Source: a virus
Strand: one strand, 5' to 3'
DNA: 64,000 bases
IMG/VR virus record: IMGVR_UViG_3300020057_000496
Span: 1 to 64,000 of that record
Shown: one piece after another, positions 1 through 64,000 of the stretch
How the letters are laid out: every line of letters begins with the position of its first letter
Position numbering within the stretch: the first letter of the stretch is position 1
Made by a program: the position numbers and the translations under genes
The notes under the pieces: generated by a model
Told to the model about the DNA's origin: nothing
Seen by the model: only the letters and a program-made list of their open reading frames with translations
The model's database searches: none

Positions 1-2
1 GG

Positions 3-4675
<4,673 letters not shown>

Positions 4676-4676
<1 letters not shown>

Positions 4677-5533
4677 TGGCCGTATATAAGTTTCTTGACA
4701 TTCCAAGTGCGGCCTCCTTCGAGAATTTCATTCTTAGTTCGAATATAATTTCAGTTACGAACGAAAATAAACTACATCCGGCGAAAAACCTACTGGACCC
4801 CATCAAGTCTAATACGTACCGAACCACGAGCGTCTTCAACGAACGTAACGGATATTTTCAGATAGTTTTCGACTTGGGGTCAGCCAGGCTCCCGACAGTT
4901 TTGGCAATTGTCAATTCGAACATAACGAAAATAACCGGCAGCGGCGCGTACCTCATAGGGGCAACCAACCAGGCCCTGACCACCAGTACTATTGTCTACG
5001 ATGCTTTTCCGCTTTACCAGACGCATACCGGCGTGTTGCGGTGGTACCTGGATACTCCGTCAACGAACCCTCCGGGCGTTGCCAAGCGATACTGGGGCTT
5101 TCGGATGTATCCGAACGACTGGGGGAATAGCTTCACGGGGGACAGCTATTTCGAGTTCGGGAATATATGGCTAGGGGATTACGTAGAGATCAAACATAAC
5201 TACGGCAGTAGCATTTCGCAGTCCGATACGTCAATGAAATCCCTTTCGTTCGGTGGGGCCACTTACGTGGACGAAAATCGACTTGGCCATAAAGTCTCGC
5301 TAAGTATGTCGCTGGTACCGCGCCTGGTTCGTAACGACGTAGTCGCGGGATTCAAGACATACCGGAAAAGTTCACATATTCTATTAGATTTCGAACCATA
5401 CGTGAATGACGTAACGTCCTTAGTTGGCGGACACAACGCTTACTACGGGAAGCTAGGTAACTCCATTAAAAGTTCGATTCAATTCTCTGGTCATGCTGAC
5501 ATGTTCGTTACATTCAATGAGGCGCTAGCTTAA
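4676..5533 (+). CDS. Distal tail / baseplate-type protein (short paralogue)
   Basis: Starts at the ATG of a TAATG junction with the tape-measure stop, indicating translational coupling. It is 285 residues, rich in beta-strand-type sequence, with no signal peptide. The N-terminal half (motif near FDLGSARLPTVLAIVNSN) and the C-terminal half (LGDYVEI, later FSGHADMFVTF) align by eye with the two ends of the next gene, so the two are paralogues. The fold looks like a discoidin or jelly-roll binding domain followed by a C-terminal beta domain, but that is inference. Its position between tape measure and fibre genes points to a tail-tip structural protein. No enzymatic motif is visible. Confidence 0.6.
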
Positions 5534-7965
5534 TGGCGGGGTTCGTCAACCCGGTCTCTGGGGCGATTCTGTGGGACAACTTCCTGGCCGATACCGGAGT
5601 GTCCGTAATCTCGTCTCCGTCAAATCTATCGACACTGACGCCTAAAAAGAACCTCCTAGTCCAGAATCGTGCATCCGTCGTCCTCTTGACCAGTAACGCT
5701 GGCGGGTCGTTTGTGTTCGATCTTGGATATGCTCGTCGCCCCAGGGCCGTAGCCTTCGTTGACAATAACGCCGTTATTTCCGGGGTGTCGAGTGCTAATC
5801 AGTGGTCACTGGTAGGGGCCGACGACAGTGGTATGTCGGCGAATGTTGTCTCGTGGCAATTTTCTCTTTACAGTAATGACGTAACACGTTTTTATATTGG
5901 ACCAGACACGCTCGCTGGGTATAGCACGTTCTCGACCGGCAACGACATAGGGGTCGGAATTAACACGGACAGTGTAGGTAGGATAATCATAGGGAGTCGT
6001 GTGTCCGGGTTCTTCCGTGAGATCAGGTTCCTTTCGGACGGGGAGCTAGATACATCATTCGGCAGTGGCAACGGCTACGTAGATACGGCCATGACCGGGA
6101 CTACCGAGCTGATGTATTACGAATTTAAGGATTCTGCCGGCAGGCGCGTCGCCGTCGGCAGTAGTGTGGTTGACGATACTGTCGTGAGCGACGCTGGACT
6201 AAATCTAATGTTCGGCGGAACTGGAGTCGAGATAGACGGCGGCAGCGACCTCTATATGGGGGCGACTGTTGACCCAACACGCGAGGCGGTATGGATTCCC
6301 CTGCCTAGCGTCTCGATAACACAGTTTTATGTCGCGTCGAGCCTGGCGCCGGGGACGGGCGAAACATACGTCTTTACGGTCTACAAGAATGCGGACGCGA
6401 CGGCAATGGCGGCAACCATCTCTAGTTCGGGGACTTCGTCGAGCTACACTGGATCAATTGCCTTTGCCGCAGGTGACAAGTTCTCTGTTAGAATCGTTTC
6501 GTCGGCAGGTGCGAGCACTGGTTTCGTGACATACTCGGCAAGTGCCGGAGAAACGGCTGCGTCGGCCGGCACTAAGGGTTTGATTGGCGTTTTTAGTAAC
6601 GACGGCACTCTCGATACCGCATTTCATGTTGACGGACAGAATACCTTCACCGTTTCCGCCGACGCATTCGTGTACGCAAAACACGGCGTCCAGCAAACTA
6701 CCGGTCACTACGTAGTGACCGGCTCGCACGGCAGTAGTTCCTCTAGTTCGTATTTCTTTTTCTATCGCTGTACCTCCACTGGCGGGACTGAGACCAATCT
6801 GGCGGACCTGTCATTTTCGTTGACTCCGTTTACCGCTACCGGTGGGGCGGTAGATTCCAACGATAAGCCGCTCATCATTGGAACAAGCGGAGGCCTGTTT
6901 ACCTCGGCGAAGATGGCGATCGCTCGCGCGCTTAGTAACATAACGGCGCTGGACACTACGTTCAGTGGAGACGGAAAATACGAACATCAATTCAATCTTT
7001 CCGTCCTTAATATAACTATCGGCGAGGCCCTAGCAATCCAGAGTGATGGTAAAATCGTAGCAGTAGGGAGCACTTTAGTAGACAACGTCACGGATGGGAG
7101 TATCTCTCTTGCTTGGGGGGTCATTAGACTTACGTCGGCCGGAGTTCTGGATACTTCCTTTGCTACGAACGGGGAGTTTGTCTACAACTGGGGAACGGGG
7201 GGTCAGGCTAAGTGCGTCGTAATACTGAGTGACGGATCGATCCTCATAGGCGGGTCGGGTGTCCTTAACGGCGTCCCGTGTATTGCTTTGATCAAACTAA
7301 AATCTTCCGGCCTCATCGACACGTCATTTGGTGATAATGGAGTAGCGACATTGTCGGCTGGGGCAGCTAATGCATATATTGAGGCGATACATATTCTTTC
7401 TACCGGTAAAATACTGTGCACGGGGGTATTCGAGAGCTACCTGGATGTAAGTAACAGCGTATTCGTCGCACGATTCAACTCTGACGGATCACTGGACTCT
7501 ACGTTCGCGGCCGACGGGCCGAACGCCGGGCGTCGTTATTGGCAGTTGAACATCGGGACAACTAATTCAAGTCCGGCACACGGCAAGGTTGGCTATTTCT
7601 TCTTGGGTGACTATGTCGATATCAGGCCAGAGCCGGGGGCTACTGTTACATACAGTGATGAAAGTAACGTTTTCGAGACAAGAGCGGGTGTAGAATACTG
7701 CGACATTATGCCAATCTCGCGCGACTGTGATTTCGCCATCGAAGATGCCACTAAGGCTGAATTGACAGCCTTGCGGACAATGGCAAAGAGTGTCGGCAAT
7801 CACAGGCCGATTATACTTGACTTAATGGCGAATTCAGGGAATAATGAAGACGTCCAGACAGGAACAATTTACGGACACCTAGATAAGTCCGGTTACTTCA
7901 GTATAGACCTACGAGCCGCCCAGACGGACAACATCAAGATCAAAGTAAAAGAATCCACCGAGTAA
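5533..7965 (+). CDS. Tail-tip protein with inserted delta-60 repeat domain
   Basis: 810 residues, again starting at a TAATG overlap. Residues about 1-135 (FDLGYARRPRAVAFVDNN) and about 665-810 (FLGDYVDIRP, HRPIILDLMAN) match the two halves of the upstream 285-residue protein. Between them lie roughly 530 residues containing at least six copies of the delta-60 motif (L-D-T-S-F-G-x-N-G type) near residues 170, 358, 472, 538, 594 and 653. Delta-60 repeats are predicted to build beta-propellers and are found in secreted bacterial proteins. The simplest reading is a tail-tip protein that acquired a propeller-like domain, perhaps for receptor or glycan contact. The paralogy and repeats are seen directly; the receptor role is inference. 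Confidence 0.65.
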   Translation: MAGFVNPVSGAILWDNFLADTGVSVISSPSNLSTLTPKKNLLVQNRASVVLLTSNAGGSFVFDLGYARRPRAVAFVDNNAVISGVSSANQWSLVGADDSGMSANVVSWQFSLYSNDVTRFYIGPDTLAGYSTFSTGNDIGVGINTDSVGRIIIGSRVSGFFREIRFLSDGELDTSFGSGNGYVDTAMTGTTELMYYEFKDSAGRRVAVGSSVVDDTVVSDAGLNLMFGGTGVEIDGGSDLYMGATVDPTREAVWIPLPSVSITQFYVASSLAPGTGETYVFTVYKNADATAMAATISSSGTSSSYTGSIAFAAGDKFSVRIVSSAGASTGFVTYSASAGETAASAGTKGLIGVFSNDGTLDTAFHVDGQNTFTVSADAFVYAKHGVQQTTGHYVVTGSHGSSSSSSYFFFYRCTSTGGTETNLADLSFSLTPFTATGGAVDSNDKPLIIGTSGGLFTSAKMAIARALSNITALDTTFSGDGKYEHQFNLSVLNITIGEALAIQSDGKIVAVGSTLVDNVTDGSISLAWGVIRLTSAGVLDTSFATNGEFVYNWGTGGQAKCVVILSDGSILIGGSGVLNGVPCIALIKLKSSGLIDTSFGDNGVATLSAGAANAYIEAIHILSTGKILCTGVFESYLDVSNSVFVARFNSDGSLDSTFAADGPNAGRRYWQLNIGTTNSSPAHGKVGYFFLGDYVDIRPEPGATVTYSDESNVFETRAGVEYCDIMPISRDCDFAIEDATKAELTALRTMAKSVGNHRPIILDLMANSGNNEDVQTGTIYGHLDKSGYFSIDLRAAQTDNIKIKVKESTE

Positions 7966-10900
7966 ATGTCTCAAAAATACAACGTCTTCTATTCATCTCA
8001 GGACAGCATTCATACTGAATGTTTTAGGTTTAGCCTTTCGTCGGCTGAGTCGTTTACCCCCGAACCACAGGGGGTAAGTATAGAAATTACGAGCATCCCG
8101 ACAGGGAATTACGCCGGGCAGTACGTGGTCGTCGCAAAGTCCGGCCTACCTACTTGGTACGGCGTAGTAACGCACCAAGTAGACGCAACACATCTGTACG
8201 TAGTCCCTATTCAGTCAAGCGCAGATACCGGGAATATATTCCAGGCATACGCAAGCCCCACCACCGTCACTAGCGAGAAACAACCGCACGTCACGCTCAG
8301 TATAGACCTGTCGGACGCGCCGGACGGCACGTATACGTACGTCATCGCCGGGTCGTGCTCGATAGCTAGTTCGAAGTCTGGAAGTGGCGGTGTTGTCAGG
8401 CCGTCCTTCTTACGGAATTGCAAGCCGGGGGATATCTTTTCTAACGACGAACCGCGCTTCCTGGGGCGCTATCACTTCAATAACGGCTCGTACGTCGCGT
8501 CCCGCGAGACGCTTGAGGACACTTACCTCTATAATATCGCCCATTCGGTCACGCTTGCTGCTGGCAGCGTAACTGAATTCCATATCGCGGCCGAAGCCAC
8601 ATCGACCTCGGTGGGGTCGTGCTGGTTGCGTCAAGGCCGACTTGCGGCGTTCCGTGTCGGGGCAAAGCAAGAAGTAGATGGAAGTCTTGACACTACCGGG
8701 GTCAGTTCGTCTGGTGGCTGGGTAGTCGGATCGACAATCACGTTGAGTTCGACTGACGACTACATGATCCTGGCATGTGCTGCCGGCGGACACGGCTCCA
8801 TTGCCGTCGGTGGTTGTCAGATGAGACTGACCATCGGCGGCGTTACCTGGCAAGAAGTTACCTTTCTACCACCAGCAACGAATTCACTTATCTCGTTTGG
8901 CGCCTGGATTTGGCGACCGGCCCTTGCGTCTGGTACGGTCTTGGATCTCTCCGTTAATAACGCCGGAAGTGATACTGCGACTATGGACAGGATGTATCTG
9001 GTTGCTATTCCGATGTCCGGACAAACTGGGTACGGGTTTGACTATTCCTCTAGTGGGTTCTTGTCATCTCATAATTTTACAGATACGAACTCCACGAGTA
9101 CGCTGATATGGAATGAGGGGATTGCTTCCGGCACACATACCCCCGTTAATCGTAAATATATCGAAGTTATTAATACGAACGTACGTAAGGCTGCCGGTGA
9201 CAATCGGGCGTTTGCTCGTCCTGTTTTCCGAGACGGACTATCTACGGGCGTCGCCGACCGTGGATATGTTGGTCCAGGCATAGCGCAATGGAAGGGGTTC
9301 TGGTTTGCACGAACAAATCCTTACCTGGCCGGAACCACGACTAATGCAATCGAAACTCGTGCGGCCGTAGACGACGGTAACAATGTTAAATTAACGAATA
9401 CATTTTTCCTATTCCTGCCGGAATATGGCGAACTAATTCCAGACGAGCTAACGCCGACGACGATCATTGCCGACGTAGAGTCCGGCCTGCAGTTCAAGTC
9501 GTGGAACCTGCATACCACGAGCGTTTATAAGCGGATTATTGCGGACATAGCGTTGGTCTCGCGCGTCCTCCGGAACACGGCCGAGCTGACGGAGCTGGCA
9601 ACGAAGCCGGTTGATGCAGCAGCCTGGAGTAGTACCGCCACTGACTCTTGGTATTGGGATCTCGGCGAGATGACGATATACGTCAAGGTCGCCTCGTCTC
9701 CGGCAAATGACGATCAAACATTGATTGTCGTGGCGCTGGACACCTACGGCCGTACGTCAGAAATCCTTTACGACACGGACGGAACGTTGATTCCTTATGA
9801 ATCCAGGCTCCAGAGGATTCCGGGCCTACAGCAGGACGTTCAGGCGCGCGGGACGCAGAGTCAGACCTCCAGTACTCTCGGATCTATTGTTATTTCGGCG
9901 GCTGACAGAAAGTTCGATAAGAGAATTACTAGCCGCATCTACGAGGGCCTGCGAGTAACTGTCCGACGTGGGTACTCTTCGCTGTCCAAGAGTCTCGACG
10001 GGTTCCATGTAATCGCGAAAGGCATCATGGGGATGCCCAGGATGGACACGAGCAGGCTAGAGCTAAAACTCTACGATACCGGCGTAATTCTAAATCGGGC
10101 ACTGGACGATACGACGATCTCTGTCTATCGCGGAGCCGTACAGACGGTAGGCCAGGCACTGCCGGTCATCTACGGAACTCTGAAGCGCGTCCCGGCATTC
10201 CGGGTAACGCATTTCGGCACGCCCGTTAATGGCATTACCAAGAATACATATAAGATAGCGTCGCATTACCTGAAAAGTATAGATGCAATGTACCTGAACG
10301 GCACAACCTCTACGGCGACGACGATGACGAACACCTATCCAGCTAGCGCCGCCTTTACTGGTGTCTTATATGATTCGGGGGCTACGGACAACGGTTGGAA
10401 CGCCGACGTTGTATACGTTGATGTGACTGGCCATACATCCGATAATGTATATACCGGAACGCTCATGCAGAACCCCGGAGACATCGCCAAGCACCTCCTG
10501 CAGAACTACCCCCGTGTCAAGTCCGACCAGGTTGGCGGATTTGCAACTACGGACGTTATCACTTCCGGTCCTACCATAACGGCCGCAGTGTTCAATATCA
10601 ACGTAGCTAGCAGCGCGGCGTTCTCGATTGGGGACGTCATAAAGATTCGTGAGGGTGCGAACTCCAATCGGTGCTATGTTTACGCCAAGCCCAGCGGTGT
10701 ATCAATTAGTGTAGCAACTTTGTATTATACCGATGACGCCGCCGTGGGGACGGCGTATACGACGGCGGCCGACGTAGATCTCGTTGAGAAGTCCGGCGGG
10801 ATGGCGAGTACGATGCTCCATACCGAATCGTTCCGGCTCCTGGACCGGAAGTGGCGCAAGAAGCTTTCGGCTGGATTTCTTGTCCGCCGGTCCCCTCCCC

Positions 10901-13900
10901 TAATTGGGGCATTCCTGACCGACAGTGAGTCCGTCTCGGCGGCGCTGAACAAGATCGCCAGCTATACGTTTTCGTACTGGTACGTCAATCGACTGGGGCG
11001 TGTTGCAATGGGCGTCTCGGATTTTGACGCGTCGAACGAAATAGAGAATCCGGGATTTGAGGACTTCCCGAGTGTCTCGACTCACCCGTTCAGGGGCCTG
11101 AATAACATAGACGGCCGCACTGCGCAGGGTATCTTGACGCTTACGGCAAACAAGAAGTTCGAAGGACTGTTTTCACTCAAGCTCGAAAATAAAACGGGCA
11201 ACTTCGAGGCTAATCCAAACGCACGGCACCTAGCTCCCGTCTCGATGCCACGTAGTGGCCTGTATGCCGTAACGGCATTAGTTGCGCTGGATACCGGGAA
11301 CGGCCAGGCAGTAAGGCTGGGCATCTCTGGGCCGGGAGACAGCCGAAACGTAGCAGTGTCAGCCCCGGTCCAGGCCGTATCCGAAGAATGGCGTCGAGTC
11401 ACGACGTACATCGATACCGGGCGAGGGAATGCCGGGACTGGGGTCATCCGCGCTTACGTCTATAATCCGGCCCCGATTGCGCCACCGACGATCCAGGGGG
11501 TTACATTAACTCATTGGCTTAAGGCAGACGAGCCTAATTCTACATTCGAACTGCCTAAAGATAACGCCATTATGGATAATTGGTACAACAAGGGCAGCGT
11601 CGGCGGAAGTTTCGTGAAGGGCACAGGCAGTGCCCCACGTTATGTTCTCGACTACTGCCTTGGCCGTCCGGGCATTAGGTTCGATTCGGTCATCGATACG
11701 ATGCTTCAGTATACGACTGGGCCAACCTCCCAGTATACACTATTTTTGGTATATTCCTTGAGTGATACCTACTCAGATGCGCGCCGGGTAGCCTTCGGTG
11801 GGATTGGGGCCGGCGCTAATGATCTCTACCTTGGCGTAAAGAGCGGAGTTCCGAACTACACGCTTGAAGTAACTGACGGGACCGCCAGCACGACTACCAG
11901 CGATACGATCACGGCAAATGTTAATATCCTGAAGGTGCATACCGTCAGGGTCTCGGCGACTGGTCTTCAGTACTGGCTGAATGGAGTCTCGGCCGGGACG
12001 CAGACTCAGACGCCCGTCCTGGACATTGTGATGCAGATAGGTAACTCCGCAAGCGGGCTCAACGGTGTCGTCTGTGAATTAATGATTTACAACAAGGCGC
12101 TCAGCGCGGCGAACAGGCGAGCCGTTGAGTCCTATTTAAAACAGAAATACGGCATAGACGCGGCGTCTATTTACATCGACAACGTCGAGGTAACTCCGAT
12201 TGCCGGAGTGATCGACGACATTAACGCAGACTCACTGCCACTGGAATTCCGTGACGAGATCTACCCGGAAGTTCGGGTAACGTTCGACGTTAATCTACAA
12301 GATACTGGGCGGGCCATTGCGACTTTCGTCTCGGATACTTCCGCAAAGGGGTTAACGACTGCCGTAAGTGAAGGAAAAAACGCCATACTGACCTCCGCTC
12401 AACTTGATCTTGGCACGCCTACCCTTGTCGATTCGGCGTCCGCCGGTGGCGTTGGGGCCGCGCTGGTCGCCTACTTCGGGCGTCTCCGGTATTTTATCAA
12501 AATCAAGACGATCTGTCCCTATGACTTCATTCCGGACGTTGGGATGAAGCTACTTGACATCGGGATGACGCGACTGCCTACCACGAACGACGGCTATCCG
12601 TTGTTTTCGATCACAATGGTAGACTACAACGAAGAGAATGCCGTCCAGTTAGGGCTGGAAGTCGAGGCACAAGTGGACCCCATCATGGACAGGGGTAATA
12701 TTGTCCAGGACAGCCTGCCGCTAGGGGCCGTCTTCGTTACGCTGGACACGCTGGCCACGCCTACTTACGTTACGAGTTTACAGTTTCAAGAAATCCTTGA
12801 ACTTAGTGACAGATTCGTCATGGGGGACTCGGCGACTGACATGATAACGGAGCGCGGGGACCTTTTCCATACACATACGCTTTCGCACAGCCATAATATC
12901 GCGAGCCATTTACATACATTTACAATCGACTCAGTCGGCACCGAATCGGTCCTATGGGGAGATTACGACGCGCGTAACCTATTCGGGCTTGCTGCGTCTG
13001 CTGCGCGAGGATTAGATTCCGGTAGCCATACGCATTCCGGCTCCGGTTCTGGGTACAGCACCGACCTGGCTAGCGGCAACAGTGGACTCGCTACGACTAC
13101 CTTGACGTCTATCCCCGGAACGATCCTTCCGGCGTTTATTCGTGCTCGTTTTATGCGACATAATTACGACGCGGGGCTTTCGACAACTTATCTTCCGACG
13201 ACAATCTACTGTATGTTCGAGTCAGGCACTCTTCCGACAGGATGGACAAGGAAAGCTGAATTCAACGGATATTACTTGCGCGGCGCGACCACGGAGACCG
13301 CCATCGTTGCGAGCGCGACCAGCGCGACCTTCACGCCGACTGACACCGGCAGTACCTTGAGCCTTTCGACCCTGGCCGATATCCAGAAGATGAATCGTGG
13401 CAAGCGGTTGACCGTGACGAACACGACTTCGGGGACGAAGAAGTTCAACGTAGTCGTAGAATTCGTCGATGAGGCTACGTCAAGCGTAATAGTTTACCCA
13501 CTGCACGAGTCCGGCGATACCGCTAACGTGGCAGTTCTTACTGCCAACACTACAGTTGCAGCCGATACGGAGATTGCCGGGACCACGTTCCCAACTGGCG
13601 GGGGTGCCGCACCTACCCATGACCACGGCGACAGTGTCGCGTCGCACACCCATGCCGCCCCACATCAACACGACATGACGGCGAATTTCTTATCGGATGG
13701 ACCTACTCCTTCAGTTGACATTATCGACGGACCGCAGAATCTTCTGGCGAACACCACTCACCAACATACCGTCACTGAAGGCCAGACCCCGAACACTACC
13801 GGTGGTAGTATCGGTAATGCGACAGGCGGAACGTTCACCGATACACAGTCCCAGCCGGACGGCTATGGTTTGATCTTCATGCAGTCTCCGGCAACGAACC

Positions 13901-14319
13901 GTCTTATTCCGACGGGTGCTATTATCTTCTTCGACGGAGCCGCCTGTCCGGCCGGCTATACGCACTTCGCCGCTGCCGACGATCTCTTGATTTACGGGAC
14001 TAGTGGAAGTACCGCTGCCGCCACTGTCGGTGGACACACGCATACCTTCACGGCAAACTCGCATACGTTCTCACACAATCACGGTGGCGCGATGACGCTA
14101 AGTACTGATCCAATGCTGGACCTGAGTGACGCACAAACTGGTAGCGTTGTGGAGGACACTACACATGCGAACGTTTCCCCATTTGGCCACAGCCACGACG
14201 TAACCGCGACCGTCGCGACAACCGCCCCCACCCTGGATGCAAAAACACTAGTGGCCACCAGTGCGGCGAATGTCAAGATACCACTACACAAGAAGCTCCT
14301 TTTATGTAAGAAGGATTAA
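7966..14319 (+). CDS. Giant tail fibre / baseplate protein with LamG-like and collar-like domains
   Basis: 2117 residues; the ATG follows the upstream TAA with no gap. The long N-terminal part is beta-rich and unrecognised. Residues about 1178-1405 resemble a LamG/concanavalin-A-like lectin domain (WLKAD near its start; MIYNKALSAANRRAVE near its end). The C-terminal third has three clusters of HxH motifs (about residues 1633, 1881 and 2023, for example THTLSHSHN and HTHTFTANSHTFSHNH) plus collar-type motifs such as FESGTLPTGW and FFDGAACPAGYTHF. In short tail fibres of the T4 gp12 type, HxH motifs bind metal along a trimeric fibre and collar domains lie near the tip. The protein is therefore a likely receptor-binding fibre or combined baseplate-fibre. 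Domain boundaries are approximate. Confidence 0.7.
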   Translation: MSQKYNVFYSSQDSIHTECFRFSLSSAESFTPEPQGVSIEITSIPTGNYAGQYVVVAKSGLPTWYGVVTHQVDATHLYVVPIQSSADTGNIFQAYASPTTVTSEKQPHVTLSIDLSDAPDGTYTYVIAGSCSIASSKSGSGGVVRPSFLRNCKPGDIFSNDEPRFLGRYHFNNGSYVASRETLEDTYLYNIAHSVTLAAGSVTEFHIAAEATSTSVGSCWLRQGRLAAFRVGAKQEVDGSLDTTGVSSSGGWVVGSTITLSSTDDYMILACAAGGHGSIAVGGCQMRLTIGGVTWQEVTFLPPATNSLISFGAWIWRPALASGTVLDLSVNNAGSDTATMDRMYLVAIPMSGQTGYGFDYSSSGFLSSHNFTDTNSTSTLIWNEGIASGTHTPVNRKYIEVINTNVRKAAGDNRAFARPVFRDGLSTGVADRGYVGPGIAQWKGFWFARTNPYLAGTTTNAIETRAAVDDGNNVKLTNTFFLFLPEYGELIPDELTPTTIIADVESGLQFKSWNLHTTSVYKRIIADIALVSRVLRNTAELTELATKPVDAAAWSSTATDSWYWDLGEMTIYVKVASSPANDDQTLIVVALDTYGRTSEILYDTDGTLIPYESRLQRIPGLQQDVQARGTQSQTSSTLGSIVISAADRKFDKRITSRIYEGLRVTVRRGYSSLSKSLDGFHVIAKGIMGMPRMDTSRLELKLYDTGVILNRALDDTTISVYRGAVQTVGQALPVIYGTLKRVPAFRVTHFGTPVNGITKNTYKIASHYLKSIDAMYLNGTTSTATTMTNTYPASAAFTGVLYDSGATDNGWNADVVYVDVTGHTSDNVYTGTLMQNPGDIAKHLLQNYPRVKSDQVGGFATTDVITSGPTITAAVFNINVASSAAFSIGDVIKIREGANSNRCYVYAKPSGVSISVATLYYTDDAAVGTAYTTAADVDLVEKSGGMASTMLHTESFRLLDRKWRKKLSAGFLVRRSPPLIGAFLTDSESVSAALNKIASYTFSYWYVNRLGRVAMGVSDFDASNEIENPGFEDFPSVSTHPFRGLNNIDGRTAQGILTLTANKKFEGLFSLKLENKTGNFEANPNARHLAPVSMPRSGLYAVTALVALDTGNGQAVRLGISGPGDSRNVAVSAPVQAVSEEWRRVTTYIDTGRGNAGTGVIRAYVYNPAPIAPPTIQGVTLTHWLKADEPNSTFELPKDNAIMDNWYNKGSVGGSFVKGTGSAPRYVLDYCLGRPGIRFDSVIDTMLQYTTGPTSQYTLFLVYSLSDTYSDARRVAFGGIGAGANDLYLGVKSGVPNYTLEVTDGTASTTTSDTITANVNILKVHTVRVSATGLQYWLNGVSAGTQTQTPVLDIVMQIGNSASGLNGVVCELMIYNKALSAANRRAVESYLKQKYGIDAASIYIDNVEVTPIAGVIDDINADSLPLEFRDEIYPEVRVTFDVNLQDTGRAIATFVSDTSAKGLTTAVSEGKNAILTSAQLDLGTPTLVDSASAGGVGAALVAYFGRLRYFIKIKTICPYDFIPDVGMKLLDIGMTRLPTTNDGYPLFSITMVDYNEENAVQLGLEVEAQVDPIMDRGNIVQDSLPLGAVFVTLDTLATPTYVTSLQFQEILELSDRFVMGDSATDMITERGDLFHTHTLSHSHNIASHLHTFTIDSVGTESVLWGDYDARNLFGLAASAARGLDSGSHTHSGSGSGYSTDLASGNSGLATTTLTSIPGTILPAFIRARFMRHNYDAGLSTTYLPTTIYCMFESGTLPTGWTRKAEFNGYYLRGATTETAIVASATSATFTPTDTGSTLSLSTLADIQKMNRGKRLTVTNTTSGTKKFNVVVEFVDEATSSVIVYPLHESGDTANVAVLTANTTVAADTEIAGTTFPTGGGAAPTHDHGDSVASHTHAAPHQHDMTANFLSDGPTPSVDIIDGPQNLLANTTHQHTVTEGQTPNTTGGSIGNATGGTFTDTQSQPDGYGLIFMQSPATNRLIPTGAIIFFDGAACPAGYTHFAAADDLLIYGTSGSTAAATVGGHTHTFTANSHTFSHNHGGAMTLSTDPMLDLSDAQTGSVVEDTTHANVSPFGHSHDVTATVATTAPTLDAKTLVATSAANVKIPLHKKLLLCKKD

Positions 14320-14322
14320 CAC

Positions 14323-14595
14323 ATGCGTTATATTTTTTATTACGAACACGGCTGCTTGGTTTGCTCCGAAGTCGAATCCGTCCTGGAAAGCTGGCTCCCT
14401 AAACAGTACCGTAAAATACGCTATAGTAAATCACATATACCCGGTAAGAGCGTTATTCACCTTCCGGACGGCCCGGAAGTTGTCGATTCCGAAACTATCC
14501 CGGCCGTGCCAGCACTTTACGACCAGGCTGCCCAGACACTTTACGTCGGGGACCGCAGTATCTATGGATTCCTACGGGTAGAAGGCGAGGCTTGA
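14323..14595 (+). CDS. Thioredoxin/glutaredoxin-like protein
   Basis: 90 residues, ATG three bases after the fibre gene stop. The N-terminus reads as a beta strand followed by a C-x-x-C redox site (HGCLVCSE, residues about 9-16), and a cis-Pro-type segment (IPAVPALYD) follows at about residue 62, as expected for a thioredoxin fold. A second relative lies at 15202-15555 with a phosphatase-like gene between them. Likely a small cytoplasmic oxidoreductase; whether it reduces a phage reductase, a virion protein or something else is not visible. Confidence 0.6.
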   Translation: MRYIFYYEHGCLVCSEVESVLESWLPKQYRKIRYSKSHIPGKSVIHLPDGPEVVDSETIPAVPALYDQAAQTLYVGDRSIYGFLRVEGEA

Positions 14596-14638
14596 ATCGT
14601 TGAACTTTCTGTCCGGACCGTGCCATACTGGAGGTGAA

Positions 14639-14686
14639 TTGACGAAAGCCGAGCGCAAGCAAATCGAGGCAGTCCTTGAGGACTGA
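14639..14686 (+). CDS. Possible 15-residue peptide
   Basis: A TTG start preceded by GGAGGTGAA at good spacing opens a 15-codon frame (TKAERKQIEAVLED after the start) ending in TGA. It lies in the 114 bp between the first thioredoxin-like gene and the phosphatase-like gene. The strong ribosome-binding site is the main support; the product is charged and probably helical. It could be a leader peptide or chance. Confidence 0.3.
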   Translation: MTKAERKQIEAVLED

Positions 14687-14709
14687 ACTCGACTCAATTC
14701 CGGTTAAAA

Positions 14710-15150
14710 ATGATCCAGAGAATAAACGTCTATAGCTATCTCGAAATGAGGGATGCCTTGCCGTTCCTTGCGGAGGACGCCAAGATAGTCGGTTGTGCCG
14801 ACACCGGCAACTTCCTTGCTCCGCTGTTCAGTTCGGACAGCCACAAGTTACTGCTTGTCTTCGACGACTGTCTGCCAGGTGCGGACCCGCAACTGCCGAT
14901 GAGCGCCGAGCAGGCGCTGCAGGTGGTTCGATATTTGTCTGAGTTGATAGACACGCGCGTACGCCACGACCTGCACGTACATTGTGTCGAAGGACAAGCC
15001 AGGAGTGCGGCTGTCGCCAAGGTCGCGGCATTTATGTCCGGGCTGGAGGCTAAGTACATCACGTCCACGAACCAACTTAACCCAAATCAACATGTCGAGA
15101 CGCTCCTCATAAGGGTCTATCGTGACGTGGTCGTAGGTGGCGTGGCTTGA
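14710..15150 (+). CDS. Tyrosine / dual-specificity phosphatase-like protein
   Basis: 146 residues. The signature H-C-x5-R-S (HCVEGQARSAA, residues about 91-101) is the catalytic P-loop of protein tyrosine phosphatases, in which the Cys attacks phosphotyrosine and the Arg binds phosphate. The preceding strand LHVH and the following helix fit the fold. The phage family is generally short, as here. It sits between two thioredoxin-like genes, which may or may not be meaningful (the catalytic Cys of this class is redox-sensitive). The fold is fairly sure; substrate unknown. Confidence 0.6.
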   Translation: MIQRINVYSYLEMRDALPFLAEDAKIVGCADTGNFLAPLFSSDSHKLLLVFDDCLPGADPQLPMSAEQALQVVRYLSELIDTRVRHDLHVHCVEGQARSAAVAKVAAFMSGLEAKYITSTNQLNPNQHVETLLIRVYRDVVVGGVA

Positions 15151-15201
15151 GTATTTTTTATTTCGAACCTCCTGATCAAAAATTGCGCCCTTGGTCACTT
15201 T

Positions 15202-15555
15202 ATGGATAACACCGATTCGGGCACGACGGACGACCAGTCATTATTCGACTACACGCCGCCCAATCGAAAAATACTTATATTATTTTTTCGAACAGACTGT
15301 GAGTTCTGCTCGGAAGCCATGTCGCTTTGTGACGAGGTCACGTTAGTTAAGATTGTCCACTACCAAGTATTTCAATCCAGGATAGAGGGAAAAGTAGAGA
15401 TCCGGCCGTTCGGGCAGCGCCTGGAGGGGTTGCCGCTACTGGTAGACGAGCACGAAATTCCAGAAGTCCCGTGCCTCCTGGACCCAGTCTTGGGCCAGAT
15501 GGTGCTCGGCGTCGCCGGGATTGAGAAATACCTGGAGGACGTCGGCCTTGTTTGA
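15202..15555 (+). CDS. Thioredoxin/glutaredoxin-like protein, second copy
   Basis: 117 residues. After a short polar N-terminal extension comes a hydrophobic strand and a C-x-x-C site (TDCEFCSEA, about residues 30-38), then a cis-Pro-type IPEVPCLLD segment. The arrangement matches the 90-residue protein at 14323-14595 and the two are probably paralogues. The start is ATG at 15202, about 50 bp after the phosphatase-like gene. Likely cytoplasmic; partner unknown. Confidence 0.6.
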   Translation: MDNTDSGTTDDQSLFDYTPPNRKILILFFRTDCEFCSEAMSLCDEVTLVKIVHYQVFQSRIEGKVEIRPFGQRLEGLPLLVDEHEIPEVPCLLDPVLGQMVLGVAGIEKYLEDVGLV

Positions 15556-15624
15556 TTCTTCACGGGGTAGCCTGTCAAAATATAGTAATAGAGTTACCAC
15601 ATGCACCCATAGGCAAATTATACT

Positions 15625-16146
15625 ATGAAGTACGATTTTCCCGCACAGCGCTGGCTTCCGGCCATACAGGCACACGCAGACAAGTACGAGATTGATCCGT
15701 ATGTTATAGCTGCCATTATTACACAAGAAAGTGGCGGGCAATACCTATTGCCTGACGGTAGCTGTAATAATTATGCCATAAGGGTAGAAAAAGGATTCTG
15801 GCGAAACTATCTTACTGGAATCATGCGTTACGTAAGAAGCACGAAGACCCCGCATGACGACAGGTGGGCGAAGTATCCGGACATATACGCATGTAGTTAC
15901 GGCCTTGGTCAGATCATGCTACAGACCGCGTTCGAGAATGGCCTTACCTGTATCTTCCCGACTGAGTTGTGTGACCCAGATACGAACATTAACTTGATAT
16001 GTAAGATAATGTCAAAGAATTTAAGATTGAGTGGACATAGTATGAGTAGGGCGCTTTTGCGATATAACGGCGGCGGCGATCTCGAATACCCAGCACACGT
16101 CCTGGCGCATCGGCAGAAGCTTGTTGATGGAAGGGTGTTCGAATAA
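15625..16146 (+). CDS. Lytic transglycosylase (endolysin-type, SLT fold)
   Basis: 173 residues. Motifs of the lysozyme-like transglycosylase fold appear in order: AAIITQESGG with the catalytic Glu (about residue 34), YGLGQIM (about residue 92) and LLRYNGGGDLEYPAHVL near the C-terminus. Such enzymes cleave the MurNAc-GlcNAc bond of peptidoglycan with formation of a 1,6-anhydro product. There is no signal peptide, so release would need a holin; small membrane proteins follow immediately. The position after the tail genes fits an endolysin, though a virion-associated murein hydrolase is also possible. Confidence 0.75.
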   Translation: MKYDFPAQRWLPAIQAHADKYEIDPYVIAAIITQESGGQYLLPDGSCNNYAIRVEKGFWRNYLTGIMRYVRSTKTPHDDRWAKYPDIYACSYGLGQIMLQTAFENGLTCIFPTELCDPDTNINLICKIMSKNLRLSGHSMSRALLRYNGGGDLEYPAHVLAHRQKLVDGRVFE

Positions 16147-16176
16147 CGAATTCAACTACCGGAGCATGACCCTAAT

Positions 16177-16662
16177 ATGTCTAACGAACACCCACAGTCG
16201 TACGAATTCGACTTAAGCACTCGCGTTACGCGAATGGAATCCGCCGTCGAGACTCTTGCTGGCACCATGAATGAGGTGTCCGTTTCGATTAAGCATATCG
16301 AGCGTTCGCTTACGAACGTAGGACGGACGGACACCAAGACTCTCGTGACTATCGGGAGCAGTCTGGCTGGTGTTGTCATTACGATTTGGTTTATCCTTGT
16401 CGCGCCAATCAATCTGCAACTGACAACCCTCAAGGACGGCTTCGAAAAACTAGATGTAGCGGTCCGCTCCCGCGCAACTGTTCTGGGTGACGTGGCTCGA
16501 CTCGAATCCACAACAAGTCGCCTTTCGGAGAGGATAGACGCAATGGAGCGTCGTGAGGCCGCCGCAACGGAGCACGCAAAGTTCGTCGAGGAATTAGTAA
16601 TGGACCTAGCAGCGGGCCGTGGCCAAGTCCGGCGGGAACTACCTAGTCGCGGAAGACAGTGA
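16177..16662 (+). CDS. Membrane protein with coiled coils (XhlA-like lysis accessory)
   Basis: 161 residues. A heptad-rich N-terminal stretch is followed by one strong transmembrane segment (about residues 65-85, LVTIGSSLAGVVITIWFIL) and a long second coiled coil. Similar coiled-coil plus single-span proteins (XhlA type) accompany holins and endolysins. It lies directly after the transglycosylase and overlaps the next small gene by 4 bp (GTGA), so it is part of the lysis cassette. The exact role is inferred from position. Confidence 0.5.
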   Translation: MSNEHPQSYEFDLSTRVTRMESAVETLAGTMNEVSVSIKHIERSLTNVGRTDTKTLVTIGSSLAGVVITIWFILVAPINLQLTTLKDGFEKLDVAVRSRATVLGDVARLESTTSRLSERIDAMERREAAATEHAKFVEELVMDLAAGRGQVRRELPSRGRQ

Positions 16663-16769
16663 GTAAGCTTGAAAAACTGGAGCGTGAAAGCCAGGAGCTG
16701 CCGAAGCCGAAGTTTTGGTTAGACTTGGCGCCGTTATTTAAAGCGCTCGGAAAGCTAATATTTAGATGA
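16659..16769 (+). CDS. Small 36-residue protein of the lysis cassette
   Basis: A GTG start overlaps the upstream TGA by 4 bp, and its own TGA overlaps the next ATG by 4 bp (ATGA), so it is tightly coupled on both sides. The product has a charged N-terminal helix and a hydrophobic/aromatic C-terminal half (FWLDLAPLFKALGKLIF), suggesting an amphipathic or membrane-associated peptide. The perfect overlaps are the strongest evidence that it is real. Confidence 0.55.
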   Translation: MSKLEKLERESQELPKPKFWLDLAPLFKALGKLIFR

Positions 16770-17026
16770 ACCTGTTCCAGATCATTGCGTTTGTAATCCC
16801 GTTGATTGAAGCGCTGGTTAAAAGCGCCGAGCAGTCGGCTGCCCCCGGAGAGGACAAGAAGAAGGTGGTCGCCGCGCAGCTCCAGCAGGCATACGAGGCG
16901 GTCCAGTCCACCGGAAGCATCCGGGAAATCAACGGGGTCCCCTGGGGGGCGGTCGCGCCTGTGGCGTTGCTGGGGGTGGATTTAATTGTGAGTGGCTGGA
17001 ACATGCTCGGTGTGCTTAAGAAGTAA
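16766..17026 (+). CDS. Holin-like small membrane protein
   Basis: 86 residues. It has a hydrophobic N-terminal segment (FQIIAFVIPLIEALV), a central charged region with EDKKK, and a second hydrophobic segment near the C-terminus (WGAVAPVALLGVDLIVSGW) followed by KK. Two spans, small size and position after the endolysin suggest a holin or holin partner. Coupled by ATGA to the 36-residue gene upstream. Confidence 0.5.
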   Translation: MNLFQIIAFVIPLIEALVKSAEQSAAPGEDKKKVVAAQLQQAYEAVQSTGSIREINGVPWGAVAPVALLGVDLIVSGWNMLGVLKK

Positions 17027-17062
17027 ACAGGAGAGATTACAACAAATCAAAGGTATAACAAA

Positions 17063-17254
17063 ATGGACAGTAAATCAATCTTTCAATCAAAGACTTTTTA
17101 TCTCAATATCGCCCTGGTACTCGCAGCGGTGCTGCAGCAATATGCCGGAATTCAACTTGCGCCAGAGGAGCTAGAAATAGCAATCGTGGCCATTCTGAAT
17201 ATCGCAGTTCGTCTATTTACTCACGATTCGGCACATATCCTCCCTCCGAAGTAA
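17063..17254 (+). CDS. Holin-like small membrane protein with one central span
   Basis: 63 residues: a short polar N-terminus (KSIFQSKTF), a hydrophobic strand or helix (LNIALVLAAVLQQY), a short loop (PEELE) and a second hydrophobic helix ending in VRLFTHD. This SKTF-to-RLxT layout is familiar from small phage membrane proteins encoded beside lysis genes. It completes a cassette of up to four tiny proteins after the transglycosylase. Confidence 0.5.
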   Translation: MDSKSIFQSKTFYLNIALVLAAVLQQYAGIQLAPEELEIAIVAILNIAVRLFTHDSAHILPPK

Positions 17255-17261
17255 TAACGCA

Positions 17262-17432
17262 TTGCCTAAGTACAAGCAGATAGATCAGGACGTTGACTTG
17301 GATACGTCCGAGTCAACGTCTAGGTCACCCCAGAGGACGCGCGATCGGGGCGCAGAACCCGAGCGTTTCGGGGACAAGCGGAAGAAGACCAAGCAGTTTC
17401 GCCAGGCAAGAAAAAAGCGCTCGCTGAATTAA
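17262..17432 (+). CDS. Small highly charged protein (56 residues)
   Basis: A TTG start shortly after the upstream stop opens a 56-codon frame ending in TAA. The product has an acidic N-terminal third (DQDVDLDTSEST) and a strongly basic C-terminal half with many Lys/Arg. No ribosome-binding site is obvious, and the start could differ. Possibly nucleic-acid binding; function unknown. Confidence 0.4.
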   Translation: MPKYKQIDQDVDLDTSESTSRSPQRTRDRGAEPERFGDKRKKTKQFRQARKKRSLN

Positions 17433-17447
17433 CTTCTTTCCTTTCTG

Positions 17448-17780
17448 TTGCGGAACTGTCAAGCTCCCGGCGTGAAGGAGGAATCAACCGACGGCGGGGT
17501 GCTCTATCACCTGGTTACTTTCTATATAGACGAAGTCGGCTGCTTCACGCCACCTGGCTGGCCTGGATACTACTATGTAACGGTAGGGGACGGCACGGTC
17601 GTAAGCCGACGTTGGGTTTTTTCGTCATTTCTTCACCTTCCCCCAGGAAGCTCCGCCCCACCAGGTTGGACAAATAAATGGGACGAAACGCAAAGAGAAG
17701 AATCTATATTCCAAAGGATGCGGTCATCCTCAAGCAGGCAAGTGGCTCGCTTGCTCCGGTTCGTTACTGGGGGTTGCTAG
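17448..17780 (+). CDS. Hypothetical protein, 3' end doubtful
   Basis: 110 codons from a TTG start. The region to about residue 75 (VLYHLVTFYIDEVGCFTPPGW, read in two pieces) looks protein-like, but the last third becomes Ser/Arg-rich where it overlaps the next gene by about 100 bp. The true product may be shorter or fused by a frameshift. Function unknown. Confidence 0.35.
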   Translation: MRNCQAPGVKEESTDGGVLYHLVTFYIDEVGCFTPPGWPGYYYVTVGDGTVVSRRWVFSSFLHLPPGSSAPPGWTNKWDETQREESIFQRMRSSSSRQVARLLRFVTGGC

Positions 17781-17929
17781 ACGCATGGCTCGACGGTACA
17801 CGACTAGATAAGGTCGCATGTGATGCCAACTTAACTATGAGTGAACTGGAAGAGCTATTCAGAAGCATGGTGCTCGATATTGTCTACTCAAAAGAAAAAA
17901 GAAAAGGCGGGACTAAGGCGCTTCATTAA
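17678..17929 (+). CDS. Hypothetical protein, possible small DNA-binding protein
   Basis: 83 residues from ATG. The sequence is basic at both ends with a predicted helical core (YWGLLDAWLDG, MSELEELFRSMVLDIV) that could form a helix-turn-helix, though no family is recognised. It overlaps the preceding frame by about 100 bp, which is unusual in this compact region, so at least one of the two frames is misread. Followed 4 bp later by a further small gene. Confidence 0.5.
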   Translation: MGRNAKRRIYIPKDAVILKQASGSLAPVRYWGLLDAWLDGTRLDKVACDANLTMSELEELFRSMVLDIVYSKEKRKGGTKALH

Positions 17930-17933
17930 AGAC

Positions 17934-18053
17934 ATGCACTACCTTGGGCGCAAGTACCAAGGTTCCGTAAAGCCATCCAGGGCGATGGACTCGAAGAACA
18001 GAGTATCGCGCCAACAACAGAAGGTCATAGACAAGACGGAGAAGGAAGAATGA
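17934..18053 (+). CDS. Small basic protein (39 residues)
   Basis: ATG just after the preceding TAA. The product (starting HYLGRKYQGS, ending KTEKEE) is basic and resembles the short Lys/Arg-rich proteins at 17262 and 20489. Its TGA overlaps the next ATG by 4 bp (ATGA), supporting translation. The frame extends upstream, but this ATG avoids a long overlap. Confidence 0.45.
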   Translation: MHYLGRKYQGSVKPSRAMDSKNRVSRQQQKVIDKTEKEE

Positions 18054-18310
18054 GAAAAAGGTACGAAGTATATCTTGACAGCGTTAGGCTCGTAGTAAAC
18101 GCTGACTCCTGTCGCACCCAGGAGAACGGCGCCCTAGCTTTCTATGTGCACGACACGGACGAACCAGTTGCGGTGTTCCAGCACTGGCTCGGATTTAATT
18201 GCCTGACACTTACCCGTGGAGCGGAAGTGAGCGAGGCGCCTGTTCCGTTTGAAGTATGGACTGTGCCTAACGTTACTACGTCATGGGACGAGTCCGTACA
18301 GAAGCGTTAG
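18050..18310 (+). CDS. Hypothetical protein (86 residues)
   Basis: Starts at an ATGA overlap. It shows alternating strand-type segments (KRYEVYLDSVRLVV, VAVFQHWLGFNCLTL), suggesting a small beta-sandwich. No recognised family. It precedes a metallophosphoesterase gene by 13 bp and is probably cotranscribed with it. Confidence 0.5.
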   Translation: MRKRYEVYLDSVRLVVNADSCRTQENGALAFYVHDTDEPVAVFQHWLGFNCLTLTRGAEVSEAPVPFEVWTVPNVTTSWDESVQKR

Positions 18311-18323
18311 GGGACACGGAGTA

Positions 18324-19082
18324 ATGGGCATTGAACAGAAGGTTCACTGTCTCGGGAAGACTGGGGAGTTAGTTGTCGTAAGTGACGTACATATTGGTGC
18401 GGACACATTCGACGAAGTCCACTTTCTTGAGACAGTAGACTATTGTAAGATCACCAAGTGTAAGATTTTCCTTAACGGCGACATTATCGAAAATGCGATC
18501 ATACAGGGGTCAAGTCCTGGCGAGAAGTTACTAGAGCAGAAGCTGATCCCTACGGATCAGATCAAGTACGCAACGGATCTATTCAAGCCGCTCGCGAAGA
18601 ATATCATTGGAATGACGCGCGGCAATCACGAGGCGCGGTCGCGTCGGGAGTCACTGGTTGATATCTCGGACCTGCTGGCCCACTCACTAGGCGTCCCTTA
18701 TCTCGGCCTTGGTGGATATATTCGTGTCCGGGCCGGTAGTCAGCCGTATACGCTTGCGTTACACCACGGCGGCGGCGGTGGCGTTAATACCTGGAAAGAA
18801 CTGGACAGGCTCATGGGCCTTTACCCGTCGGCGGACCTGGTTGGCGCGGGGCACGACCATAACTTCTGTACTCGGGAAATGACTTCATTGAACCTCAACG
18901 AGGACGGCACGGAATATATCCGGGTTGTGCACGAAGTGCGTACCGGTACGTATCTGAAGTATGCCGAGTACGCCCGTGGGCGGGCCTATGCCCCGAGTGC
19001 GGTAGGGTCCCCGATCATTACGTTCAACAGTAACTATAGCCATATTGATGTAGATGTCAAAAGCCTCCGGTGGTATGGCTAA
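18324..19082 (+). CDS. Calcineurin-like metallophosphoesterase
   Basis: 252 residues from the ATG at 18324, which follows GGACACGGAG; an upstream in-frame extension overlaps the previous gene and is not needed. Metal-binding motifs appear in order: SDVHIG, LNGDIIEN, GNHEARSRRE, LHHGGG and GHDHN. This is the dinuclear-metal phosphoesterase fold used by nucleases, nucleotide hydrolases and phosphatases. The presence of GNHE and GHDH marks it as active-site complete. The substrate cannot be told. A second phosphoesterase of a different subgroup lies at 37645-39222. Confidence 0.75.
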   Translation: MGIEQKVHCLGKTGELVVVSDVHIGADTFDEVHFLETVDYCKITKCKIFLNGDIIENAIIQGSSPGEKLLEQKLIPTDQIKYATDLFKPLAKNIIGMTRGNHEARSRRESLVDISDLLAHSLGVPYLGLGGYIRVRAGSQPYTLALHHGGGGGVNTWKELDRLMGLYPSADLVGAGHDHNFCTREMTSLNLNEDGTEYIRVVHEVRTGTYLKYAEYARGRAYAPSAVGSPIITFNSNYSHIDVDVKSLRWYG

Positions 19083-19413
19083 GGTGCCTATAGACGAAGA
19101 CGCACTTCGCGCGGTACGAGAAAAGCTCGGCTTGCGCGACTACAACTCCGAGGAGTTGCGCCTCCGGGCGCAAGAGCAGGTCATTCCCATTGGGATAAGC
19201 ATCCCAGAGGCATTAGTTCTCAAGGGTGCGATTCTACTCCAGCTTTCGTTATTTGCTTACCACCAGGAATTTATTCTGAAAGAATTAGGATTCGATAGGA
19301 CAACAGAAGAGATTCGTTACGGCTTGATCATGACGCTCTGCGATCTCCAGAAACGAATAACCGAGTCAATTTTTGCTAGGCAGCGAGAGATTTATGAAGA
19401 CAAGAACCATTGA
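19075..19413 (+). CDS. Hypothetical helical protein
   Basis: 112 residues from ATG 19075 (GGTGGT just upstream); an alternative ATG at 19054 would add seven residues. It overlaps the phosphoesterase by 8 bp. The middle has a hydrophobic helix (EALVLKGAILLQLSLFAYH), and the rest is amphipathic helix. No family recognised. Confidence 0.5.
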   Translation: MAKVPIDEDALRAVREKLGLRDYNSEELRLRAQEQVIPIGISIPEALVLKGAILLQLSLFAYHQEFILKELGFDRTTEEIRYGLIMTLCDLQKRITESIFARQREIYEDKNH

Positions 19414-19582
19414 GGCGTTACGTTGTGAGGGCTGTGGGTGTAGACAAGAGTCACACCCGGTGGATCAATTTCTCTCCGAGCGATACGGGGAACTTACACT
19501 AGGGGCCTGTACGGACTGCCAGCAATGTGAGTTTTACGACACGGACGGGGGGTACGACGATGAGGACAACTGGGATTCTTGA
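19394..19582 (+). CDS. Small zinc-ribbon-like acidic protein
   Basis: 62 residues from the ATG at 19394 (GAGAGA upstream). It contains C-x2-C-x-C (CEGCGC) and later CTDCQQC, with an acidic tail (YDDEDNWD). Cys spacing suggests a zinc site. The gene ends 31 bp before a transposon-derived repeat. Function unknown. Confidence 0.5.
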   Translation: MKTRTIEALRCEGCGCRQESHPVDQFLSERYGELTLGACTDCQQCEFYDTDGGYDDEDNWDS

Positions 19583-19613
19583 GTCGATTCCGGGACGGTC
19601 GCTTTACGGTGAC

Positions 19614-19789
19614 CGACAGCGAGCGCAGGCCCCGTCCCTTAGGGCGGGGTAAGCGAGCCATGAATGGCGGCAGGGCATGCCGTCACTGCGCGTGGAGGCA
19701 CAACGGTGCCGTTGAAGCGCGAACCCACTCGGGAGGTGCCGTATACTCCCCGAGGAATCCCCGTCCCCTTAGGGCGGGGAGGATGTCAA
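19614..19789 (+). mobile_element. Non-autonomous TnpB-family element, copy A (left end fused to right end)
   Basis: 176 bp. The left end carries a GCCCCGTCCCTTAGGGCGGGG hairpin; the right end carries the C-terminal tnpB codons and a CCCGTCCCCTTAGGGCGGG hairpin ending in GAGGATGTCAA. Both ends match the full element at 26201-27484, but the tnpB body is missing, so it is an internal-deletion derivative. The flanks are TGAC on the left and TAAGGGCGGG on the right. The right end is where guide-RNA scaffolds of TnpB elements are encoded. Confidence 0.75.
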
Positions 19790-19825
19790 TAAGGGCGGGC
19801 CTATTTAGGCCAGGTAGGATGTCAA
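19790..19825 (+). repeat. Partial second copy of the element right-end tip
   Basis: Immediately after copy A, the sequence again reads GGGCGGGCC-TATT-TAGGCC and ends in AGGTAGGATGTCAA, a degenerate copy of the last ~35 bp of the right end. It may be a nested insertion or a local duplication. Confidence 0.5.
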
Positions 19826-19859
19826 TCATGCATCCACCGCTACACGAAAGAGGAGTTAG

Positions 19860-20117
19860 GTGGGGAGTACATTGAAATCTGTAACAACCTTACGGGTTAC
19901 GCCAGAGGTTGATTGTGACGCCAGTATTTGCTATAATTGTATTGCATTTAAGCTGTTGGACGGCCCCCAGGACGCCGAAGGCGAGCTTGGAGGCGAATGT
20001 AGGCTGAAGCCACCCGTAGTAGCAACGATAGACGAAGACGGCTACCCCATGACCGTCTGGCCATTAGTTATAGCCCAAGGCTGGTGTCTGTGTTTCGGCA
20101 AACGACCCACGACGTGA
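19860..20117 (+). CDS. Small Cys-containing hypothetical protein
   Basis: 85 residues from GTG, preceded by AAGAGGAG at ideal spacing. Four Cys in C-x5-C-x2-C and later C-x-C patterns (ICYNC, GWCLCFG) could bind zinc or iron. It lies between transposon copy A and an HExxH protein. No family recognised. Confidence 0.5.
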   Translation: MGSTLKSVTTLRVTPEVDCDASICYNCIAFKLLDGPQDAEGELGGECRLKPPVVATIDEDGYPMTVWPLVIAQGWCLCFGKRPTT

Positions 20118-20126
20118 GGATGAGAT

Positions 20127-20489
20127 ATGTCTCTCAATACGGACGTGGGTGTTATGGGCAAAACTCGCAAAATAAAGGTTCGAAATAAAAGATACGAAAT
20201 CCGGCAGGTCGAGAATATTTCGGAGTCCGTCCCGGACTTGATTGCTCTGAATTACTCAAGGCCATTCAAGGATACCATAGGTCTCCTGCACCCCAAGAAA
20301 GACTTGATCCTCATTACTGAGAAGCTAACCGAAAGAGAAAAGGAAAGTACGATTCTACACGAGATTATTCACGCTTGCCTGCCTAACTTGACGGAAAAGA
20401 ATGTCAAGAATCTAGAGATTCGCATCTTCCCGACACTCTATAATAACGGACTGCGGTTCCTTAGTACCAGGAAGAAACGAGGACAGTAG
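20127..20489 (+). CDS. Putative zinc metallopeptidase-like protein (HExxH)
   Basis: 120 residues from an ATG after GTGAGGATGAGAT. A single H-E-x-x-H motif (ILHEIIHACL, about residues 85-94) sits on a helix preceded by EREKES, resembling the small phage HExxH proteins related to SprT or ImmA/IrrE-type domains. The third zinc ligand is not obvious. It could be an active protease or a structural zinc protein. It overlaps the next small gene by 1 bp. Confidence 0.55.
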   Translation: MSLNTDVGVMGKTRKIKVRNKRYEIRQVENISESVPDLIALNYSRPFKDTIGLLHPKKDLILITEKLTEREKESTILHEIIHACLPNLTEKNVKNLEIRIFPTLYNNGLRFLSTRKKRGQ

Positions 20490-20659
20490 TGTCTGTGAAT
20501 ATTCACTCCAAGAATCCAACTATACGGGACAAGCGTGGCAAGGACACGTTTAATTCGTTTAGCATAAAGAACAACAAGGACCCGGCGGCCACTCCGGGCA
20601 AGATTGGCTCAAGTAAGGAGTACCGGCAGAACTACTACAAGGTATTTAAGAAGAAATGA
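20489..20659 (+). CDS. Small basic protein (56 residues)
   Basis: A GTG start shares its first base with the upstream TAG. The product (KNPTIRDKRGKD early, YYKVFKKK at the end) is Lys-rich. Its stop lies directly at the left boundary of transposon copy B: the TGA is part of the TGAC that precedes the element. The gene may therefore have been trimmed by the insertion. Confidence 0.45.
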   Translation: MSVNIHSKNPTIRDKRGKDTFNSFSIKNNKDPAATPGKIGSSKEYRQNYYKVFKKK

Positions 20660-20660
20660 C

Positions 20661-20837
20661 CGACAGCGAGCGCAGGCCCCGTCCCTTAGGGCGGGGTAAG
20701 TGAGCCATGAATGGCGGCAGGGCATGCCGTCACTGCGCGTAGAGGCACAACGGGTGCTGTTGAAGCGCGAACCTACTCGGGAGGTGCCGTATACTCCCCG
20801 AGGAATCCCCCGCCCTTTAGGGCGGGGAGGATGTCAA
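20661..20837 (+). mobile_element. Non-autonomous TnpB-family element, copy B
   Basis: 177 bp, nearly identical to copy A at 19614-19789: the same left hairpin, direct junction to the last ~110 bp of the tnpB/right-end region, and the same GGGGAGGATGTCAA terminus. The left flank is TGAC, the right flank GCAGTTCGGTTG. Close similarity of A and B suggests recent copying of the deleted form itself. Confidence 0.75.
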
Positions 20838-20898
20838 GCAGTTCGGTTGTGCCGCAACGATATAGTTGCCTTTTTTCGAACCAACCGAAGAGACTTCA

Positions 20899-21280
20899 CG
20901 TGACGGGGCAGCCACGGGCGCCTGGTCGCGGGGTAGTTACGTGGAAATTGTTTGTTTTCCTGACTCATCGCGAGAAAGATGCGGCGATCTCGCGGGTAAT
21001 GGAAGCCAAGGAAGTTGTTCGGATGGACAAGCGCTATCAGTTCCTGAACGAACCATACAGTGATGTTCCTCACTATACTACAGACCAGACATTAGTTGGT
21101 TCGATGTTGAACTACATTCTATCACGTAGTTTCTGTGTTGACCTGGAGTTATCTACTTCTGGTGCACACGTCATGCGTGTCCGCGACGCCAATAACGGGG
21201 TCGCTTTACACTACCACGACCTGCAGGTCTTAATAGGAGCGGCCGTACTTTTTACAGCCGGTGAATTGGTTTATGAGTGA
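20899..21280 (+). CDS. Hypothetical protein, start uncertain
   Basis: 126 residues if the GTG at 20899 is used; TTG at 20947 is another option. The frame runs back into transposon copy B, so the original 5' end may have been lost to the insertion. The C-terminal part (MLNYILSRSFCVDLEL, VLIGAAVLFTAGELVY) is hydrophobic but not clearly membrane-spanning. It overlaps the start of the protease gene. Confidence 0.4.
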
Positions 21281-22946
21281 CTGTTCGAATGAATTTGAAA
21301 CAAGCCGACGCGGCCGACTTATTGGTTGCTTCTTCCTTGCATTGATCGTCGTCCTTTGGTGTGCCTTTGCGTTCGCCTCGACGGTTATCCTTCCGACAGA
21401 GGACGACATGATCGACGCAAGCGACGTTGTCGCCGTCGCGAAGGTGACAAGCATTACTTCTTACGACACCGACGTGGGCATACGGACACTAGTAGACTTC
21501 GCAGTCAGTGAGGTACTGAAGGGAACCCCGCCGCCGGGACTGGCTGTCCGTGAACTTGGCGGCAAGGTCGGAGAAAATGTCTTCTGGATTCCGGGTTCCC
21601 CGACTTACCGGGTTGGCGAACGTGTGATGGTATTCCTTGACCAGCGGGAGGACGGGACTTATCGAACCAAGCTCCTTGATGCCGGTCGTGTTCCGGTTCT
21701 TCCTGACGGAGTTGCGCGGAGTATGTCTGGGGACACGCTGGACACCTTCAAGTCGAGACTCACAAGTCGAGTCCTGCAGCGTAAGCAGGAATTACAGTCC
21801 CGTTCGGCGAGAGCGGCCAGCGCGACCTTTATGGTTCAGCCAGCGCCCCTTTCCGGTCCTGCCGAGAGCCAGGCAGAATTTCGTTTCATGACCGATCCTC
21901 CGTCGCTCTGGCTGAACAGGCCAGTCATGGTCTACGGCGACCCCGCTGGTGACGCCAAGATTGGACCAGTCGAGTCAAGACGTGCCGTGGCTGACGCGGC
22001 GGCTTCATGGTCAAGCGAGGCGAACGTAATCTTCGCCTACGCCGGGGACACGCCAGCAGTTGGGTACGCATGTGTCCCGGACAAGCTACTCGTGCAGTTC
22101 CGGGATGTCAAGAACGACATCGAGGACCCCAGTAACTGCTCGGGCGTTTTGGCTATAGGTGGTTTCTGTACTAGTGGCCTAGTGAGCGGCAAGTACCGCA
22201 TTGCATCAGGGGCCGTAGTTTTTAATAATGGCTGGGAGGGCTGTTCGTTCTGGAGCGCAGACAATATCGCCGAAGTCATGACTCACGAGTTCGGCCATGC
22301 GGTAGGACTTGCTCATTCCGCCGAGAGTGGCCAGACCTCGACGCCACACCTGGCAGACGCAACGATGTACTGGACGGCCCATTTCGACGGGCGACGTACC
22401 GGTCTGCGTGCGTACGACAAGGGGGCCATTCAGTCCCTTTATGGTTCAGTCAGGGCCTCGCCTGTACCGACGCCAGTCCCAACCAGGACGCCAGTACCAA
22501 CTGCGACAGTAGTCCCAACGGCGACTCCGACACCTATCCCTACTCCGGTCCCGACAGCCACGACGACGCCCGGCCCGACTGGCTCACCGGCCGGTCGATT
22601 CCTTGAGGTCCGGCAACTCCTGATTAAAGGTTCTGCCCGGAGGGGGCGTTCGGGGACACTCACGTTCAAGCTCGTCACAACCGAGAAACTCCCGAAGGAC
22701 CGGCCGACTGTTTTGTTCGCCAGTGAACTAGGCGGCAGTGTCCTGAGTAATCAGAATATTCAGAACGTCCAGACGTACGGGGAAACCCTGACCTTCCGTG
22801 CTGTCAATGTACCAAGTATTTTTTATCGAACCAGTATCAGAGTGGTCGTGATCGTCGGGCAGCGAGTCGCATTCGAGACGCTGACTTGCACCGCGCGTGA
22901 TCTTCTGCTCGGTACTACTATTTACTGCAGCCTAATAAAGGACTAG
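21273..22946 (+). CDS. Secreted matrixin-type zinc metalloprotease
   Basis: 557 residues from ATG 21273 (GTG 21261 is a possible alternative). A basic start followed by a long hydrophobic segment (LIGCFFLALIVVLWCAFAFA) is a signal peptide or anchor. Near residue 338 the metzincin zinc site reads THEFGHAVGLAHS (HExxHxxGxxH), followed by a Met-turn-like ATMYW. A Pro/Thr linker of about 40 residues then leads to a C-terminal beta domain. Matrixins cleave extracellular proteins. A secreted protease is unusual in a phage and lies in an accessory region with a sulfatase; both could act on the host surface or matrix. The enzyme class is confident; the role is inference. Confidence 0.75.
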   Translation: MSDCSNEFETSRRGRLIGCFFLALIVVLWCAFAFASTVILPTEDDMIDASDVVAVAKVTSITSYDTDVGIRTLVDFAVSEVLKGTPPPGLAVRELGGKVGENVFWIPGSPTYRVGERVMVFLDQREDGTYRTKLLDAGRVPVLPDGVARSMSGDTLDTFKSRLTSRVLQRKQELQSRSARAASATFMVQPAPLSGPAESQAEFRFMTDPPSLWLNRPVMVYGDPAGDAKIGPVESRRAVADAAASWSSEANVIFAYAGDTPAVGYACVPDKLLVQFRDVKNDIEDPSNCSGVLAIGGFCTSGLVSGKYRIASGAVVFNNGWEGCSFWSADNIAEVMTHEFGHAVGLAHSAESGQTSTPHLADATMYWTAHFDGRRTGLRAYDKGAIQSLYGSVRASPVPTPVPTRTPVPTATVVPTATPTPIPTPVPTATTTPGPTGSPAGRFLEVRQLLIKGSARRGRSGTLTFKLVTTEKLPKDRPTVLFASELGGSVLSNQNIQNVQTYGETLTFRAVNVPSIFYRTSIRVVVIVGQRVAFETLTCTARDLLLGTTIYCSLIKD

Positions 22947-22949
22947 GGA

Positions 22950-23450
22950 ATGAACCAATTTGAGAAGCAAGTACGTGAGTTCCATGCCCACTTTGGCGCA
23001 ACTGTCGGGGACGCCCGCAACCCCGGACTTAATGAGTCGGCCCTTCGTAAGAACTTACTGCTGCAAGAGGTAGACGAGTTTATTCACGCAGTCGAATGGG
23101 GAGATTTTGACGGATCAATCCGAGAGCTACTTGACATTCTTTACGTGACGATCGGAGCACTTGTTGCATTCGGGGTCGAGGACATAGCGAGCTATTTTTC
23201 AGAATTGCACGAGGCTAACATGCGCAAAGAGGGTGGTTCGACTCGTGAAGACAGAAAGATCGTAAAGCCGGAAGGTTGGCAGCCGCCACACATCGGTCGG
23301 CTAATCGAGGCCCAACGCCTACGCGGCGAAGGTTCGGACCCGGCAAAGCCAGTGACAGGGAAGCCCGTGACTACGAAACCAGTGACGACGAAGCCTACGA
23401 AGCCAAGGAAAGAAGGGGCCAGTGTCTCAACTGAAAACAATCCTGGCTGA
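22950..23450 (+). CDS. MazG-like / phosphoribosyl-ATP pyrophosphohydrolase-like protein
   Basis: 166 residues, ATG 3 bp after the protease stop. The all-alpha NTP-pyrophosphohydrolase pattern is visible: NLLLQEVDEFIHAVEWGD, then RELLDILYVTIGALV, then LHEANMRKEGGSTREDRKI. The acidic E-x-x-E and D residues would bind Mg2+. Such enzymes hydrolyse nucleoside triphosphates to monophosphates or act on alarmones. The C-terminal tail (repeated KPVTTKP) is low-complexity and overlaps the next gene by 29 bp. Confidence 0.65.
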   Translation: MNQFEKQVREFHAHFGATVGDARNPGLNESALRKNLLLQEVDEFIHAVEWGDFDGSIRELLDILYVTIGALVAFGVEDIASYFSELHEANMRKEGGSTREDRKIVKPEGWQPPHIGRLIEAQRLRGEGSDPAKPVTGKPVTTKPVTTKPTKPRKEGASVSTENNPG

Positions 23451-23676
23451 GATTCGGAATCTCATCGACGCCCTTGAGTCCGCCGAAAGGGCTAAGTTCG
23501 AACAGGAGAACATAGCCGGGGAACGTAAGTTCGTTCTCGTTAAGCTGAAAAAAGGACTCATAGAGCTACGTGCACAGAGAGAGAAGGCACGCACTTCGCC
23601 AATTCGAGGGTCCTTCTGGCACGCGATTGACGACTGTACTAGTCTACTGGGGGAAATAGATGAAGTCATCGAGTAG
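23422..23676 (+). CDS. Small coiled-coil protein
   Basis: 84 residues from a GTG that follows AGAAGGGG inside the end of the MazG-like gene. Almost entirely heptad-like charged helix (IRNLIDALESAERAKFEQEN, KLKKGLIELRAQREKAR). Its 3' end overlaps the membrane-protein gene by 17 bp. No family recognised. Confidence 0.5.
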   Translation: MSQLKTILAEIRNLIDALESAERAKFEQENIAGERKFVLVKLKKGLIELRAQREKARTSPIRGSFWHAIDDCTSLLGEIDEVIE

Positions 23677-23971
23677 TATTTTTGAATTCTTCGGGGCGCT
23701 AGTAGTATTACTAGTGGCCGTCGTAGCCTCGACGGTTGGTTTTAGCATACTCTTGTCGGTCGGCTATTTCGTGACTGTACTAGTCATGCCGTTATGGCAG
23801 GTACCACTGGCCAACTTCTTCCCGTTCTGTGTCGGGGTCGGCCTACAAGGAAAAATCCTGTTCACCGTTTGTTCGCCCCCATTCGGCAAAGATGACGGGG
23901 CACTAGCGCGGATCTTCGTGTTGCTCCTGGTCGGCCTCATCGCCGTAAGCATGCGATATTTACTGTTGTAG
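23660..23971 (+). CDS. Multi-pass membrane protein
   Basis: 103 residues, ATG after GGGGGAAATAG. Three hydrophobic spans are visible (FFGALVVLLVAVVAS through VLVMPLW, then FVLLLVGLIAVSMRYLLL), with a central Cys-containing loop. No family recognised. It is the last gene before a promoter and operator region. Confidence 0.5.
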   Translation: MKSSSSIFEFFGALVVLLVAVVASTVGFSILLSVGYFVTVLVMPLWQVPLANFFPFCVGVGLQGKILFTVCSPPFGKDDGALARIFVLLLVGLIAVSMRYLLL

Positions 23972-23994
23972 GGTCCAGGCCGTGGTGCTACAGT
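23966..23994 (+). promoter_or_regulatory. Probable promoter of the sulfatase gene
   Basis: TTGTAG and TACAGT separated by exactly 17 bp, with TG one base upstream of the -10 (GTGCTACAGT), an extended -10 layout. It overlaps the end of the membrane-protein gene and precedes the operator repeats. Other candidate promoters in this window share the extended TGnTAnnnT form. Confidence 0.5.
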
Positions 23995-24020
23995 GCCCCC
24001 GTTGAGTCAATGTCCGATTC

Positions 24021-24069
24021 AATCAGGTTGCTCGGTCGAGCAATCAGGTTGCTCGGTCGAGCAATCAGG
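24021..24069 (+). promoter_or_regulatory. Tandem palindromic operators upstream of the sulfatase
   Basis: A 21-bp unit is repeated twice and begins a third time. Each full unit holds the 16-bp palindrome TTGCTCG-GT-CGAGCAA (24028-24043 and 24049-24064). The centres are 21 bp apart, two helical turns, so two dimers would bind the same face. The sites lie between the candidate promoter and the GGAGGAGG ribosome-binding site, a position suited to repression. Confidence 0.6.
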
Positions 24070-24080
24070 AGGAGGAATAC

Positions 24081-25328
24081 GTGAAAAAGATTCTCGTCGT
24101 AGCACTGCTTGGCCTACTGCTAACTCCCGATTTTTGCTGGGGAAAACCGAACATCCTGGTCGTAATCGCGGACGACATGGACTGGGTTACGTTCAACGCG
24201 ACGCCGGGCCTGGCCGAGATCGCCAGTCAGGGGGTGTTGTTCAATGCGGTCACGAGCACGCCGCTCTGCGGGCCTTCCAGGGCCTCGATCTTGACCGGCC
24301 GGGCCGCGCACAATCACCGTGTTCTGGGCAATGAGCGGAGCGCCCATAACGCGGCCTGGTACGCCAACGTACTTGGCAAGACTTTTGCTGACTACTGCCA
24401 GGGTGAAGGGTACCGGACGGTGATGGCCGGTAAGTACGCGAATCCATTCGACCAGCTCGACACGACTGGCTGGGATTCCTGGATTCCGCCCGAGGGGCGC
24501 GGCGAGCGCCAGGTTGGCCCATTCTGGCACGACGTGATGGTAGATCGGGTTGTCCTGGACATTGAGGCGCACCCGGACCAGCCTACGGTCGTCTGGTACA
24601 GTAGCACGATCCCCCACGGCCCCCTGATTCCGAGTAACGCCTACGCCGGGGTCATGGCAGGACTAACCCTACCAAAGGGGCCGAGCTTTAATGAGGCGGA
24701 CGTAAGTGACAAGGTGTCCTCCGTCTCGCTATTGCCGCTGTTTAGCGAGACTCAGCTAGTTGACCTAGAGAAGCGTTTCCGGCGGCGCGTGGAGATGTCG
24801 TTGTCGCTGGTGGACGGGATTCGGCGGCTGACAGAGGCACTGTCCGGCCGGCCGCTTTACGTTTTCTTCGTGTCCGACAACGGTTTTTTCGAGGGCCAGC
24901 ACCGAATCTTCCAGGGGAAGGGCTTGCCGTACGAAGAGGCGATCCGGGTGCCGATGTTCGTTGTTGGCGCAGGGGTCACGCCGGGTACCTCGCCGGCGTT
25001 AGTGTACGCCGGGGACATCGCGCCGACCGTCACCTCGCTCTGTGAGGCGAGTCCACGCGAAATGGACACGCATACATTAATCCCTCTTTTATCGAACCAC
25101 CTGCAGCCCTGGCGCAAGCGCGTTTTGGCCGAACACGGCTGGCGTGCGATCCGGACGGAGGTTCGGAAGCTGGTTCGATTTAGTGGAGGTGGTCGGGAGC
25201 TATTTCACCTTGGCGAGGACCCGTACGAGCTGTTGAGCAGGAGCAAGACTGTCCAGAGCCTAGAGGCCTACTTGGACAGGATGCTTGCTTGTTCGGGCGA
25301 AGATTGTTGGGAGATTGAGACAGAATAG
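24081..25328 (+). CDS. Sulfatase (formylglycine-dependent), secreted
   Basis: 415 residues from GTG behind AGGAGGAGG. A signal peptide (KKILVVALLGLLLTPDFCWG) is followed by the sulfatase fold: NILVVIADDMDW with the metal-binding Asp pair, then LCGPSRASILTGR at about residue 58, the C-x-P-S-R site whose Cys is converted to formylglycine, and later FVSDNGFFEGQHR with metal ligands. It would remove sulfate esters from polysaccharides or other molecules outside the cytoplasm. Activity depends on a host formylglycine-generating enzyme. It has its own promoter and operators, so it behaves as a separately regulated accessory gene. The family is confident; the substrate is unknown. Confidence 0.8.
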   Translation: MKKILVVALLGLLLTPDFCWGKPNILVVIADDMDWVTFNATPGLAEIASQGVLFNAVTSTPLCGPSRASILTGRAAHNHRVLGNERSAHNAAWYANVLGKTFADYCQGEGYRTVMAGKYANPFDQLDTTGWDSWIPPEGRGERQVGPFWHDVMVDRVVLDIEAHPDQPTVVWYSSTIPHGPLIPSNAYAGVMAGLTLPKGPSFNEADVSDKVSSVSLLPLFSETQLVDLEKRFRRRVEMSLSLVDGIRRLTEALSGRPLYVFFVSDNGFFEGQHRIFQGKGLPYEEAIRVPMFVVGAGVTPGTSPALVYAGDIAPTVTSLCEASPREMDTHTLIPLLSNHLQPWRKRVLAEHGWRAIRTEVRKLVRFSGGGRELFHLGEDPYELLSRSKTVQSLEAYLDRMLACSGEDCWEIETE

Positions 25329-25330
25329 GC

Positions 25331-25464
25331 TTGACATGCCGTCCCTTAATGAGTATTTTTCTAAAATCTGGCGGTAGGGCGTGCCGTTAATGCGCGAACC
25401 TACTCGGGAGGTGCCGTATACTTCCCGAGGAATCCCCGCCCCTTCAGGGCGGGGAGGATGTCAA
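25331..25464 (+). mobile_element. Degenerate TnpB-family element remnant, copy C
   Basis: Begins with a decayed left end (TTGACATGCCGTCCCTTAATG) and continues with the right-end block of the family (GCGAACCTACTCGGGAGG, then the CCCCGCCCCTTCAGGGCGGGG hairpin) ending in GAGGATGTCAA at 25464. Part of the C-terminal tnpB region present in copies A and B is missing. The sequence just downstream, where a guide would lie, is the operator region of the next gene. Confidence 0.65.
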
Positions 25465-25468
25465 GAAG

Positions 25469-25511
25469 TGCTCGATTGGTCGAGCAAGAGATTGTTCGAT
25501 TGGTCGAACAA
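25469..25511 (+). promoter_or_regulatory. Pair of palindromic operators upstream of a putative regulator
   Basis: Two inverted repeats: TGCTCGA-TTGG-TCGAGCA (25469-25486) and TTGTTCGA-TTGG-TCGAACAA (25492-25511). Centres are 24 bp apart. The half-sites closely match those upstream of the sulfatase, implying one regulator for both genes. They end 17 bp before the start codon of the next gene. Confidence 0.6.
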
Positions 25512-25527
25512 TCCGAAAGGGAGAGAC

Positions 25528-26058
25528 ATGGCACCGAAGAATAACGTGATGAAGCTGGCGACCTCCGATACGGGCGACACCGACGCGCCGACGGACGCAA
25601 CCGGAGACGCAACGGACGAGACGACCTCGACCATGGCGTCACCGACCATGGACGTACACACCACGGACGTACACACCACGGTCATGGTGGAACAGTTCAT
25701 CAGGCGGCGCGAAGAGGCCATTGCGGCGTCGGCATCGATCGATGCCGAGATGGACACAGCAATCTCCGATCTTGAGGCCCAACTGGAGGTTCTGTACGGG
25801 GCGCGCGGTTCGCGCCCGAAGCAGGGTACTCGCCGGGCCGCAGCCCGCCGTCAGGTTCCGATCGGGTCCGACCGGCTGAACTGGGACGAGAAGCTGTCCG
25901 CGCAGGAAGCCCACTTCACCATCGACGACTTGATGACCGACAAGGCGACCGCCGAACGCGGTCGCCAGGCATGCCACCAGGCTGTCAACCGCTGGGCAGA
26001 GAAGGGGCTAGTGAAGAAGCTGGGCGACGGGCGTATCCGCAAGAACGCCACCCGGTAA
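25528..26058 (+). CDS. Putative DNA-binding regulator with winged-helix-like C-terminus
   Basis: 176 residues from ATG 25528 behind GAAAGGGAGAG; the frame extends upstream through the operators and transposon remnant but that part is not expected to be translated. A Thr/Asp-rich N-terminal tail with the repeat DVHTT is followed by a coiled coil (about residues 55-90), a basic segment (RRAAARRQ) and a C-terminal AVNRWAEKGLVKKLGDGRI that resembles a winged-helix wing. It has its own operator pair, which suggests autoregulation. A strong hairpin terminator follows. Family not recognised. Confidence 0.45.
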   Translation: MAPKNNVMKLATSDTGDTDAPTDATGDATDETTSTMASPTMDVHTTDVHTTVMVEQFIRRREEAIAASASIDAEMDTAISDLEAQLEVLYGARGSRPKQGTRRAAARRQVPIGSDRLNWDEKLSAQEAHFTIDDLMTDKATAERGRQACHQAVNRWAEKGLVKKLGDGRIRKNATR

Positions 26059-26088
26059 GCCGTCGGCCGACAAACTCGTCCTCGACGG

Positions 26089-26131
26089 GGAATGGGGAGT
26101 CTGATATAAGCAGGCTCCCCATTCCTGTTTG
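26089..26131 (+). terminator. Hairpin terminator after the putative regulator gene
   Basis: An 11-bp perfect stem (GGAATGGGGAG / CTCCCCATTCC) with a 15-base loop, followed by TGTTTGT. The U-tract is short, so termination may be partial. It lies 30 bp after the stop codon. Confidence 0.55.
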
Positions 26132-26200
26132 TGGGACGTGAGGTGTTATGGACGCACATGAAGCCGCCGGGAGACTCCGGCAGGAATCCGAAACTCTTAC

Positions 26201-27484
26201 CAACAGCGAGCGCAGGCCCCGTCCTTTAGGGTGGGGTAAGCGAGCCATAAATGCGTCAACGCCTACAGCCCACGACGGACGAAGCCGAAGCACTTCTGGA
26301 GCATGCTGCTCAGGCACGCTTCGTCTGGAATCTCGCCCTTGAGCAGGCGAACCAGTACCGCCACGATCGTGGTCCGACGCCAGGATGGGCTGCGCAATGC
26401 CGCCAACTCGTGCAACTTCGGGCGGAGCACAACTGGATTGGTACGGGATCGTCAAGCATTCAGCAGCAGGCGCTCAAAGACCTGGCGCAGGCGTTTATTA
26501 ACTGGTGGAAACGTCCGGGCCACTTTGGGCGTCCGACTTGGCGAAAGCGTGGGCAGCACGAAGGCTTCCGCGTCGTGAACGTCACCGAGAGGTCAGTCGA
26601 GATTCTGCACCGGAGGGCGGCCACCGTCTTCGTTCCCAAGGTTGGTCGAGTACGCTTTCGAATCACACGACCGGTGCCGCTCGGCATCAAGTCGTATCGC
26701 ATCCGACGGGACGCGGCGGGTCGCTGGTGGCTGGCGTTCGCGGTCAAGCCGCAGGCGCTCACGAGAGGCGAAGGCGAGGTCGGTATCGACCGTGGCGTCG
26801 CACAGTCGCTAGCATTCTCCGACGGGACGTTTAGTCAGACACCGTCGCTGTCGTTGCCCGAACGGCGCCACCTGTTGCGCCTACAGCGCAAACTCGCGCG
26901 GCGGGTGAAGGGCAGTGTCCGTCGTGGCCGGGTCAAGCTCGCCATCGCTCGGCTGCGGGCGCGCGAGTCGGACCGCGCAAAAGACTGGGTCGAGAAGCAG
27001 ACGACGCGGATCGTCCGCGCGTCGCGTCTCGTGGTGATCGAGAAGCTTCAGATTCGGAACATGGTGCGTAGCGTCAAGGGCTCCATCGAGGAGCCCGGCA
27101 AGAACGTCCGCCAGAAGGCGGGCCTGAGCCGTGTGATCCTGGCGCAGCGCTGGGGCTTGTTTGCCAGGCGCCTACGAGAGAAGTCGGAACTAGCCGGTGT
27201 TGAGCTGATCGAAGTCAACCCGGCGTACACGTCGCAGCAGTGCTATGCGTGCGGCCACACGGCACCGGAAAATCGCGAGAGCCAAGCGAAATTCAGATGC
27301 CAATCGTGTGGCCGCTCAGCGAACGCAGACACCAACGCGGCGAAGAATATCCTTGCGGCAGGGCGTGCCGTCAATGCGCGTGGAGGCACAACGGTGCCGC
27401 TGAAGCGCGAACCTACTCGGGATGTACGCCGTGCCGCGTAACTTCCGAGGAATCCCCGTCCCTTCAGGGCGGGGAGGATGTCAA
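26201..27484 (+). mobile_element. Complete IS200/IS605-family TnpB element (no TnpA), copy D
   Basis: 1284 bp. The left flank is TTAC; the right terminus is TCAA. These are the same left and right cleavage tetranucleotides described for the IS608 group. Subterminal hairpins lie at both ends (GCCCCGTCC-tttagg-GTGGGG on the left, CCCGTCC-cttca-GGGCGGG on the right). Only tnpB is present, so movement needs a Y1 transposase in trans. A CAA microhomology makes the boundary ambiguous by three bases. Two deleted copies (A, B), a decayed one (C) and a truncated one (E) lie in this window. Confidence 0.8.
26251..27441 (+). CDS. tnpB: TnpB RNA-guided nuclease
   Basis: 396 residues, ATG shortly after the left-end hairpin. 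The three RuvC motifs are intact: VGIDRG with the first Asp (about residue 179), VVIEKL with the Glu (about residue 262), and NADTNAAKNI with the last Asp (about residue 358). A four-Cys zinc ribbon (CYACG ... CQSCG, about 331-355) lies between the second and third. TnpB proteins use a right-end-derived RNA to cut the empty donor site next to a short motif, helping the element to be retained. The length is typical. The 3' end of the gene probably overlaps the guide-RNA scaffold. Confidence 0.85.
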   Translation: MRQRLQPTTDEAEALLEHAAQARFVWNLALEQANQYRHDRGPTPGWAAQCRQLVQLRAEHNWIGTGSSSIQQQALKDLAQAFINWWKRPGHFGRPTWRKRGQHEGFRVVNVTERSVEILHRRAATVFVPKVGRVRFRITRPVPLGIKSYRIRRDAAGRWWLAFAVKPQALTRGEGEVGIDRGVAQSLAFSDGTFSQTPSLSLPERRHLLRLQRKLARRVKGSVRRGRVKLAIARLRARESDRAKDWVEKQTTRIVRASRLVVIEKLQIRNMVRSVKGSIEEPGKNVRQKAGLSRVILAQRWGLFARRLREKSELAGVELIEVNPAYTSQQCYACGHTAPENRESQAKFRCQSCGRSANADTNAAKNILAAGRAVNARGGTTVPLKREPTRDVRRAA

Positions 27485-27504
27485 CAAGAACGCCAGGTAC
27501 CTAG
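27340..27504 (+). ncRNA. Candidate TnpB guide RNA (omega RNA) with guide in flanking DNA
   Basis: By analogy with characterised TnpB systems, the RNA scaffold spans the end of tnpB and the right-end hairpin, with the guide given by bases just past TCAA. This block is the most conserved part among copies A-E, including copies that have lost all other tnpB sequence, which supports an RNA or cis-acting function. The predicted guide begins CAAGAACGCCAGG. The 5' end is a guess. Confidence 0.45.
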
Positions 27505-27669
27505 AGTCACTGGCCGCAAGTGCGACCGGGAGAGACGGCCGAGTTCCGATTGCCAGTAGGCTGTTCGATCAAGCGGTAGAGAAGGCCGTTACCGCGTATC
27601 TCCTGGCGATTGGGAACTCACGGGATCTCACACTCTTCATTCAACGCGAGCTGTGTTCGAGGTGCGTAG

Positions 27670-28281
27670 ATGTCTCTCAAGATCAATCAGTCAGAAAACC
27701 AAGAGTTACTCACCGTACAGATACAGAAGCCTAGCGCGAAATACTTTGATGAGATGTTGCGCATGTCCAGCGCGGCCGACTTGCTGCGGTCGGGCGTCTT
27801 CCCGAACGCCAAGGAAGTCACCGAGAGCTTCGGGGCGTACGACGCTGTCCGGAGGCACCTCTGGCGCGACTTCAAGCCGGACGACGACGAGGTGCTCTGT
27901 ATTTGCGTCGCGGACGGCCGGACGCCACGGACAGCACTGACGTTCGGGCTCCGTTCGGCCTGGACCTGTATCTCGGTTGATCCAAATCTCAACACCGGGC
28001 GCTTCCCGTTTTGGGTAACGAACTTCCGACGGCTCTTGATGTTCGCAAAGAAGATCGAGCAGTGCCAGTTCTCGGCACGGAAGGTGGTTGTCGTCATGGT
28101 CCACCCCCACGTCAAGATCCCACTCGCACTGGAAGCGATCACCGGATTCGAGCAGCGGGCGGTCGTGTCGATGCCTTGCTGTGTAAAACAGGAGATCCCC
28201 GGCCATCCACCCGACCTGGAGTACCACGATAGAGGGGTCTGGTCGCCACAGCGGACGGTGAAGGTGTGGAAGCAAATCTGA
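27670..28281 (+). CDS. Hypothetical protein with Rossmann-like motif
   Basis: 203 residues, overlapping the end of the interrupted gene. The segment VLCICVADGRTPRTALTF (about residues 77-94) followed by CISVDP reads as a Rossmann strand-loop-helix with a second-strand Asp, similar to nucleotide- or SAM-binding folds, and a Cys pair (PCC) appears later. A methyltransferase-like role is possible, but no catalytic motif is visible. I do not recognise the family with certainty. Confidence 0.5.
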   Translation: MSLKINQSENQELLTVQIQKPSAKYFDEMLRMSSAADLLRSGVFPNAKEVTESFGAYDAVRRHLWRDFKPDDDEVLCICVADGRTPRTALTFGLRSAWTCISVDPNLNTGRFPFWVTNFRRLLMFAKKIEQCQFSARKVVVVMVHPHVKIPLALEAITGFEQRAVVSMPCCVKQEIPGHPPDLEYHDRGVWSPQRTVKVWKQI

Positions 28282-28421
28282 AATCTTATCTTGACGTTGT
28301 CAAGCTGGTCGTCGAGTTACTTGACGGACGGGTAGTCGAGCCGGAAGATGATCAATCCAGCGACGAGGACCAGGTCATTGAGACAACCTCGATAGGACAT
28401 TGCATGCCACTAGTTAGGTAG
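28266..28421 (+). CDS. Possible small acidic protein (51 residues)
   Basis: A GTG start 16 bp inside the preceding gene opens a frame reading EANLKSYLDVVKLVVELLDG followed by an acidic stretch (EPEDDQSSDEDQ). The composition and helix pattern look protein-like. The ribosome-binding site is weak. Function unknown. Confidence 0.35.
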   Translation: MEANLKSYLDVVKLVVELLDGRVVEPEDDQSSDEDQVIETTSIGHCMPLVR

Positions 28422-28436
28422 AAGTCTAGGGACAAG

Positions 28437-28464
28437 TTGAATTACTGACTCGGTGTCGTAAAAT
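28437..28464 (+). promoter_or_regulatory. Probable promoter of the MoxR-VWA operon
   Basis: TTGAAT and TAAAAT with 16 bp between them, in a 190-bp stretch without a gene before the MoxR-like ATPase. The leader that follows contains a perfect 7-bp hairpin (GCCTTCC-tccc-GGAAGGC, about 28525-28543) whose role is unknown. Confidence 0.45.
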
Positions 28465-28613
28465 CGCTAGCCTTTCTGTTCCTTTCGATCTAATCTCTCC
28501 GACAATCAAGTCGGGCACACGGAGTGGCCTTCCTCCCGGAAGGCGGTAAGAGGACTAGGACCCGCCCTTCGTGCTGCTTTCATGACCGACCTAACTCGGA
28601 AGGAGAGTTGAGA

Positions 28614-30440
28614 TTGAAGCCTAGCGCATGTATCGAAGTACTCCGGGCCACGGTCAAGATGAGTTCTCCGGTTTACCTGTGGGGACAGCCAGGATGTATC
28701 GCTGCCCAGACTAAGCTAAGTTATGTATCGCGTGGCCCTGACGGCAAGACACGTTCCACTAAGGGTGGTTCAATTGAACGACTCTACCAGGTGTTCCATG
28801 GTCTGACCGGACCAGGAAAGGGGCGCTATCAGGTAGCCCCAGTTGATTCGCAATTTTGGGTTTCGTCCGTAGACGACGAAGGGCGAATCTTCAAGAACCG
28901 CGTACTGGACGTAGTCCAGAGTGGCCAGAGGAAGTGTCTCCGACTCCGGACTAAGTCCGGCCTTGAAATCGAGGCGACCGACGACCACGAGTTTATGTCC
29001 GACGGGGAGTTTGCGGCACTTCGAGACTTACGGCCCGGTTCGGTCGTGGACGTACATACTAACAAGATCATCAATACGTCAACACGAAGGCCCAAGCGCA
29101 GTCGCGCCAGCCTCTCCGTACCTCACCATCCGTATGCCAGTACGCATGTGATTGAAAAGAAGTACACCTATAAGGCTCTTCCGTTGGCCAGAGCAATAGT
29201 GGAAGCTGACATGAATTCGCTCTCTATTGCCGAGTATCAGGCAAGGCTCAATAGTGGCGACCTTAGAGGGCTTCAGTTCCTTAAGAAGTCTGACGACGTT
29301 CACCACCGCGACGAGGATTGCACGAATGATGTGATCGAAAATCTTGAGGTTATTAGTCACACAGAGCACGCGCGACGCCACGGACTAAGGTATCAATCGT
29401 TACGTTACGTCACTACACGGGACGAAGTTGACTGGATTCAGCCGGTAGGTGTCAAGGAAACTTACGATCTCAAGATGGCTGGGCCATACCATAATTTTGT
29501 TGCAGCAAGTTTCGTCGTACATAACTGCGGCAAGAGCGATATCGTCAAGCGGGTAGCCAAGGAGCTAGAACTGCCGGTCATTGACATCCGCGCAGTCCTG
29601 CTCGACCCCGTTGATCTTCGGGGCATCCCGTACGTTCGTGACGGGGTCGCTCACTGGGCGTCGCCTTCGTTCCTCCCCCGCGACGGCGAGGGCATCATGT
29701 TCCTGGACGAGATCGCGAATGCGCCTCCGATGGTGCAGTCAGCACTCCTTCAACTTATTCTCGACGGCAAGGTCGGCGAGTATACAAAGCCGCCGGGCTG
29801 GCGTTTTGTCGCCGCGTCTAATCGCGTCGGCGACCGCGCGGGTAGCCATAAGATCATTTCGTCACTGGCGAATCGCTTTGCGTGCCACATCAACATGGAG
29901 GTTGACCACGAAGACTGGAATACCTGGGCAATAGAGGCCGGCATCGCCCCGGACATTCGTTCGTTCCTTAACTTCAAGCCGGCACTGCTGTCACAGTTTA
30001 ATCCGAACTCCGACGAGCCCGCATTTTCAACTCCAAGATCCTGGAAATTTGCCAGTGATCTTATCGCTAACATCCCGGAGGGGATGCACCTGCAAGTTCT
30101 TTCCGGTACGGTCGGGGCCGGATGTGCAGCCGAGTACGTTGCGTTCCGTGACGTGTATATGCGGATTCCGACGCTTGAGCAGATAGTCAAGGACCCCCAG
30201 AAGGTCAGCGTAAATAACGACCCGGCAACAAACTTTGCACTGGTCGGCGCACTTACCGACGCATGCGGGCGGCGTCCTAAGAATAAGGAAGTCCTGAACG
30301 CAGTCGTGGAGTTCATTTGCCGACTCCCGGCAGCGTTTGCGACCGTGTTCTTCCGTGACGTGTCACTCGTTGCTCCTATCACGATGAACCTACCCGGTAG
30401 TCGCGAGTGGGTACGCAAGCATCGTGGGACGATCGCGTAA
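28614..30440 (+). CDS. MoxR-type AAA+ ATPase split by an intein
   Basis: 608 residues from TTG 28614, placed six bases after AAGGAGAG; the longer upstream frame lacks a ribosome-binding site. The Walker A loop WGQPG-CGKSD is interrupted between G and C by a 277-residue intein. After the intein come Walker B IMFLDEIANAP, sensor-like FVAASNR and a helical lid domain. The spliced protein would be about 331 residues, normal for MoxR ATPases. These work as chaperones that insert metals or remodel partners together with a VWA protein, and the next gene encodes such a partner with a 1-bp TAATG overlap. Confidence 0.8.
   Translation: MKPSACIEVLRATVKMSSPVYLWGQPGCIAAQTKLSYVSRGPDGKTRSTKGGSIERLYQVFHGLTGPGKGRYQVAPVDSQFWVSSVDDEGRIFKNRVLDVVQSGQRKCLRLRTKSGLEIEATDDHEFMSDGEFAALRDLRPGSVVDVHTNKIINTSTRRPKRSRASLSVPHHPYASTHVIEKKYTYKALPLARAIVEADMNSLSIAEYQARLNSGDLRGLQFLKKSDDVHHRDEDCTNDVIENLEVISHTEHARRHGLRYQSLRYVTTRDEVDWIQPVGVKETYDLKMAGPYHNFVAASFVVHNCGKSDIVKRVAKELELPVIDIRAVLLDPVDLRGIPYVRDGVAHWASPSFLPRDGEGIMFLDEIANAPPMVQSALLQLILDGKVGEYTKPPGWRFVAASNRVGDRAGSHKIISSLANRFACHINMEVDHEDWNTWAIEAGIAPDIRSFLNFKPALLSQFNPNSDEPAFSTPRSWKFASDLIANIPEGMHLQVLSGTVGAGCAAEYVAFRDVYMRIPTLEQIVKDPQKVSVNNDPATNFALVGALTDACGRRPKNKEVLNAVVEFICRLPAAFATVFFRDVSLVAPITMNLPGSREWVRKHRGTIA
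28695..29525 (+). other. Intein with HNH homing endonuclease inside the MoxR P-loop
   Basis: 277 codons. It begins with Cys1 (CIAAQTKLS) and ends in FVVHN followed by extein Cys+1, the usual splice signals. TDDHEFM is the N-terminal block with the conserved His. An HNH motif (HHRDEDCTNDVIENLEV, about residue 230 of the precursor) marks the endonuclease, so this is an HNH rather than a LAGLIDADG intein. The insertion splits GxxGxGKS, so the ATPase is inactive until splicing. Confidence 0.85.
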
Positions 30441-32779
30441 TGTCAGGGGTAATCATTCCGGCTGATCCGACCCGTGTTGACCCCGATATCGAAAGGGCAA
30501 CACTGGAGGCTTACGAGAAGTCAGTCGTGTCACTCGTGCTCGGCACCGGAGCGCAGATGCGCTTCTTCGCCGCGCTCGTTATGCGAATGCGGTACAGTGT
30601 CGTGACGTGGATTCCGACCGCCGCCACTGACGGTCGGCAGATCTATCTCAATCCACAGTTCTGGCTCGACTTAACCCCAGCACAGCGCCGGACCGTACTA
30701 GCACACGAAGTCATGCACTGTGTCGAGAAACACACTGAACGACGCCAGCATCGCGACCCATACATATTCAATATCGCATGTTTTCCGGCGGGGACACTCT
30801 TGCCTGGCAATGTCCTGATTGAATCTGTAGCCAGTATGGTTTCCCATCTAGACGGTGAGTTAATTGAAGTTGCGCACCAAGGGGGAAAAATAAGTGCCAC
30901 CCCTGAGCATCCATTCTTTGTTCGAAAAAGAAAAAACAAAGTTGGCCTTACTCCGGTTCGCTTACTTGCGCCGGAGTGGGTCAAGGCGGAAAATATTCGT
31001 ATAGGCGATTACGTCTGCGTCCCGCGACTGGAACGCTATGGACTACGAGATGATGCGGTAATCAATCTCCATTCCTATATTAGGAATGGAATATCTAGCC
31101 GAGCAAATGGCAATAGAGCGGTTAAGTCCATTCCCCTCAATCAAGACACCGCGTGGCTAATTGGCCTCTATGTAGCCGAGGGTAGCGCTAGCCCTAGCGT
31201 TAGCTTCTCTCTTGGCTCACACGAGACTCATTTAGCAGATCGAATTAAGGCGATCGTATCATCGATTGGTTATTCGGCGAGTGTTTCGGTTAATGGGAGC
31301 AGCATGGCCGTAAACTTAGGGACGACCGTTCTTGGGCGATGGCTAAAGGCAAATGTCGGAACCGTAGCAAAGAATAAGCATATTCCCGATGTTATTCTTC
31401 GCCATAGCGACCCCTTGATTCGGCAAGCATTCCTTAAGGGTGTCGTTGATGGTGACGGGTGTACCCAAGTTCGTAATGGAAAGACCTGGATCGTGGTGGG
31501 TGTTTGTTCCCCGTCCCTTATTCGGGACATAATACTTCTCTTAGCGCAGGACGGACTTGGTGCTCGCGTCTCCACCCAGACACTCAAGCCGCGCTGGATT
31601 GGTAAAATGTATACTACTGTTCGGACAGTTATACATAACGTAACATGGAATCCCGATGGCCCCTCCAGGTCAATGAGGGAATTAAATGGTAATGTAGTAG
31701 TGTCCACTAATGCGCGGTATCGCACTGACGAACATGGTGTTTGGTATCCAGTAAAGAGCACTGAGCATTACCCGTACTCTGGTAATGTCTATAACTTAAC
31801 TAATACGCCAGATCATACTTATGTTGCCGAAAGTGTCTTAGTACACAACTGCGACCTCGAAATAAATTATATTCTCGAAGAAGCGAAGATGGAGTTCCCG
31901 AAGGACGCTTGTCTTCCGGGAAAGGGCGCGTTCGTCGGCACGGCTGGCAATCAGATTTCCGAGACATACTACGGACTCTTGCTCGAACAACAGCACAAGA
32001 AGACGGGCTTCTTTGGTCAAAAAGGGAAGGGCAAGGGCAAGGGCAAGGGCAAGGGCAGTCAAGACCCCGGCGGTCCGAACACTGACCCAGGTGGTTGTGG
32101 CGTAATCTTCGATAACTCACCAGGAGAGGCCGAACGCACGAAGCTGTCACTGGACTGGGACGTTGCGATCAAGCAGGCTGCGCAAGTGGCGAAGGATACA
32201 CAGGAACGCAGTCGCGGGACTATGCCTGGTTACTTCTCGAAGCTACTAGAGAAACTCCTGAAGCCACCTAAAATTCCCTGGTACTCCGAACTGCGTCAAT
32301 TCTTTACAGTCACGGCCAGGGATGACTATTCATGGGCATCACCTAATCGGCGCCATGTCGCGTCCGGGGTTTATCTGCCATCACTACGCTCCCAGCGCCT
32401 TGGCGAAATCTGTATGTTCGTTGATCTGTCTGGTTCGATGATGGGCGGAGATGACCTAGCACGTTGCGCAACCGAGATGACTGCCATTCTCGAAAACTAT
32501 CCGTCGAAGGTATGGATCGTATATCACGATACCCACGTTCGGACGGTACAGGAATGGACGCCGCTTGACGGTCCGATCGAATTCAAGGGGGACGGCGGCG
32601 GTGGAACCGACCACGTCCCTTGCTTTACTTGGATGGTGGAGCAGGGAATAGACCCGTGTGTCTCGATCTTCTTCACGGATCTCCAGACTAGGTTTCCGGT
32701 AGATCCACCGAGCCACCCGGTATTCTGGGTAACTGTCTCCGGTGGTAGTGCCCCATTCGGGCGTGTACTTGAGATTTGA
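30440..32779 (+). CDS. VWA / zinc-peptidase-domain partner of MoxR, split by an intein
   Basis: 779 residues from the ATG of a TAATG overlap. The N-terminal domain carries H-E-x-x-H (LAHEVMHCVEKH, about residue 88) of the metallopeptidase-like domain found in VWA-containing proteins; the conserved N-I-A-x-D that follows is split by an intein after NIA. After the intein come a linker with GKGKGKGKGKG, and a C-terminal VWA domain with MIDAS motif DLSGSMMGG (about residue 661) and TDLQT. The spliced product would be about 422 residues. Together with the upstream ATPase it forms a MoxR-VWA chaperone pair; its target in the phage is unknown. Confidence 0.8.
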   Translation: MSGVIIPADPTRVDPDIERATLEAYEKSVVSLVLGTGAQMRFFAALVMRMRYSVVTWIPTAATDGRQIYLNPQFWLDLTPAQRRTVLAHEVMHCVEKHTERRQHRDPYIFNIACFPAGTLLPGNVLIESVASMVSHLDGELIEVAHQGGKISATPEHPFFVRKRKNKVGLTPVRLLAPEWVKAENIRIGDYVCVPRLERYGLRDDAVINLHSYIRNGISSRANGNRAVKSIPLNQDTAWLIGLYVAEGSASPSVSFSLGSHETHLADRIKAIVSSIGYSASVSVNGSSMAVNLGTTVLGRWLKANVGTVAKNKHIPDVILRHSDPLIRQAFLKGVVDGDGCTQVRNGKTWIVVGVCSPSLIRDIILLLAQDGLGARVSTQTLKPRWIGKMYTTVRTVIHNVTWNPDGPSRSMRELNGNVVVSTNARYRTDEHGVWYPVKSTEHYPYSGNVYNLTNTPDHTYVAESVLVHNCDLEINYILEEAKMEFPKDACLPGKGAFVGTAGNQISETYYGLLLEQQHKKTGFFGQKGKGKGKGKGKGSQDPGGPNTDPGGCGVIFDNSPGEAERTKLSLDWDVAIKQAAQVAKDTQERSRGTMPGYFSKLLEKLLKPPKIPWYSELRQFFTVTARDDYSWASPNRRHVASGVYLPSLRSQRLGEICMFVDLSGSMMGGDDLARCATEMTAILENYPSKVWIVYHDTHVRTVQEWTPLDGPIEFKGDGGGGTDHVPCFTWMVEQGIDPCVSIFFTDLQTRFPVDPPSHPVFWVTVSGGSAPFGRVLEI
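30779..31849 (+). other. Intein with LAGLIDADG endonuclease in the VWA protein
   Basis: 357 codons, from Cys1 (CFPAGTLLPG) to SVLVHN followed by Cys+1. ATPEHPFFV is the His-containing N-terminal block. Two LAGLIDADG-type helices are visible: LIGLYVAEGS (about residue 240 of the precursor) and LKGVVDGDG (about 333). The DNA is visibly AT-richer than the flanking extein. It separates NIA from CDLEIN, next to the Asp expected to be the third zinc ligand. Confidence 0.85.
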
Positions 32780-33210
32780 TGGGTTATACCCAGCGCACAG
32801 CAACGCTGTTCGTAAGGGACGCCAGGGATGTCCCTCACCTCAACGCGCGAGAAGTTGTATTTACCTACGACATTAGGTCCGGTACGGCAAGCTCTAGGCT
32901 ATGCCTAGAGCGCTCGGTGTACGGTGTCCTTGAAAACCCCGGCTTACTCAAACCTATCACTGATAGGTTTGAGGCATTCTGTCGTAGTATCAATCTCGGC
33001 GGAATGATCGAAAAGCGCATCATTGTTGTCCTTCGGTTCGTAGTATTCTTTGATGAAGAATTCTTTATCGAACAGTGCTACAGGAGTGGGCAAAGTAGTT
33101 TTTTCAATCGGATCTACGACAAGGCGTCCTTGGCTGTCGACAAGATGAACGAAGAAGCGGTCATCATGTGCGCGTCGAGCTTAGCTACCCATTATACGCT
33201 GTTTAAATAG
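32779..33210 (+). CDS. Hypothetical protein
   Basis: 143 residues from ATG 32779, overlapping the VWA stop as TGATG. It has a hydrophobic core (IIVVLRFVVFFDEEFFI) and a C-terminal EEAVIMCASSLATHYTL that loosely resembles the C-termini of the genes at 34071 and 39553. No family recognised. Probably in the same transcript as the MoxR-VWA pair. Confidence 0.5.
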   Translation: MGYTQRTATLFVRDARDVPHLNAREVVFTYDIRSGTASSRLCLERSVYGVLENPGLLKPITDRFEAFCRSINLGGMIEKRIIVVLRFVVFFDEEFFIEQCYRSGQSSFFNRIYDKASLAVDKMNEEAVIMCASSLATHYTLFK

Positions 33211-33219
33211 GAGCACGAA

Positions 33220-33276
33220 ATGGTAAACGAAACCCCTCCGAGCACTGAATCGGCACGTAGAAGGTGGGAACCGTGA
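33220..33276 (+). CDS. Tiny 18-residue peptide gene
   Basis: ATG seven bases after TAGGAG, ending in a TGA that overlaps the next GTG (GTGA). The peptide reads VNETPPSTESARRRWEP after Met. The strong ribosome-binding site and exact overlap suggest translation, perhaps to couple expression of the downstream gene. Confidence 0.4.
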   Translation: MVNETPPSTESARRRWEP

Positions 33277-33596
33277 GTAGCACGGGGCTCGCTGACATCA
33301 CCGCAGGCGAAGAGGTAGTCGAGGGGATCATTATCCTTCACTTCGGCCGACGTAGCGTGCTGATCATTGACGGGTACGGGTCGCTTGATAAGGTCAAACA
33401 AGAAGAGTTCTACACGCGAATGTACTCGGAATTAGGTACATTTGGGATCGACAAGATAGATGCGTTCGTCGTCGAGGTAAGGTGGACCTCCGCGGGGGAG
33501 GTCGTGAAAGAGGCGTATCACTTCATGGAGAAGTGTACGATGACGGACATCTACGCAGTCCACAACAAACTTTATGAGTCCATCTTTCTCGAATGA
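33273..33596 (+). CDS. Hypothetical protein
   Basis: 107 residues from the GTG that overlaps the preceding TGA; AAGGTGGG lies upstream. The pattern of alternating strands (IIILHFGRRSVLIIDG, IDAFVVEVRW) suggests a small alpha/beta protein. No family recognised. Confidence 0.5.
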   Translation: MSSTGLADITAGEEVVEGIIILHFGRRSVLIIDGYGSLDKVKQEEFYTRMYSELGTFGIDKIDAFVVEVRWTSAGEVVKEAYHFMEKCTMTDIYAVHNKLYESIFLE

Positions 33597-34095
33597 GCGT
33601 CACTTGAAGAACTACTCAATCGAAACTGACCTATATTCCGGAGTCGGCCAGGCAGTCCAGGATCACTGCCGTATGGCTGGCTTGACTTGTGCGGGGATTG
33701 TAATTGCTACCTACCGGGTTGATTTTGGATTGATCCCCGCAAGTATGCATGTACGGAAGGTATGGCACGGGAATACCCGTGAGGACGTACACCGTTCAAT
33801 ACTCTCCAGGTCAAACCTACTACTTATTCCCTATATTGGCCAACTCACCTCGGATCTTGACCTGTTGTACAATACGGCAAGAAAGGGGCGCCGCGTCGTG
33901 TTCAAGTGCGACATGTCGATCGAAACTGGCGAGGAACACGGCGGGCTTCTGTCTCCGATCAGAACAGTGCCGTGGGGGAGCTATAAGGATTATTCTAATT
34001 ACGGAGCAATTATAGCAGTTATGGGTAATACCGAAACCGAACGTCCCGGCATCTATCAGGTAGCAAGAACATGGCTGAGCAGGGTATTCTCTTAG
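33574..34095 (+). CDS. Hypothetical protein
   Basis: 173 residues; the ATG lies 23 bp inside the upstream gene, and TTG 33604 is an alternative. Contains TARKGRRVVFKCDMSIETGE and a C-terminal aromatic region. It overlaps the next gene by 25 bp. No recognised motif. Confidence 0.45.
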   Translation: MSPSFSNERHLKNYSIETDLYSGVGQAVQDHCRMAGLTCAGIVIATYRVDFGLIPASMHVRKVWHGNTREDVHRSILSRSNLLLIPYIGQLTSDLDLLYNTARKGRRVVFKCDMSIETGEEHGGLLSPIRTVPWGSYKDYSNYGAIIAVMGNTETERPGIYQVARTWLSRVFS

Positions 34096-34463
34096 ATCAC
34101 CCGAGGATTTTGTTCGCTGTCGTCGCCAGTAGCTTTGCGGATATAGTGGAAGCATGTCCGGGTGACATATTAAACTATGCGGTGATTGAGTTTGACGAAA
34201 CGGGCGTAGTTAAGTTGCGGACCCCACTAAGGGGGTTTCCGATAACGACCAGGGCGCGCGGGGTCCCGTTGTGGTTCGTGGCTCAACTACTAACTGAAGG
34301 TAAGATCTGGCCCTTTAAGTGCCGGACGGAAGTTGCGGTTCGGATCAAGGACAGGATATTAATAGATGACTTGATGGAATATCTTTACTCGAACCTCACG
34401 GAAGAGGTCGTGATCATGATGTCGTCCGGCCTGACGAAGACCGTTACCCTGAAGGACGATTAG
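34071..34463 (+). CDS. Hypothetical protein
   Basis: 130 residues. The C-terminus LTEEVVIMMSSGLTKTVTL echoes the C-terminus of the gene at 32779 and, more weakly, 39553, so these may be distant paralogues. No enzymatic motif is visible. It is the last gene before a promoter. Confidence 0.5.
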   Translation: MAEQGILLDHPRILFAVVASSFADIVEACPGDILNYAVIEFDETGVVKLRTPLRGFPITTRARGVPLWFVAQLLTEGKIWPFKCRTEVAVRIKDRILIDDLMEYLYSNLTEEVVIMMSSGLTKTVTLKDD

Positions 34464-34466
34464 TCC

Positions 34467-34495
34467 TGGACGGTCCGCCTGGTTTGTGCTACTGT
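34467..34495 (+). promoter_or_regulatory. Probable promoter upstream of the NAD+ module
   Basis: TGGACG and TACTGT separated by 17 bp, with TG one base before the -10 (TGCTACTGT). It lies just after a stop codon and precedes two tiny genes and the prs-like/NAMPT-like pair. Confidence 0.5.
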
Positions 34496-34540
34496 GGGGC
34501 GTGACCTGAGTTGCGTCTTGCTAATCAAGAAGGGGACACA

Positions 34541-34636
34541 ATGGCGCTCCTGCTAGTCGCGGCCTGTTCGTATCTGTTCGGTCGGTTCCAGTCCAAGATA
34601 GATGGCTACATAAAGCAGAAGTGGTCCGAGATCTAG
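34541..34636 (+). CDS. Tiny single-span membrane protein (31 residues)
   Basis: ATG behind AAGGGGACACA. The product starts ALLLVAACSYLFGRF, a short membrane span, followed by a basic tail (KIDGYIKQKW). It lies 46 bp after a candidate -10 element. Function unknown. Confidence 0.45.
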   Translation: MALLLVAACSYLFGRFQSKIDGYIKQKWSEI

Positions 34637-34680
34637 TGCGTACGGGCTGGTTCGTTAAAGGGTTCGTTGTTTGGTGATCT

Positions 34681-34863
34681 TTGTTGACTATTGGCGACCA
34701 CTTGAGTTATTTTTTCGCTGAGGTCTCTTCCATTACTGTAAATATTTACGGCGCAGATCCTGCGTGGCGGATTGTTGGCATAAATTTCCGGGACGGAGAA
34801 AAATATGTCACCACCATTACCAACCCTAGGCCCCGCAAAAGCAAACGGCTTTACCTGATTTAG
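34681..34863 (+). CDS. Hypothetical small protein (60 residues)
   Basis: TTG start with GGTGAT upstream. Strand-rich (SSITVNIYGADPAWRIVGIN) with a basic C-terminus. No recognised family. It lies between the promoter and the prs-like gene. Confidence 0.4.
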   Translation: MLTIGDHLSYFFAEVSSITVNIYGADPAWRIVGINFRDGEKYVTTITNPRPRKSKRLYLI

Positions 34864-34888
34864 TGCGTGTCTGAAGGATAACCGTCAA

Positions 34889-35686
34889 ATGATAACCGTC
34901 AATGGTACACCAGTCCGTGCGGACATCTTCCCAGACAAGACTTCGCAAGTCTGGAAACTCCCGCCGGAACTTACGCAAGCTCGGACGTGCGAGGTGGTCT
35001 GGAGGTTCGAAGAGGAACGAGAGGTCATTGACCTGCTCAGTCTGCGGAAGCTCCTCGACACCCAGGACTGGCTACTGTCCATTCCTTACTTCCCTTACGC
35101 CAGACAGGACAAGCCAGTATCGAACAACGAGACGTTCAGTCGCTCTGTTATTCTCGGGCTGCTCAAAACACTAGGATGTCGGCTAATCACGACCGTAGAT
35201 GTTCATTCCGGGTTCGACAAGGAATCTATCTACATCTTCAATCGCGAAGTGTCAGACTTCCACCGATTTGTTTTGGACGCGACCGAGCCGAACGTCGTCG
35301 TCTTTCCGGACAAGGGGGCCAGGTTACGTTATCCATATTTGGTTGAGCTTCCGTACGTCCAGTACGTCTACGAGAAGACACGCAATCCACTGACTGGCGA
35401 AATTACCGGACACGGCCTAGAGGGCCAACTGGCCATGATCAGCCCGGCCCATGTTCAGTTAGCACCGAAGACACGTTTTTTGATTGTAGACGACCTATGT
35501 GACGGCGGCGCGACGTTTCTTTCGATCAAGAACGATCTCGACCGGAGGTGTCAGGGTGCGGACGTAAGTCTTGCGGTGACACACGGGGTATTCTCGAAAG
35601 GGAAGACGCTTCTAACGAATGCCGGGATTGAACTCTTCTATACGAACAGCCTGCTCGCTAACCCAGAAGGATTCAAGGTATGCTAG
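34889..35686 (+). CDS. PRPP synthetase-like protein (possible ADP-ribose pyrophosphate synthetase)
   Basis: 265 residues, shorter than the usual 310-320 of cellular PRPP synthetases. Visible motifs: PYFPYARQDK (flexible loop region), TTVDVHS (metal-binding), VVFPDKGA, and the PRPP/ribose-5-phosphate loop FLIVDDLCDGGATF. The enzyme class transfers pyrophosphate from ATP to a ribose phosphate. The 3' end overlaps the NAMPT-like gene by 7 bp, so the two act together. In phage NAD+ reconstitution pathway 1 (NARP1), a protein of this look (Adps) pyrophosphorylates ADP-ribose instead. Sequence alone does not tell which substrate is used here. Confidence 0.75.
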   Translation: MITVNGTPVRADIFPDKTSQVWKLPPELTQARTCEVVWRFEEEREVIDLLSLRKLLDTQDWLLSIPYFPYARQDKPVSNNETFSRSVILGLLKTLGCRLITTVDVHSGFDKESIYIFNREVSDFHRFVLDATEPNVVVFPDKGARLRYPYLVELPYVQYVYEKTRNPLTGEITGHGLEGQLAMISPAHVQLAPKTRFLIVDDLCDGGATFLSIKNDLDRRCQGADVSLAVTHGVFSKGKTLLTNAGIELFYTNSLLANPEGFKVC

Positions 35687-37143
35687 TCATTCCACCAGAA
35701 TTCAAGATAGACATCTACAAGGCCGGACATCTTTTTCAGATGCCTCCGGGGACAACTGAGGTTTATTCGAACTTCACCCCGCGCGCATCGCGCTTGCCTG
35801 GCGTTGATAAGGTTGTCGTCTGGGGCCTGCAGCCGTTCTTTGTGCGCGACCTAATCGACGCCTGGGACGACGAGTTCTTCGGCAAGCCCCTCGATAAGAT
35901 CCTGGCTCGCTACCAGGCCCGCATGGACCGCATGATTGGTCCGGGTACGATCACCGTAGGCCACATCGCGGCACTACATAAGCTGGGATATCTGCCGGTG
36001 CGGATCAAGGCACTGCCGGAAGGTTCGCTTTGTCCGATGCGTGTGCCGTTTATGACTTGGCGGAACACGCACCAGGACTTCGCGTGGGTTACGAACTACA
36101 TCGAGACTCACATGTCGTGCTCAATCTGGCACCCGATAACGTCGGCGACCACATGCTGGGAGTTTTATAAGGAATTCTACCGATCGGCGAAGCGGTCGGC
36201 CCCTGACAAGCTGGACTTCGCCTCAGTCCAGGGGCACGACTTCTCTATGCGCGGGCAAACTTCCCTGGAATCAGCAACGGCGGCTAGTGCTGCGCACCTC
36301 CTTTCGTTCATTGGTACCGACACGGTTCCGGCGCTGGACTACCTGGAAGAGCACTACGGCCCGGACGACAAGATTACCGGCGTAAGTGTGCGTGCGTCGG
36401 AGCACATGGTGATGCAGATGGGTGGTAAAGATACTGAGCTGGAGACGTACCGACGACTGATCTCTGACGTAGCGCCAAGTGGTATCATATCGATCGTTTC
36501 AGATACATGGGACTACTGGAACGTAATCGACAATATCCTCCCAGCACTCAAGGACGTTATCATGGCACGCGACGGGCGGGTCGTGGTCAGGCCAGATTCC
36601 GGCAGTCCCGTCAAGATACTTTGTGGAGACGAAGAGCAGTCGGCGGGGTCGTCGGCACACAAGGGCACTATCGAGGCTCTGTATGATTCGTTCGGTGGTT
36701 CACTAAATAACGTGAACTGCAAGGAGCTTGACCCACACATCGGAGTAATATACGGTGACAGCATTACTCGCGAGCGCCAGAAGGAGATCAACGAACGCCT
36801 CTGGCAGAAGCGTTTCGCATCAGTCAACTGGGTCGCCGGTGTCGGTTCGTTTGCATTACAGCATGTCACTCGTGACACATTCGGCTTCGCTATCAAGACC
36901 ACGCACGGAGTTATCGACGGCGTTCCGGTAGATCTCTTCAAGGACCCCAAGACAGACGACGGAACTAAGCGTTCAGCACGCGGGTACCTGCGCGTGAACG
37001 AAGACTACACACTGAAGGAGTGCTGCACTCCGGAAGAAGAGGAAGGGGGGCTACTGGAAGTAGTGTTCGAAAATTCGATGCTAGTTCGGAAGCACAGTTT
37101 CAGTGAGGTCAGAGAGAGACTTCACTCGAACCTCGAAAAGTAA
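35680..37143 (+). CDS. Nicotinamide phosphoribosyltransferase-like protein (NAMPT/Namat)
   Basis: 487 residues, typical for NAMPT (about 470-490). Motifs include DIYKAGHLFQMPPGT at the N-terminus, VQGHDFSMRG, VSVRASEHM with the likely phospho-accepting His, VVVRPDSGSP and GVIYGDSIT. NAMPT makes NMN from nicotinamide and PRPP; its NARP1 relative (Namat) joins nicotinamide to ADP-ribose pyrophosphate and gives NAD+ directly. The start codon lies 7 bp inside the prs-like gene. No NMN adenylyltransferase is seen in the window, which slightly favours the NARP1 reading. The family is confident; the exact reaction is open. Confidence 0.8.
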   Translation: MLVIPPEFKIDIYKAGHLFQMPPGTTEVYSNFTPRASRLPGVDKVVVWGLQPFFVRDLIDAWDDEFFGKPLDKILARYQARMDRMIGPGTITVGHIAALHKLGYLPVRIKALPEGSLCPMRVPFMTWRNTHQDFAWVTNYIETHMSCSIWHPITSATTCWEFYKEFYRSAKRSAPDKLDFASVQGHDFSMRGQTSLESATAASAAHLLSFIGTDTVPALDYLEEHYGPDDKITGVSVRASEHMVMQMGGKDTELETYRRLISDVAPSGIISIVSDTWDYWNVIDNILPALKDVIMARDGRVVVRPDSGSPVKILCGDEEQSAGSSAHKGTIEALYDSFGGSLNNVNCKELDPHIGVIYGDSITRERQKEINERLWQKRFASVNWVAGVGSFALQHVTRDTFGFAIKTTHGVIDGVPVDLFKDPKTDDGTKRSARGYLRVNEDYTLKECCTPEEEEGGLLEVVFENSMLVRKHSFSEVRERLHSNLEK

Positions 37144-37157
37144 GAAGGAGATACGCC

Positions 37158-37259
37158 ATGGCCGACGATCGCGCTATTAGAGATCTCGTCATCCCGCCGT
37201 CTTCGTATGTCTATATCCAGGACAAGCAGACTGGGCAGATCAATACCATCGCAAGCTAG
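37158..37259 (+). CDS. Small conserved-looking protein (33 residues)
   Basis: ATG behind AAGGAG at ideal spacing, 14 bp after the NAMPT-like stop. The product (ending SSYVYIQDKQTGQINTIAS) is short, and its stop is directly followed by a strong terminator, so it is the last gene of the operon. Function unknown. Confidence 0.5.
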   Translation: MADDRAIRDLVIPPSSYVYIQDKQTGQINTIAS

Positions 37260-37263
37260 TACG

Positions 37264-37306
37264 AATACGGGGTCCCCGATCCAACGAAAGGGACCCCGTA
37301 TTTGTT
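37264..37306 (+). terminator. Strong intrinsic terminator after the NAD+ operon
   Basis: A perfect 13-bp stem (AATACGGGGTCCC / GGGACCCCGTATT) with a 13-base loop, followed by TGTT. It begins five bases after the 33-residue gene's stop codon. Confidence 0.7.
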
Positions 37307-37320
37307 CGAATGGAGAAAAA

Positions 37321-37413
37321 GTGCCTAGTGGCCGGATGTTCTTGTTGAACGCATTGCGGGTGACTGCTGCGTTTGCGTGTCCGTACGTGTATTTAAAACT
37401 AGAGCGAGCTTGA
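37321..37413 (+). CDS. Small hydrophobic protein (30 residues)
   Basis: GTG after GGAGAAAAA. The product (PSGRMFLLNALRVTAAFACP and a short tail) is hydrophobic. It lies one base before an HTH gene in the same direction, so a toxin-antitoxin-like arrangement is conceivable but unsupported otherwise. Confidence 0.35.
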   Translation: MPSGRMFLLNALRVTAAFACPYVYLKLERA

Positions 37414-37414
37414 G

Positions 37415-37633
37415 GTGGAGGTCGCTACGCTACGGATGTTACGCGAGAAGCTAGGGCTGAATCAGGCGTCGCTAGCGGCCAAGCTCGGCAAGAGTCAGGG
37501 ACAGGTATCCCGGACGGAGGCAAACGACGACCCGCGCATTTCGACGATCAAAGAATACGTGGAGGCATTAGGTGGCAAACTCGAAGTTACGGTCAGGTGT
37601 GGTACGACAGAAATCAAGCTCGCGTTCGATTAG
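37415..37633 (+). CDS. HTH (XRE/Cro-type) DNA-binding protein
   Basis: 72 residues from GTG. A classic helix-turn-helix: LRMLREKLGLNQASLAAKLG, then KSQGQVSRTE, then ISTIKEYVEALGGKLEVTV, which is the pattern of HigA/XRE regulators with the C-terminal strand. It could be a repressor or an antitoxin. It lies just after a terminator and upstream of an intein-containing phosphoesterase. Confidence 0.7.
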   Translation: MEVATLRMLREKLGLNQASLAAKLGKSQGQVSRTEANDDPRISTIKEYVEALGGKLEVTVRCGTTEIKLAFD

Positions 37634-37644
37634 TACGGGCTTAT

Positions 37645-39222
37645 ATGTCAGTTGATTTCGTAACCTCAGACGTTCACTTTCTACATGCGAACATCATCAA
37701 GTACTGTAACCGGCCGTTCAGTAGTGTCGAAGAACAAACTGAGTACTTGATAGAGAACTGGAATAGAGTAGTCGGCAAAGACCACGTCGTCATGAATCTC
37801 GGCGACTTCATTTGGACCAAGGACCCCGACGCTTGGGTAGGAATCGTCAACCGACTGAACGGCAAGCAGCAGATCGTCGTCGGAAACCACGACCACTTGC
37901 TTACCGAAAAGGACGGCACGCCAAAGAACTACGCCGACCTGGCGCCACAGATCCAGGAATTGATCAAAACCGGGAAGATCATTTCAATCAAGTCGATGTG
38001 TGAGATCAAACTCGCCGGACGCTGGTTTCACTACGTACACTTCCCGTTGGGGGCCTGGCATCGGTCGCTCTACGGAAGTGCGATGATCCACGGACACTGC
38101 GTTGATGAAGAAACAGAGATCATGACAACGAGCGGATGGAGGGGTATTCGTAATATTGCAATTGGTGACGGAATATATTCATTCGATCCAAGTAGGTGCG
38201 AATTTGTACTAGATACTATCAGTCAGATTGTGAAACAAAACTACCATGGTGACGTGTATGAATTAGACACTAGGAACATATCGTTTCGCGTTACTAGTGA
38301 GCATACCATGGTACATTTTAGTCGGGGTGGTAAGTTTTTGGAATCCCCAGCTAGTGTGCTGCTAAAGCAAAATACCATGAGGCTACTTAAGGCTGGAGTG
38401 CGTAGCGGAACTCGACTGAATTTATCCGACGATCTACTTGCCCTACTTATTCTTATTGCTGCCGATGGTTCAATTAAAACAGAAACGCAACTTGCACGGA
38501 TCAAGGTTAAGCGCCCACATAAGATTGCTTATATTAAGCAGGTTTTATGTAACTTACAATTGCAATATAGTAAATACAAGCAAAAGGATGCCTCTTGGTC
38601 GTTTAATTTTTATATTCCACCAGAGCTGTTGTCATTTACTATAAAGGGACTAGATAGAAAATTAATGAGTTGTAGCCCCGATCAATTTAAGGTCATACTA
38701 GGGGCCTATGCAAATTCGGATGGTTCAGTAAATGGTAATGGCGTTATTATCTATTCCGCAAAAGAAGCAGAGATAGACCTTCTCCAGGAACTTGCTGTAA
38801 TCTCTGGTTTTAGCGCAACTAAATTCACAAGGAGACATGGGTTCTCTGGTGGATTACGACATCAATTATCAGTTTATCCTAATGCAATAAGTCGCGTGCA
38901 GTCGATTCGTAGTAAACTCAAGGTCGAAAGAGTATATGGAGAGTTATTTTGGTGTATAAAATGTAAGAATCAGAATTTCATAATGCGTCGCAATGGCAAG
39001 GTTCATCTTACTGGTAATTCGCATGGTAAGTATCGGCTTTCTTGGCCACAGTCGGTTACTGACGGCAAGGCAATGGATGCCGGGGTTGACAGTCGTTCGA
39101 TCGCAACCAATACCCTTGACGACAAGGGACTATATCGCCCATTCTGCATGCGGACGGAAGTGGCCCCACTAATTGCCAGTATCAAGTCCCGCAACCAGAA
39201 CGACTTCAACGGCGACGCGTAA
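37645..39222 (+). CDS. Metallophosphoesterase split by an intein
   Basis: 525 residues from ATG 37645. Motifs in order: TSDVHF, NLGDFIW, VVGNHDH, then HGH interrupted by a 307-residue intein and resumed as SHGKYRLSW. The spliced protein is about 218 residues, typical of the small calcineurin-like phosphoesterases in phages, with the last metal motif G-H-S-H rebuilt only after splicing. It differs in subgroup from the phosphoesterase at 18324. The substrate is unknown. Confidence 0.8.
   Translation: MSVDFVTSDVHFLHANIIKYCNRPFSSVEEQTEYLIENWNRVVGKDHVVMNLGDFIWTKDPDAWVGIVNRLNGKQQIVVGNHDHLLTEKDGTPKNYADLAPQIQELIKTGKIISIKSMCEIKLAGRWFHYVHFPLGAWHRSLYGSAMIHGHCVDEETEIMTTSGWRGIRNIAIGDGIYSFDPSRCEFVLDTISQIVKQNYHGDVYELDTRNISFRVTSEHTMVHFSRGGKFLESPASVLLKQNTMRLLKAGVRSGTRLNLSDDLLALLILIAADGSIKTETQLARIKVKRPHKIAYIKQVLCNLQLQYSKYKQKDASWSFNFYIPPELLSFTIKGLDRKLMSCSPDQFKVILGAYANSDGSVNGNGVIIYSAKEAEIDLLQELAVISGFSATKFTRRHGFSGGLRHQLSVYPNAISRVQSIRSKLKVERVYGELFWCIKCKNQNFIMRRNGKVHLTGNSHGKYRLSWPQSVTDGKAMDAGVDSRSIATNTLDDKGLYRPFCMRTEVAPLIASIKSRNQNDFNGDA
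38098..39018 (+). other. Intein with LAGLIDADG-type endonuclease in the phosphoesterase
   Basis: 307 codons, from Cys1 (CVDEETEIMTTSG) to VHLTGN followed by extein Ser+1. VTSEHTMVHF is the N-terminal His block. Endonuclease helices read LLILIAADGS and ILGAYANSDGS; the second is degenerate. The DNA is much AT-richer than the flanking gene, consistent with recent arrival. Confidence 0.85.
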
Positions 39223-39540
39223 TTGGCGAGTGAAGTAGTGGTAAAGGACAAGAAAGAACACGACCGGCGTAAGCTTACGAAGGAAGAAGGCGCAGCGATT
39301 TATCGGTGGCTGACGGAACGCTGGGGCCTTAGCCCGAAAGCGGGTTCGCAATTCCTGGACGAGGTGCGAGACAAACTTCCGTATCGGACAGTCGGGGAGG
39401 CATTCATGGAAGTCTGGACCTTCGCCAGGCGAGAGTACATGCTTCAGTTACTTGTCCACGTCAAGTCTGACAAGTACGATGAGCGACAGAAGGAATTGTT
39501 CATGTTCAAGACTGGTGGCTTGGATAAAGAAGATAGTTAG
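39223..39540 (+). CDS. Hypothetical helical protein
   Basis: 105 residues from TTG directly after the phosphoesterase stop; GTG 39232 is an alternative. Charged and helical (DKKEHDRRKLTKEEGAAIYR, RTVGEAFMEVWTFARREYML). No family recognised. Confidence 0.45.
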   Translation: MASEVVVKDKKEHDRRKLTKEEGAAIYRWLTERWGLSPKAGSQFLDEVRDKLPYRTVGEAFMEVWTFARREYMLQLLVHVKSDKYDERQKELFMFKTGGLDKEDS

Positions 39541-39552
39541 CCCGCTAAAATT

Positions 39553-40071
39553 GTGATCCACGTCTTTAAGCACCCCTGGTCGCTTGACTACACGCAGCTA
39601 CTCAATAGCTACGAGCTTGCCGTTAAGTACACCAGTGAGAATCACTACGTCTTCTACATAAGAATACGTGAGGGTCGCATACGCTCCTCGGATGGGCTAT
39701 CAAGGCCACTAACGGAGTACAGACTGACGCAACCCTCAAGGCTAAGCGCCGTTATGCGTGGCTGTCGCATGAGTAGCTTCAAGCCCGAATTACTAGTAAC
39801 GGAAGGCGAAGGCACGACTTGTGCCTGGATAAAGAAACTGACCGAGCTATCTCAAATGATTAGAATTTGCACCGCTGATTTTCAGAAGGGGCCTAGTCTC
39901 GTAGTTCAGTACCACAATAACGATGTCCATACTTGGAATTCGACTGCATTCAGGCTCGTGATAATAACGGACCGTCCGATCAAGAGAGCTGAAGTGTTGA
40001 GTCAGGTACTCACTGAGCATAATCTAATTTGCCTTACTTCAGGACTGGCTGGTGTCATTGCTTTAGGTTAG
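39553..40071 (+). CDS. Hypothetical protein
   Basis: 172 residues from GTG. Mixed alpha/beta, with a C-terminal LTEHNLICLTSGLAGVIAL that weakly resembles the ends of the genes at 32779 and 34071. It overlaps the convergent gene on the other strand by 4 bp. No motif recognised. Confidence 0.45.
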   Translation: MIHVFKHPWSLDYTQLLNSYELAVKYTSENHYVFYIRIREGRIRSSDGLSRPLTEYRLTQPSRLSAVMRGCRMSSFKPELLVTEGEGTTCAWIKKLTELSQMIRICTADFQKGPSLVVQYHNNDVHTWNSTAFRLVIITDRPIKRAEVLSQVLTEHNLICLTSGLAGVIALG

Positions 40072-40295
40072 TCGTTACAGAGCGCATTAGCACTGCGTAC
40101 CGCACGGGCCTTCCGAACATTCTCGCGGCATGACTGTAGCTTTTTGATTGAGCGTGCCACTCCACCTGACGCGCCGCCCTTTAGTCCGTTGCAACTCGGG
40201 CAATGTAGCTTAGTTCCGGGGTGAATGTCGCAGTCGTAGTGGTTGACTTGTAGTTCCAAGAGGTTCTCGATCGCATTGTCTATTTCTTTTTTCAT
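40068..40295 (-). CDS. Small Cys/His protein, possible endonuclease VII-like fragment
   Basis: 75 residues. Contains NHYDCDIHPGTKLHCPSCNGLKGG, a C-x-H / C-x2-C pattern suggesting a zinc site similar to small HNH or endonuclease VII-like proteins, then a basic tail. It is the only leftward gene in this rightward stretch. A perfect extended -10 lies seven bases before its ATG and no ribosome-binding site is present, so it may be translated from a leaderless mRNA. Confidence 0.5.
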   Translation of the reverse strand: MKKEIDNAIENLLELQVNHYDCDIHPGTKLHCPSCNGLKGGASGGVARSIKKLQSCRENVRKARAVRSANALCND

Positions 40296-40302
40296 CGAAC
40301 AT

Positions 40303-40311
40303 ATTATAGCA
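40303..40311 (-). promoter_or_regulatory. Extended -10 promoter of the leftward 75-residue gene
   Basis: On the minus strand the sequence reads TGCTATAAT, a perfect extended -10. The ATG starts eight bases downstream of the hexamer, at the expected transcription start. No clear -35 (TTTATC at 16 bp is weak), as is common for extended -10 promoters. Confidence 0.55.
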
Positions 40312-40336
40312 CGACCCCAGATGGATAAACGACCCC

Positions 40337-40365
40337 TTGACCGACTGTTGAATCAGTGATAGGTT
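40337..40365 (+). promoter_or_regulatory. Probable promoter for the 40.4-kb rightward genes
   Basis: TTGACC and TAGGTT with 17 bp between them and TG one base before the -10 (TGATAGGTT). It lies 40 bp upstream of the next rightward ATG and diverges from the leftward promoter at 40303-40311. Confidence 0.55.
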
Positions 40366-40404
40366 CGCCGCAGGCGGCGACCGCAACTTGCGAGGTAGGT
40401 GAGG

Positions 40405-40851
40405 ATGAAAGCAAAAAGGCTCCTGAAGCTGGCCGACTTCCTTGAAAAGCTCCCCGAGAAGAAACGTAAGGGGAAGTTCGACATGGACACCTTCGGGAAA
40501 CATGTCGGCCCACACCACCCCAAGAAGTACAACTACTGCGGCACGTCGGCATGTGCTCTTGGTTGGGCAACAACAAGCCCTTACTTCCGCCGACTTGGGC
40601 TAAAGGCCGGCTGGCGCAAAATGGGTCGGAAGGGAAGTCCAGGATATCGCTGGAGAATGGACATGAGTTACCGTAAGCTCCACGAATTCGCCGCAGCCGG
40701 GAGGTTGTTCGACATCCCAGAAATGGAAGCTTACTTCCTGTTCGGAGGTGGGGAACTAACGAGTAGGCGGAAAGTAATTCGGAGTCTGCGAAAACTAGCC
40801 AGGCTAGGAGTTACTAAGTTTAGGTTGGCACACGGGGCTAGCTATCAATGA
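40405..40851 (+). CDS. Hypothetical protein with CGTSACALGWA motif
   Basis: 148 residues from the ATG behind GGTAGGTGAGG. The sequence begins LLKLADFLEKLP and contains YNYCGTSACALGWATT, a pattern I recall from uncharacterised phage and plasmid proteins. The two Cys may bind metal. The C-terminus is strongly basic. Function unknown. Confidence 0.55.
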   Translation: MKAKRLLKLADFLEKLPEKKRKGKFDMDTFGKHVGPHHPKKYNYCGTSACALGWATTSPYFRRLGLKAGWRKMGRKGSPGYRWRMDMSYRKLHEFAAAGRLFDIPEMEAYFLFGGGELTSRRKVIRSLRKLARLGVTKFRLAHGASYQ

Positions 40852-40855
40852 ACGG

Positions 40856-41131
40856 ATGAAAAATCCATACTGGTTCGTAAGGAAATATGCGAAGTACGCG
40901 TTGCAGTCACTGCAACTCGCAGGCAGCTTGGTTGAGTTCTGTAAGAAGTGTGGTCGGAAACAACCGTTGGTCTGGACTGCTCCAAATAATCTATGGCTTG
41001 AGATTAACGGGAAATCTGGCGGGGTACTTTGCCCCGAATGCTTCCAATCTTGCTGTGACGCACGCGGAATCCCTGTTTGCTGGGAACCAAAAGTTAGAAC
41101 CAGGGCACGCGGAAGTCAGCCAGGAAGGTAG
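40856..41131 (+). CDS. Zinc-ribbon protein
   Basis: 91 residues. Two C-x2-C pairs (CKKCG and CPECF) about 30 residues apart form a zinc ribbon; the segment between them (LVWTAPNNLWLEINGKSGG) is typical of small phage zinc proteins. The basic ends suggest nucleic-acid contact. Function unknown. Confidence 0.5.
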   Translation: MKNPYWFVRKYAKYALQSLQLAGSLVEFCKKCGRKQPLVWTAPNNLWLEINGKSGGVLCPECFQSCCDARGIPVCWEPKVRTRARGSQPGR

Positions 41132-41144
41132 GGTAAATTCGAAT

Positions 41145-41258
41145 ATGCCCGGTGTGTATTCCTATGCCGCGTGCCTCGCCCGTATTTGGTGCGTGCGTAG
41201 AGTACGTTACCTGTCGCCGTTGTCTCGCAATAAGAAGTCAACAGAGTCAGCGGACTGA
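41145..41258 (+). CDS. Possible small protein (37 residues)
   Basis: ATG shortly after GGAAGGTAGGG, beginning PGVYSYAACLARIW and ending KKSTESAD. It fills most of the 140 bp between two better genes. The frame is part of a longer shadow of the zinc-ribbon gene, so the call is weak. Confidence 0.25.
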   Translation: MPGVYSYAACLARIWCVRRVRYLSPLSRNKKSTESAD

Positions 41259-41271
41259 AGGGAGATAGTCC

Positions 41272-41607
41272 ATGGATGCGTTACCACCGAATCCACCGGC
41301 CGTAGTCAGTGCGGTATGCCCAGAACTACAGGTGCGGTCAGTTGAACTAGGGAAGCGCTTCTTTATTGTCGAGTACTGTGTTTACCGAGGGTCGGGATTT
41401 TACGCCCCGGCTACCGTAGACAGCCAACCTCACTACCCGGCACAGGCAACTGTCTATGAACTCAAGGGGGGTGTCCGGGTACGGCTCGGTCGTACATTCC
41501 CGGCTTCATGGATAGACCGAGGCTGCTTCGAAGACGATCCGGCGACACTCGTGTCTGAGGCGACAAGGAACTTCGGGAAGAAGTCCGGGAAGGTTCGAAA
41601 GAAGTAA
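41272..41607 (+). CDS. Hypothetical protein
   Basis: 111 residues, ATG behind GGGAGATAGTCC. A beta-rich core (RSVELGKRFFIVEYCVYRGS, VYELKGGVRVRLGR) and a Lys-rich tail. No family recognised. It is the last protein gene before the tRNA. Confidence 0.5.
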   Translation: MDALPPNPPAVVSAVCPELQVRSVELGKRFFIVEYCVYRGSGFYAPATVDSQPHYPAQATVYELKGGVRVRLGRTFPASWIDRGCFEDDPATLVSEATRNFGKKSGKVRKK

Positions 41608-41680
41608 TTAGGGAGTGTGACGTAACGCAGTTTCGCTGGTCCTTTAAGCCAGAGTCGGCCAGATTAGCCGCGTCCAACTT

Positions 41681-41753
41681 GGTCCCATAGTTTAACAGGT
41701 TAAAACGGGCTCCTTATAAGAGCTTGACGTACGTTCAAGTCGTACTGGGACCA
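41681..41753 (+). tRNA. tRNA-Ile with anticodon UAU
   Basis: 73 nt. Acceptor GGTCCCA/TGGGACC (7 bp), D stem GTTT/AAAC, anticodon stem GGCTC/GAGCT (one G-U) with loop CTTATAA giving anticodon UAU, a 4-base variable loop, and T arm GTACG-TTCAAGT-CGTAC. The discriminator is A, and CCA is not encoded, so it must be added; a CCA-adding-enzyme-like gene lies at 48687-49772. UAU reads the AUA codon. Confidence 0.85.
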
Positions 41754-41779
41754 CCTACCTATTAACGAAGGACTTAACT

Positions 41780-42016
41780 GTGGCGATTTCTAAACGTAGA
41801 CTTGGTTGTAAGTGCACCTGCCATACCAATAATTGGCGGCTGTCGGGGTACAGGAGCCATGCTGACTGCTTGAACTGTACGAGCTTCCTGCGCTTCGAAC
41901 CTAAAGTGCGGAAATTCCTTGAGCGAACCTTCAAGCCGAGCGTCGCCCCGATCCTTGGTCGCTCAACACTCCCGACCTTCAAACGGTCCCGAACGGTCCC
42001 GAACTCCTGCGCTTAG
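41780..42016 (+). CDS. Small Cys-rich, basic protein
   Basis: 78 residues from GTG. The N-terminal half has CKCTCHTNN and ADCLNC, a likely zinc site; the C-terminal half is basic. No clear ribosome-binding site. It lies between the tRNA and a candidate small RNA gene. Confidence 0.45.
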   Translation: MAISKRRLGCKCTCHTNNWRLSGYRSHADCLNCTSFLRFEPKVRKFLERTFKPSVAPILGRSTLPTFKRSRTVPNSCA

Positions 42017-42030
42017 CCACGCATTCCTCC

Positions 42031-42059
42031 TTGCTGGAGGTTCGAAAAGGTGATAGCAT
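42031..42059 (+). promoter_or_regulatory. Promoter of a candidate small RNA gene
   Basis: TTGCTG and TAGCAT with 17 bp between them and TG one base before the -10 (TGATAGCAT). Transcription would start near 42066. Confidence 0.5.
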
Positions 42060-42065
42060 GAGACG

Positions 42066-42193
42066 TTCCGTGGGACTGCGGCTCGGTCAACGAGCCGGGT
42101 CTCCTGGATCGATCGGGAGGTCGCTGCGTCCGTAATTATGCTGGCGTGGTACGGCCGGGCTGCTCACTCGCACGCCCGGTCGTCTCCTTTTCT
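42066..42193 (+). ncRNA. Candidate small structured RNA with its own terminator
   Basis: About 128 nt between a good promoter and an intrinsic terminator. Hairpins: GGCTCG-gtcaa-CGAGCC (about 42081-42097), then a TCTCC/GGAGG pairing, then the terminator stem ACGGCCGGGC/GCCCGGTCGT (42151-42160 with 42174-42183, one G-U), followed by CTCCTTTTCT. The only frame inside is a 25-codon one without a ribosome-binding site. It lies 300 bp after the tRNA. Confidence 0.5.
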
Positions 42194-42219
42194 GGACTAT
42201 AACTGAATCGGGGTGTGGT

Positions 42220-42456
42220 GTGGGCGCAATTTTAGTCGCTTCGTGTCTCTGTCAGAATGCGTACCAGGACGGCCTTTATGGTCGCGGGAAGCGGCTGTTC
42301 AATCTCAAGTTCGACAAGGCCAAGGGGTCACTGTGTACCGTCTGCGGCAAGTCCGGGCCAGGCGTGGCCGTCCGTGAGGTTGCCACGAAAATCAAGCAGG
42401 CGAAGAAGGAAGAGCCGAAGGACAAGTCCGGTAAGAAGGGCAAGAAGGCAAAGTAA
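42220..42456 (+). CDS. Zinc-binding protein with Lys-rich tail
   Basis: 78 residues from GTG. LCQNAYQDGLYGRGKRLFN followed by CTVCGKSGPG resembles a common small phage zinc protein, and the tail is almost all Lys/Glu/Gly (KKEEPKDKSGKKGKKAK). Possibly nucleic-acid binding. It ends 77 bp before a transposon remnant. Confidence 0.5.
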   Translation: MGAILVASCLCQNAYQDGLYGRGKRLFNLKFDKAKGSLCTVCGKSGPGVAVREVATKIKQAKKEEPKDKSGKKGKKAK

Positions 42457-42533
42457 GCCAGTTCCTTCGTCGTCAATGCTCTATACTTTTTCCTTTTACT
42501 TCAACGACGAGTCCAGGCGGGCTATTCGTTCAA

Positions 42534-42835
42534 GTCGGAACTAGCCGGTGTTGAGCTGATCGAAGTCAACCCGGCGTACACGTCGCAACGCTGCTACTCC
42601 TGTGGCCACACGTGCGCATCGAATCGCGAGAACCAAGCGGAATTTCGTTGCGTGTCGTGCGGCCACGAAGCGAACGCGGACATCAACGCGGCGAAGAATA
42701 TCCTTGCGGCAGGACATGCCGTCAATGCGCGTGGAGGCACACGGGTGCCGTTGAAGCGCGAACCTACTCGGGAGGTACGCCGTGCCGCGTAACTTCCGAG
42801 GAATCCTCGTCCCTTCAGGGCGGGGAGGATGTCAA
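42534..42835 (+). mobile_element. Truncated TnpB element, copy E (3' tnpB plus right end)
   Basis: Contains the last ~85 codons of a tnpB (42534-42791): AYTSQRCYSCGH, CVSCGHEANADINAAKNI, through to the stop, then the right-end hairpin (CTCGTCCCTTCAGGGCGGGG) ending in GAGGATGTCAA at 42835. It differs from copy D at many positions, so it came from another copy rather than from a duplication of D. Everything upstream is gone. The downstream flank is AACGTAGCCAGG. Confidence 0.75.
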
Positions 42836-42849
42836 AACGTAGCCAGGCT

Positions 42850-43500
42850 GGCTAGCCTAGGGACAGGACAGAGCGCGGCGACGCCGCTCGTCTTAGGGTG
42901 GGGGGACCTTACGTCCGGGTTCCCCCACCCCACCCCGGCCGTTGCCGGGCACCGACCAAGGCAGGCCCGAAAAGCCTACTGTTTCGGGCACGGTGCAAGT
43001 TACCACACTCTCTTGCATTTACAGGGACGCCAGAACCAAGATCTTACCCCTCCCGAGAGGGGGACCAGCCGCTTCCTGCCCGACTTCCACCCCACCGTCG
43101 GGTATCGTCGGTCCCGGACAGCGCAAAAAGCCTAGTGTTTACGGGTGCGAGCTTAGTTACCACACTCTCTTGCATTCCCCTCTTGCAAGGTAGTGTGGTA
43201 ACTTTGCTCTCCCCTTATTCTAGGGCTCAACCGACCAAAGCGGGGAGTCCGAGGAGTCGAACCTGAGGCACCCCAGCCGCTCGGTTAGCCCGGCAGTCAC
43301 AAGGTGCCATGGGACGGGGAGCCCGGTACCCCAGCCTTGAACTATACCGAGGTAGCCGGGGTGCGTGACGGTCTCTCTCCATCCCGGCCCCACGCGCAAA
43401 GGAACCCAGAAGATTCGCGTCATCGTTTTCTCCGTAACGCTTGGCTGTGTCTCGGTCTGATCACGGGGCCAGTTCTGGCATAACACGGGTCGGTATAAGC
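42850..43500 (+). ncRNA. Hairpin-rich non-coding region, candidate large structured RNA
   Basis: About 650 bp without a convincing gene, G/C-run-rich and full of perfect stems: GTGGGGG/CCCCCAC (42898-42928), CCCGGC-cgtt-GCCGGG (42934-42949), nested GCACCG/CGGTGC plus GCCCGAAA/TTTCGGGC (42949-42996), CCCCTC-ccga-GAGGGG (43047-43062), and GTTACCACACT/AGTGTGGTAAC with an inner CTTGCA/TGCAAG (43156-43202). A ~50-bp unit is directly repeated (about 42969-43020 and 43122-43177) with an identical 22-bp core. The size and tRNA-proximal setting recall large phage RNAs such as GOLLD or ROOL, but I cannot match it to either. Strand is uncertain. From 43500 to 43745 I see nothing clear; part may be the left end of the next element. 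Confidence 0.4.
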
Positions 43501-43745
43501 AAGGCCCCGCTTGCCTGATTTTACCAGCCGATGGTTATGCTGCCTTAACAGTGAAGCTACTTCGCGACGGCAATCTACACAGATGTTTCCATAGACCTGT
43601 CCCCGTCCGAACGGCGTCGTAAAGACAGGGGTCAGAGGTCCACGTATTTTCTAACGGGCCAGATGGACGTGCAGTTGATAGACGACGTGTCGCCCAGTGC
43701 GTAACTCTTGACTCTTCCGCATAGACCAAGTACCCTCGGCCTGTC

Positions 43746-44792
43746 GTGGTACTTACGTTTCGCTACCGTGTCAAGAAGCCCGGTGTGCTCCCCGCGAAAG
43801 CGCGCGCCGTCAACTTCGTCTGGAACTACTGCGGCGACGTGCAGAATCAGGCACGACGCTGGGCGCGACGCTGGCCCAGCGGCTTTGACCTCTGCAAGCT
43901 CGCCGCTGGATCGACGCGACTGCTCGAACTGCACTCCGACACCGTGCAGGACATCGCCAGGCACTTCGCTCGCTCGCGCGACACGAAGCGCCGTCGGCCA
44001 CGATGGCGCGCCTCGCAGGGGTCTAAGCGTGCGCTCGGCTGGGTTCCCTTCCAGTCCGCGCGTGCCATCCATCTCGACCAAAGCGGCGTGACCTACCTCG
44101 GGACTCGCTACCGACTCTGGATGCATCGCCCAGTCGAGGGCCGCGTGCTCTCTGGGTCGTTCAGTGAAGATGCGCGCGGTCGGTGGTACCTGAACCTGCA
44201 GTGCGAAGTCGAGCCCGCTGCCGCGCGCGCTGGCGAAAGTGTCGGCATCGACCTCGGGCTGAAGACGTTCGCCACGATGTCCAACGGCGAGACGATCGAG
44301 AACCCCCGACACTACCGTCGCGAGGAAGCCGCACTCGCCATCGCGCAGCGGGCTGGTCACAAGCAGCGAGCGAAGGCGATCAACGCCAAGATTTCCAATC
44401 GAAGGAAGCACGACCTGCATGTCGCCTCGCGGCGACTGGTCGATCGCTTCGCCACTATCGTTGTCGGCAACGTGAACGCCGCCAGTCTCGCCAGGACTCC
44501 GCTCGCAAAGAGCGTGCTCGACGCTGGCTGGTCGATGTTCCGTGGGATGCTCCGCTACAAAGCCAACAGGCACGGCGTGACCTACGTAGAGGCTGACGAG
44601 CGATTTTCGACGCAGACCTGTTCCGAGTGCGGAAGCCTCGGCGGCCCGAGAGGGCTGGAGGGTCTCGCAGTAAGGGAATGGGTGTGCGAGCACTGCGCTG
44701 CGGTCCACGACCGCGACGTCAATGCCGCTCGAAATATCCTGTTCTCGGGGCAGAACGTTGTCCTCCACTTGACGGAAAGCCCCAGCCTTTAG
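43746..44792 (+). CDS. tnpB: TnpB protein of a second lineage (IS1341-like)
   Basis: 348 residues from GTG. RuvC motif I is VGIDLGLKTFATM (Asp near residue 168), motif III is DRDVNAARNI (about residue 322), with the zinc ribbon CSECG ... CEHCA between. At the usual motif II position the sequence is IVVGNVNAASL: the catalytic Glu is replaced by Gly-Asn. Some TnpB lineages are reported to have a relocated motif II Glu; VEADERFSTQTC nearby offers candidates. Little sequence is shared with the TnpB at 26251 beyond family motifs. Usual length about 350-400. Confidence 0.8.
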   Translation: MVLTFRYRVKKPGVLPAKARAVNFVWNYCGDVQNQARRWARRWPSGFDLCKLAAGSTRLLELHSDTVQDIARHFARSRDTKRRRPRWRASQGSKRALGWVPFQSARAIHLDQSGVTYLGTRYRLWMHRPVEGRVLSGSFSEDARGRWYLNLQCEVEPAAARAGESVGIDLGLKTFATMSNGETIENPRHYRREEAALAIAQRAGHKQRAKAINAKISNRRKHDLHVASRRLVDRFATIVVGNVNAASLARTPLAKSVLDAGWSMFRGMLRYKANRHGVTYVEADERFSTQTCSECGSLGGPRGLEGLAVREWVCEHCAAVHDRDVNAARNILFSGQNVVLHLTESPSL

Positions 44793-44808
44793 GCCGGGGA
44801 AGACGTTA
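44778..44808 (+). mobile_element. Right end of the second TnpB element
   Basis: Just around the tnpB stop lies the hairpin GCCCCAGCCTTTAGGCCGGGG followed by AAGACGTTAC, the form seen at right ends of IS1341-type elements. The left end (somewhere in 43640-43745) is not resolved. The exact terminus is uncertain by several bases. Confidence 0.5.
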
Positions 44809-45033
44809 CCTGGGCATCCTTCGCGAAACATCTGCCGTTGCCTCAGGTAACAATGGCGGACTGAAACTCGTATCTAACTGGGTACTCAGCGCGCTTGCTG
44901 TGTCGCCGATATTAACGGCATAGTCCTTTATTAACTGACATAGGCAAGAATTCGAAGGCAGAGGCCAGCGATCGGCCAGCCAGCTAAGGATTTCGAAACG
45001 AATATCTAAACGGACATCACGCAGCCGTTTCAT
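44806..45033 (-). CDS. Hypothetical protein, C-terminus possibly altered by the TnpB element
   Basis: 75 residues. ATG overlaps the upstream TGA by 4 bp (ATGA). The N-terminal 55 residues (RLRDVRLDIRFEILSWLADR) look natural; the last ~20 run toward the transposon right end, where the stop codon lies in GTTAC. The original C-terminus may have been replaced. No family recognised. Confidence 0.45.
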   Translation of the reverse strand: MKRLRDVRLDIRFEILSWLADRWPLPSNSCLCQLIKDYAVNIGDTASALSTQLDTSFSPPLLPEATADVSRRMPR

Positions 45034-45206
45034 TCGTCAGGCCACGTTCGCTGGTCAGTATAATTACGCCAGAACGTACGCCGACAGTGATCGACGAGTT
45101 CGCCTAGTTCTTGACAGACGCACCCTTCCTGGATTAACTCCTGACCCCTGAGGAATTCGTTACAGTCCTCTCTTAAGAGAATGGTGATTTCCTTAGTTTT
45201 CTGCAT
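45030..45206 (-). CDS. Small protein (58 residues)
   Basis: A leftward frame from ATG with a well-formed helical N-terminus (KTKEITILLREDCNEFLRGQ) and C-x-C (GCVCQE). It overlaps the next gene as ATGA, supporting it. Function unknown. Confidence 0.45.
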   Translation of the reverse strand: MQKTKEITILLREDCNEFLRGQELIQEGCVCQELGELVDHCRRTFWRNYTDQRTWPDE

Positions 45207-45252
45207 AGTTTACCACTCGGACTCCATAGGCCCTTCATGTTTGAGCGAATAG

Positions 45253-46131
45253 TTAGGCTTCGTACCAGTAGGAAAGAACGGGGTCCGCCTCGCATTCCGC
45301 CGGAGTGTTAAGTACGGCCTGCCACTTCCGAGCCGCCTGGGCGGTCCGTAAGTCCTCGTGGACCGGCTCGATATAGAGTGGCTGTTCCCCGGTCTGGAGC
45401 TTTGGGGACTGCTTCCGTAGCCATTTTAGGTCAACCCCGGCTATTGCCGACTTCAGAAGTTCGTAGGTGAGGGAAGTCGAAGGATCAGTCCAGACATTGA
45501 CGGTGACAGCGCCCAGAAGGTTGACAACGTGGTCCCAGCCGACGATCTCGCCGAAGGCGCGGCGGACTTCTGTGTCGGTGATCGCGGCGTAGTCCTCCTT
45601 GGTATACGACTTGGCGTCTTCCGCCATACGCTTCGAGATCCAGGTGCCGTGCCAAGCGTAGGCCATTTCCCCGTTCTCCCAGAGCACGGCGGGACCCCCG
45701 GCGGCGTGCGCGCGGCCTTCGTCGTCCATGCTTAACTTGGGCATCTTGATCACGATCGCCGCCTCGTCCAGCAGGATCATGCCCCACGCACACCGGATGA
45801 ATTCACGTAGGTTCCGGACGTGTTCGACATTGGGTCCCAGGTCAGTGCCGATGCGTTCAAGGAAGTCGTAGCAGGCGACCCACCCCGAATCGGGGATACC
45901 ACACCAGTCTATGCTGACCTGTTTCGCGCCGGTCAATTCGGTCGCTAGGTCTAGCGCGACCTGAGTGGACGGCACTACCTCGATACGCTCAGGGCAAGTA
46001 GCGCCGTACAGCGAATACGCGGACACTAGCCACGCCTTGACAGTATCCATGTCGAAGGGGTTAGGGTTGCGAATGAAATGGTGGTATTCCTGTACCATCT
46101 CGCCTATGAGGGCCTTGTGCTCGTCAGTCAT
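45253..46131 (-). CDS. DUF6745-like protein
   Basis: 292 residues; GGAGAGAGG precedes the ATG. The central motif AAGGPAVLWENGEMAYAWHG followed by VRRAFGEIVGWDHVV is the pattern I know from DUF6745 proteins of actinobacteria and phages, for which no function is established. N-terminal helices and a hydrophobic core (IRCAWGMILLDEAAIVI) complete it. It is coexpressed with the 96-residue gene just upstream. Confidence 0.6.
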   Translation of the reverse strand: MTDEHKALIGEMVQEYHHFIRNPNPFDMDTVKAWLVSAYSLYGATCPERIEVVPSTQVALDLATELTGAKQVSIDWCGIPDSGWVACYDFLERIGTDLGPNVEHVRNLREFIRCAWGMILLDEAAIVIKMPKLSMDDEGRAHAAGGPAVLWENGEMAYAWHGTWISKRMAEDAKSYTKEDYAAITDTEVRRAFGEIVGWDHVVNLLGAVTVNVWTDPSTSLTYELLKSAIAGVDLKWLRKQSPKLQTGEQPLYIEPVHEDLRTAQAARKWQAVLNTPAECEADPVLSYWYEA

Positions 46132-46154
46132 TTTTTGATCCTCTCTCCGTCTAT

Positions 46155-46445
46155 TCAGTCTTCGACTGCGCGGTCCTGGCCATCGCCGCGCTCTCGTAAC
46201 GGGCGGACGGCGTAATCGCCGGGCTCCAGCGGAACGGCGTCGTGCCTACCGGCGTGCGCGAGGGAGGTTGGTACCGCGACGCGGAAGGAAGTAACCTCGC
46301 TGTCCTTCCGGAACTCACAGGCCCCAACGACCGTATGCGGCGCAGAAAGATGACCGGCGACCACCAGGTCAACGGCCGGCGTTAGATCGCCCGTGATCCT
46401 ACGACGCTCAACGACACAGTCGCCCTGTCGTGCGTAAACTTCCAT
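46155..46445 (-). CDS. Small protein upstream of the DUF6745-like gene
   Basis: 96 residues with AAAGGAGAG before ATG. Beta-rich (GDCVVERRRITGDL, TPAVDLVVAGHL) with GDYAVRPLRERGDGQ near the end. It sits 24 bp before the DUF6745-like gene; similar short proteins often accompany that family. Function unknown. Confidence 0.5.
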   Translation of the reverse strand: MEVYARQGDCVVERRRITGDLTPAVDLVVAGHLSAPHTVVGACEFRKDSEVTSFRVAVPTSLAHAGRHDAVPLEPGDYAVRPLRERGDGQDRAVED

Positions 46446-46703
46446 TTTACTCTCCTTTAGGGAACCTGTCTAGGCCAATAGTGGTGGTTCGGCGTTACTT
46501 ACTTCATGCCCTGCCTTCATTACATGTATCGAAGTACGACACTTTATCAAGTGACCACCGTATAGGTCGGTAATGTCGCGGTAGCTCAAGTGGTTATAAA
46601 AGATGCGGTGTAGACACCTAGTCCCTTTGCTAGATGGTTATAGACTTCTAGATACACCCTTGCCGTCAATTGGTAGTGGCCGTACTGTACGGACATTTTT
46701 CTA
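46446..46703. other. 258-bp intergenic region with a weak RNA-like fold
   Basis: No credible gene. Between 46570 and 46669 an outer stem CGGTAA/TTGCCG encloses GGTGTA/TACACC, and the 5' arm contains TAGCTCAAGTGGTTA, reminiscent of a tRNA D arm. No T arm is present, so it is not called a tRNA. The region probably contains the promoter for the leftward 96-residue gene. Confidence 0.25.
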
Positions 46704-46910
46704 CTAACCGAGATAGCTGGAGTGATGAGCCGTCGCATTCAATTCGGATAACCCCGCAAAGGATAACCTTGTAAAAAAACGCGGGTGTCGTAACTGCCGA
46801 TTAAATTCATATAGATAGGCGGGCGCTACTAATGACGTTGCTTCGGTGAGTTTATGACGTATTTCAAGGGGAAAATCCGGAAAGTTCTCTACGGCAGATA
46901 GTCTATTCAT
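46704..46910 (-). CDS. Hypothetical protein (68 residues)
   Basis: ATG overlaps the upstream TGA (ATGA). Begins NRLSAVENFPDFPLEIRHKL. Moderately hydrophobic, no recognised motif. Support is mainly the coupled overlap. Confidence 0.35.
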   Translation of the reverse strand: MNRLSAVENFPDFPLEIRHKLTEATSLVAPAYLYEFNRQLRHPRFFTRLSFAGLSELNATAHHSSYLG

Positions 46911-47035
46911 GGTGGCACCTGCCCCATCTTAGGTATCGAAAGATGTCCAAGATAGTGATGGTTGCTTGCGAGAATAGGTGGTCCGTGTAAAATGGGGACT
47001 CGATTCCGTTGCCCGTAAGTATCTCCTTGAACCAT
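46907..47035 (-). CDS. Possible small protein (42 residues)
   Basis: ATG behind GGAGCAGGTG; ends in a TGA overlapping the next start. Sequence VQGDTYGQRNRVPILHGP, then a His-rich part (SNHHYLGHLS). The competing frame in this stretch is less protein-like. Confidence 0.35.
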   Translation of the reverse strand: MVQGDTYGQRNRVPILHGPPILASNHHYLGHLSIPKMGQVPP

Positions 47036-47069
47036 GGTTTGCACCTGCTCCGATGCGTAAGGCGTTGCA

Positions 47070-47285
47070 CTACCCGGCCTCGTTGTTGTCTCGCCAGTAT
47101 ATCTTCCGTATCGCCACGGACGCCTCCTCGCACGTGGTGATCGTGTTCTCGATGATTAAACGGTCGGCCGCCGTGTGAGTCCCTGACAGGGCGTGGTGTA
47201 GTGCGCTTGTTAGAACAGTCGCATTCCGGGCGAGGAGTGAGAATGCTTTCAGCAAGTCCTCGGACACAACAATAGGTTCAGACAT
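47070..47285 (-). CDS. Small helical protein (71 residues)
   Basis: Begins SEPIVVSEDLLKAFSLLARN and is helical throughout (AADRLIIENTITTCEEASVAI). The start overlaps the end of the upstream gene by 8 bp. No family recognised. Confidence 0.5.
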   Translation of the reverse strand: MSEPIVVSEDLLKAFSLLARNATVLTSALHHALSGTHTAADRLIIENTITTCEEASVAIRKIYWRDNNEAG

Positions 47286-47640
47286 TGCGGCAGTTCCCCC
47301 ATTGCTCTATTGAGCCGTCTATGCCGAGACGTAAGTACTCGACACGTAGAGATTGAGACACCTGCGCCGGTGTCCACTTATAGTTCGGTATCGAAGCACC
47401 GACACGGTATCGAAGCATCGACACCTCACCCTTGGCCGGCTCGTGTTCTAGAAATGTTCCTTCAACCAGTACGCGTCCATTACGCGGACGTAGCTTGGCG
47501 TCACGTAAGAGGACGACCGGAACACTGCCCAGTAACTCGTCCTTAACGTAGTCGGTGAGTACCCACAACTCACCCTTACGGCGGACCTTCACCCGTTGTC
47601 CCAGTAGCAAGTACGCACCCCTAGCTAATTGGCTCAGCAT
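47278..47640 (-). CDS. Hypothetical beta-rich protein
   Basis: 120 residues. Strand-type segments (QRVKVRRKGELWVLTDYV, VPVVLLRDAKL, RVLVEGTFLE) suggest an SH3- or OB-like small barrel. Overlaps the downstream gene by 8 bp. Function unknown. Confidence 0.5.
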   Translation of the reverse strand: MLSQLARGAYLLLGQRVKVRRKGELWVLTDYVKDELLGSVPVVLLRDAKLRPRNGRVLVEGTFLEHEPAKGEVSMLRYRVGASIPNYKWTPAQVSQSLRVEYLRLGIDGSIEQWGNCRNV

Positions 47641-47658
47641 ACCCTATACCCCCCCATG

Positions 47659-47686
47659 AAAACAGTCAAGGAGAATCTGTTTTTTC
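47659..47686 (+). terminator. Hairpin with T-tract, direction unclear
   Basis: AAAACAG-tcaaggagaat-CTGTTTT followed by TTCTG, a perfect 7-bp stem that on the plus strand looks like a terminator although the adjacent genes are leftward. On the minus strand it has only a four-base T-tract. It separates two leftward genes. Confidence 0.3.
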
Positions 47687-47751
47687 TGTAAAGACATGGA
47701 CTTACGCCGGTCGGAAAATGGACTGCCTGTTCTGGCGACCCCTGTGTACGA

Positions 47752-47991
47752 CTAACGCCGCGAACCCCGGCGGCGTGGTCGCCGGTGGACAGGTCGTCCC
47801 GGCGCGCCGGACGCGAATTTAGACATCTTCCCGCCGCGCCCGTGGCCGACATGGAAGCGCCCGCATTCCCGGCAGTGGTATGCTCGGACGTTTGTCTCGC
47901 CGGTCTGGCTACGCTTGAGTCGCATCGCAAGTACGTGCGCGTCGTCACGCGTGAGGAAAATTCGCTTACCGTCACAAATCAAGGTGTCCAT
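47752..47991 (-). CDS. Zinc-binding protein with basic tail
   Basis: 79 residues. AYHCRECGRFHVGHG (about residues 37-51) is the C-x2-C ... H-x2-H motif found in many small phage proteins, followed by a strongly basic C-terminus (RRPRRRGSRR). Start ATG (DTLICDGKRIF follows). Possibly nucleic-acid binding. Confidence 0.55.
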   Translation of the reverse strand: MDTLICDGKRIFLTRDDAHVLAMRLKRSQTGETNVRAYHCRECGRFHVGHGRGGKMSKFASGAPGRPVHRRPRRRGSRR

Positions 47992-48074
47992 CCTTTTCGT
48001 GTACGGCGAGAAACATATCCGTGTACGTCAAGCTCCTAGAGCATCGCGAGCATTATTATTGAATATAGAACTCA

Positions 48075-48392
48075 TTACTGGCGGGAATAATGGTTCGTCC
48101 GCATCTCTTTAATTAGGCAATCGAAAGTACAAAGTTCAGAGACCTTACCAGTATCAACAAGTAGTCGATCAGACTTGAATTCAGTATCTTCAATGAATGG
48201 CGACTCGCCATACGCGACACAAATAGTAACATCACAGTCATAGTTAGAGAAGTACAGTGATTCAATGTCAGCTAGTTTACCAACGATCATTGGTCCATTC
48301 AAATACTTCCTGAGGGCAAACCATGAAACAAGTTGATTATCTGTCTCAGTTCTACCGCAACTATCGCACTTGTGAGCATCAATTTTAGCCAC
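48075..48392 (-). CDS. Cys-containing hypothetical protein in an AT-rich patch
   Basis: 105 residues from a GTG overlapping the upstream TAA. N-terminal zinc knuckle-like HKCDSCGRTETD, then an alpha/beta body (VTICVAYGESPF). The DNA of this gene and of the pseudogene upstream is clearly AT-richer than the surroundings, suggesting separate origin. Confidence 0.5.
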   Translation of the reverse strand: MAKIDAHKCDSCGRTETDNQLVSWFALRKYLNGPMIVGKLADIESLYFSNYDCDVTICVAYGESPFIEDTEFKSDRLLVDTGKVSELCTFDCLIKEMRTNHYSRQ

Positions 48393-48690
48393 TAAGATTC
48401 TCCTTAAGTGGTTCAGTCAAAGGCTCAATACCATACAAATTACGGAGGACGTTCTCTGGCGAACCACCTGCTTCATTAAGAATATTCTTAGAAGCAGCTT
48501 TCTTAGTTTTATTACGGTTTACATCTCTAAGATCGTCCAAAAGAACCAACCACTTACCCTCTGAGCTATGGTATTAATGAGCCGAAAAATGGTCTGGATT
48601 ATCATAGTAAAAATCTAGTTTTTTGACTCCTGGTATCTCAAGTCTATCTACATACTCCTTGAACTTAAGATATCTCCGATCTTTACCTAC
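48385..48690 (-). pseudogene. Broken gene with an in-frame TAA
   Basis: One leftward frame is protein-like on both sides of a TAA at 48574-48576: before it DRRYLKFKEYVDRLEIPGV and DFYYDNPDHFSAH, after it YHSSEGKWLVLLDDLRDVN and NILNEAGGSPENVLRN. No start codon precedes the first part, which runs into the end of the CCA-enzyme gene. The whole would be a charged protein of 100 or more residues, perhaps endonuclease-related, now decayed. Readthrough is less likely. Confidence 0.4.
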
Positions 48691-49772
48691 TCCGAACGGA
48701 AGATACTCCTTAGCTCTGCTTGGTACCTCACCTCGACATCTTCGCGGATAGGGTGTCCTTCGAACTTGACGGCCGACAGTCTAGGCAGGGCGGTTCGAAG
48801 AAAGGATGTCAATTGATTGTCGAGTACATATTCGTGTACGGCGAGAAACATATCCGTGTACGTCCTGGTTTGTTTCCAGCATGACAATAAATCGACTTCA
48901 GTGAAGTTCTCGGCGTGCTGGACCCATTCGGCAATAGTCTTGTAGCGCCCGATGTCCGACTTAGAATACCCCAGCCTAGTACCGAACGCCTCGATTGCCG
49001 CCCGATCCAGGAGAGACAAGAGGCAACCGATACGTACGTCGAGCGGTACCAGTGCTGCTGCGGCGACGGCCAGGAGCGGCAGTGCCCCATGAGTAACTTC
49101 CGGAAACCACCAACTCAGACAGTCGGCGTCATGAAGGGACAAGAAGAATTCACTTGCCCCACGCGCCGTCATCGCCCGGTGGAATTCTTCACGCACTCGT
49201 TCGTGCGACAACAGCGGCAACTCCGGCGATGTCCGGCGCATCATCCGGACAGTATCCGGGTGAATCCGGTAGCCGAACGACGCAGCGAACCTGGCGGCGC
49301 GAATGGTCCGGAGTGGGTCCTCCGCGAATGCGTCCGACGTATGCCGGATTAGTCGAGCCTTGATGTCAAGCTCCGCATTGTGTGGGTCAATCAGTCCGTC
49401 ACTCGGGTGATATGCCGCCGAGTTTATGGTCAGGTCGCGTCGGAAGAGATCGGTTCCGAGATCCGCCGCCGGATACCACGCAAAGCCGTGATAGCCTTGG
49501 CCCTGCTTCTTCTCCCCCCGCGCAAGTGCGATCTGGACGCCAGGGAAGCGAGGGTGTTCGAATACGGGGAAATCCGCCTTGATCGGCGTACACCCGGCAG
49601 CCAGTAGATGGTCCAGTCCTCCGACAACCACAGTGTCAATGTCTTTTATCGAACCAACTTCTTCGCCGTTAAGTGCCCGGACAGTATCCCGGACCGCGCC
49701 GCCGACTACGTATACCTTGAGACGGAGGAATACCTCAAGGTCGCGGATGAGTGAATCGAATTGAGTGAACAG
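48687..49772 (-). CDS. tRNA nucleotidyltransferase / CCA-adding enzyme-like
   Basis: About 361 residues if translation starts at CTG 49772 (AGGGGG upstream); the first GTG (49631) would lose the catalytic motif. The class II nucleotidyltransferase signature is clear: VYVVGGAVRDTVRAL then KDIDTVVVGG, followed by RDLTINSAAYHPSDGLIDP and RTIRAARFAASFGYRI, the RNA-binding and neck regions. It would add CCA to tRNAs; the tRNA in this window lacks an encoded CCA. The missing normal start is odd: a sequence error, a CTG start or coupling from the upstream gene, whose stop is in the same frame. Confidence 0.75.
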   Translation of the reverse strand: MFTQFDSLIRDLEVFLRLKVYVVGGAVRDTVRALNGEEVGSIKDIDTVVVGGLDHLLAAGCTPIKADFPVFEHPRFPGVQIALARGEKKQGQGYHGFAWYPAADLGTDLFRRDLTINSAAYHPSDGLIDPHNAELDIKARLIRHTSDAFAEDPLRTIRAARFAASFGYRIHPDTVRMMRRTSPELPLLSHERVREEFHRAMTARGASEFFLSLHDADCLSWWFPEVTHGALPLLAVAAAALVPLDVRIGCLLSLLDRAAIEAFGTRLGYSKSDIGRYKTIAEWVQHAENFTEVDLLSCWKQTRTYTDMFLAVHEYVLDNQLTSFLRTALPRLSAVKFEGHPIREDVEVRYQAELRSIFRSE

Positions 49773-49793
49773 CTTAGCCCCCTGTCTCGCGGA

Positions 49794-50030
49794 CTATCTC
49801 CGTAGAGAATGGTCAGTAAGGTACTGGCTAAACAGGTCGTGATGCGTACCCCTGGACCTGCATCTCAGGCAAATCGCACTTACGCCCGTACCGATTAGGG
49901 TTGTGCGGACTTCGTACGCGATTCCATTACCGTAAGACTCCTCGCCGTCGTGGTGGTCCTTGAGGTGTCTCTTGTTCCATTCAACGAAGACGGCCTGCTC
50001 GTGTTTACTTAAATCGAACGTCACTGGCAC
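49794..50030 (-). CDS. Small zinc-binding hypothetical protein
   Basis: 78 residues. VSAICLRCRSRGTHHDLF carries C-x2-C plus His-His; WNKRHLKDHHDGEE is His-rich. Its TAG is in the same frame as the CCA-enzyme body that begins 21 bp later. It overlaps the upstream gene by 26 bp. Function unknown. Confidence 0.5.
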   Translation of the reverse strand: MPVTFDLSKHEQAVFVEWNKRHLKDHHDGEESYGNGIAYEVRTTLIGTGVSAICLRCRSRGTHHDLFSQYLTDHSLRR

Positions 50031-50481
50031 TCCGGGCTTGTTCGGCGAGTCGTTCGCAGCTCCGGTGGACGTACGCCAGGTCCTTGTAACCGGCCTCCGG
50101 AAACACGCTCAGGGCGGGCATGCCCGGTGCAAAATCTCCGCCATGGGCTGTGTCGAACCCTAGCCACCAAAAATCGTCGGACTCGCCAGGTTCGGGGACG
50201 TGACAGACGCCGATGTCGGGCCGACACTTATCGGTGTACGTGACCCCTCCATGGACACTTGCGTCAAGACTGTCCTGTTCGTCTTCGCCGTACGCGCCGC
50301 GCCCGTGCCAGGGGTGCAGCGGGGGGACCCCGACGTACCCACACCACGCCCCGATGCCATTCCGGCGTGCGATACAAGGGTAGCCAGTCGGGCTACGCCA
50401 TACCTCGTAGTCTGGCTCCTTGTCCCACTGTCCGGACGGCCATCCGGTGCGGTCAATCACTGGTCGCTTAATTTCTTCCAT
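50005..50481 (-). CDS. Conserved phage hypothetical protein
   Basis: 158 residues. The pattern PCIARRNGIGAWCGYVGVPPLHPW, VHGGVTYTDKC and FWWLGFDTAHGGDFAPG, followed by YVHRSCERLAEQ, is a recurrent uncharacterised phage family, recognised by its CGYVGVP, HGG and GFD motifs. Several conserved Cys/His/Asp could form a metal site. No function is known to me. Confidence 0.65.
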   Translation of the reverse strand: MEEIKRPVIDRTGWPSGQWDKEPDYEVWRSPTGYPCIARRNGIGAWCGYVGVPPLHPWHGRGAYGEDEQDSLDASVHGGVTYTDKCRPDIGVCHVPEPGESDDFWWLGFDTAHGGDFAPGMPALSVFPEAGYKDLAYVHRSCERLAEQARSASDVRFK

Positions 50482-50492
50482 TGCGTTTGTCC

Positions 50493-50735
50493 CTATGCTT
50501 CCAGGGCGGCGTCGAGGTTGACGTAGTCAATGTCTATTTCTTCACTCAGTGAGTCAATCAATTCAAGTACGGCCTGGCCGGCGTCACCCTCTTGCCATGT
50601 TTCCGACTTGTCGTCGTGCTGCGACTGTAAGTCTTCAGCCAGGGCTGTACAGAACTTGTTCGCCGCACTAATGGCAGTGCGGAGTGCGTCTTTGAGGTTT
50701 TGCGCTTCGTCCTTCTGGCTCTTCGTGATCTTCAT
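50493..50735 (-). CDS. Small acidic helical protein
   Basis: 80 residues, AAAAGGAGAAAAC before ATG. Coiled-coil-like (SQKDEAQNLKDALRTAISAA) with an acidic C-terminus (LSEEIDIDYVNLDAALE). Function unknown. Confidence 0.5.
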   Translation of the reverse strand: MKITKSQKDEAQNLKDALRTAISAANKFCTALAEDLQSQHDDKSETWQEGDAGQAVLELIDSLSEEIDIDYVNLDAALEA

Positions 50736-50789
50736 GTTTTCTCCTTTTGCTCCGGTGATTCGGAGCGGCCTCGATTACCTTAGACCAGA

Positions 50790-51992
50790 TTACTGATTAA
50801 CCCAGTGGTTGACTAGTCGGCTCGTTAGCTCTGGCGTTACGAAGGGTCCCTGTGCGCGGAACTCCTGCTCGCCGTCCTGGAACATCAAGTCTCCCTTACC
50901 CATGAGGTTTTCCGCGCCGGTCCTGTCCAGGATGACCCCACTTGCAGATGTGGTTCGTACTCTGAAAGCGATCTGCGCCGGGAAGTTCGACGTGATCGTG
51001 GTGCTGATCACTTCCGCCTTCGGGTGCTGTGTGCATAGCACCAGGTGAATCCCGGCTGCTCTCGCCTTCTGGCCTAGCCGTGCGACGTGTACCTTCGCAC
51101 GCTTGTCTTGCGCGACTAGGTCGGCGTACTCGTCGATGAACACGACGATAGGGTAAATGCGTTCCCTTGCTTGCTGTGGCGACACGTCAACTACTGACGG
51201 TGCCTTCGCCTGGTTCCACTGCTCGACCGACTGGTAGCCAGCTTTCTGTAGCCAGGCGTACCGATGGTCCATGAGCTTACACATGCCCTCAAGTACGGCG
51301 ACGGCCTGTGGGATTTCGTCCACTACCGGATGAAGCAAGAACGGCAGCTTCTTGTACTGGCCGTACTCCACTCGTTTCGGATCGATCATTACTAACTTCG
51401 TCACGCTCGGGTTATGCGCTGCCATGAGGCAGGCAATCATGTTATTTACCCAGACCGACTTGCCGCTGCCCGTTTGGCCTGCAACCAAGATGTGCGGGTG
51501 CTTAGTCAAGTCGGCAATTCGTACCTGTCCGTGTGAATCCAGTCCAACGATGTACGGCACCTGGAGCTTGCTGTATGCGGCTTCCAGCGCCGGCAGGCAT
51601 GCCGCGAAGTCTACGGATGTGCGTTCCTTGTTCGGGATGATTAGTTCGTCGTTGTCTACCAGTACGTTGAACGGCACTCCGAGTCGCACGGCAATGTCCG
51701 TTGCGCGAGACGGAAGCAGGCTAATTCGCGTGCTGCCGAGAGGGCTCAGCTTATAGCTAGTAGTCACCGGGCCGTTACTGACTGACGTGACGGTACACGG
51801 TAGTCGTAGCTCTGCTAGTGTCGCCTCGACAAGTGCTGTCGGGAGTGAGCCGATACACTGCGGAAGATGGACGAACTCGAATTCCGGCGCTCGCCATTGC
51901 TTGATATGCTCACGGTCGAGCAAGCCAGTGAACGCGGCCTTGATTTTTGAAAACACACCCTCTCCTTTGCTCGGGATTACGAGAACAGCCAT
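50790..51992 (-). CDS. FtsK/SpoIIIE-like DNA translocase without membrane domain
   Basis: 400 residues. The N-terminal alpha domain is followed by the motor: Walker A HILVAGQTGSGKSVW (about residue 165), MIDPKRVEYGQY, Walker B IVVFIDEYADLV, and the conserved LGQKARAAGIHLVLCTQHP and ISTTITSNFPAQIAFRV. There is no transmembrane segment and no C-terminal winged-helix gamma domain. FtsK-type motors pump double-stranded DNA; phage versions may act in replication, segregation or packaging-related steps. Two tiny membrane proteins are encoded immediately upstream in the same transcript. Confidence 0.8.
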   Translation of the reverse strand: MAVLVIPSKGEGVFSKIKAAFTGLLDREHIKQWRAPEFEFVHLPQCIGSLPTALVEATLAELRLPCTVTSVSNGPVTTSYKLSPLGSTRISLLPSRATDIAVRLGVPFNVLVDNDELIIPNKERTSVDFAACLPALEAAYSKLQVPYIVGLDSHGQVRIADLTKHPHILVAGQTGSGKSVWVNNMIACLMAAHNPSVTKLVMIDPKRVEYGQYKKLPFLLHPVVDEIPQAVAVLEGMCKLMDHRYAWLQKAGYQSVEQWNQAKAPSVVDVSPQQARERIYPIVVFIDEYADLVAQDKRAKVHVARLGQKARAAGIHLVLCTQHPKAEVISTTITSNFPAQIAFRVRTTSASGVILDRTGAENLMGKGDLMFQDGEQEFRAQGPFVTPELTSRLVNHWVNQ

Positions 51993-52078
51993 GCGAGAAA
52001 GAGAACTATGACGACAAACGACAGCCAGGGGGTACCCTTGCCATCGTCGTCACCGGGTCCGAGCCATGCTGGATTCAT
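51977..52078 (-). CDS. Tiny single-span membrane protein (33 residues)
   Basis: ATG overlaps the upstream TGA (TGATG). NPAWLGPGDDDGKG is followed by PWLSFVVIVLFLAWLF, one membrane span. It overlaps the start of the FtsK-like gene by 16 bp, so the two are translationally linked. Confidence 0.5.
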   Translation of the reverse strand: MNPAWLGPGDDDGKGTPWLSFVVIVLFLAWLFS

Positions 52079-52173
52079 CACGGTAACAGTGAGACCAGCA
52101 GTAGCACGAGTGCTACGGCAATCGCGCCGTAACAGAATCCATTCAGTATCTTTTCGAACCGTTCCTGGTTCAC
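52078..52173 (-). CDS. Tiny single-span membrane protein (31 residues)
   Basis: GTG behind GGGGGGAAC. NQERFEKILNGFCYGAIAVA continuing into LVLLLVSLL gives one span with a polar N-terminus. Forms a run with the 33-residue protein and the FtsK-like motor. Confidence 0.5.
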   Translation of the reverse strand: MNQERFEKILNGFCYGAIAVALVLLLVSLLP

Positions 52174-52364
52174 GTTCCCCCCTTACAGAACTTGTTATGT
52201 TGCCAAAGCGAGTGACAGCCCGTGACATAGGCTAGACACTTTTGGCACAGGTATTTCCTTGCGTGCTCGGGTATCTCCCGTATCGGTTCGTCCGAGTGGC
52301 GCTGTCTGACAGGAAAGTCGTGACGTAGCGACTCTAGTTTGTCCGAGTTAGGCACGGGGGTCAC
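52170..52364 (-). CDS. Zinc-finger-like protein (64 residues)
   Basis: GTG start inside the end of the upstream gene. YLCQKCLAYVTGCHSLWQHN with a later KFC gives a C-x2-C-x-H/C arrangement near a C2H2 finger. It overlaps the next gene by 4 bp. Function unknown. Confidence 0.5.
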   Translation of the reverse strand: MTPVPNSDKLESLRHDFPVRQRHSDEPIREIPEHARKYLCQKCLAYVTGCHSLWQHNKFCKGGT

Positions 52365-52848
52365 CTATGTCAGTTACGATCGACGAGTACTTAGGCCGCA
52401 CGAACGTGCCGTGCGGGAGAACTGGTGTCTGGTACGTATCAGCCCCCATCCGTGCAATCCAGGTTACCCCGTCCGTACCGATCGAGACAATCACCTGGTC
52501 AGGCTCGCATGTCATCATCGGATACATGTCGGAATGAATCAACACCGGCGTGTCCGTGAGTTGCCTCAGTAGATCCCTTGACACCGGGTCACTTGCCCCC
52601 GTTACGGTCTCGATGTCCGTGTCTAGGTAGTATACCAGATCCAGCGCCGGGTCGTCCGTGCGGTCCGCAAGGTACTTGTCCATGCGCTTGAGTAGCCGCC
52701 CTTCCGTCGTCAAGTCTACTCCGAGTTGGAAAGCGACGGGGTTACGAATGCGCGGGCTTGCCCCGCGTGTATACTGGTCCGCCCGGAGTAGGAGCGAACA
52801 GAATTCCTCCCGTCTGTCCGGCGGGTGGACCCTGATGATGTCTGCCAT
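52348..52848 (-). CDS. Hypothetical protein
   Basis: 166 residues. Mixed alpha/beta: RREEFCSLLLRADQYTRG, DPALDLVYYLDTDIETVTG, and a beta-rich end (DQVIVSIGTDGVTWIARMG). No recognised motif. Confidence 0.5.
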   Translation of the reverse strand: MADIIRVHPPDRREEFCSLLLRADQYTRGASPRIRNPVAFQLGVDLTTEGRLLKRMDKYLADRTDDPALDLVYYLDTDIETVTGASDPVSRDLLRQLTDTPVLIHSDMYPMMTCEPDQVIVSIGTDGVTWIARMGADTYQTPVLPHGTFVRPKYSSIVTDIGDPRA

Positions 52849-52876
52849 TGTCGAACCTTTCCTGGCTTGGGTGGTC

Positions 52877-53944
52877 CTAGTTAGCGACGATCGCCAGGAG
52901 CTTCCCGGCGCGCTCTTCTAGGTTGTTACGTGAGTCGAGGTGAACGTAGTCTCGTGCCGATGCCGTGAGCCCCTGGATGAGATCCCAGAGAGTGGCGCAC
53001 TTGCCTTCTTCGTTCAGCGCGTAAGTGACGGCCTCTCGCGATTCCCCTTTCGTGAACTTGCCGTGTTCGTTCAAGAACATAAGTACGGCGTCGGAGTCGT
53101 CGGCCTTCGGCAGTACGTACTGCTGCGCCCGCCTGACGGTATCCGCCATCGTAGAGTCCTGTTGCTCGGCGATCCGCAGTAGCCCGTCTAGCGCTTCCCG
53201 CTGGAAGCGCTTGGGGCCGTACTTCGAATGACGGATCAAGACGGACTGGACATGCTGTGCCCCCCAGACAATGTGGTTCCCGCACACCGAGTTGAAGTAG
53301 AAGATAGTACAGCCGAACATGCGTGCCCCCGTCTCGGAGTTCCAGGTGAAGAAACCGCGATTCAGTTCGGCACGTGGGCCGACATCAAGTTGGGACCCAC
53401 CGTCGATCATGAAGATGAACACGTCGTGGTCGGAAGCGTAAAGGCCGTTACGGTTGTCGTCGTATGACTTTGGATTGTAGAACTTTCCGTCCGATCGCTT
53501 GACGGCCGTCTCGGCAAGCTCGACTACCTCGGCATCCCAGATACGTCCGTAGTTCGGGCCGTTGAACGAACGGATCTCGGTGTGGTCGTCGTACGCGCAG
53601 GAAAGAACCTGCACGTCCTGTTCGACAATTTCATTGGTTCGAAGAGAGTAATTAAGGTTCCGTGCGGCCAGTTCTGGGGGGAGCTTCCGCAAGTAACTGG
53701 CCGGGGCTCCCACCTGAGTGCAGAGTTGTCCGAAGGCGCTGAACGTCGGCACGGCGTGTCCGGCCTTGTTGGCGATAGTCAGTCCGCCGTGCTCGGGGAC
53801 CACCGAGAGGTTCCCGAAGGAACGAACGCTCTCGCGGGAGATCGCACGGCGGGAGGTGACGGCCGACTTGAGTGCGTCGAGCGTCGCGTAGCACTCGTCG
53901 TCCGGGCGGTTCGCCCAGTTCTTGTTGGCTTGCATCAGTTCCAT
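52877..53944 (-). CDS. DUF932-like phage/plasmid protein
   Basis: 355 residues from ATG 53944 (AAGAAAGGAAAACGC upstream); a longer open frame is not needed. Opens with NWANRPDDECYATLDALKSA and contains VPTFSAFGQLCTQVGAPASY, RSFNGPNYGRIWDAEVVELA and GCTIFYFNSVCGNHIVWGA, the layout of the DUF932/TIGR03299 family widespread on phages and plasmids. Function is not established; an association with DNA has been suggested. Confidence 0.7.
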   Translation of the reverse strand: MELMQANKNWANRPDDECYATLDALKSAVTSRRAISRESVRSFGNLSVVPEHGGLTIANKAGHAVPTFSAFGQLCTQVGAPASYLRKLPPELAARNLNYSLRTNEIVEQDVQVLSCAYDDHTEIRSFNGPNYGRIWDAEVVELAETAVKRSDGKFYNPKSYDDNRNGLYASDHDVFIFMIDGGSQLDVGPRAELNRGFFTWNSETGARMFGCTIFYFNSVCGNHIVWGAQHVQSVLIRHSKYGPKRFQREALDGLLRIAEQQDSTMADTVRRAQQYVLPKADDSDAVLMFLNEHGKFTKGESREAVTYALNEEGKCATLWDLIQGLTASARDYVHLDSRNNLEERAGKLLAIVAN

Positions 53945-54014
53945 TGCGTTTTCCTTTCTTGATTGAGTCTTACTCAATCTTCTAGTTACGAACTTAGATT
54001 GACGCGTACTCGAA

Positions 54015-54734
54015 TTAGTCGCGTCGTCCCTTGCCGTTGTGGTCGCGGGTATAGCCACCCCAGCCTGCTTTCTTGAGCAAGGCAAATGCACGTCCCGCAG
54101 CGCTGCCTGCCTTTTGTCCCCCGTGAATAAGCAGGGCAAAATCGTGGTCCGCTGCGGCGGCGTGCGTGTCGTCGTGGTCGATCGGTAGGGCGGATTTCGT
54201 GTCGAGTACCACCCATGCGATGCTATAGCCGAGCTTACGTGCGCGGTCCGTTCCGTAGCGCGTGCCGTCCGACACGGTGATGCGGAGGTTATCGGGTAAT
54301 TTTGCTCGCTCGGGCAGCAGATGTACTGATTTGGTGTACGCATAGAACGTGACGGTCGGCCTAGCATGGGCGACGGCAATCCAGGCCGCAAGATAGGCAG
54401 GCGAGAAGAAATCGCCCGAGACGTGTAGGCGAATGCGCGTTGTTTTGTTCGGAATAGAGGCCAAGATAAGTCCCGTCATCGCATCGGTAGTCTTGGCTGA
54501 GCGGAGTAAGTTGAAATTGTTCCATCGTGAGTTTCTGACGGAAGGGTACATTTCCGCCGAGGCAGCAAAGCAGCGATAGGTTTGCGATGTCCCGTCCGTA
54601 ATCTTGCCAGTGTCCGGATCTGCCTTGGCAAGACATTCCAGCGCACCTGGGCAACTATGCCCAGCCGGAAGGGAGAAGGTGTAGGTCCGCTTGTCCAGCT
54701 TGGCATTACCCTTTCCGAATGTCAGCTTGTGCAT
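54015..54734 (-). CDS. GP88-family phage protein
   Basis: 239 residues. TYTFSLPAGHSCPGALECLA, TYRCFAASAE, RIRLHVSGDFFSPAYLAAW, VTFYAYTKS and PIDHDDTHAAAADHDFALLI are the conserved blocks of the family named after mycobacteriophage gp88. Cys and His clusters suggest a metal or iron-sulfur site. Function unknown to me. Confidence 0.7.
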   Translation of the reverse strand: MHKLTFGKGNAKLDKRTYTFSLPAGHSCPGALECLAKADPDTGKITDGTSQTYRCFAASAEMYPSVRNSRWNNFNLLRSAKTTDAMTGLILASIPNKTTRIRLHVSGDFFSPAYLAAWIAVAHARPTVTFYAYTKSVHLLPERAKLPDNLRITVSDGTRYGTDRARKLGYSIAWVVLDTKSALPIDHDDTHAAAADHDFALLIHGGQKAGSAAGRAFALLKKAGWGGYTRDHNGKGRRD

Positions 54735-54761
54735 GTTCCTCTCCTCCTATCACCGATAAGG

Positions 54762-55142
54762 CTATAGGGTCAAGGGGTCTTTCTTCCCCCCGGCTGGGGC
54801 CTTTTGGGGCCGAGAAATCCCTGACAATCCGCCTCCTTCCGGGTGTATTACTAGCCCGGTCGAGAGCGGAAGCTGGCTTACGAAGCGTACCTCTACTCGG
54901 TCGCCTTTTTGGTTTTCGAACAGGACCGTCCCGTCCGGTGCTACTTTCATCTGCCGAGCCGTGACGCGCCTCCATGCCCCGATCAAGGTTCGTATCGCCG
55001 CAACGGGTGTTACCACGAACACTTCTTTGGCGGCGGCGATCTTGCCGTGACGGTAGTGCGTGACATGCCACCGCGACGCAACTCCGGCGCTGGCCGTATT
55101 GCGTTTGCGGTATCGAGGTATCGATACCGTTCGTTCGTTCAT
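54762..55142 (-). CDS. Hypothetical basic protein
   Basis: 126 residues, ATGA overlap with the upstream stop. Basic N-terminal half (RYRKRNTASAG, HVTHYRHGKIAAAKEV) and strand-rich second half. No motif recognised. Confidence 0.45.
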   Translation of the reverse strand: MNERTVSIPRYRKRNTASAGVASRWHVTHYRHGKIAAAKEVFVVTPVAAIRTLIGAWRRVTARQMKVAPDGTVLFENQKGDRVEVRFVSQLPLSTGLVIHPEGGGLSGISRPQKAPAGGKKDPLTL

Positions 55143-55675
55143 TGGATACTAACCCGGTATTCCTCGCCACCTAGCTTGATTGAAAGCAGGCTAGTGAGCG
55201 CGTAGTCCCGCAGGATAATTTCCTTGTCCGTCTCCTGTGTCAGGGCCTGTTTCTTTTTGACAAGGTAAGACTTGATCTCGTCGAGCCTTTCTTCGTTCTC
55301 GACCAACTCGCCGTCCAGGTAGTAAAGCGGGGCCTCGACAGAACGCTCTACTTTTAGTTCGAGGTAGTACAGTTCCTTGTTCCGTACCAGTGGCGACCCC
55401 GGAATGCGCTCACCCCACTTGCGCGGCTGCGCGGCGAACGTCTCGGTGTGGCCTTCGCGTTCGCGCTGGTTATTGACCGAGTTCTGGTAAGACCAGCCGA
55501 TCATCCCGTTGACCCACGACCGCTTCTTGACCCGGAAGCATTTCTTGATTTTGTCGTAGAACGGATTGTCCGTCTTGTTCATGCTGGGGACCGTCTCGGT
55601 ACAAAGCGTGACGGGTTGCGCGCCGCGCCGCTCGTGTACCAGTTCCATGAATTCCGGTAGATTGACGACTCTCAT
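55139..55675 (-). CDS. Conserved phage hypothetical protein
   Basis: 178 residues from the ATG behind GAGGAGAGTAAG. Blocks NPFYDKIKKCFRVKKRSWVNG, YQNSVNNQREREGH, PRKWGERI and LYYLELKVE are shared, as I recall, by many phage proteins of this size. Basic and helical, possibly nucleic-acid binding; no function known. Confidence 0.6.
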   Translation of the reverse strand: MRVVNLPEFMELVHERRGAQPVTLCTETVPSMNKTDNPFYDKIKKCFRVKKRSWVNGMIGWSYQNSVNNQREREGHTETFAAQPRKWGERIPGSPLVRNKELYYLELKVERSVEAPLYYLDGELVENEERLDEIKSYLVKKKQALTQETDKEIILRDYALTSLLSIKLGGEEYRVSIQ

Positions 55676-55721
55676 CTTACTCTCCTCTTTCTTAATGGTC
55701 CATGTTCGATTGCATGTTCGA

Positions 55722-56075
55722 TCATCGGGAGCGGGAAGTCCAACGAGTCTTGTACGTACGATTATTATTCTTGCCGGGGACAACAACTGTCGTGGTTGAC
55801 GTGCCACTACTATAGTTAGTGCCACTACTGCTTGTTCCCTCGGCATTAGCAGCACTGTCAATGACGGCCCCAAGGAAGAGGAACGGAACGACGACGGCAG
55901 TTAGCACGACACGACCGGCAGTCTTGATAACATGGTAGTCCTCGCCCTCAACGTACCCAAGTCCGCCCCAAGCAGACGGGACTGGTTCAGTAAGAGCGTA
56001 GCTGTCAGTATCACTAGTTACCCTTGCTGCACACCCAGAAGTTACGAGTAAAAGTAAAAAGACAATTACTCTCAT
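55722..56075 (-). CDS. Putative lipoprotein
   Basis: 117 residues from the ATG preceded by GGAGAG. RVIVFLLLLVTSGC is a lipoprotein signal with lipobox V-T-S-G-C. The mature part has a hydrophobic segment (VLTAVVVPFLFLGAVI) and a Ser/Thr/Gly-rich C-terminus. Phage lipoproteins can block superinfection or act as spanin components; neither is shown here. Confidence 0.6.
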   Translation of the reverse strand: MRVIVFLLLLVTSGCAARVTSDTDSYALTEPVPSAWGGLGYVEGEDYHVIKTAGRVVLTAVVVPFLFLGAVIDSAANAEGTSSSGTNYSSGTSTTTVVVPGKNNNRTYKTRWTSRSR

Positions 56076-56112
56076 CAATCTCTCCATTTCAGTAGGTGAC
56101 GACGCCTACGGC

Positions 56113-56397
56113 TTAGGCGGTGACACGCGGGATTAGGCGGACCCGCAAGTCGAACCCTAGTGCGTCCGCCGTCCTCGCGAAGGTCCGAATCGTCAGGTTA
56201 CGCTGCGGGTCAAATAGGGTGCTGACGGCCGGCAGGGTCACTCCGAGCCGGCGCGCTAGTGCTGACTTGCTGATGTCCGCCCGCTTAAGTCCGGACTCAA
56301 GTGCGCCGACCGCCTGTGCCAATGCCTCGTTCTCGCGCGCCGTCTTGACTCGACCGACCGCTACCCGCTCGCCGGGCTTTCTGTTCTGCTTGCTCAT
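56113..56397 (-). CDS. HTH (XRE-type) DNA-binding protein
   Basis: 94 residues. ADISKSALARRLGVTLPAVS followed by TIRTFARTADALGFDLRVRL is the helix-turn-helix plus C-terminal strand of antitoxin-like XRE proteins. A basic N-terminal extension precedes it. It could regulate the leftward block. Confidence 0.65.
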   Translation of the reverse strand: MSKQNRKPGERVAVGRVKTARENEALAQAVGALESGLKRADISKSALARRLGVTLPAVSTLFDPQRNLTIRTFARTADALGFDLRVRLIPRVTA

Positions 56398-56521
56398 CTT
56401 TTTCCCCCTTGCTGTTCGGGAAGCCGTGCTTCCGGGTTAATTGCCTTACGCCCTTCTAGGCGAGGTAGGGACTCTAGTCAACTTCTTTTCTTTATTTAAT
56501 TCTCGTCAAATTCAGAAAGAC

Positions 56522-56788
56522 CTAGCTCTCAGCAAGCCCGTGCAGGCCGCGAATTAGTAACTGCTCTGCGCCGAACACCAGTAGATTCCCGCAGTTCTCG
56601 CACTTGTAACGCTCGGCATCTGGCTCGACTCCGCCGACCTGAATGCCGCAACCTAGACAGAACCCGTAGTTATCGTCTATTTCGAGGGCTTGAACCAGGG
56701 CGGAAAAAGTCGGCTTATAGCGGCGCTTGCCGCTCTTCGAGATGTAGGCGATAGAATCGCTACTTGCAGTGTGATTTCCTGGCGTCAT
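56522..56788 (-). CDS. Conserved phage zinc-ribbon protein
   Basis: 88 residues from ATG 56788. YGFCLGCGIQVGGVEPDAER and KCENCGNLLVFGAEQLL form a zinc ribbon of a kind common in phages (C-x2-C, EPDA, C-x2-C, GAE). It overlaps the next gene upstream by 4 bp. The 124 bp on its left hold no gene. Confidence 0.6.
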   Translation of the reverse strand: MTPGNHTASSDSIAYISKSGKRRYKPTFSALVQALEIDDNYGFCLGCGIQVGGVEPDAERYKCENCGNLLVFGAEQLLIRGLHGLAES

Positions 56789-57054
56789 CGTGACGGCACC
56801 GCGTCCAGTATGGCTGCCCATGGGGCGTCCCGGCCCTCACTACGGCAAGGCCAGTCGAGCGCCGTCAGTCGTCCGTCCGTCGAGCGCTCAACCACAACGT
56901 CCGCCCTCAGTGCGTCGGCCAACACAGGGTTGTCCCGGAGGGCGCGTGCGTTCCGGCGTGCGTCCGCCGGAGCCGAAAGCGCGTACCTCGTACCGCCATC
57001 GGCCTGTGGCCATTGTCCCCACACCTGCAGTGCCTTGCTGTCGTTGGTCGTCAC
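56785..57054 (-). CDS. Hypothetical protein
   Basis: 89 residues from ATG, overlapping both neighbours by 4 bp (ATGA). Ala/Arg-rich helix (PADARRNARALRDNPVLADA) with a strand-rich end. No family recognised. Confidence 0.45.
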   Translation of the reverse strand: MTTNDSKALQVWGQWPQADGGTRYALSAPADARRNARALRDNPVLADALRADVVVERSTDGRLTALDWPCRSEGRDAPWAAILDAVPSR

Positions 57055-57305
57055 CGTCTGTCCTCCTGCGCGCGTGCATCGTTAATCGCTGCGGCGCAAG
57101 CGGCGAAAGCCTCATCGCGCGACATGTCCCCTAGCCTGATTAGGGCTGCTCGATTGAGGGTCGAGTAGTCGTATGTATTGATCTGGCCATCTAGCGCCAG
57201 GTCGCAGACCGCGCCCAGGAAGTCGTCCCCGTGCTCGTATGCTGCGTGGCGCAGTGTGCTGATCTGACCGAAGCTGATATTGTGCTTGGTTGTCTCGGTA
57301 CTCAT
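57051..57305 (-). CDS. Small protein of a duplicated domain family
   Basis: 84 residues. The block NISFGQISTLRHAAYEHGDD through AACAAAIND is nearly identical to the middle of the 213-residue protein at 62003-62644. Mostly helical; function unknown. The near-identity at DNA level shows a recent duplication between the two sites. Confidence 0.55.
   Translation of the reverse strand: MSTETTKHNISFGQISTLRHAAYEHGDDFLGAVCDLALDGQINTYDYSTLNRAALIRLGDMSRDEAFAACAAAINDARAQEDRR
57071..57300 (-). repeat. Direct repeat, copy 1 (partner near 62230-62455)
   Basis: About 220 bp, almost identical to a segment inside the gene at 62003-62644, same orientation and reading frame. The unit covers the whole shared protein domain. 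Confidence 0.7.
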
Positions 57306-57399
57306 ACCCTATGCCCCCTTCTGTTTACTCTTTATCGAACAAAATCAAAACGGAATCGCCGCGTTGTGCGCGACGGATTTTGGGACTTGGTTGGGTTGG

Positions 57400-58158
57400 C
57401 TACCCCACGGCCTCTGACTCGTATACTGCGTTGTACTTGTCGGTCACAGAAACCGAATCAGGCTTGACATCTCGGCAAGACTTGCAGTGCGGACATTGGA
57501 CTACCTTCCGTTCCGTGTACTTCGCGGACAGCCTGAACAAGTTCCCTTCCGGACTGCCGTCGTCCGGAATCAAGAGGTCGAGAATGTCACCCCAGAAATA
57601 CTGGTCCAGGGGTTGACTCCAGGCAAGGGCATTTCTGGTCCGCGCGACCAACTCCGGTGTTGCAAAACCAACGGTGGCCTGGAAAGTATTGTCATTGCTG
57701 TCGTGACGAACAGCAAGAACCCCCTGTTGGATCGTCAGTTTCGTCCCTGGCCGGTAGTCTGCGCGCCGGACCCCGCACCGCTCCCGGAGGATCTGGTCCG
57801 CGTAATTCGCGAATTCCCAGGATGCGCCACCAGACTTTACGCCCCGTTCCGGGACGCCGCCGGGCATGAGGTGGCCGTAAAAGTAGATAATATTAGCGGC
57901 GCGAGCCAGCGAGTACGAAATGACTTCCTCGAATAGCTCCCGGAGTGAACCCGTCCAGTCGTTAGACTGGTCAATGCGTATGTACCTGTCTACGTCGGTG
58001 GACGTGGGCCAGATACAGTCAAGCGTGCTTCTGTCCTGCCCGAGTGCATCGGTCTTGAGGCGGGCGTACAGGTGCGAGATTTGTGCTGACTTCATAAGTG
58101 TGTCGAACTGTGGCTTGACACACTCATGCCAGGCTCGGCCGTAATTAAATTCGAGCAT
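57400..58158 (-). CDS. Hypothetical protein
   Basis: 252 residues with a C-terminal zinc-knuckle-like VVQCPHCKSCRDV. The middle has aromatic-rich helices (ELFEEVISYSLARAANIIYF) and strand segments. No family recognised. The 94 bp to the next leftward gene contain a TTTATCGAAC motif. Confidence 0.5.
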   Translation of the reverse strand: MLEFNYGRAWHECVKPQFDTLMKSAQISHLYARLKTDALGQDRSTLDCIWPTSTDVDRYIRIDQSNDWTGSLRELFEEVISYSLARAANIIYFYGHLMPGGVPERGVKSGGASWEFANYADQILRERCGVRRADYRPGTKLTIQQGVLAVRHDSNDNTFQATVGFATPELVARTRNALAWSQPLDQYFWGDILDLLIPDDGSPEGNLFRLSAKYTERKVVQCPHCKSCRDVKPDSVSVTDKYNAVYESEAVG

Positions 58159-58245
58159 CAGAATTTCTCCTTATTTACCCTATTGTCCTCTTGCCGCCTC
58201 GATAGCTTCGAGTGCGTCTAGAATCGCCAGCGTTTCGCAGGATGG

Positions 58246-58563
58246 TTAGCCCCTTCGTTTGAGCTTGGCCAAGCTGCGCTCAAGCTCCGGGAAGTCGTCG
58301 GCGAGAATGCTTACGTCGCGGACTTCGTAAGGACCCCGGAGTGCTGCGATGGCGTCCGCAGCTTGATCGGCGGGGACCATGAATCGGAAGCTGTGGCACC
58401 GAACGAGAACCCTTACCCCGCCCCCACATGCGGCCGCCAGTGATGCCAAGCTGGCAAAGTCGAGGAAACCTAAGCAGTCAACGATCTTCTCGGCATCGTC
58501 GAGTTTCAGTTGATCGAACCGACAAAGCTCGACTAATGACTTGTCGGAAGTTTTGCCCCTCAT
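58246..58563 (-). CDS. Hypothetical protein
   Basis: 105 residues, AAAGGACAACCTAA before ATG. A hydrophobic helix (VDCLGFLDFASLASLAAACG) and a short strand (VRVLVRCHSFRFMVPADQ) are visible. No family recognised. Confidence 0.45.
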   Translation of the reverse strand: MRGKTSDKSLVELCRFDQLKLDDAEKIVDCLGFLDFASLASLAAACGGGVRVLVRCHSFRFMVPADQAADAIAALRGPYEVRDVSILADDFPELERSLAKLKRRG

Positions 58564-58662
58564 TTAGGTTGTCCTTTCTTAGTTCAGAACTGTTTTCCAA
58601 GTGCTGTTAGCGCCGAAAACGGGTCCCGGAAAGCGGTGGCGATTTCGGAGGCGGGTTTTTCG

Positions 58663-59340
58663 CTATCCCTCTGCGTCGGCTACCAGTAATCGGATAATGG
58701 CGGGAAGTGTACTTTCCGAGATCCTGACGCAGCTAATGCATGAGCGGTTGTTCGGACTAATTTCGACATCGTGCCAGATGTCCCCGATCTTGACGGAGCC
58801 CTTCCAAAGATAGGTCGCGGTGTCCTCGTTGCGGGAGTCATCCGACACGCGGATGCCGGCCGGAAGGTTCGATTTGAACCTCTCTACTAGTTGGGCCACG
58901 CTGGCGGTGCCGGCGTCGTCTGCGTCGACACGCGCCTTTGCTAGGCCGTATGCTTTTTCGGCGCTGTCTAAGAGACGACGCGCGATGTCTTTTGCGACTT
59001 GCTCGGCGGATTTCTTTGCCGAGCAAAAGATAGAAAGCGTCAACTGGTCCTGCTCGCGTTGCGTGGTGCCGCTGAAATATGCCCTGTGGTATCGCTGGAA
59101 TTCCAGCCGATTGCGCAAGTCCCCCGGACGTGCCGACACGCCATACCTCTCGCGGTCCCGCCTGATGTAGAGAGTAGTGCGGCCGTTTGTGATGTCGCAA
59201 GTCTTGTCGTTCCCGACGAAGTCCTCCGTATCAACCCATTTGGCTACCGGGACGAAGCCCGGAAGGTACGTTGCGATTTCGCGCGCCGTTGCGGCGTTCG
59301 CCTTTACGAGGTTGATTCGCTGCTGCATGTAGTCATTCAT
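58663..59340 (-). CDS. Hypothetical protein
   Basis: 225 residues from ATG 59340 (AAGGAGGGAGCC upstream). Helical N-terminus (RINLVKANAATAREIATYL), a central TLYIRRDRERYGVSARP and a C-terminal beta region. No recognised motif. Next to a family sometimes labelled antitoxin. Confidence 0.5.
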   Translation of the reverse strand: MNDYMQQRINLVKANAATAREIATYLPGFVPVAKWVDTEDFVGNDKTCDITNGRTTLYIRRDRERYGVSARPGDLRNRLEFQRYHRAYFSGTTQREQDQLTLSIFCSAKKSAEQVAKDIARRLLDSAEKAYGLAKARVDADDAGTASVAQLVERFKSNLPAGIRVSDDSRNEDTATYLWKGSVKIGDIWHDVEISPNNRSCISCVRISESTLPAIIRLLVADAEG

Positions 59341-59350
59341 GGCTCCCTCC

Positions 59351-59986
59351 TTACGCTCGGTTGCCGAGCACGTCATATTCGTATTCGTTCATCCGGATAT
59401 TGTCGTCTACTATTTCGTCCGACTGTGAATACTCGTAGCCAGCTTTAAGCTGACGGTACATCCAGCGCATGAGGTCCCGGAATGCTTCCGGCAGGACTTC
59501 GGAGTCTACAACGTCGGCTGCTCCCGTGTCGTCGGGAAGCTCAACGACTACACTCACCGTGTACTCGTGACTGTAGAAATAACTACTTTTTGCAATCACG
59601 GCCGACAATACATTACCGTTACGCGCCTGCTCGTCGGCGAGTACGTCGGCGATTCTGGCGAGTTCCGAGTCCCCCGGTGCGTGCTGCCGGATCAATTTTT
59701 GCGCATGGGCCGCGAAAGTGTAGGTGGCCTCGAAACATGCGCCGTCACCCTGTGAGTAGAATCCGCTGAAAAAGATACAAGAGTCCTGCCGCGTGTTGCC
59801 GGACATTAGCTTGACGGCGAAAGTCTTGAGCTTGATTCCGAGAATCGCACAGACCGTCTCGAAATCGTCACTGCAGGCATTTAGCGGGGATTCATTTGCC
59901 CCCTCGCGATACCAGTCCCGCGCCTTCTCTTTCGCCTTATCCCCCAACTCGTCGAATTGATAGAGGTTGATTTCGACTGTACGCAT
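59351..59986 (-). CDS. Phage protein of the family often labelled antitoxin of a stability system
   Basis: 211 residues from the ATG of a TAATG overlap. Begins RTVEINLYQFDELGDKAKEK and ARDWYREG, the hallmark of a phage/plasmid family commonly annotated as an antitoxin of a toxin-antitoxin stability system, although evidence for that role is thin. It contains GDGACFEATYTF and a helical C-terminus. No toxin partner is evident. Confidence 0.6.
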   Translation of the reverse strand: MRTVEINLYQFDELGDKAKEKARDWYREGANESPLNACSDDFETVCAILGIKLKTFAVKLMSGNTRQDSCIFFSGFYSQGDGACFEATYTFAAHAQKLIRQHAPGDSELARIADVLADEQARNGNVLSAVIAKSSYFYSHEYTVSVVVELPDDTGAADVVDSEVLPEAFRDLMRWMYRQLKAGYEYSQSDEIVDDNIRMNEYEYDVLGNRA

Positions 59987-60276
59987 TACCCTTTCCCCCA
60001 TTGCTGTTTTGCGATATTGAGAGACGAGGAATAAAGCTCCCCGTCGTTCGACAAACATCCGTAGCAGAAGATCACGTCGGGTCCTGCCATGTCGTATTCT
60101 ATGGCCATGGCCGTATTCGCAGAATTATGGGTCCCGCACGGGCCGCGCGGGTCCGGGTCGCCGCCGTCTACTCGGTACACCCTGGCGCGACACCTTGCAC
60201 ACTTCCCGACGTAAGTGAGAATCTCGCCGGCCGACGTGACTTGTGGCGCATTGGTTCGAAAGGACAGATTACTCAT
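59986..60276 (-). CDS. Zinc-ribbon protein
   Basis: 96 residues. YVGKCARCRARVYRVDGG with a later GPCGTH, plus VIFCYGCLSNDG: two Cys pairs flanking a short insert. Typical small phage zinc protein. Coupled to both neighbours by short overlaps. Confidence 0.55.
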   Translation of the reverse strand: MSNLSFRTNAPQVTSAGEILTYVGKCARCRARVYRVDGGDPDPRGPCGTHNSANTAMAIEYDMAGPDVIFCYGCLSNDGELYSSSLNIAKQQWGKG

Positions 60277-60493
60277 GGATAACCTCGACCTTTTCGGCTA
60301 GAAACACACTCCCTATGTATCCGGGCTTATCCCGGCAGTCGTCAAGGATTACTGACACCCTGAATGGCTTGGCGGTCGTGGAACCTGCATACCACGAGCG
60401 TTTATAAAATTTTGGCGTGTCGTTAATGACGTAATTCACGGTGCCAAGCCTTCCGTCCTGTAGCTTCACCCGATCACCCCGCGTCATATTCAA
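60269..60493 (-). CDS. Small SH3-like barrel protein
   Basis: 74 residues. TRGDRVKLQDGRLGTVNYVI and PFRVSVILDDC give a small beta-barrel pattern; a similar opening (GDRVKLKVQ) occurs in the protein at 61347-61625. Overlaps both neighbours. Function unknown. Confidence 0.5.
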   Translation of the reverse strand: MNMTRGDRVKLQDGRLGTVNYVINDTPKFYKRSWYAGSTTAKPFRVSVILDDCRDKPGYIGSVFLAEKVEVIHE

Positions 60494-60707
60494 CCTCGAT
60501 TTCTTCGTCGTCGAACCCGCAGCATGGGTCCCCTACGTCGAGCGTTTGCCCACATTCGTCGCAGTCGTATTGCTTGACCCATCGGTCAAGATCACGGTCG
60601 AAACGGGCGTTTGTGTTCGGGCATCCGCGCTCATGGCACGGCACGCCACAGATTGAGAGAAGCTCGCACTGGTCACATGACAGTCGGTAAGCTCTTATGC
60701 GCGGCAC
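60474..60707 (-). CDS. Cys-rich zinc protein
   Basis: 77 residues from GTG. RLSCDQCELLSICGVPCHER, then CPNTNARF, then YDCDECGQTL: three Cys pairs and an acidic tail. This Cys layout recurs in phage proteins of unknown function. Confidence 0.55.
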   Translation of the reverse strand: MPRIRAYRLSCDQCELLSICGVPCHERGCPNTNARFDRDLDRWVKQYDCDECGQTLDVGDPCCGFDDEEIEVEYDAG

Positions 60708-60734
60708 GGGTCCCCCTATTCGTCAGTTTTAATC

Positions 60735-60797
60735 TCAATCCCAAGTGCGATCAATTCCGACAAATTCATCGGCGGATTGTTCAATTACTGTTGGCAT
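60735..60797 (-). CDS. Possible 20-residue peptide
   Basis: ATG behind AAGGGGCGGAT; peptide PTVIEQSADEFVGIDRTWD after Met. An overlapping 17-codon frame (NLSELIALGIEIKTDE) is equally possible. The only candidates in the 120 bp between two good genes. Confidence 0.25.
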   Translation of the reverse strand: MPTVIEQSADEFVGIDRTWD

Positions 60798-60826
60798 ATC
60801 CGCCCCTTACGTCGTCCATGGGTCCC

Positions 60827-61009
60827 TCAATAATCCTCGGCGTCGATCGGTTCGTCTACGTCGGACTGATTGTAGCCGGACAGAATTTCCGGACGAAATT
60901 GTCCGAGCTTTTCCTTTTCGCACTTGTCACACACGCGACAAAGGTAAACCCCCTGCGCGTCAAATTCCTCCCACGACTCGTCGCGGGAATGTTGGCAGTA
61001 GTTACTCAT
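60827..61009 (-). CDS. Conserved small phage zinc protein
   Basis: 60 residues from ATG 61009. NYCQHSRDESWEEFDAQGVY, LCRVCDKCEKEKL and DVDEPIDAEDY are highly conserved in small phage proteins I recall from many genomes; Cys/His residues probably bind zinc. It overlaps the upstream gene by 4 bp. Confidence 0.65.
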   Translation of the reverse strand: MSNYCQHSRDESWEEFDAQGVYLCRVCDKCEKEKLGQFRPEILSGYNQSDVDEPIDAEDY

Positions 61010-61284
61010 AGTGAGCCTAATCCCTGCCCCTGTGGTACTTGTTGTCGTCCGAGGATAACTTGCCACACATGGCGATTGGCGATCGTATAAGTAAATCCTT
61101 CATTTCGGGACCCTCGACAGTATTCGTCCTGGTAGGGGCGTGGCGTGAAGTAGTTAGCGTGAGTGACGACGGCCTTCGGGTCGCGATCCAGAATTTCCTG
61201 AGCGACGGGTGCCCATTTATCCAGAATCTCCTGCGGCCACCCACCGGGGATGTTCTCCCCGTTGAGTTGTTCGATTATGGTCAT
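61006..61284 (-). CDS. Hypothetical protein
   Basis: 92 residues. IPGGWPQEILDKWAPVAQEI and an aromatic-rich end (FTYTIANRHVWQVIL). Coupled to the 60-residue zinc protein by a 4-bp overlap. No family recognised. Confidence 0.5.
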   Translation of the reverse strand: MTIIEQLNGENIPGGWPQEILDKWAPVAQEILDRDPKAVVTHANYFTPRPYQDEYCRGSRNEGFTYTIANRHVWQVILGRQQVPQGQGLGSL

Positions 61285-61346
61285 TTACTTACTCTCGGAG
61301 TAGGTGTTTTCATTGCGAAAGCCTTTCTGCGTTGTCCTGTCGCCTT

Positions 61347-61625
61347 CTAGTTACAGGGGACTAGCTCGTAATCGTGTACCCAGCTATAGCCGTACGGTCG
61401 GCCAGCGGCAAATTCCCGCTGGACAAGAAACTTCGTGGCGGGGCCCTCCGGCGTTCCGGGTATAACGTCAATTACGTATCCGGACAGGCTAACCTCGTCG
61501 TCGAGGTCGACTAGCGCGGTTCGACCCATTTGCATTTCGCAAAGGTCGTTCCGCGTGTTGCGGTAAAGATATACCGCCGCCTGCACCTTGAGCTTGACTC
61601 GATCACCGAGGCGAACAGTCGTCAT
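61347..61625 (-). CDS. Small beta-barrel protein related to the one at 60269
   Basis: 92 residues from ATG 61625, GGAGATAGGAG upstream. TTVRLGDRVKLKVQAAVYLY, LVDLDDEVSLSGYVIDVIPG and FLVQREFAAG indicate an SH3-like or KOW-like fold. The same frame stays open upstream to 61955, but that part is Arg-rich shadow of another gene. Confidence 0.5.
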   Translation of the reverse strand: MTTVRLGDRVKLKVQAAVYLYRNTRNDLCEMQMGRTALVDLDDEVSLSGYVIDVIPGTPEGPATKFLVQREFAAGRPYGYSWVHDYELVPCN

Positions 61626-61666
61626 TCTCCTATCTCCTTGGCGCTTCTCCCGAGCGCCGGTGTCCG

Positions 61667-61888
61667 TCACGACCTGCACCCGCAAGCCGCGCGGCGGTCG
61701 CCGCAATCGGAGCAGACGCCACCCGCGTGGCGCGTGGCTACTGCGGGCGGGGCAGGGTACCGCTCGCGATACGCGGCGGTAGCGGCGCAGTCCCGCTCCG
61801 CGCACACCTGGCATGGTGCCCAGTATCCGTCTGCGCCCACGACTCGTGGTGTGCGGCACCGAAGGCAGGCCTCTTCGCTGCTCGTCAT
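61667..61888 (-). CDS. Cys-rich zinc protein
   Basis: 73 residues from ATG 61888 behind GGGGGAAGGACCA. Cys pairs in order: CLRCRTP, CQVCAERDC, and CSDCGDRRAACGC. Likely two zinc sites. It follows the first copy of the repeated leader. Confidence 0.5.
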   Translation of the reverse strand: MTSSEEACLRCRTPRVVGADGYWAPCQVCAERDCAATAAYRERYPAPPAVATRHAGGVCSDCGDRRAACGCRS

Positions 61889-61889
61889 T

Positions 61890-62018
61890 GGTCCTTCCCC
61901 CTGGCACTCTCCAGAGCGCCCATCCTGCGAAAGTGCAGGCGGAAAGGCTCGCCATGGGCGCAAGCCTGACCGTCTAGGCTCTACGCGGGACCGATCGTAT
62001 GGTCAAACATCAATTTCG
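61890..62018 (-). repeat. Repeated intergenic leader, copy 1
   Basis: About 125 bp, repeated at 62694-62788, 63375-63507 and 63926-63990. On the minus strand it starts in the last codons of the upstream gene, then TTGACC-17 bp-TAGAGC, then GGTCAGGCTTGCGCCC, ATGGCGAGCCTTTCCGCCTG, a short hairpin (CCTGC/GCAGG), and the ribosome-binding site. The inner ATG opens a leader peptide beginning MASLSACTFAGWAL. Confidence 0.65.
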
Positions 62019-62644
62019 GCGCCCCTGTGGTAGCTCAGGGCAGCCCGTCTCCTGGCCCTGACGGCCAGGCGGAGGTCTTCGGCCTGCTTGGCCCCGTCGT
62101 TGTCACTCCACAAATAGGCGGCGCGAACGACGGCGTAGCTGGCTTCGAGGAGAACGTCGGCTCGTCTCTCTTCCTGCTCTTCCTCCTCGCAGACTGCGCA
62201 CGAGCACCCGGGCTGCGGGGCTGGGTCGTCGCCCACCAGCTCGTTGACCGCTGCGGCGCAAGCGGCGTAAGCCTCATCGCGCGACATATCCCCTAGCCTG
62301 ATTAGGGCTGCTCGATTGAGGGTCGAGTAGTCGTATGTATTGATCTTGCCATCTAGCGCCAGGTCGCAGACCGCGCCCAGGAAGTCGTCCCCGTGCTCGT
62401 ATGACGCATGGCGCAGCGCGCTGATCGTCGCGAAGCTAATATTGTACTTGGTTGTCTCCTCGCAGACCGCGCACGTGGCGTCCTCGCTGTGCGCGTCCAT
62501 GACGTGTGCAGCCGGGCACCAGGCCTTGCCGTAGCAGCACGGGCCGATGCTCGTGCCGTCCTTCAAGCGGGGGATCGGCCAGCCCTGCGCGGCAGCCTCG
62601 GCCGTGATCGCCTCGCCACAGCCGTCGCACTTCTCGATGCTCAT
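62003..62644 (-). CDS. Zinc protein fused to the duplicated domain
   Basis: 213 residues. N-terminal Cys-rich part (CDGCGEAITAEAAAQGW, SIGPCCYGKAWC, CAVCEE), then the duplicated domain (NISFATISALRHASYEHGDD to about residue 140) shared with 57051-57305, then a second Cys patch (CSCAVCEEEEQEE) and a helical C-terminus ending in EIDV. It looks like a mosaic of three units. Function unknown. Confidence 0.55.
   Translation of the reverse strand: MSIEKCDGCGEAITAEAAAQGWPIPRLKDGTSIGPCCYGKAWCPAAHVMDAHSEDATCAVCEETTKYNISFATISALRHASYEHGDDFLGAVCDLALDGKINTYDYSTLNRAALIRLGDMSRDEAYAACAAAVNELVGDDPAPQPGCSCAVCEEEEQEERRADVLLEASYAVVRAAYLWSDNDGAKQAEDLRLAVRARRRAALSYHRGAEIDV
62230..62455 (-). repeat. Direct repeat, copy 2 (partner 57071-57300)
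   Basis: Near-identical to the segment in the small gene at 57051-57305, in the same frame. Here it is embedded in a larger gene, so either this gene captured the domain or the small gene is an excised copy. Confidence 0.7.
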
Positions 62645-62693
62645 GACGTCACCTCTGTTGCTGCGTCAGCTTGATCGTCTTTGCGAATCATGG

Positions 62694-62788
62694 TCTCTTC
62701 CCCCTGGCACTCGTTCCTGAGCGCCCATCCTGCGAAAGCGCAGGCGGAAAGGCTCGCCATGGGCGCAAGCCTGACCGTCCGGACTCTC
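62694..62788 (-). repeat. Repeated intergenic leader, copy 2
   Basis: Carries the core of the leader (GTCAGGCTTGCGCCCATGG and onward), but the TTGACC/TAGAGC upstream part is different. The inner ATG at 62760 opens a 39-codon frame (MASLSACAFAGWALRNECQG) whose TGA overlaps the next gene's ATG (62644) by 4 bp. Confidence 0.65.
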
Positions 62789-63371
62789 AGGTACGCATGG
62801 GCATAAGCAGCGCCTTGCGCCCGGTATTAGGGCACGCAAGTTCGATAGGATGATCCCCGACCTCTGCCGCATTGTCACCGCGGAGCGTAAGCGTGATGGC
62901 TACGCCGTGGCCGTTTCGGGCACCGCCCTCGTCTCCCGCCAGTGCCTTGGCTAGCTCCGCGATGTAGCGCGCCGAGAAGCGCACTGTCGCGAAAATCGGG
63001 TGCGCCGTTGCGTCATTCAAGACACTCCGGTAGTCGAAAAACTTGTCGCCATCGGTCTCGCGCTTGAGCACGAGCTTCGTACCATCCGCCGAGCAAATGG
63101 CGACATGCCCATTAGCCAGCGTTTCGGCAAGGTTTATCTCAAGCTTGACCCCCTTGCCTACGCCCTTGGCCACCTGCGCTGCCTCGGTCGCGGAAAAGAG
63201 AATCTCCGCATCCCCCAGCTCGGCCGCGCCATCAAGCGGGATAACAAGCAGTCGGTGCCCATCGGTCGAGACAAGTCCGTCGCGATTCAGGCAGACCCGC
63301 CGATACGTTCCGCGCTTAGGGTCAGTGCTGGCCACGTTCGTTGCTAGGTCATTCTTCGTGATGTTGATCAT
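62787..63371 (-). CDS. Sliding-clamp-like (DnaN-related) protein
   Basis: 194 residues from ATG 63371. GLVSTDGHRLLVIPLDG, VAICSADGTKLVLKR, a conserved FFDYRSVLN, then VRFSARYIAELAKALAG and a C-terminal ALLMPMR, similar to the VMPMR end of beta clamps. It is about half the length of DnaN, as in some phages. It could be a processivity clamp or a clamp-like accessory protein. Confidence is moderate because only motifs were matched. Confidence 0.55.
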   Translation of the reverse strand: MINITKNDLATNVASTDPKRGTYRRVCLNRDGLVSTDGHRLLVIPLDGAAELGDAEILFSATEAAQVAKGVGKGVKLEINLAETLANGHVAICSADGTKLVLKRETDGDKFFDYRSVLNDATAHPIFATVRFSARYIAELAKALAGDEGGARNGHGVAITLTLRGDNAAEVGDHPIELACPNTGRKALLMPMRT

Positions 63372-63374
63372 GGT

Positions 63375-63507
63375 CTCTTTCTCCCCTGGCGCTCGTTCCA
63401 GAGCGCCCATCCTGCGAAAGCGCAGGCGGAAAGGCTCGCCATGGGCGCGAACCTGACCGTCTAGGCTCTACGCGGGACCGATCGTATGGTCAAACATCAA
63501 TTTCGGT
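63375..63507 (-). repeat. Repeated intergenic leader, copy 3
   Basis: Matches copy 1 over its full length, including the last codons of the upstream gene (…EIDV and TGA), TTGACC-17 bp-TAGAGC, and the leader frame. Here ATG 63442 opens a 24-codon peptide (MASLSACAFAGWALWNERQG) ending in a TGA that overlaps the clamp-like gene's ATG (ATGA). Confidence 0.7.
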
Positions 63508-63903
63508 TCTCAGTGCTTCTTGGAAGCACTCGCTAATGTGATCCTTGATCTCGTTCCGGTTTTCTCCGGATATCGAAACATCAATTTCGGCCGCAAGCGA
63601 AGCCTTGACTTTGACCTCGTGAGAGGTCCATCCATCATAGCTCCCATTATCGTCCATGTGATGGAACGACACACGGAAGACCAGAAGTTCCCCGGTGCTG
63701 GCGTCGGGCATAAGGGTGGTTCCGTCGTCGAACCCACCCCCGCTAGGCATGTACTCGCGAGTTAGCGCGCGAGCGGCTATGCCGTGATCAATCGCCCATT
63801 GCGCCGCGAGAACATTGCTAACATCGCGGGCGAGGCGATCCTCGCAGGTACGCCTTGCGTCGCACATACCGGCCAGGACGCGATACAGCTTTGCTTTTCT
63901 CAT
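63490..63903 (-). CDS. Hypothetical protein
   Basis: 137 residues, GGAGAATAAC before ATG. N-terminal helices with Cys (MCDARRTCEDRLARDVSNV), a beta-rich middle (TGELLVFRVSFHHMDDNGSY) and the same EIDV C-terminus as the 213-residue protein. No family recognised. Confidence 0.5.
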   Translation of the reverse strand: MRKAKLYRVLAGMCDARRTCEDRLARDVSNVLAAQWAIDHGIAARALTREYMPSGGGFDDGTTLMPDASTGELLVFRVSFHHMDDNGSYDGWTSHEVKVKASLAAEIDVSISGENRNEIKDHISECFQEALRTEIDV

Positions 63904-63925
63904 GTTATTCTCCGTATGTCGCGAC

Positions 63926-63990
63926 TAGCGCGCGCAGGCGGAAAGGCTCGCCGTGGGCGCAAGCCTGACCGTCCGGACTCTACCTGCCAT
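63926..63990 (-). repeat. Repeated intergenic leader, partial copy 4
   Basis: Carries TAGAGTCCGGACGGTCAGGC, the GCGCCC block and CGAGCCTTTCCGCCTG, but the ATG of the leader peptide is ACG and a TAG follows after a few codons, so this copy cannot make the peptide. It lies upstream of the 137-residue gene; the rest of the repeat continues toward the window edge. Confidence 0.55.
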
Positions 63991-64000
63991 TCCTTTTGCC

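Follow-up and report, generated by a model that had tools for sequence, protein, structure and literature searches.

The DNA considered here, referred to as the window, comprises positions 1 to 64,000 of a linear viral record of 166,852 bp that may be incomplete and that is represented here by the window plus loci L167–L172. Because genes for tape-measure, portal and major capsid proteins are present in the record, its source is a large uncultivated tailed phage. A megablast comparison of the first 25 kb with 50,697 phage records returned no relatives, and scans for phage relatives using two other proteins of the window found none for one and a single short locus for the other. Within the window, two intact ORFs lie on the plus strand, an Adps homologue of 265 aa (34889–35686) and a Namat homologue of 487 aa (35680–37143), each with an ATG start and an AAGGA-type ribosome-binding site some 9 nt 5′ of it at normal spacing; the probable site of the first gene occupies 34874–34878 (plus strand), ahead of the ATG at 34889. 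The two share the 7 bp ATGCTAG (35680–35686), in agreement with an earlier sequence-only reading that had described two full-length genes with a 7-bp overlap. Their matches to NF006629, PHROG 448 and PHROG 619, detailed below, demonstrate that these ORFs are not a product of chance. Adps (ADP-ribose pyrophosphate synthetase) is often mis-annotated as ribose-phosphate pyrophosphokinase, and Namat (nicotinamide ADP-ribose transferase) as NAMPT or nicotinate phosphoribosyltransferase.

Downstream of the Namat gene there follow, in order, a 33-aa ORF (MADDRAIRDLVIPPSSYVYIQDKQTGQINTIAS; 37158–37259, plus strand) and a hairpin (37261–37305, plus strand). The latter has a folding energy of −29.5 kcal/mol when 37255–37320 is folded (z = −5.4), with none of 200 shuffled sequences being equally stable; it is real, strong and terminator-like, though its U-tract is weak. 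The strong terminator previously placed behind the pair thus stands with regard to the stability of the hairpin, but is qualified by this weak U-tract and by the intervening ORF. The 33-aa product has a good Shine–Dalgarno site and no match in Pfam or PHROG, and is possibly encoded by a third gene of the operon. The candidate promoter that had been suggested ahead of the genes was dropped, as promoter-like sites on both strands of the upstream region are about as frequent as in shuffled sequence (3 versus 2.1 ± 1.2), with no excess.

The 265-aa protein matches PHROG 619 at E = 5e-42. In a tree of 66 proteins, comprising the window protein, 59 Adps-like proteins and six canonical Prs (that of E. 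coli and those of bacterial genomes also bearing a Namat-type gene), it falls within the Adps clade and apart from all six Prs (SH-aLRT 100), with a protein from a viral contig (L064, 44 %) as its closest relative. The catalytic residues R72, D74, H106, D141, K163, R165, D201 and D202 are retained, as are 12 of 12 residues that are invariant in the family (Y67, D74, H106, P140, D141, G143, K163, R165, G170, D201, D202 and H232). Three positions invariant in Prs are altered, with G93, A132 and N200 corresponding to P69, S107 and G170, respectively. The ribose-phosphate loop (residues 201–210; codons at 35489–35518, plus strand, placed by alignment) reads DDLCDGGATF as opposed to DDMIDTGGTL in E. 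coli Prs, a form common to DyoEdafos, to most relatives and to the felixounavirus warpig, a comparison phage related to Bas63. Near the N-terminus an unusual FPDKT replaces FxDGE, with FSDKT found in NrsA of ICP1, a protein that works in vivo (PMC11559045).

An AlphaFold2 model of this protein (pLDDT 86.5) displays the Prs fold with a TM-score of approximately 0.7, and the likeness to Prs extends to the catalytic Lys, Arg, His and Asp; identity is, however, only about 20 %, and both the ribose-phosphate and the flexible loops differ, the latter region in the window containing K-x-R-N-x-x-TG-x-I. Assignment as a canonical Prs was rejected on the basis of its position outside the Prs clade, a TIGR01251 score of 61.5 bits against a cut-off of 113, and a loop that conforms to neither DDxxDTGGT nor DTAGT. 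The short length of 265 residues, which had been taken as favouring NARP1, has little diagnostic weight, with the Adps-like proteins assembled here running from about 240 to 350 aa. Since the residues by which Adps chooses ADP-ribose over ribose-5-phosphate have been called obscure (PMC12774641), it is membership of the clade that leads us to infer a preference for ADP-ribose in the window enzyme.

The 487-aa protein matches PHROG 448 at E = 4e-167 and scores 472 bits against NCBIfam NF006629 (cut-off 405), a model that does not tell NAMPT from Namat. By sequence, the closest solved structures are those of Namat (9w5x/9w5w, E = 2e-136). A fold search with its AlphaFold2 model (pLDDT 93.5) likewise returns 9w5x/9w5w first (E = 1e-55), the top match 9w5x being the Namat–nicotinamide structure, followed by HdNadV and by human NAMPT at around 1e-40. 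In a tree of 70 proteins, 66 Namat-like sequences (the window, SPbetaL1, DyoEdafos, ICP1 and 62 more) are split from the NAMPTs of human/rat, Xanthomonas, KVP40 and phiKp8 with an SH-aLRT of 100, whilst the window protein itself has an end branch of 0.96 and no firm placement inside the clade. Neither protein of the pair, therefore, groups with cellular Prs or NAMPT, this phylogeny being a check that the sequence-only reading had proposed. Clade membership alone is no proof of Namat activity, as NadV of Haemophilus ducreyi (HdNadV; 9ke8, a structure with bound NMN) is a member of that clade whilst carrying Glu, Gln and Arg in place of the clamp described below.

The adenine selectivity clamp of Namat, described by Lan et al., is needed for the use of ADPR-PP (PMC12774641). 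In the window it comprises R38, F391, H395, T397 and D399. R38 is equivalent by alignment to R40 of SPbetaL1 and provides the stacking residue of the clamp loop, a role that Lys or Tyr plus the following residue can fill instead of Arg (codon at 35791–35793, plus strand), and the clamp-helix motif GSFALQHVTRD spans residues 389–399 (codons at 36844–36876, plus strand), with F391 and H395 at adenine-contact positions. The motif has Phe at its third and His at its seventh position, as in DyoEdafos, and Leu at its fifth, where Tyr is usual; an A-L pair replaces the T-Y (393–394) of nearly all the other sequences. With regard to the NAD+ contacts of SPbetaL1 Namat, 18 of 20 are identical in the window, and the two that differ (Ser for A362, His for Y396) equal the residues of DyoEdafos Namat. 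NAMPTs, in contrast, display Val/Lys, Ala/Gly and Lys/Gln/Glu at the three adenine-contact sites. The phosphate-binding S190 and S391 of SPbetaL1 are also Ser in the window, but Gly in NAMPT. The catalytic centre is complete, with F188, D214, R304 and H242 corresponding to F189, D215, R306 and the catalytic His of SPbetaL1. The clamp and the adjacent Adps gene, both of which the window has, appear to carry most of the case for Namat, and judged on its sequence the 487-aa protein is a Namat and not an ordinary NAMPT, with ADPR-PP and nicotinamide as its predicted substrates. As the clamp separates Namat from NAMPT (PMC12774641), it and the Adps-type residues provide stronger evidence than the clues on which the earlier preference for NARP1 over Prs plus NAMPT was founded; that preference is upheld by these features and by both trees.

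Several known systems are close to the pair. The NARP1 of the Bacillus phage SPbetaL1 (9w5w, 9w5x) resembles the window in its gene pair, their order and their overlap or abutment, and in Namat the clamp Arg and Phe are the same; nevertheless, Namat identity is about 46 %, the Adps loop is DDLSSFGGTF rather than DDLCDGGATF, and Tyr396 occupies the clamp position that is His in the window. The Mycobacterium phage DyoEdafos (gp77 Adps, gp79 Namat) shares the clamp Arg, Phe and His as well as a DGG-type Adps loop, but harbours a cADPR-cleaving RyDEP gene between the two, whereas no RyR-domain gene (PF02026) was found across the record at E ≤ 1. The nrsAB genes of ICP1 (orf228/orf229) have in common with the window FxDKT for FxDGE and an intact clamp, but differ in having Lys and Tyr-Tyr in place of the clamp Arg, Phe and His, at a Namat identity of approximately 46 %. 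The highest Namat identities (52–54 %) are to NARP1-like Bacteroidota chromosomal pairs and to viral contig L069, which also possess an intact clamp and a DGG-type Adps. Such close relatives with an intact clamp (50–54 %; genome contigs L097–L165) are widespread on Bacteroidota chromosomes; the pairs there differ in that a Nudix/NadM-like gene commonly adjoins and that the Adps-type gene, though near, is often non-adjacent. Finally, NAMPT (human, Xanthomonas and KVP40 NadV) and HdNadV share with the window Namat its fold and the catalytic residues for nicotinamide and ribose, but have no adenine clamp and convert PRPP to NMN.

Amongst viral relatives, an Adps gene lies within 5 kb of Namat in 58 of 64 distinct loci. 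Neighbours that recur in these 64 are macro (5), NADAR (4) and Nuc_deoxyri_tr2 (6) genes, as plain counts in which several contigs may be related phages. One contig carries Adps, Namat, NADAR (PF08719, E 1e-48), Nuc_deoxyri_tr2 (PF15891, E 4e-40) and Macro (PF01661, E 1.5e-9) genes in a row (L012:4193–7836), and in two others (L018 and L034) a macro gene overlaps the end of Namat; ADP-ribose-handling neighbours occur at NARP1 loci in L010, L018, L034, L064, L007, L062, L071, L041, L042, L058 and L067. By analogy to RyDEP in DyoEdafos, the products of these genes could liberate ADP-ribose held in conjugates or signals and so supply NARP1, and loci such as L012 are possibly extended NARP1 operons. 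The only neighbour family shared between the viral NARP1 loci and the window is an intein-bearing phosphoesterase, present in one other locus.

Taken as a whole, the pair is very probably a NARP1 operon of Adps and Namat, with its reactions and counter-defence role projected from characterised homologues. A competing explanation is ordinary salvage, in which a small Prs would form PRPP from ribose-5-phosphate, NAMPT would form NMN, and an NMNAT of the host could complete the synthesis, boosting NAD+ supply. Both proteins are indeed distant homologues of Prs and NAMPT, the bacterial relatives, with their adjoining Nudix/NadM-like genes, have traditionally been taken as prs-nadV salvage operons, HdNadV with its bound NMN shares the Namat clade, and a characterised Namat retains PRPP-to-NMN activity in vitro (PMC12774641). 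Against this, the window has a full adenine clamp that HdNadV and the NAMPTs are missing, the 265-aa protein sits apart from the canonical Prs and departs from their invariant states at P69, S107 and G170, and the flanking DNA examined of KVP40 and phiKp8, phages with a canonical NAMPT, contains no Adps-like gene. The absence of a nearby NMN adenylyltransferase, noted previously, extends to the whole 166,852-bp record, potentially incomplete as it is: PF01467 gave no match at E ≤ 1, whilst detecting its target in 14 of 14 control genomes, and no Nudix family was found across the record. This makes phage salvage of the KVP40 type unlikely, insofar as the record is complete. With both trees and the clamp ruling out canonical Prs plus NAMPT salvage as the main reading, we regard this alternative as very unlikely.

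It is also conceivable, if improbable, that a genuine NARP1 serves the phage's own metabolism, recycling ADP-ribose from ADP-ribosylation during infection rather than countering defence. NARP1 homologues reside on many bacterial chromosomes (also PMC12774641), so this chemistry is not solely one of counter-defence, and the macro and NADAR genes of some viral relatives could free ADP-ribose from conjugates. Neither these two families nor RyR genes were found in the 166,852-bp record, however; those phage NARP1 pairs that have been tested act in vivo against NADase defences (PMC11559045; PMC12774641), and nrsAB of ICP1 carries a cost when defence is absent (PMC11559045). Least credible of all is a degenerating NARP1, in which a loss of ADPR-PP specificity would account for the long branch and for the unusual clamp helix. 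The end branch of 0.96, the change of T393-Y394 to A-L and the replacement of the adenine-contact Tyr by His fit such decay, but both genes are whole, every catalytic residue is kept and the overlap is intact. Moreover, the clamp His also occurs in the active Namat of DyoEdafos and in LeBron, Shewanella and Paenibacillus relatives, and position 394 is absent from the adenine contacts listed for the Namat crystal structure (PMC12774641).

The surroundings of the pair contain several further genes. Approximately 0.8 kb upstream (33574–34095, plus strand) is the gene of a 173-aa protein that weakly matches the SLOG family of circularly permuted YpsA proteins (PF12694), its 22.5 bits falling short of the cut-off of 26.2. 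In conflict systems of bacteria, SLOG domains of the YpsA-like kind interact with variant cADPR (PMC9503650), hence this protein may bear on NAD+-based defence. That it binds or opens cyclic ADP-ribose signals and feeds linear ADP-ribose to Adps and Namat, as a second route to the role of RyDEP, is a highly speculative proposal; OneUp and A3Wally encode DprA/SLOG-like proteins in the vicinity of NARP1, but the window protein displays no similarity to these. Three probable inteins occur within 11 kb around the pair, all on the plus strand, at 28524–30440, 30407–32779 and 37597–39222 (PF14890 E-values of 1e-7, 7e-11 and 0.016, the last being weak); their hosts are a MoxR-type ATPase, a DUF2201/VWA protein (with a LAGLIDADG endonuclease) and a metallophosphoesterase-like protein, respectively. 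Further upstream lie an IS605-family TnpB/OrfB with a Cas12f-like TNB domain (26251–27441, plus strand), a second copy of which exists elsewhere in the record, a sulfatase-family protein (24081–25328, plus strand; PF00884, E = 4.5e-26) and a matrixin-type peptidase (21261–22946). The sulfatase is unusual for a phage, and possibly degrades surface glycans. A tRNA nucleotidyltransferase-like protein is encoded at 48687–49631 (minus strand) and, as polynucleotide kinase and RNA ligase families are also present in the record, a tRNA/RNA repair set is suggested, which would be another type of counter-defence that repairs damage. The record additionally harbours a patatin-like phospholipase and a type IIG restriction-methylation-like protein.

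In the proposed pathway, Adps would convert ADP-ribose and ATP to ADPR-PP and AMP, placing pyrophosphate onto the free ribose, and Namat would join ADPR-PP with nicotinamide to yield NAD+ and PPi directly, without an NMN adenylyltransferase. ADP-ribose and nicotinamide are the leftovers of the TIR, SIR2 and SEFIR defence NADases, such that the pair, with the products of these enzymes as its inputs, would restore NAD+ once abortive infection has begun. Precedent for this is provided by ICP1 nrsAB, a system of the same type, which in vivo increases NAD+ and overcomes Nezha (SIR2-HerA) (PMC11559045). In other phages, NARP1 chemistry has brought back NAD+ or growth in the face of Nezha and Kongming, and the same holds for a bacterial pair facing SPARSA (PMC11559045, PMC12774641), whilst Adps and Namat of DyoEdafos produce NAD+ in vitro (PMC13232231). 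By analogy to these homologues, direct NAD+ synthesis and counter-defence are likewise predicted for the window pair, an evident though divergent new representative of a pathway of counter-defence known from other phages.

NARP1 is among the few counter-defences that mend damage and do not block one particular defence, and for this reason works against many NADase systems. The copy described here extends its reach to a divergent phage for which the phage collection holds no close counterpart at the DNA level, and its Namat is well suited to gauging the extent of clamp variation that the enzyme tolerates. More generally, where Prs and NAMPT annotations occur together, the clamp motif should be checked before salvage is called.
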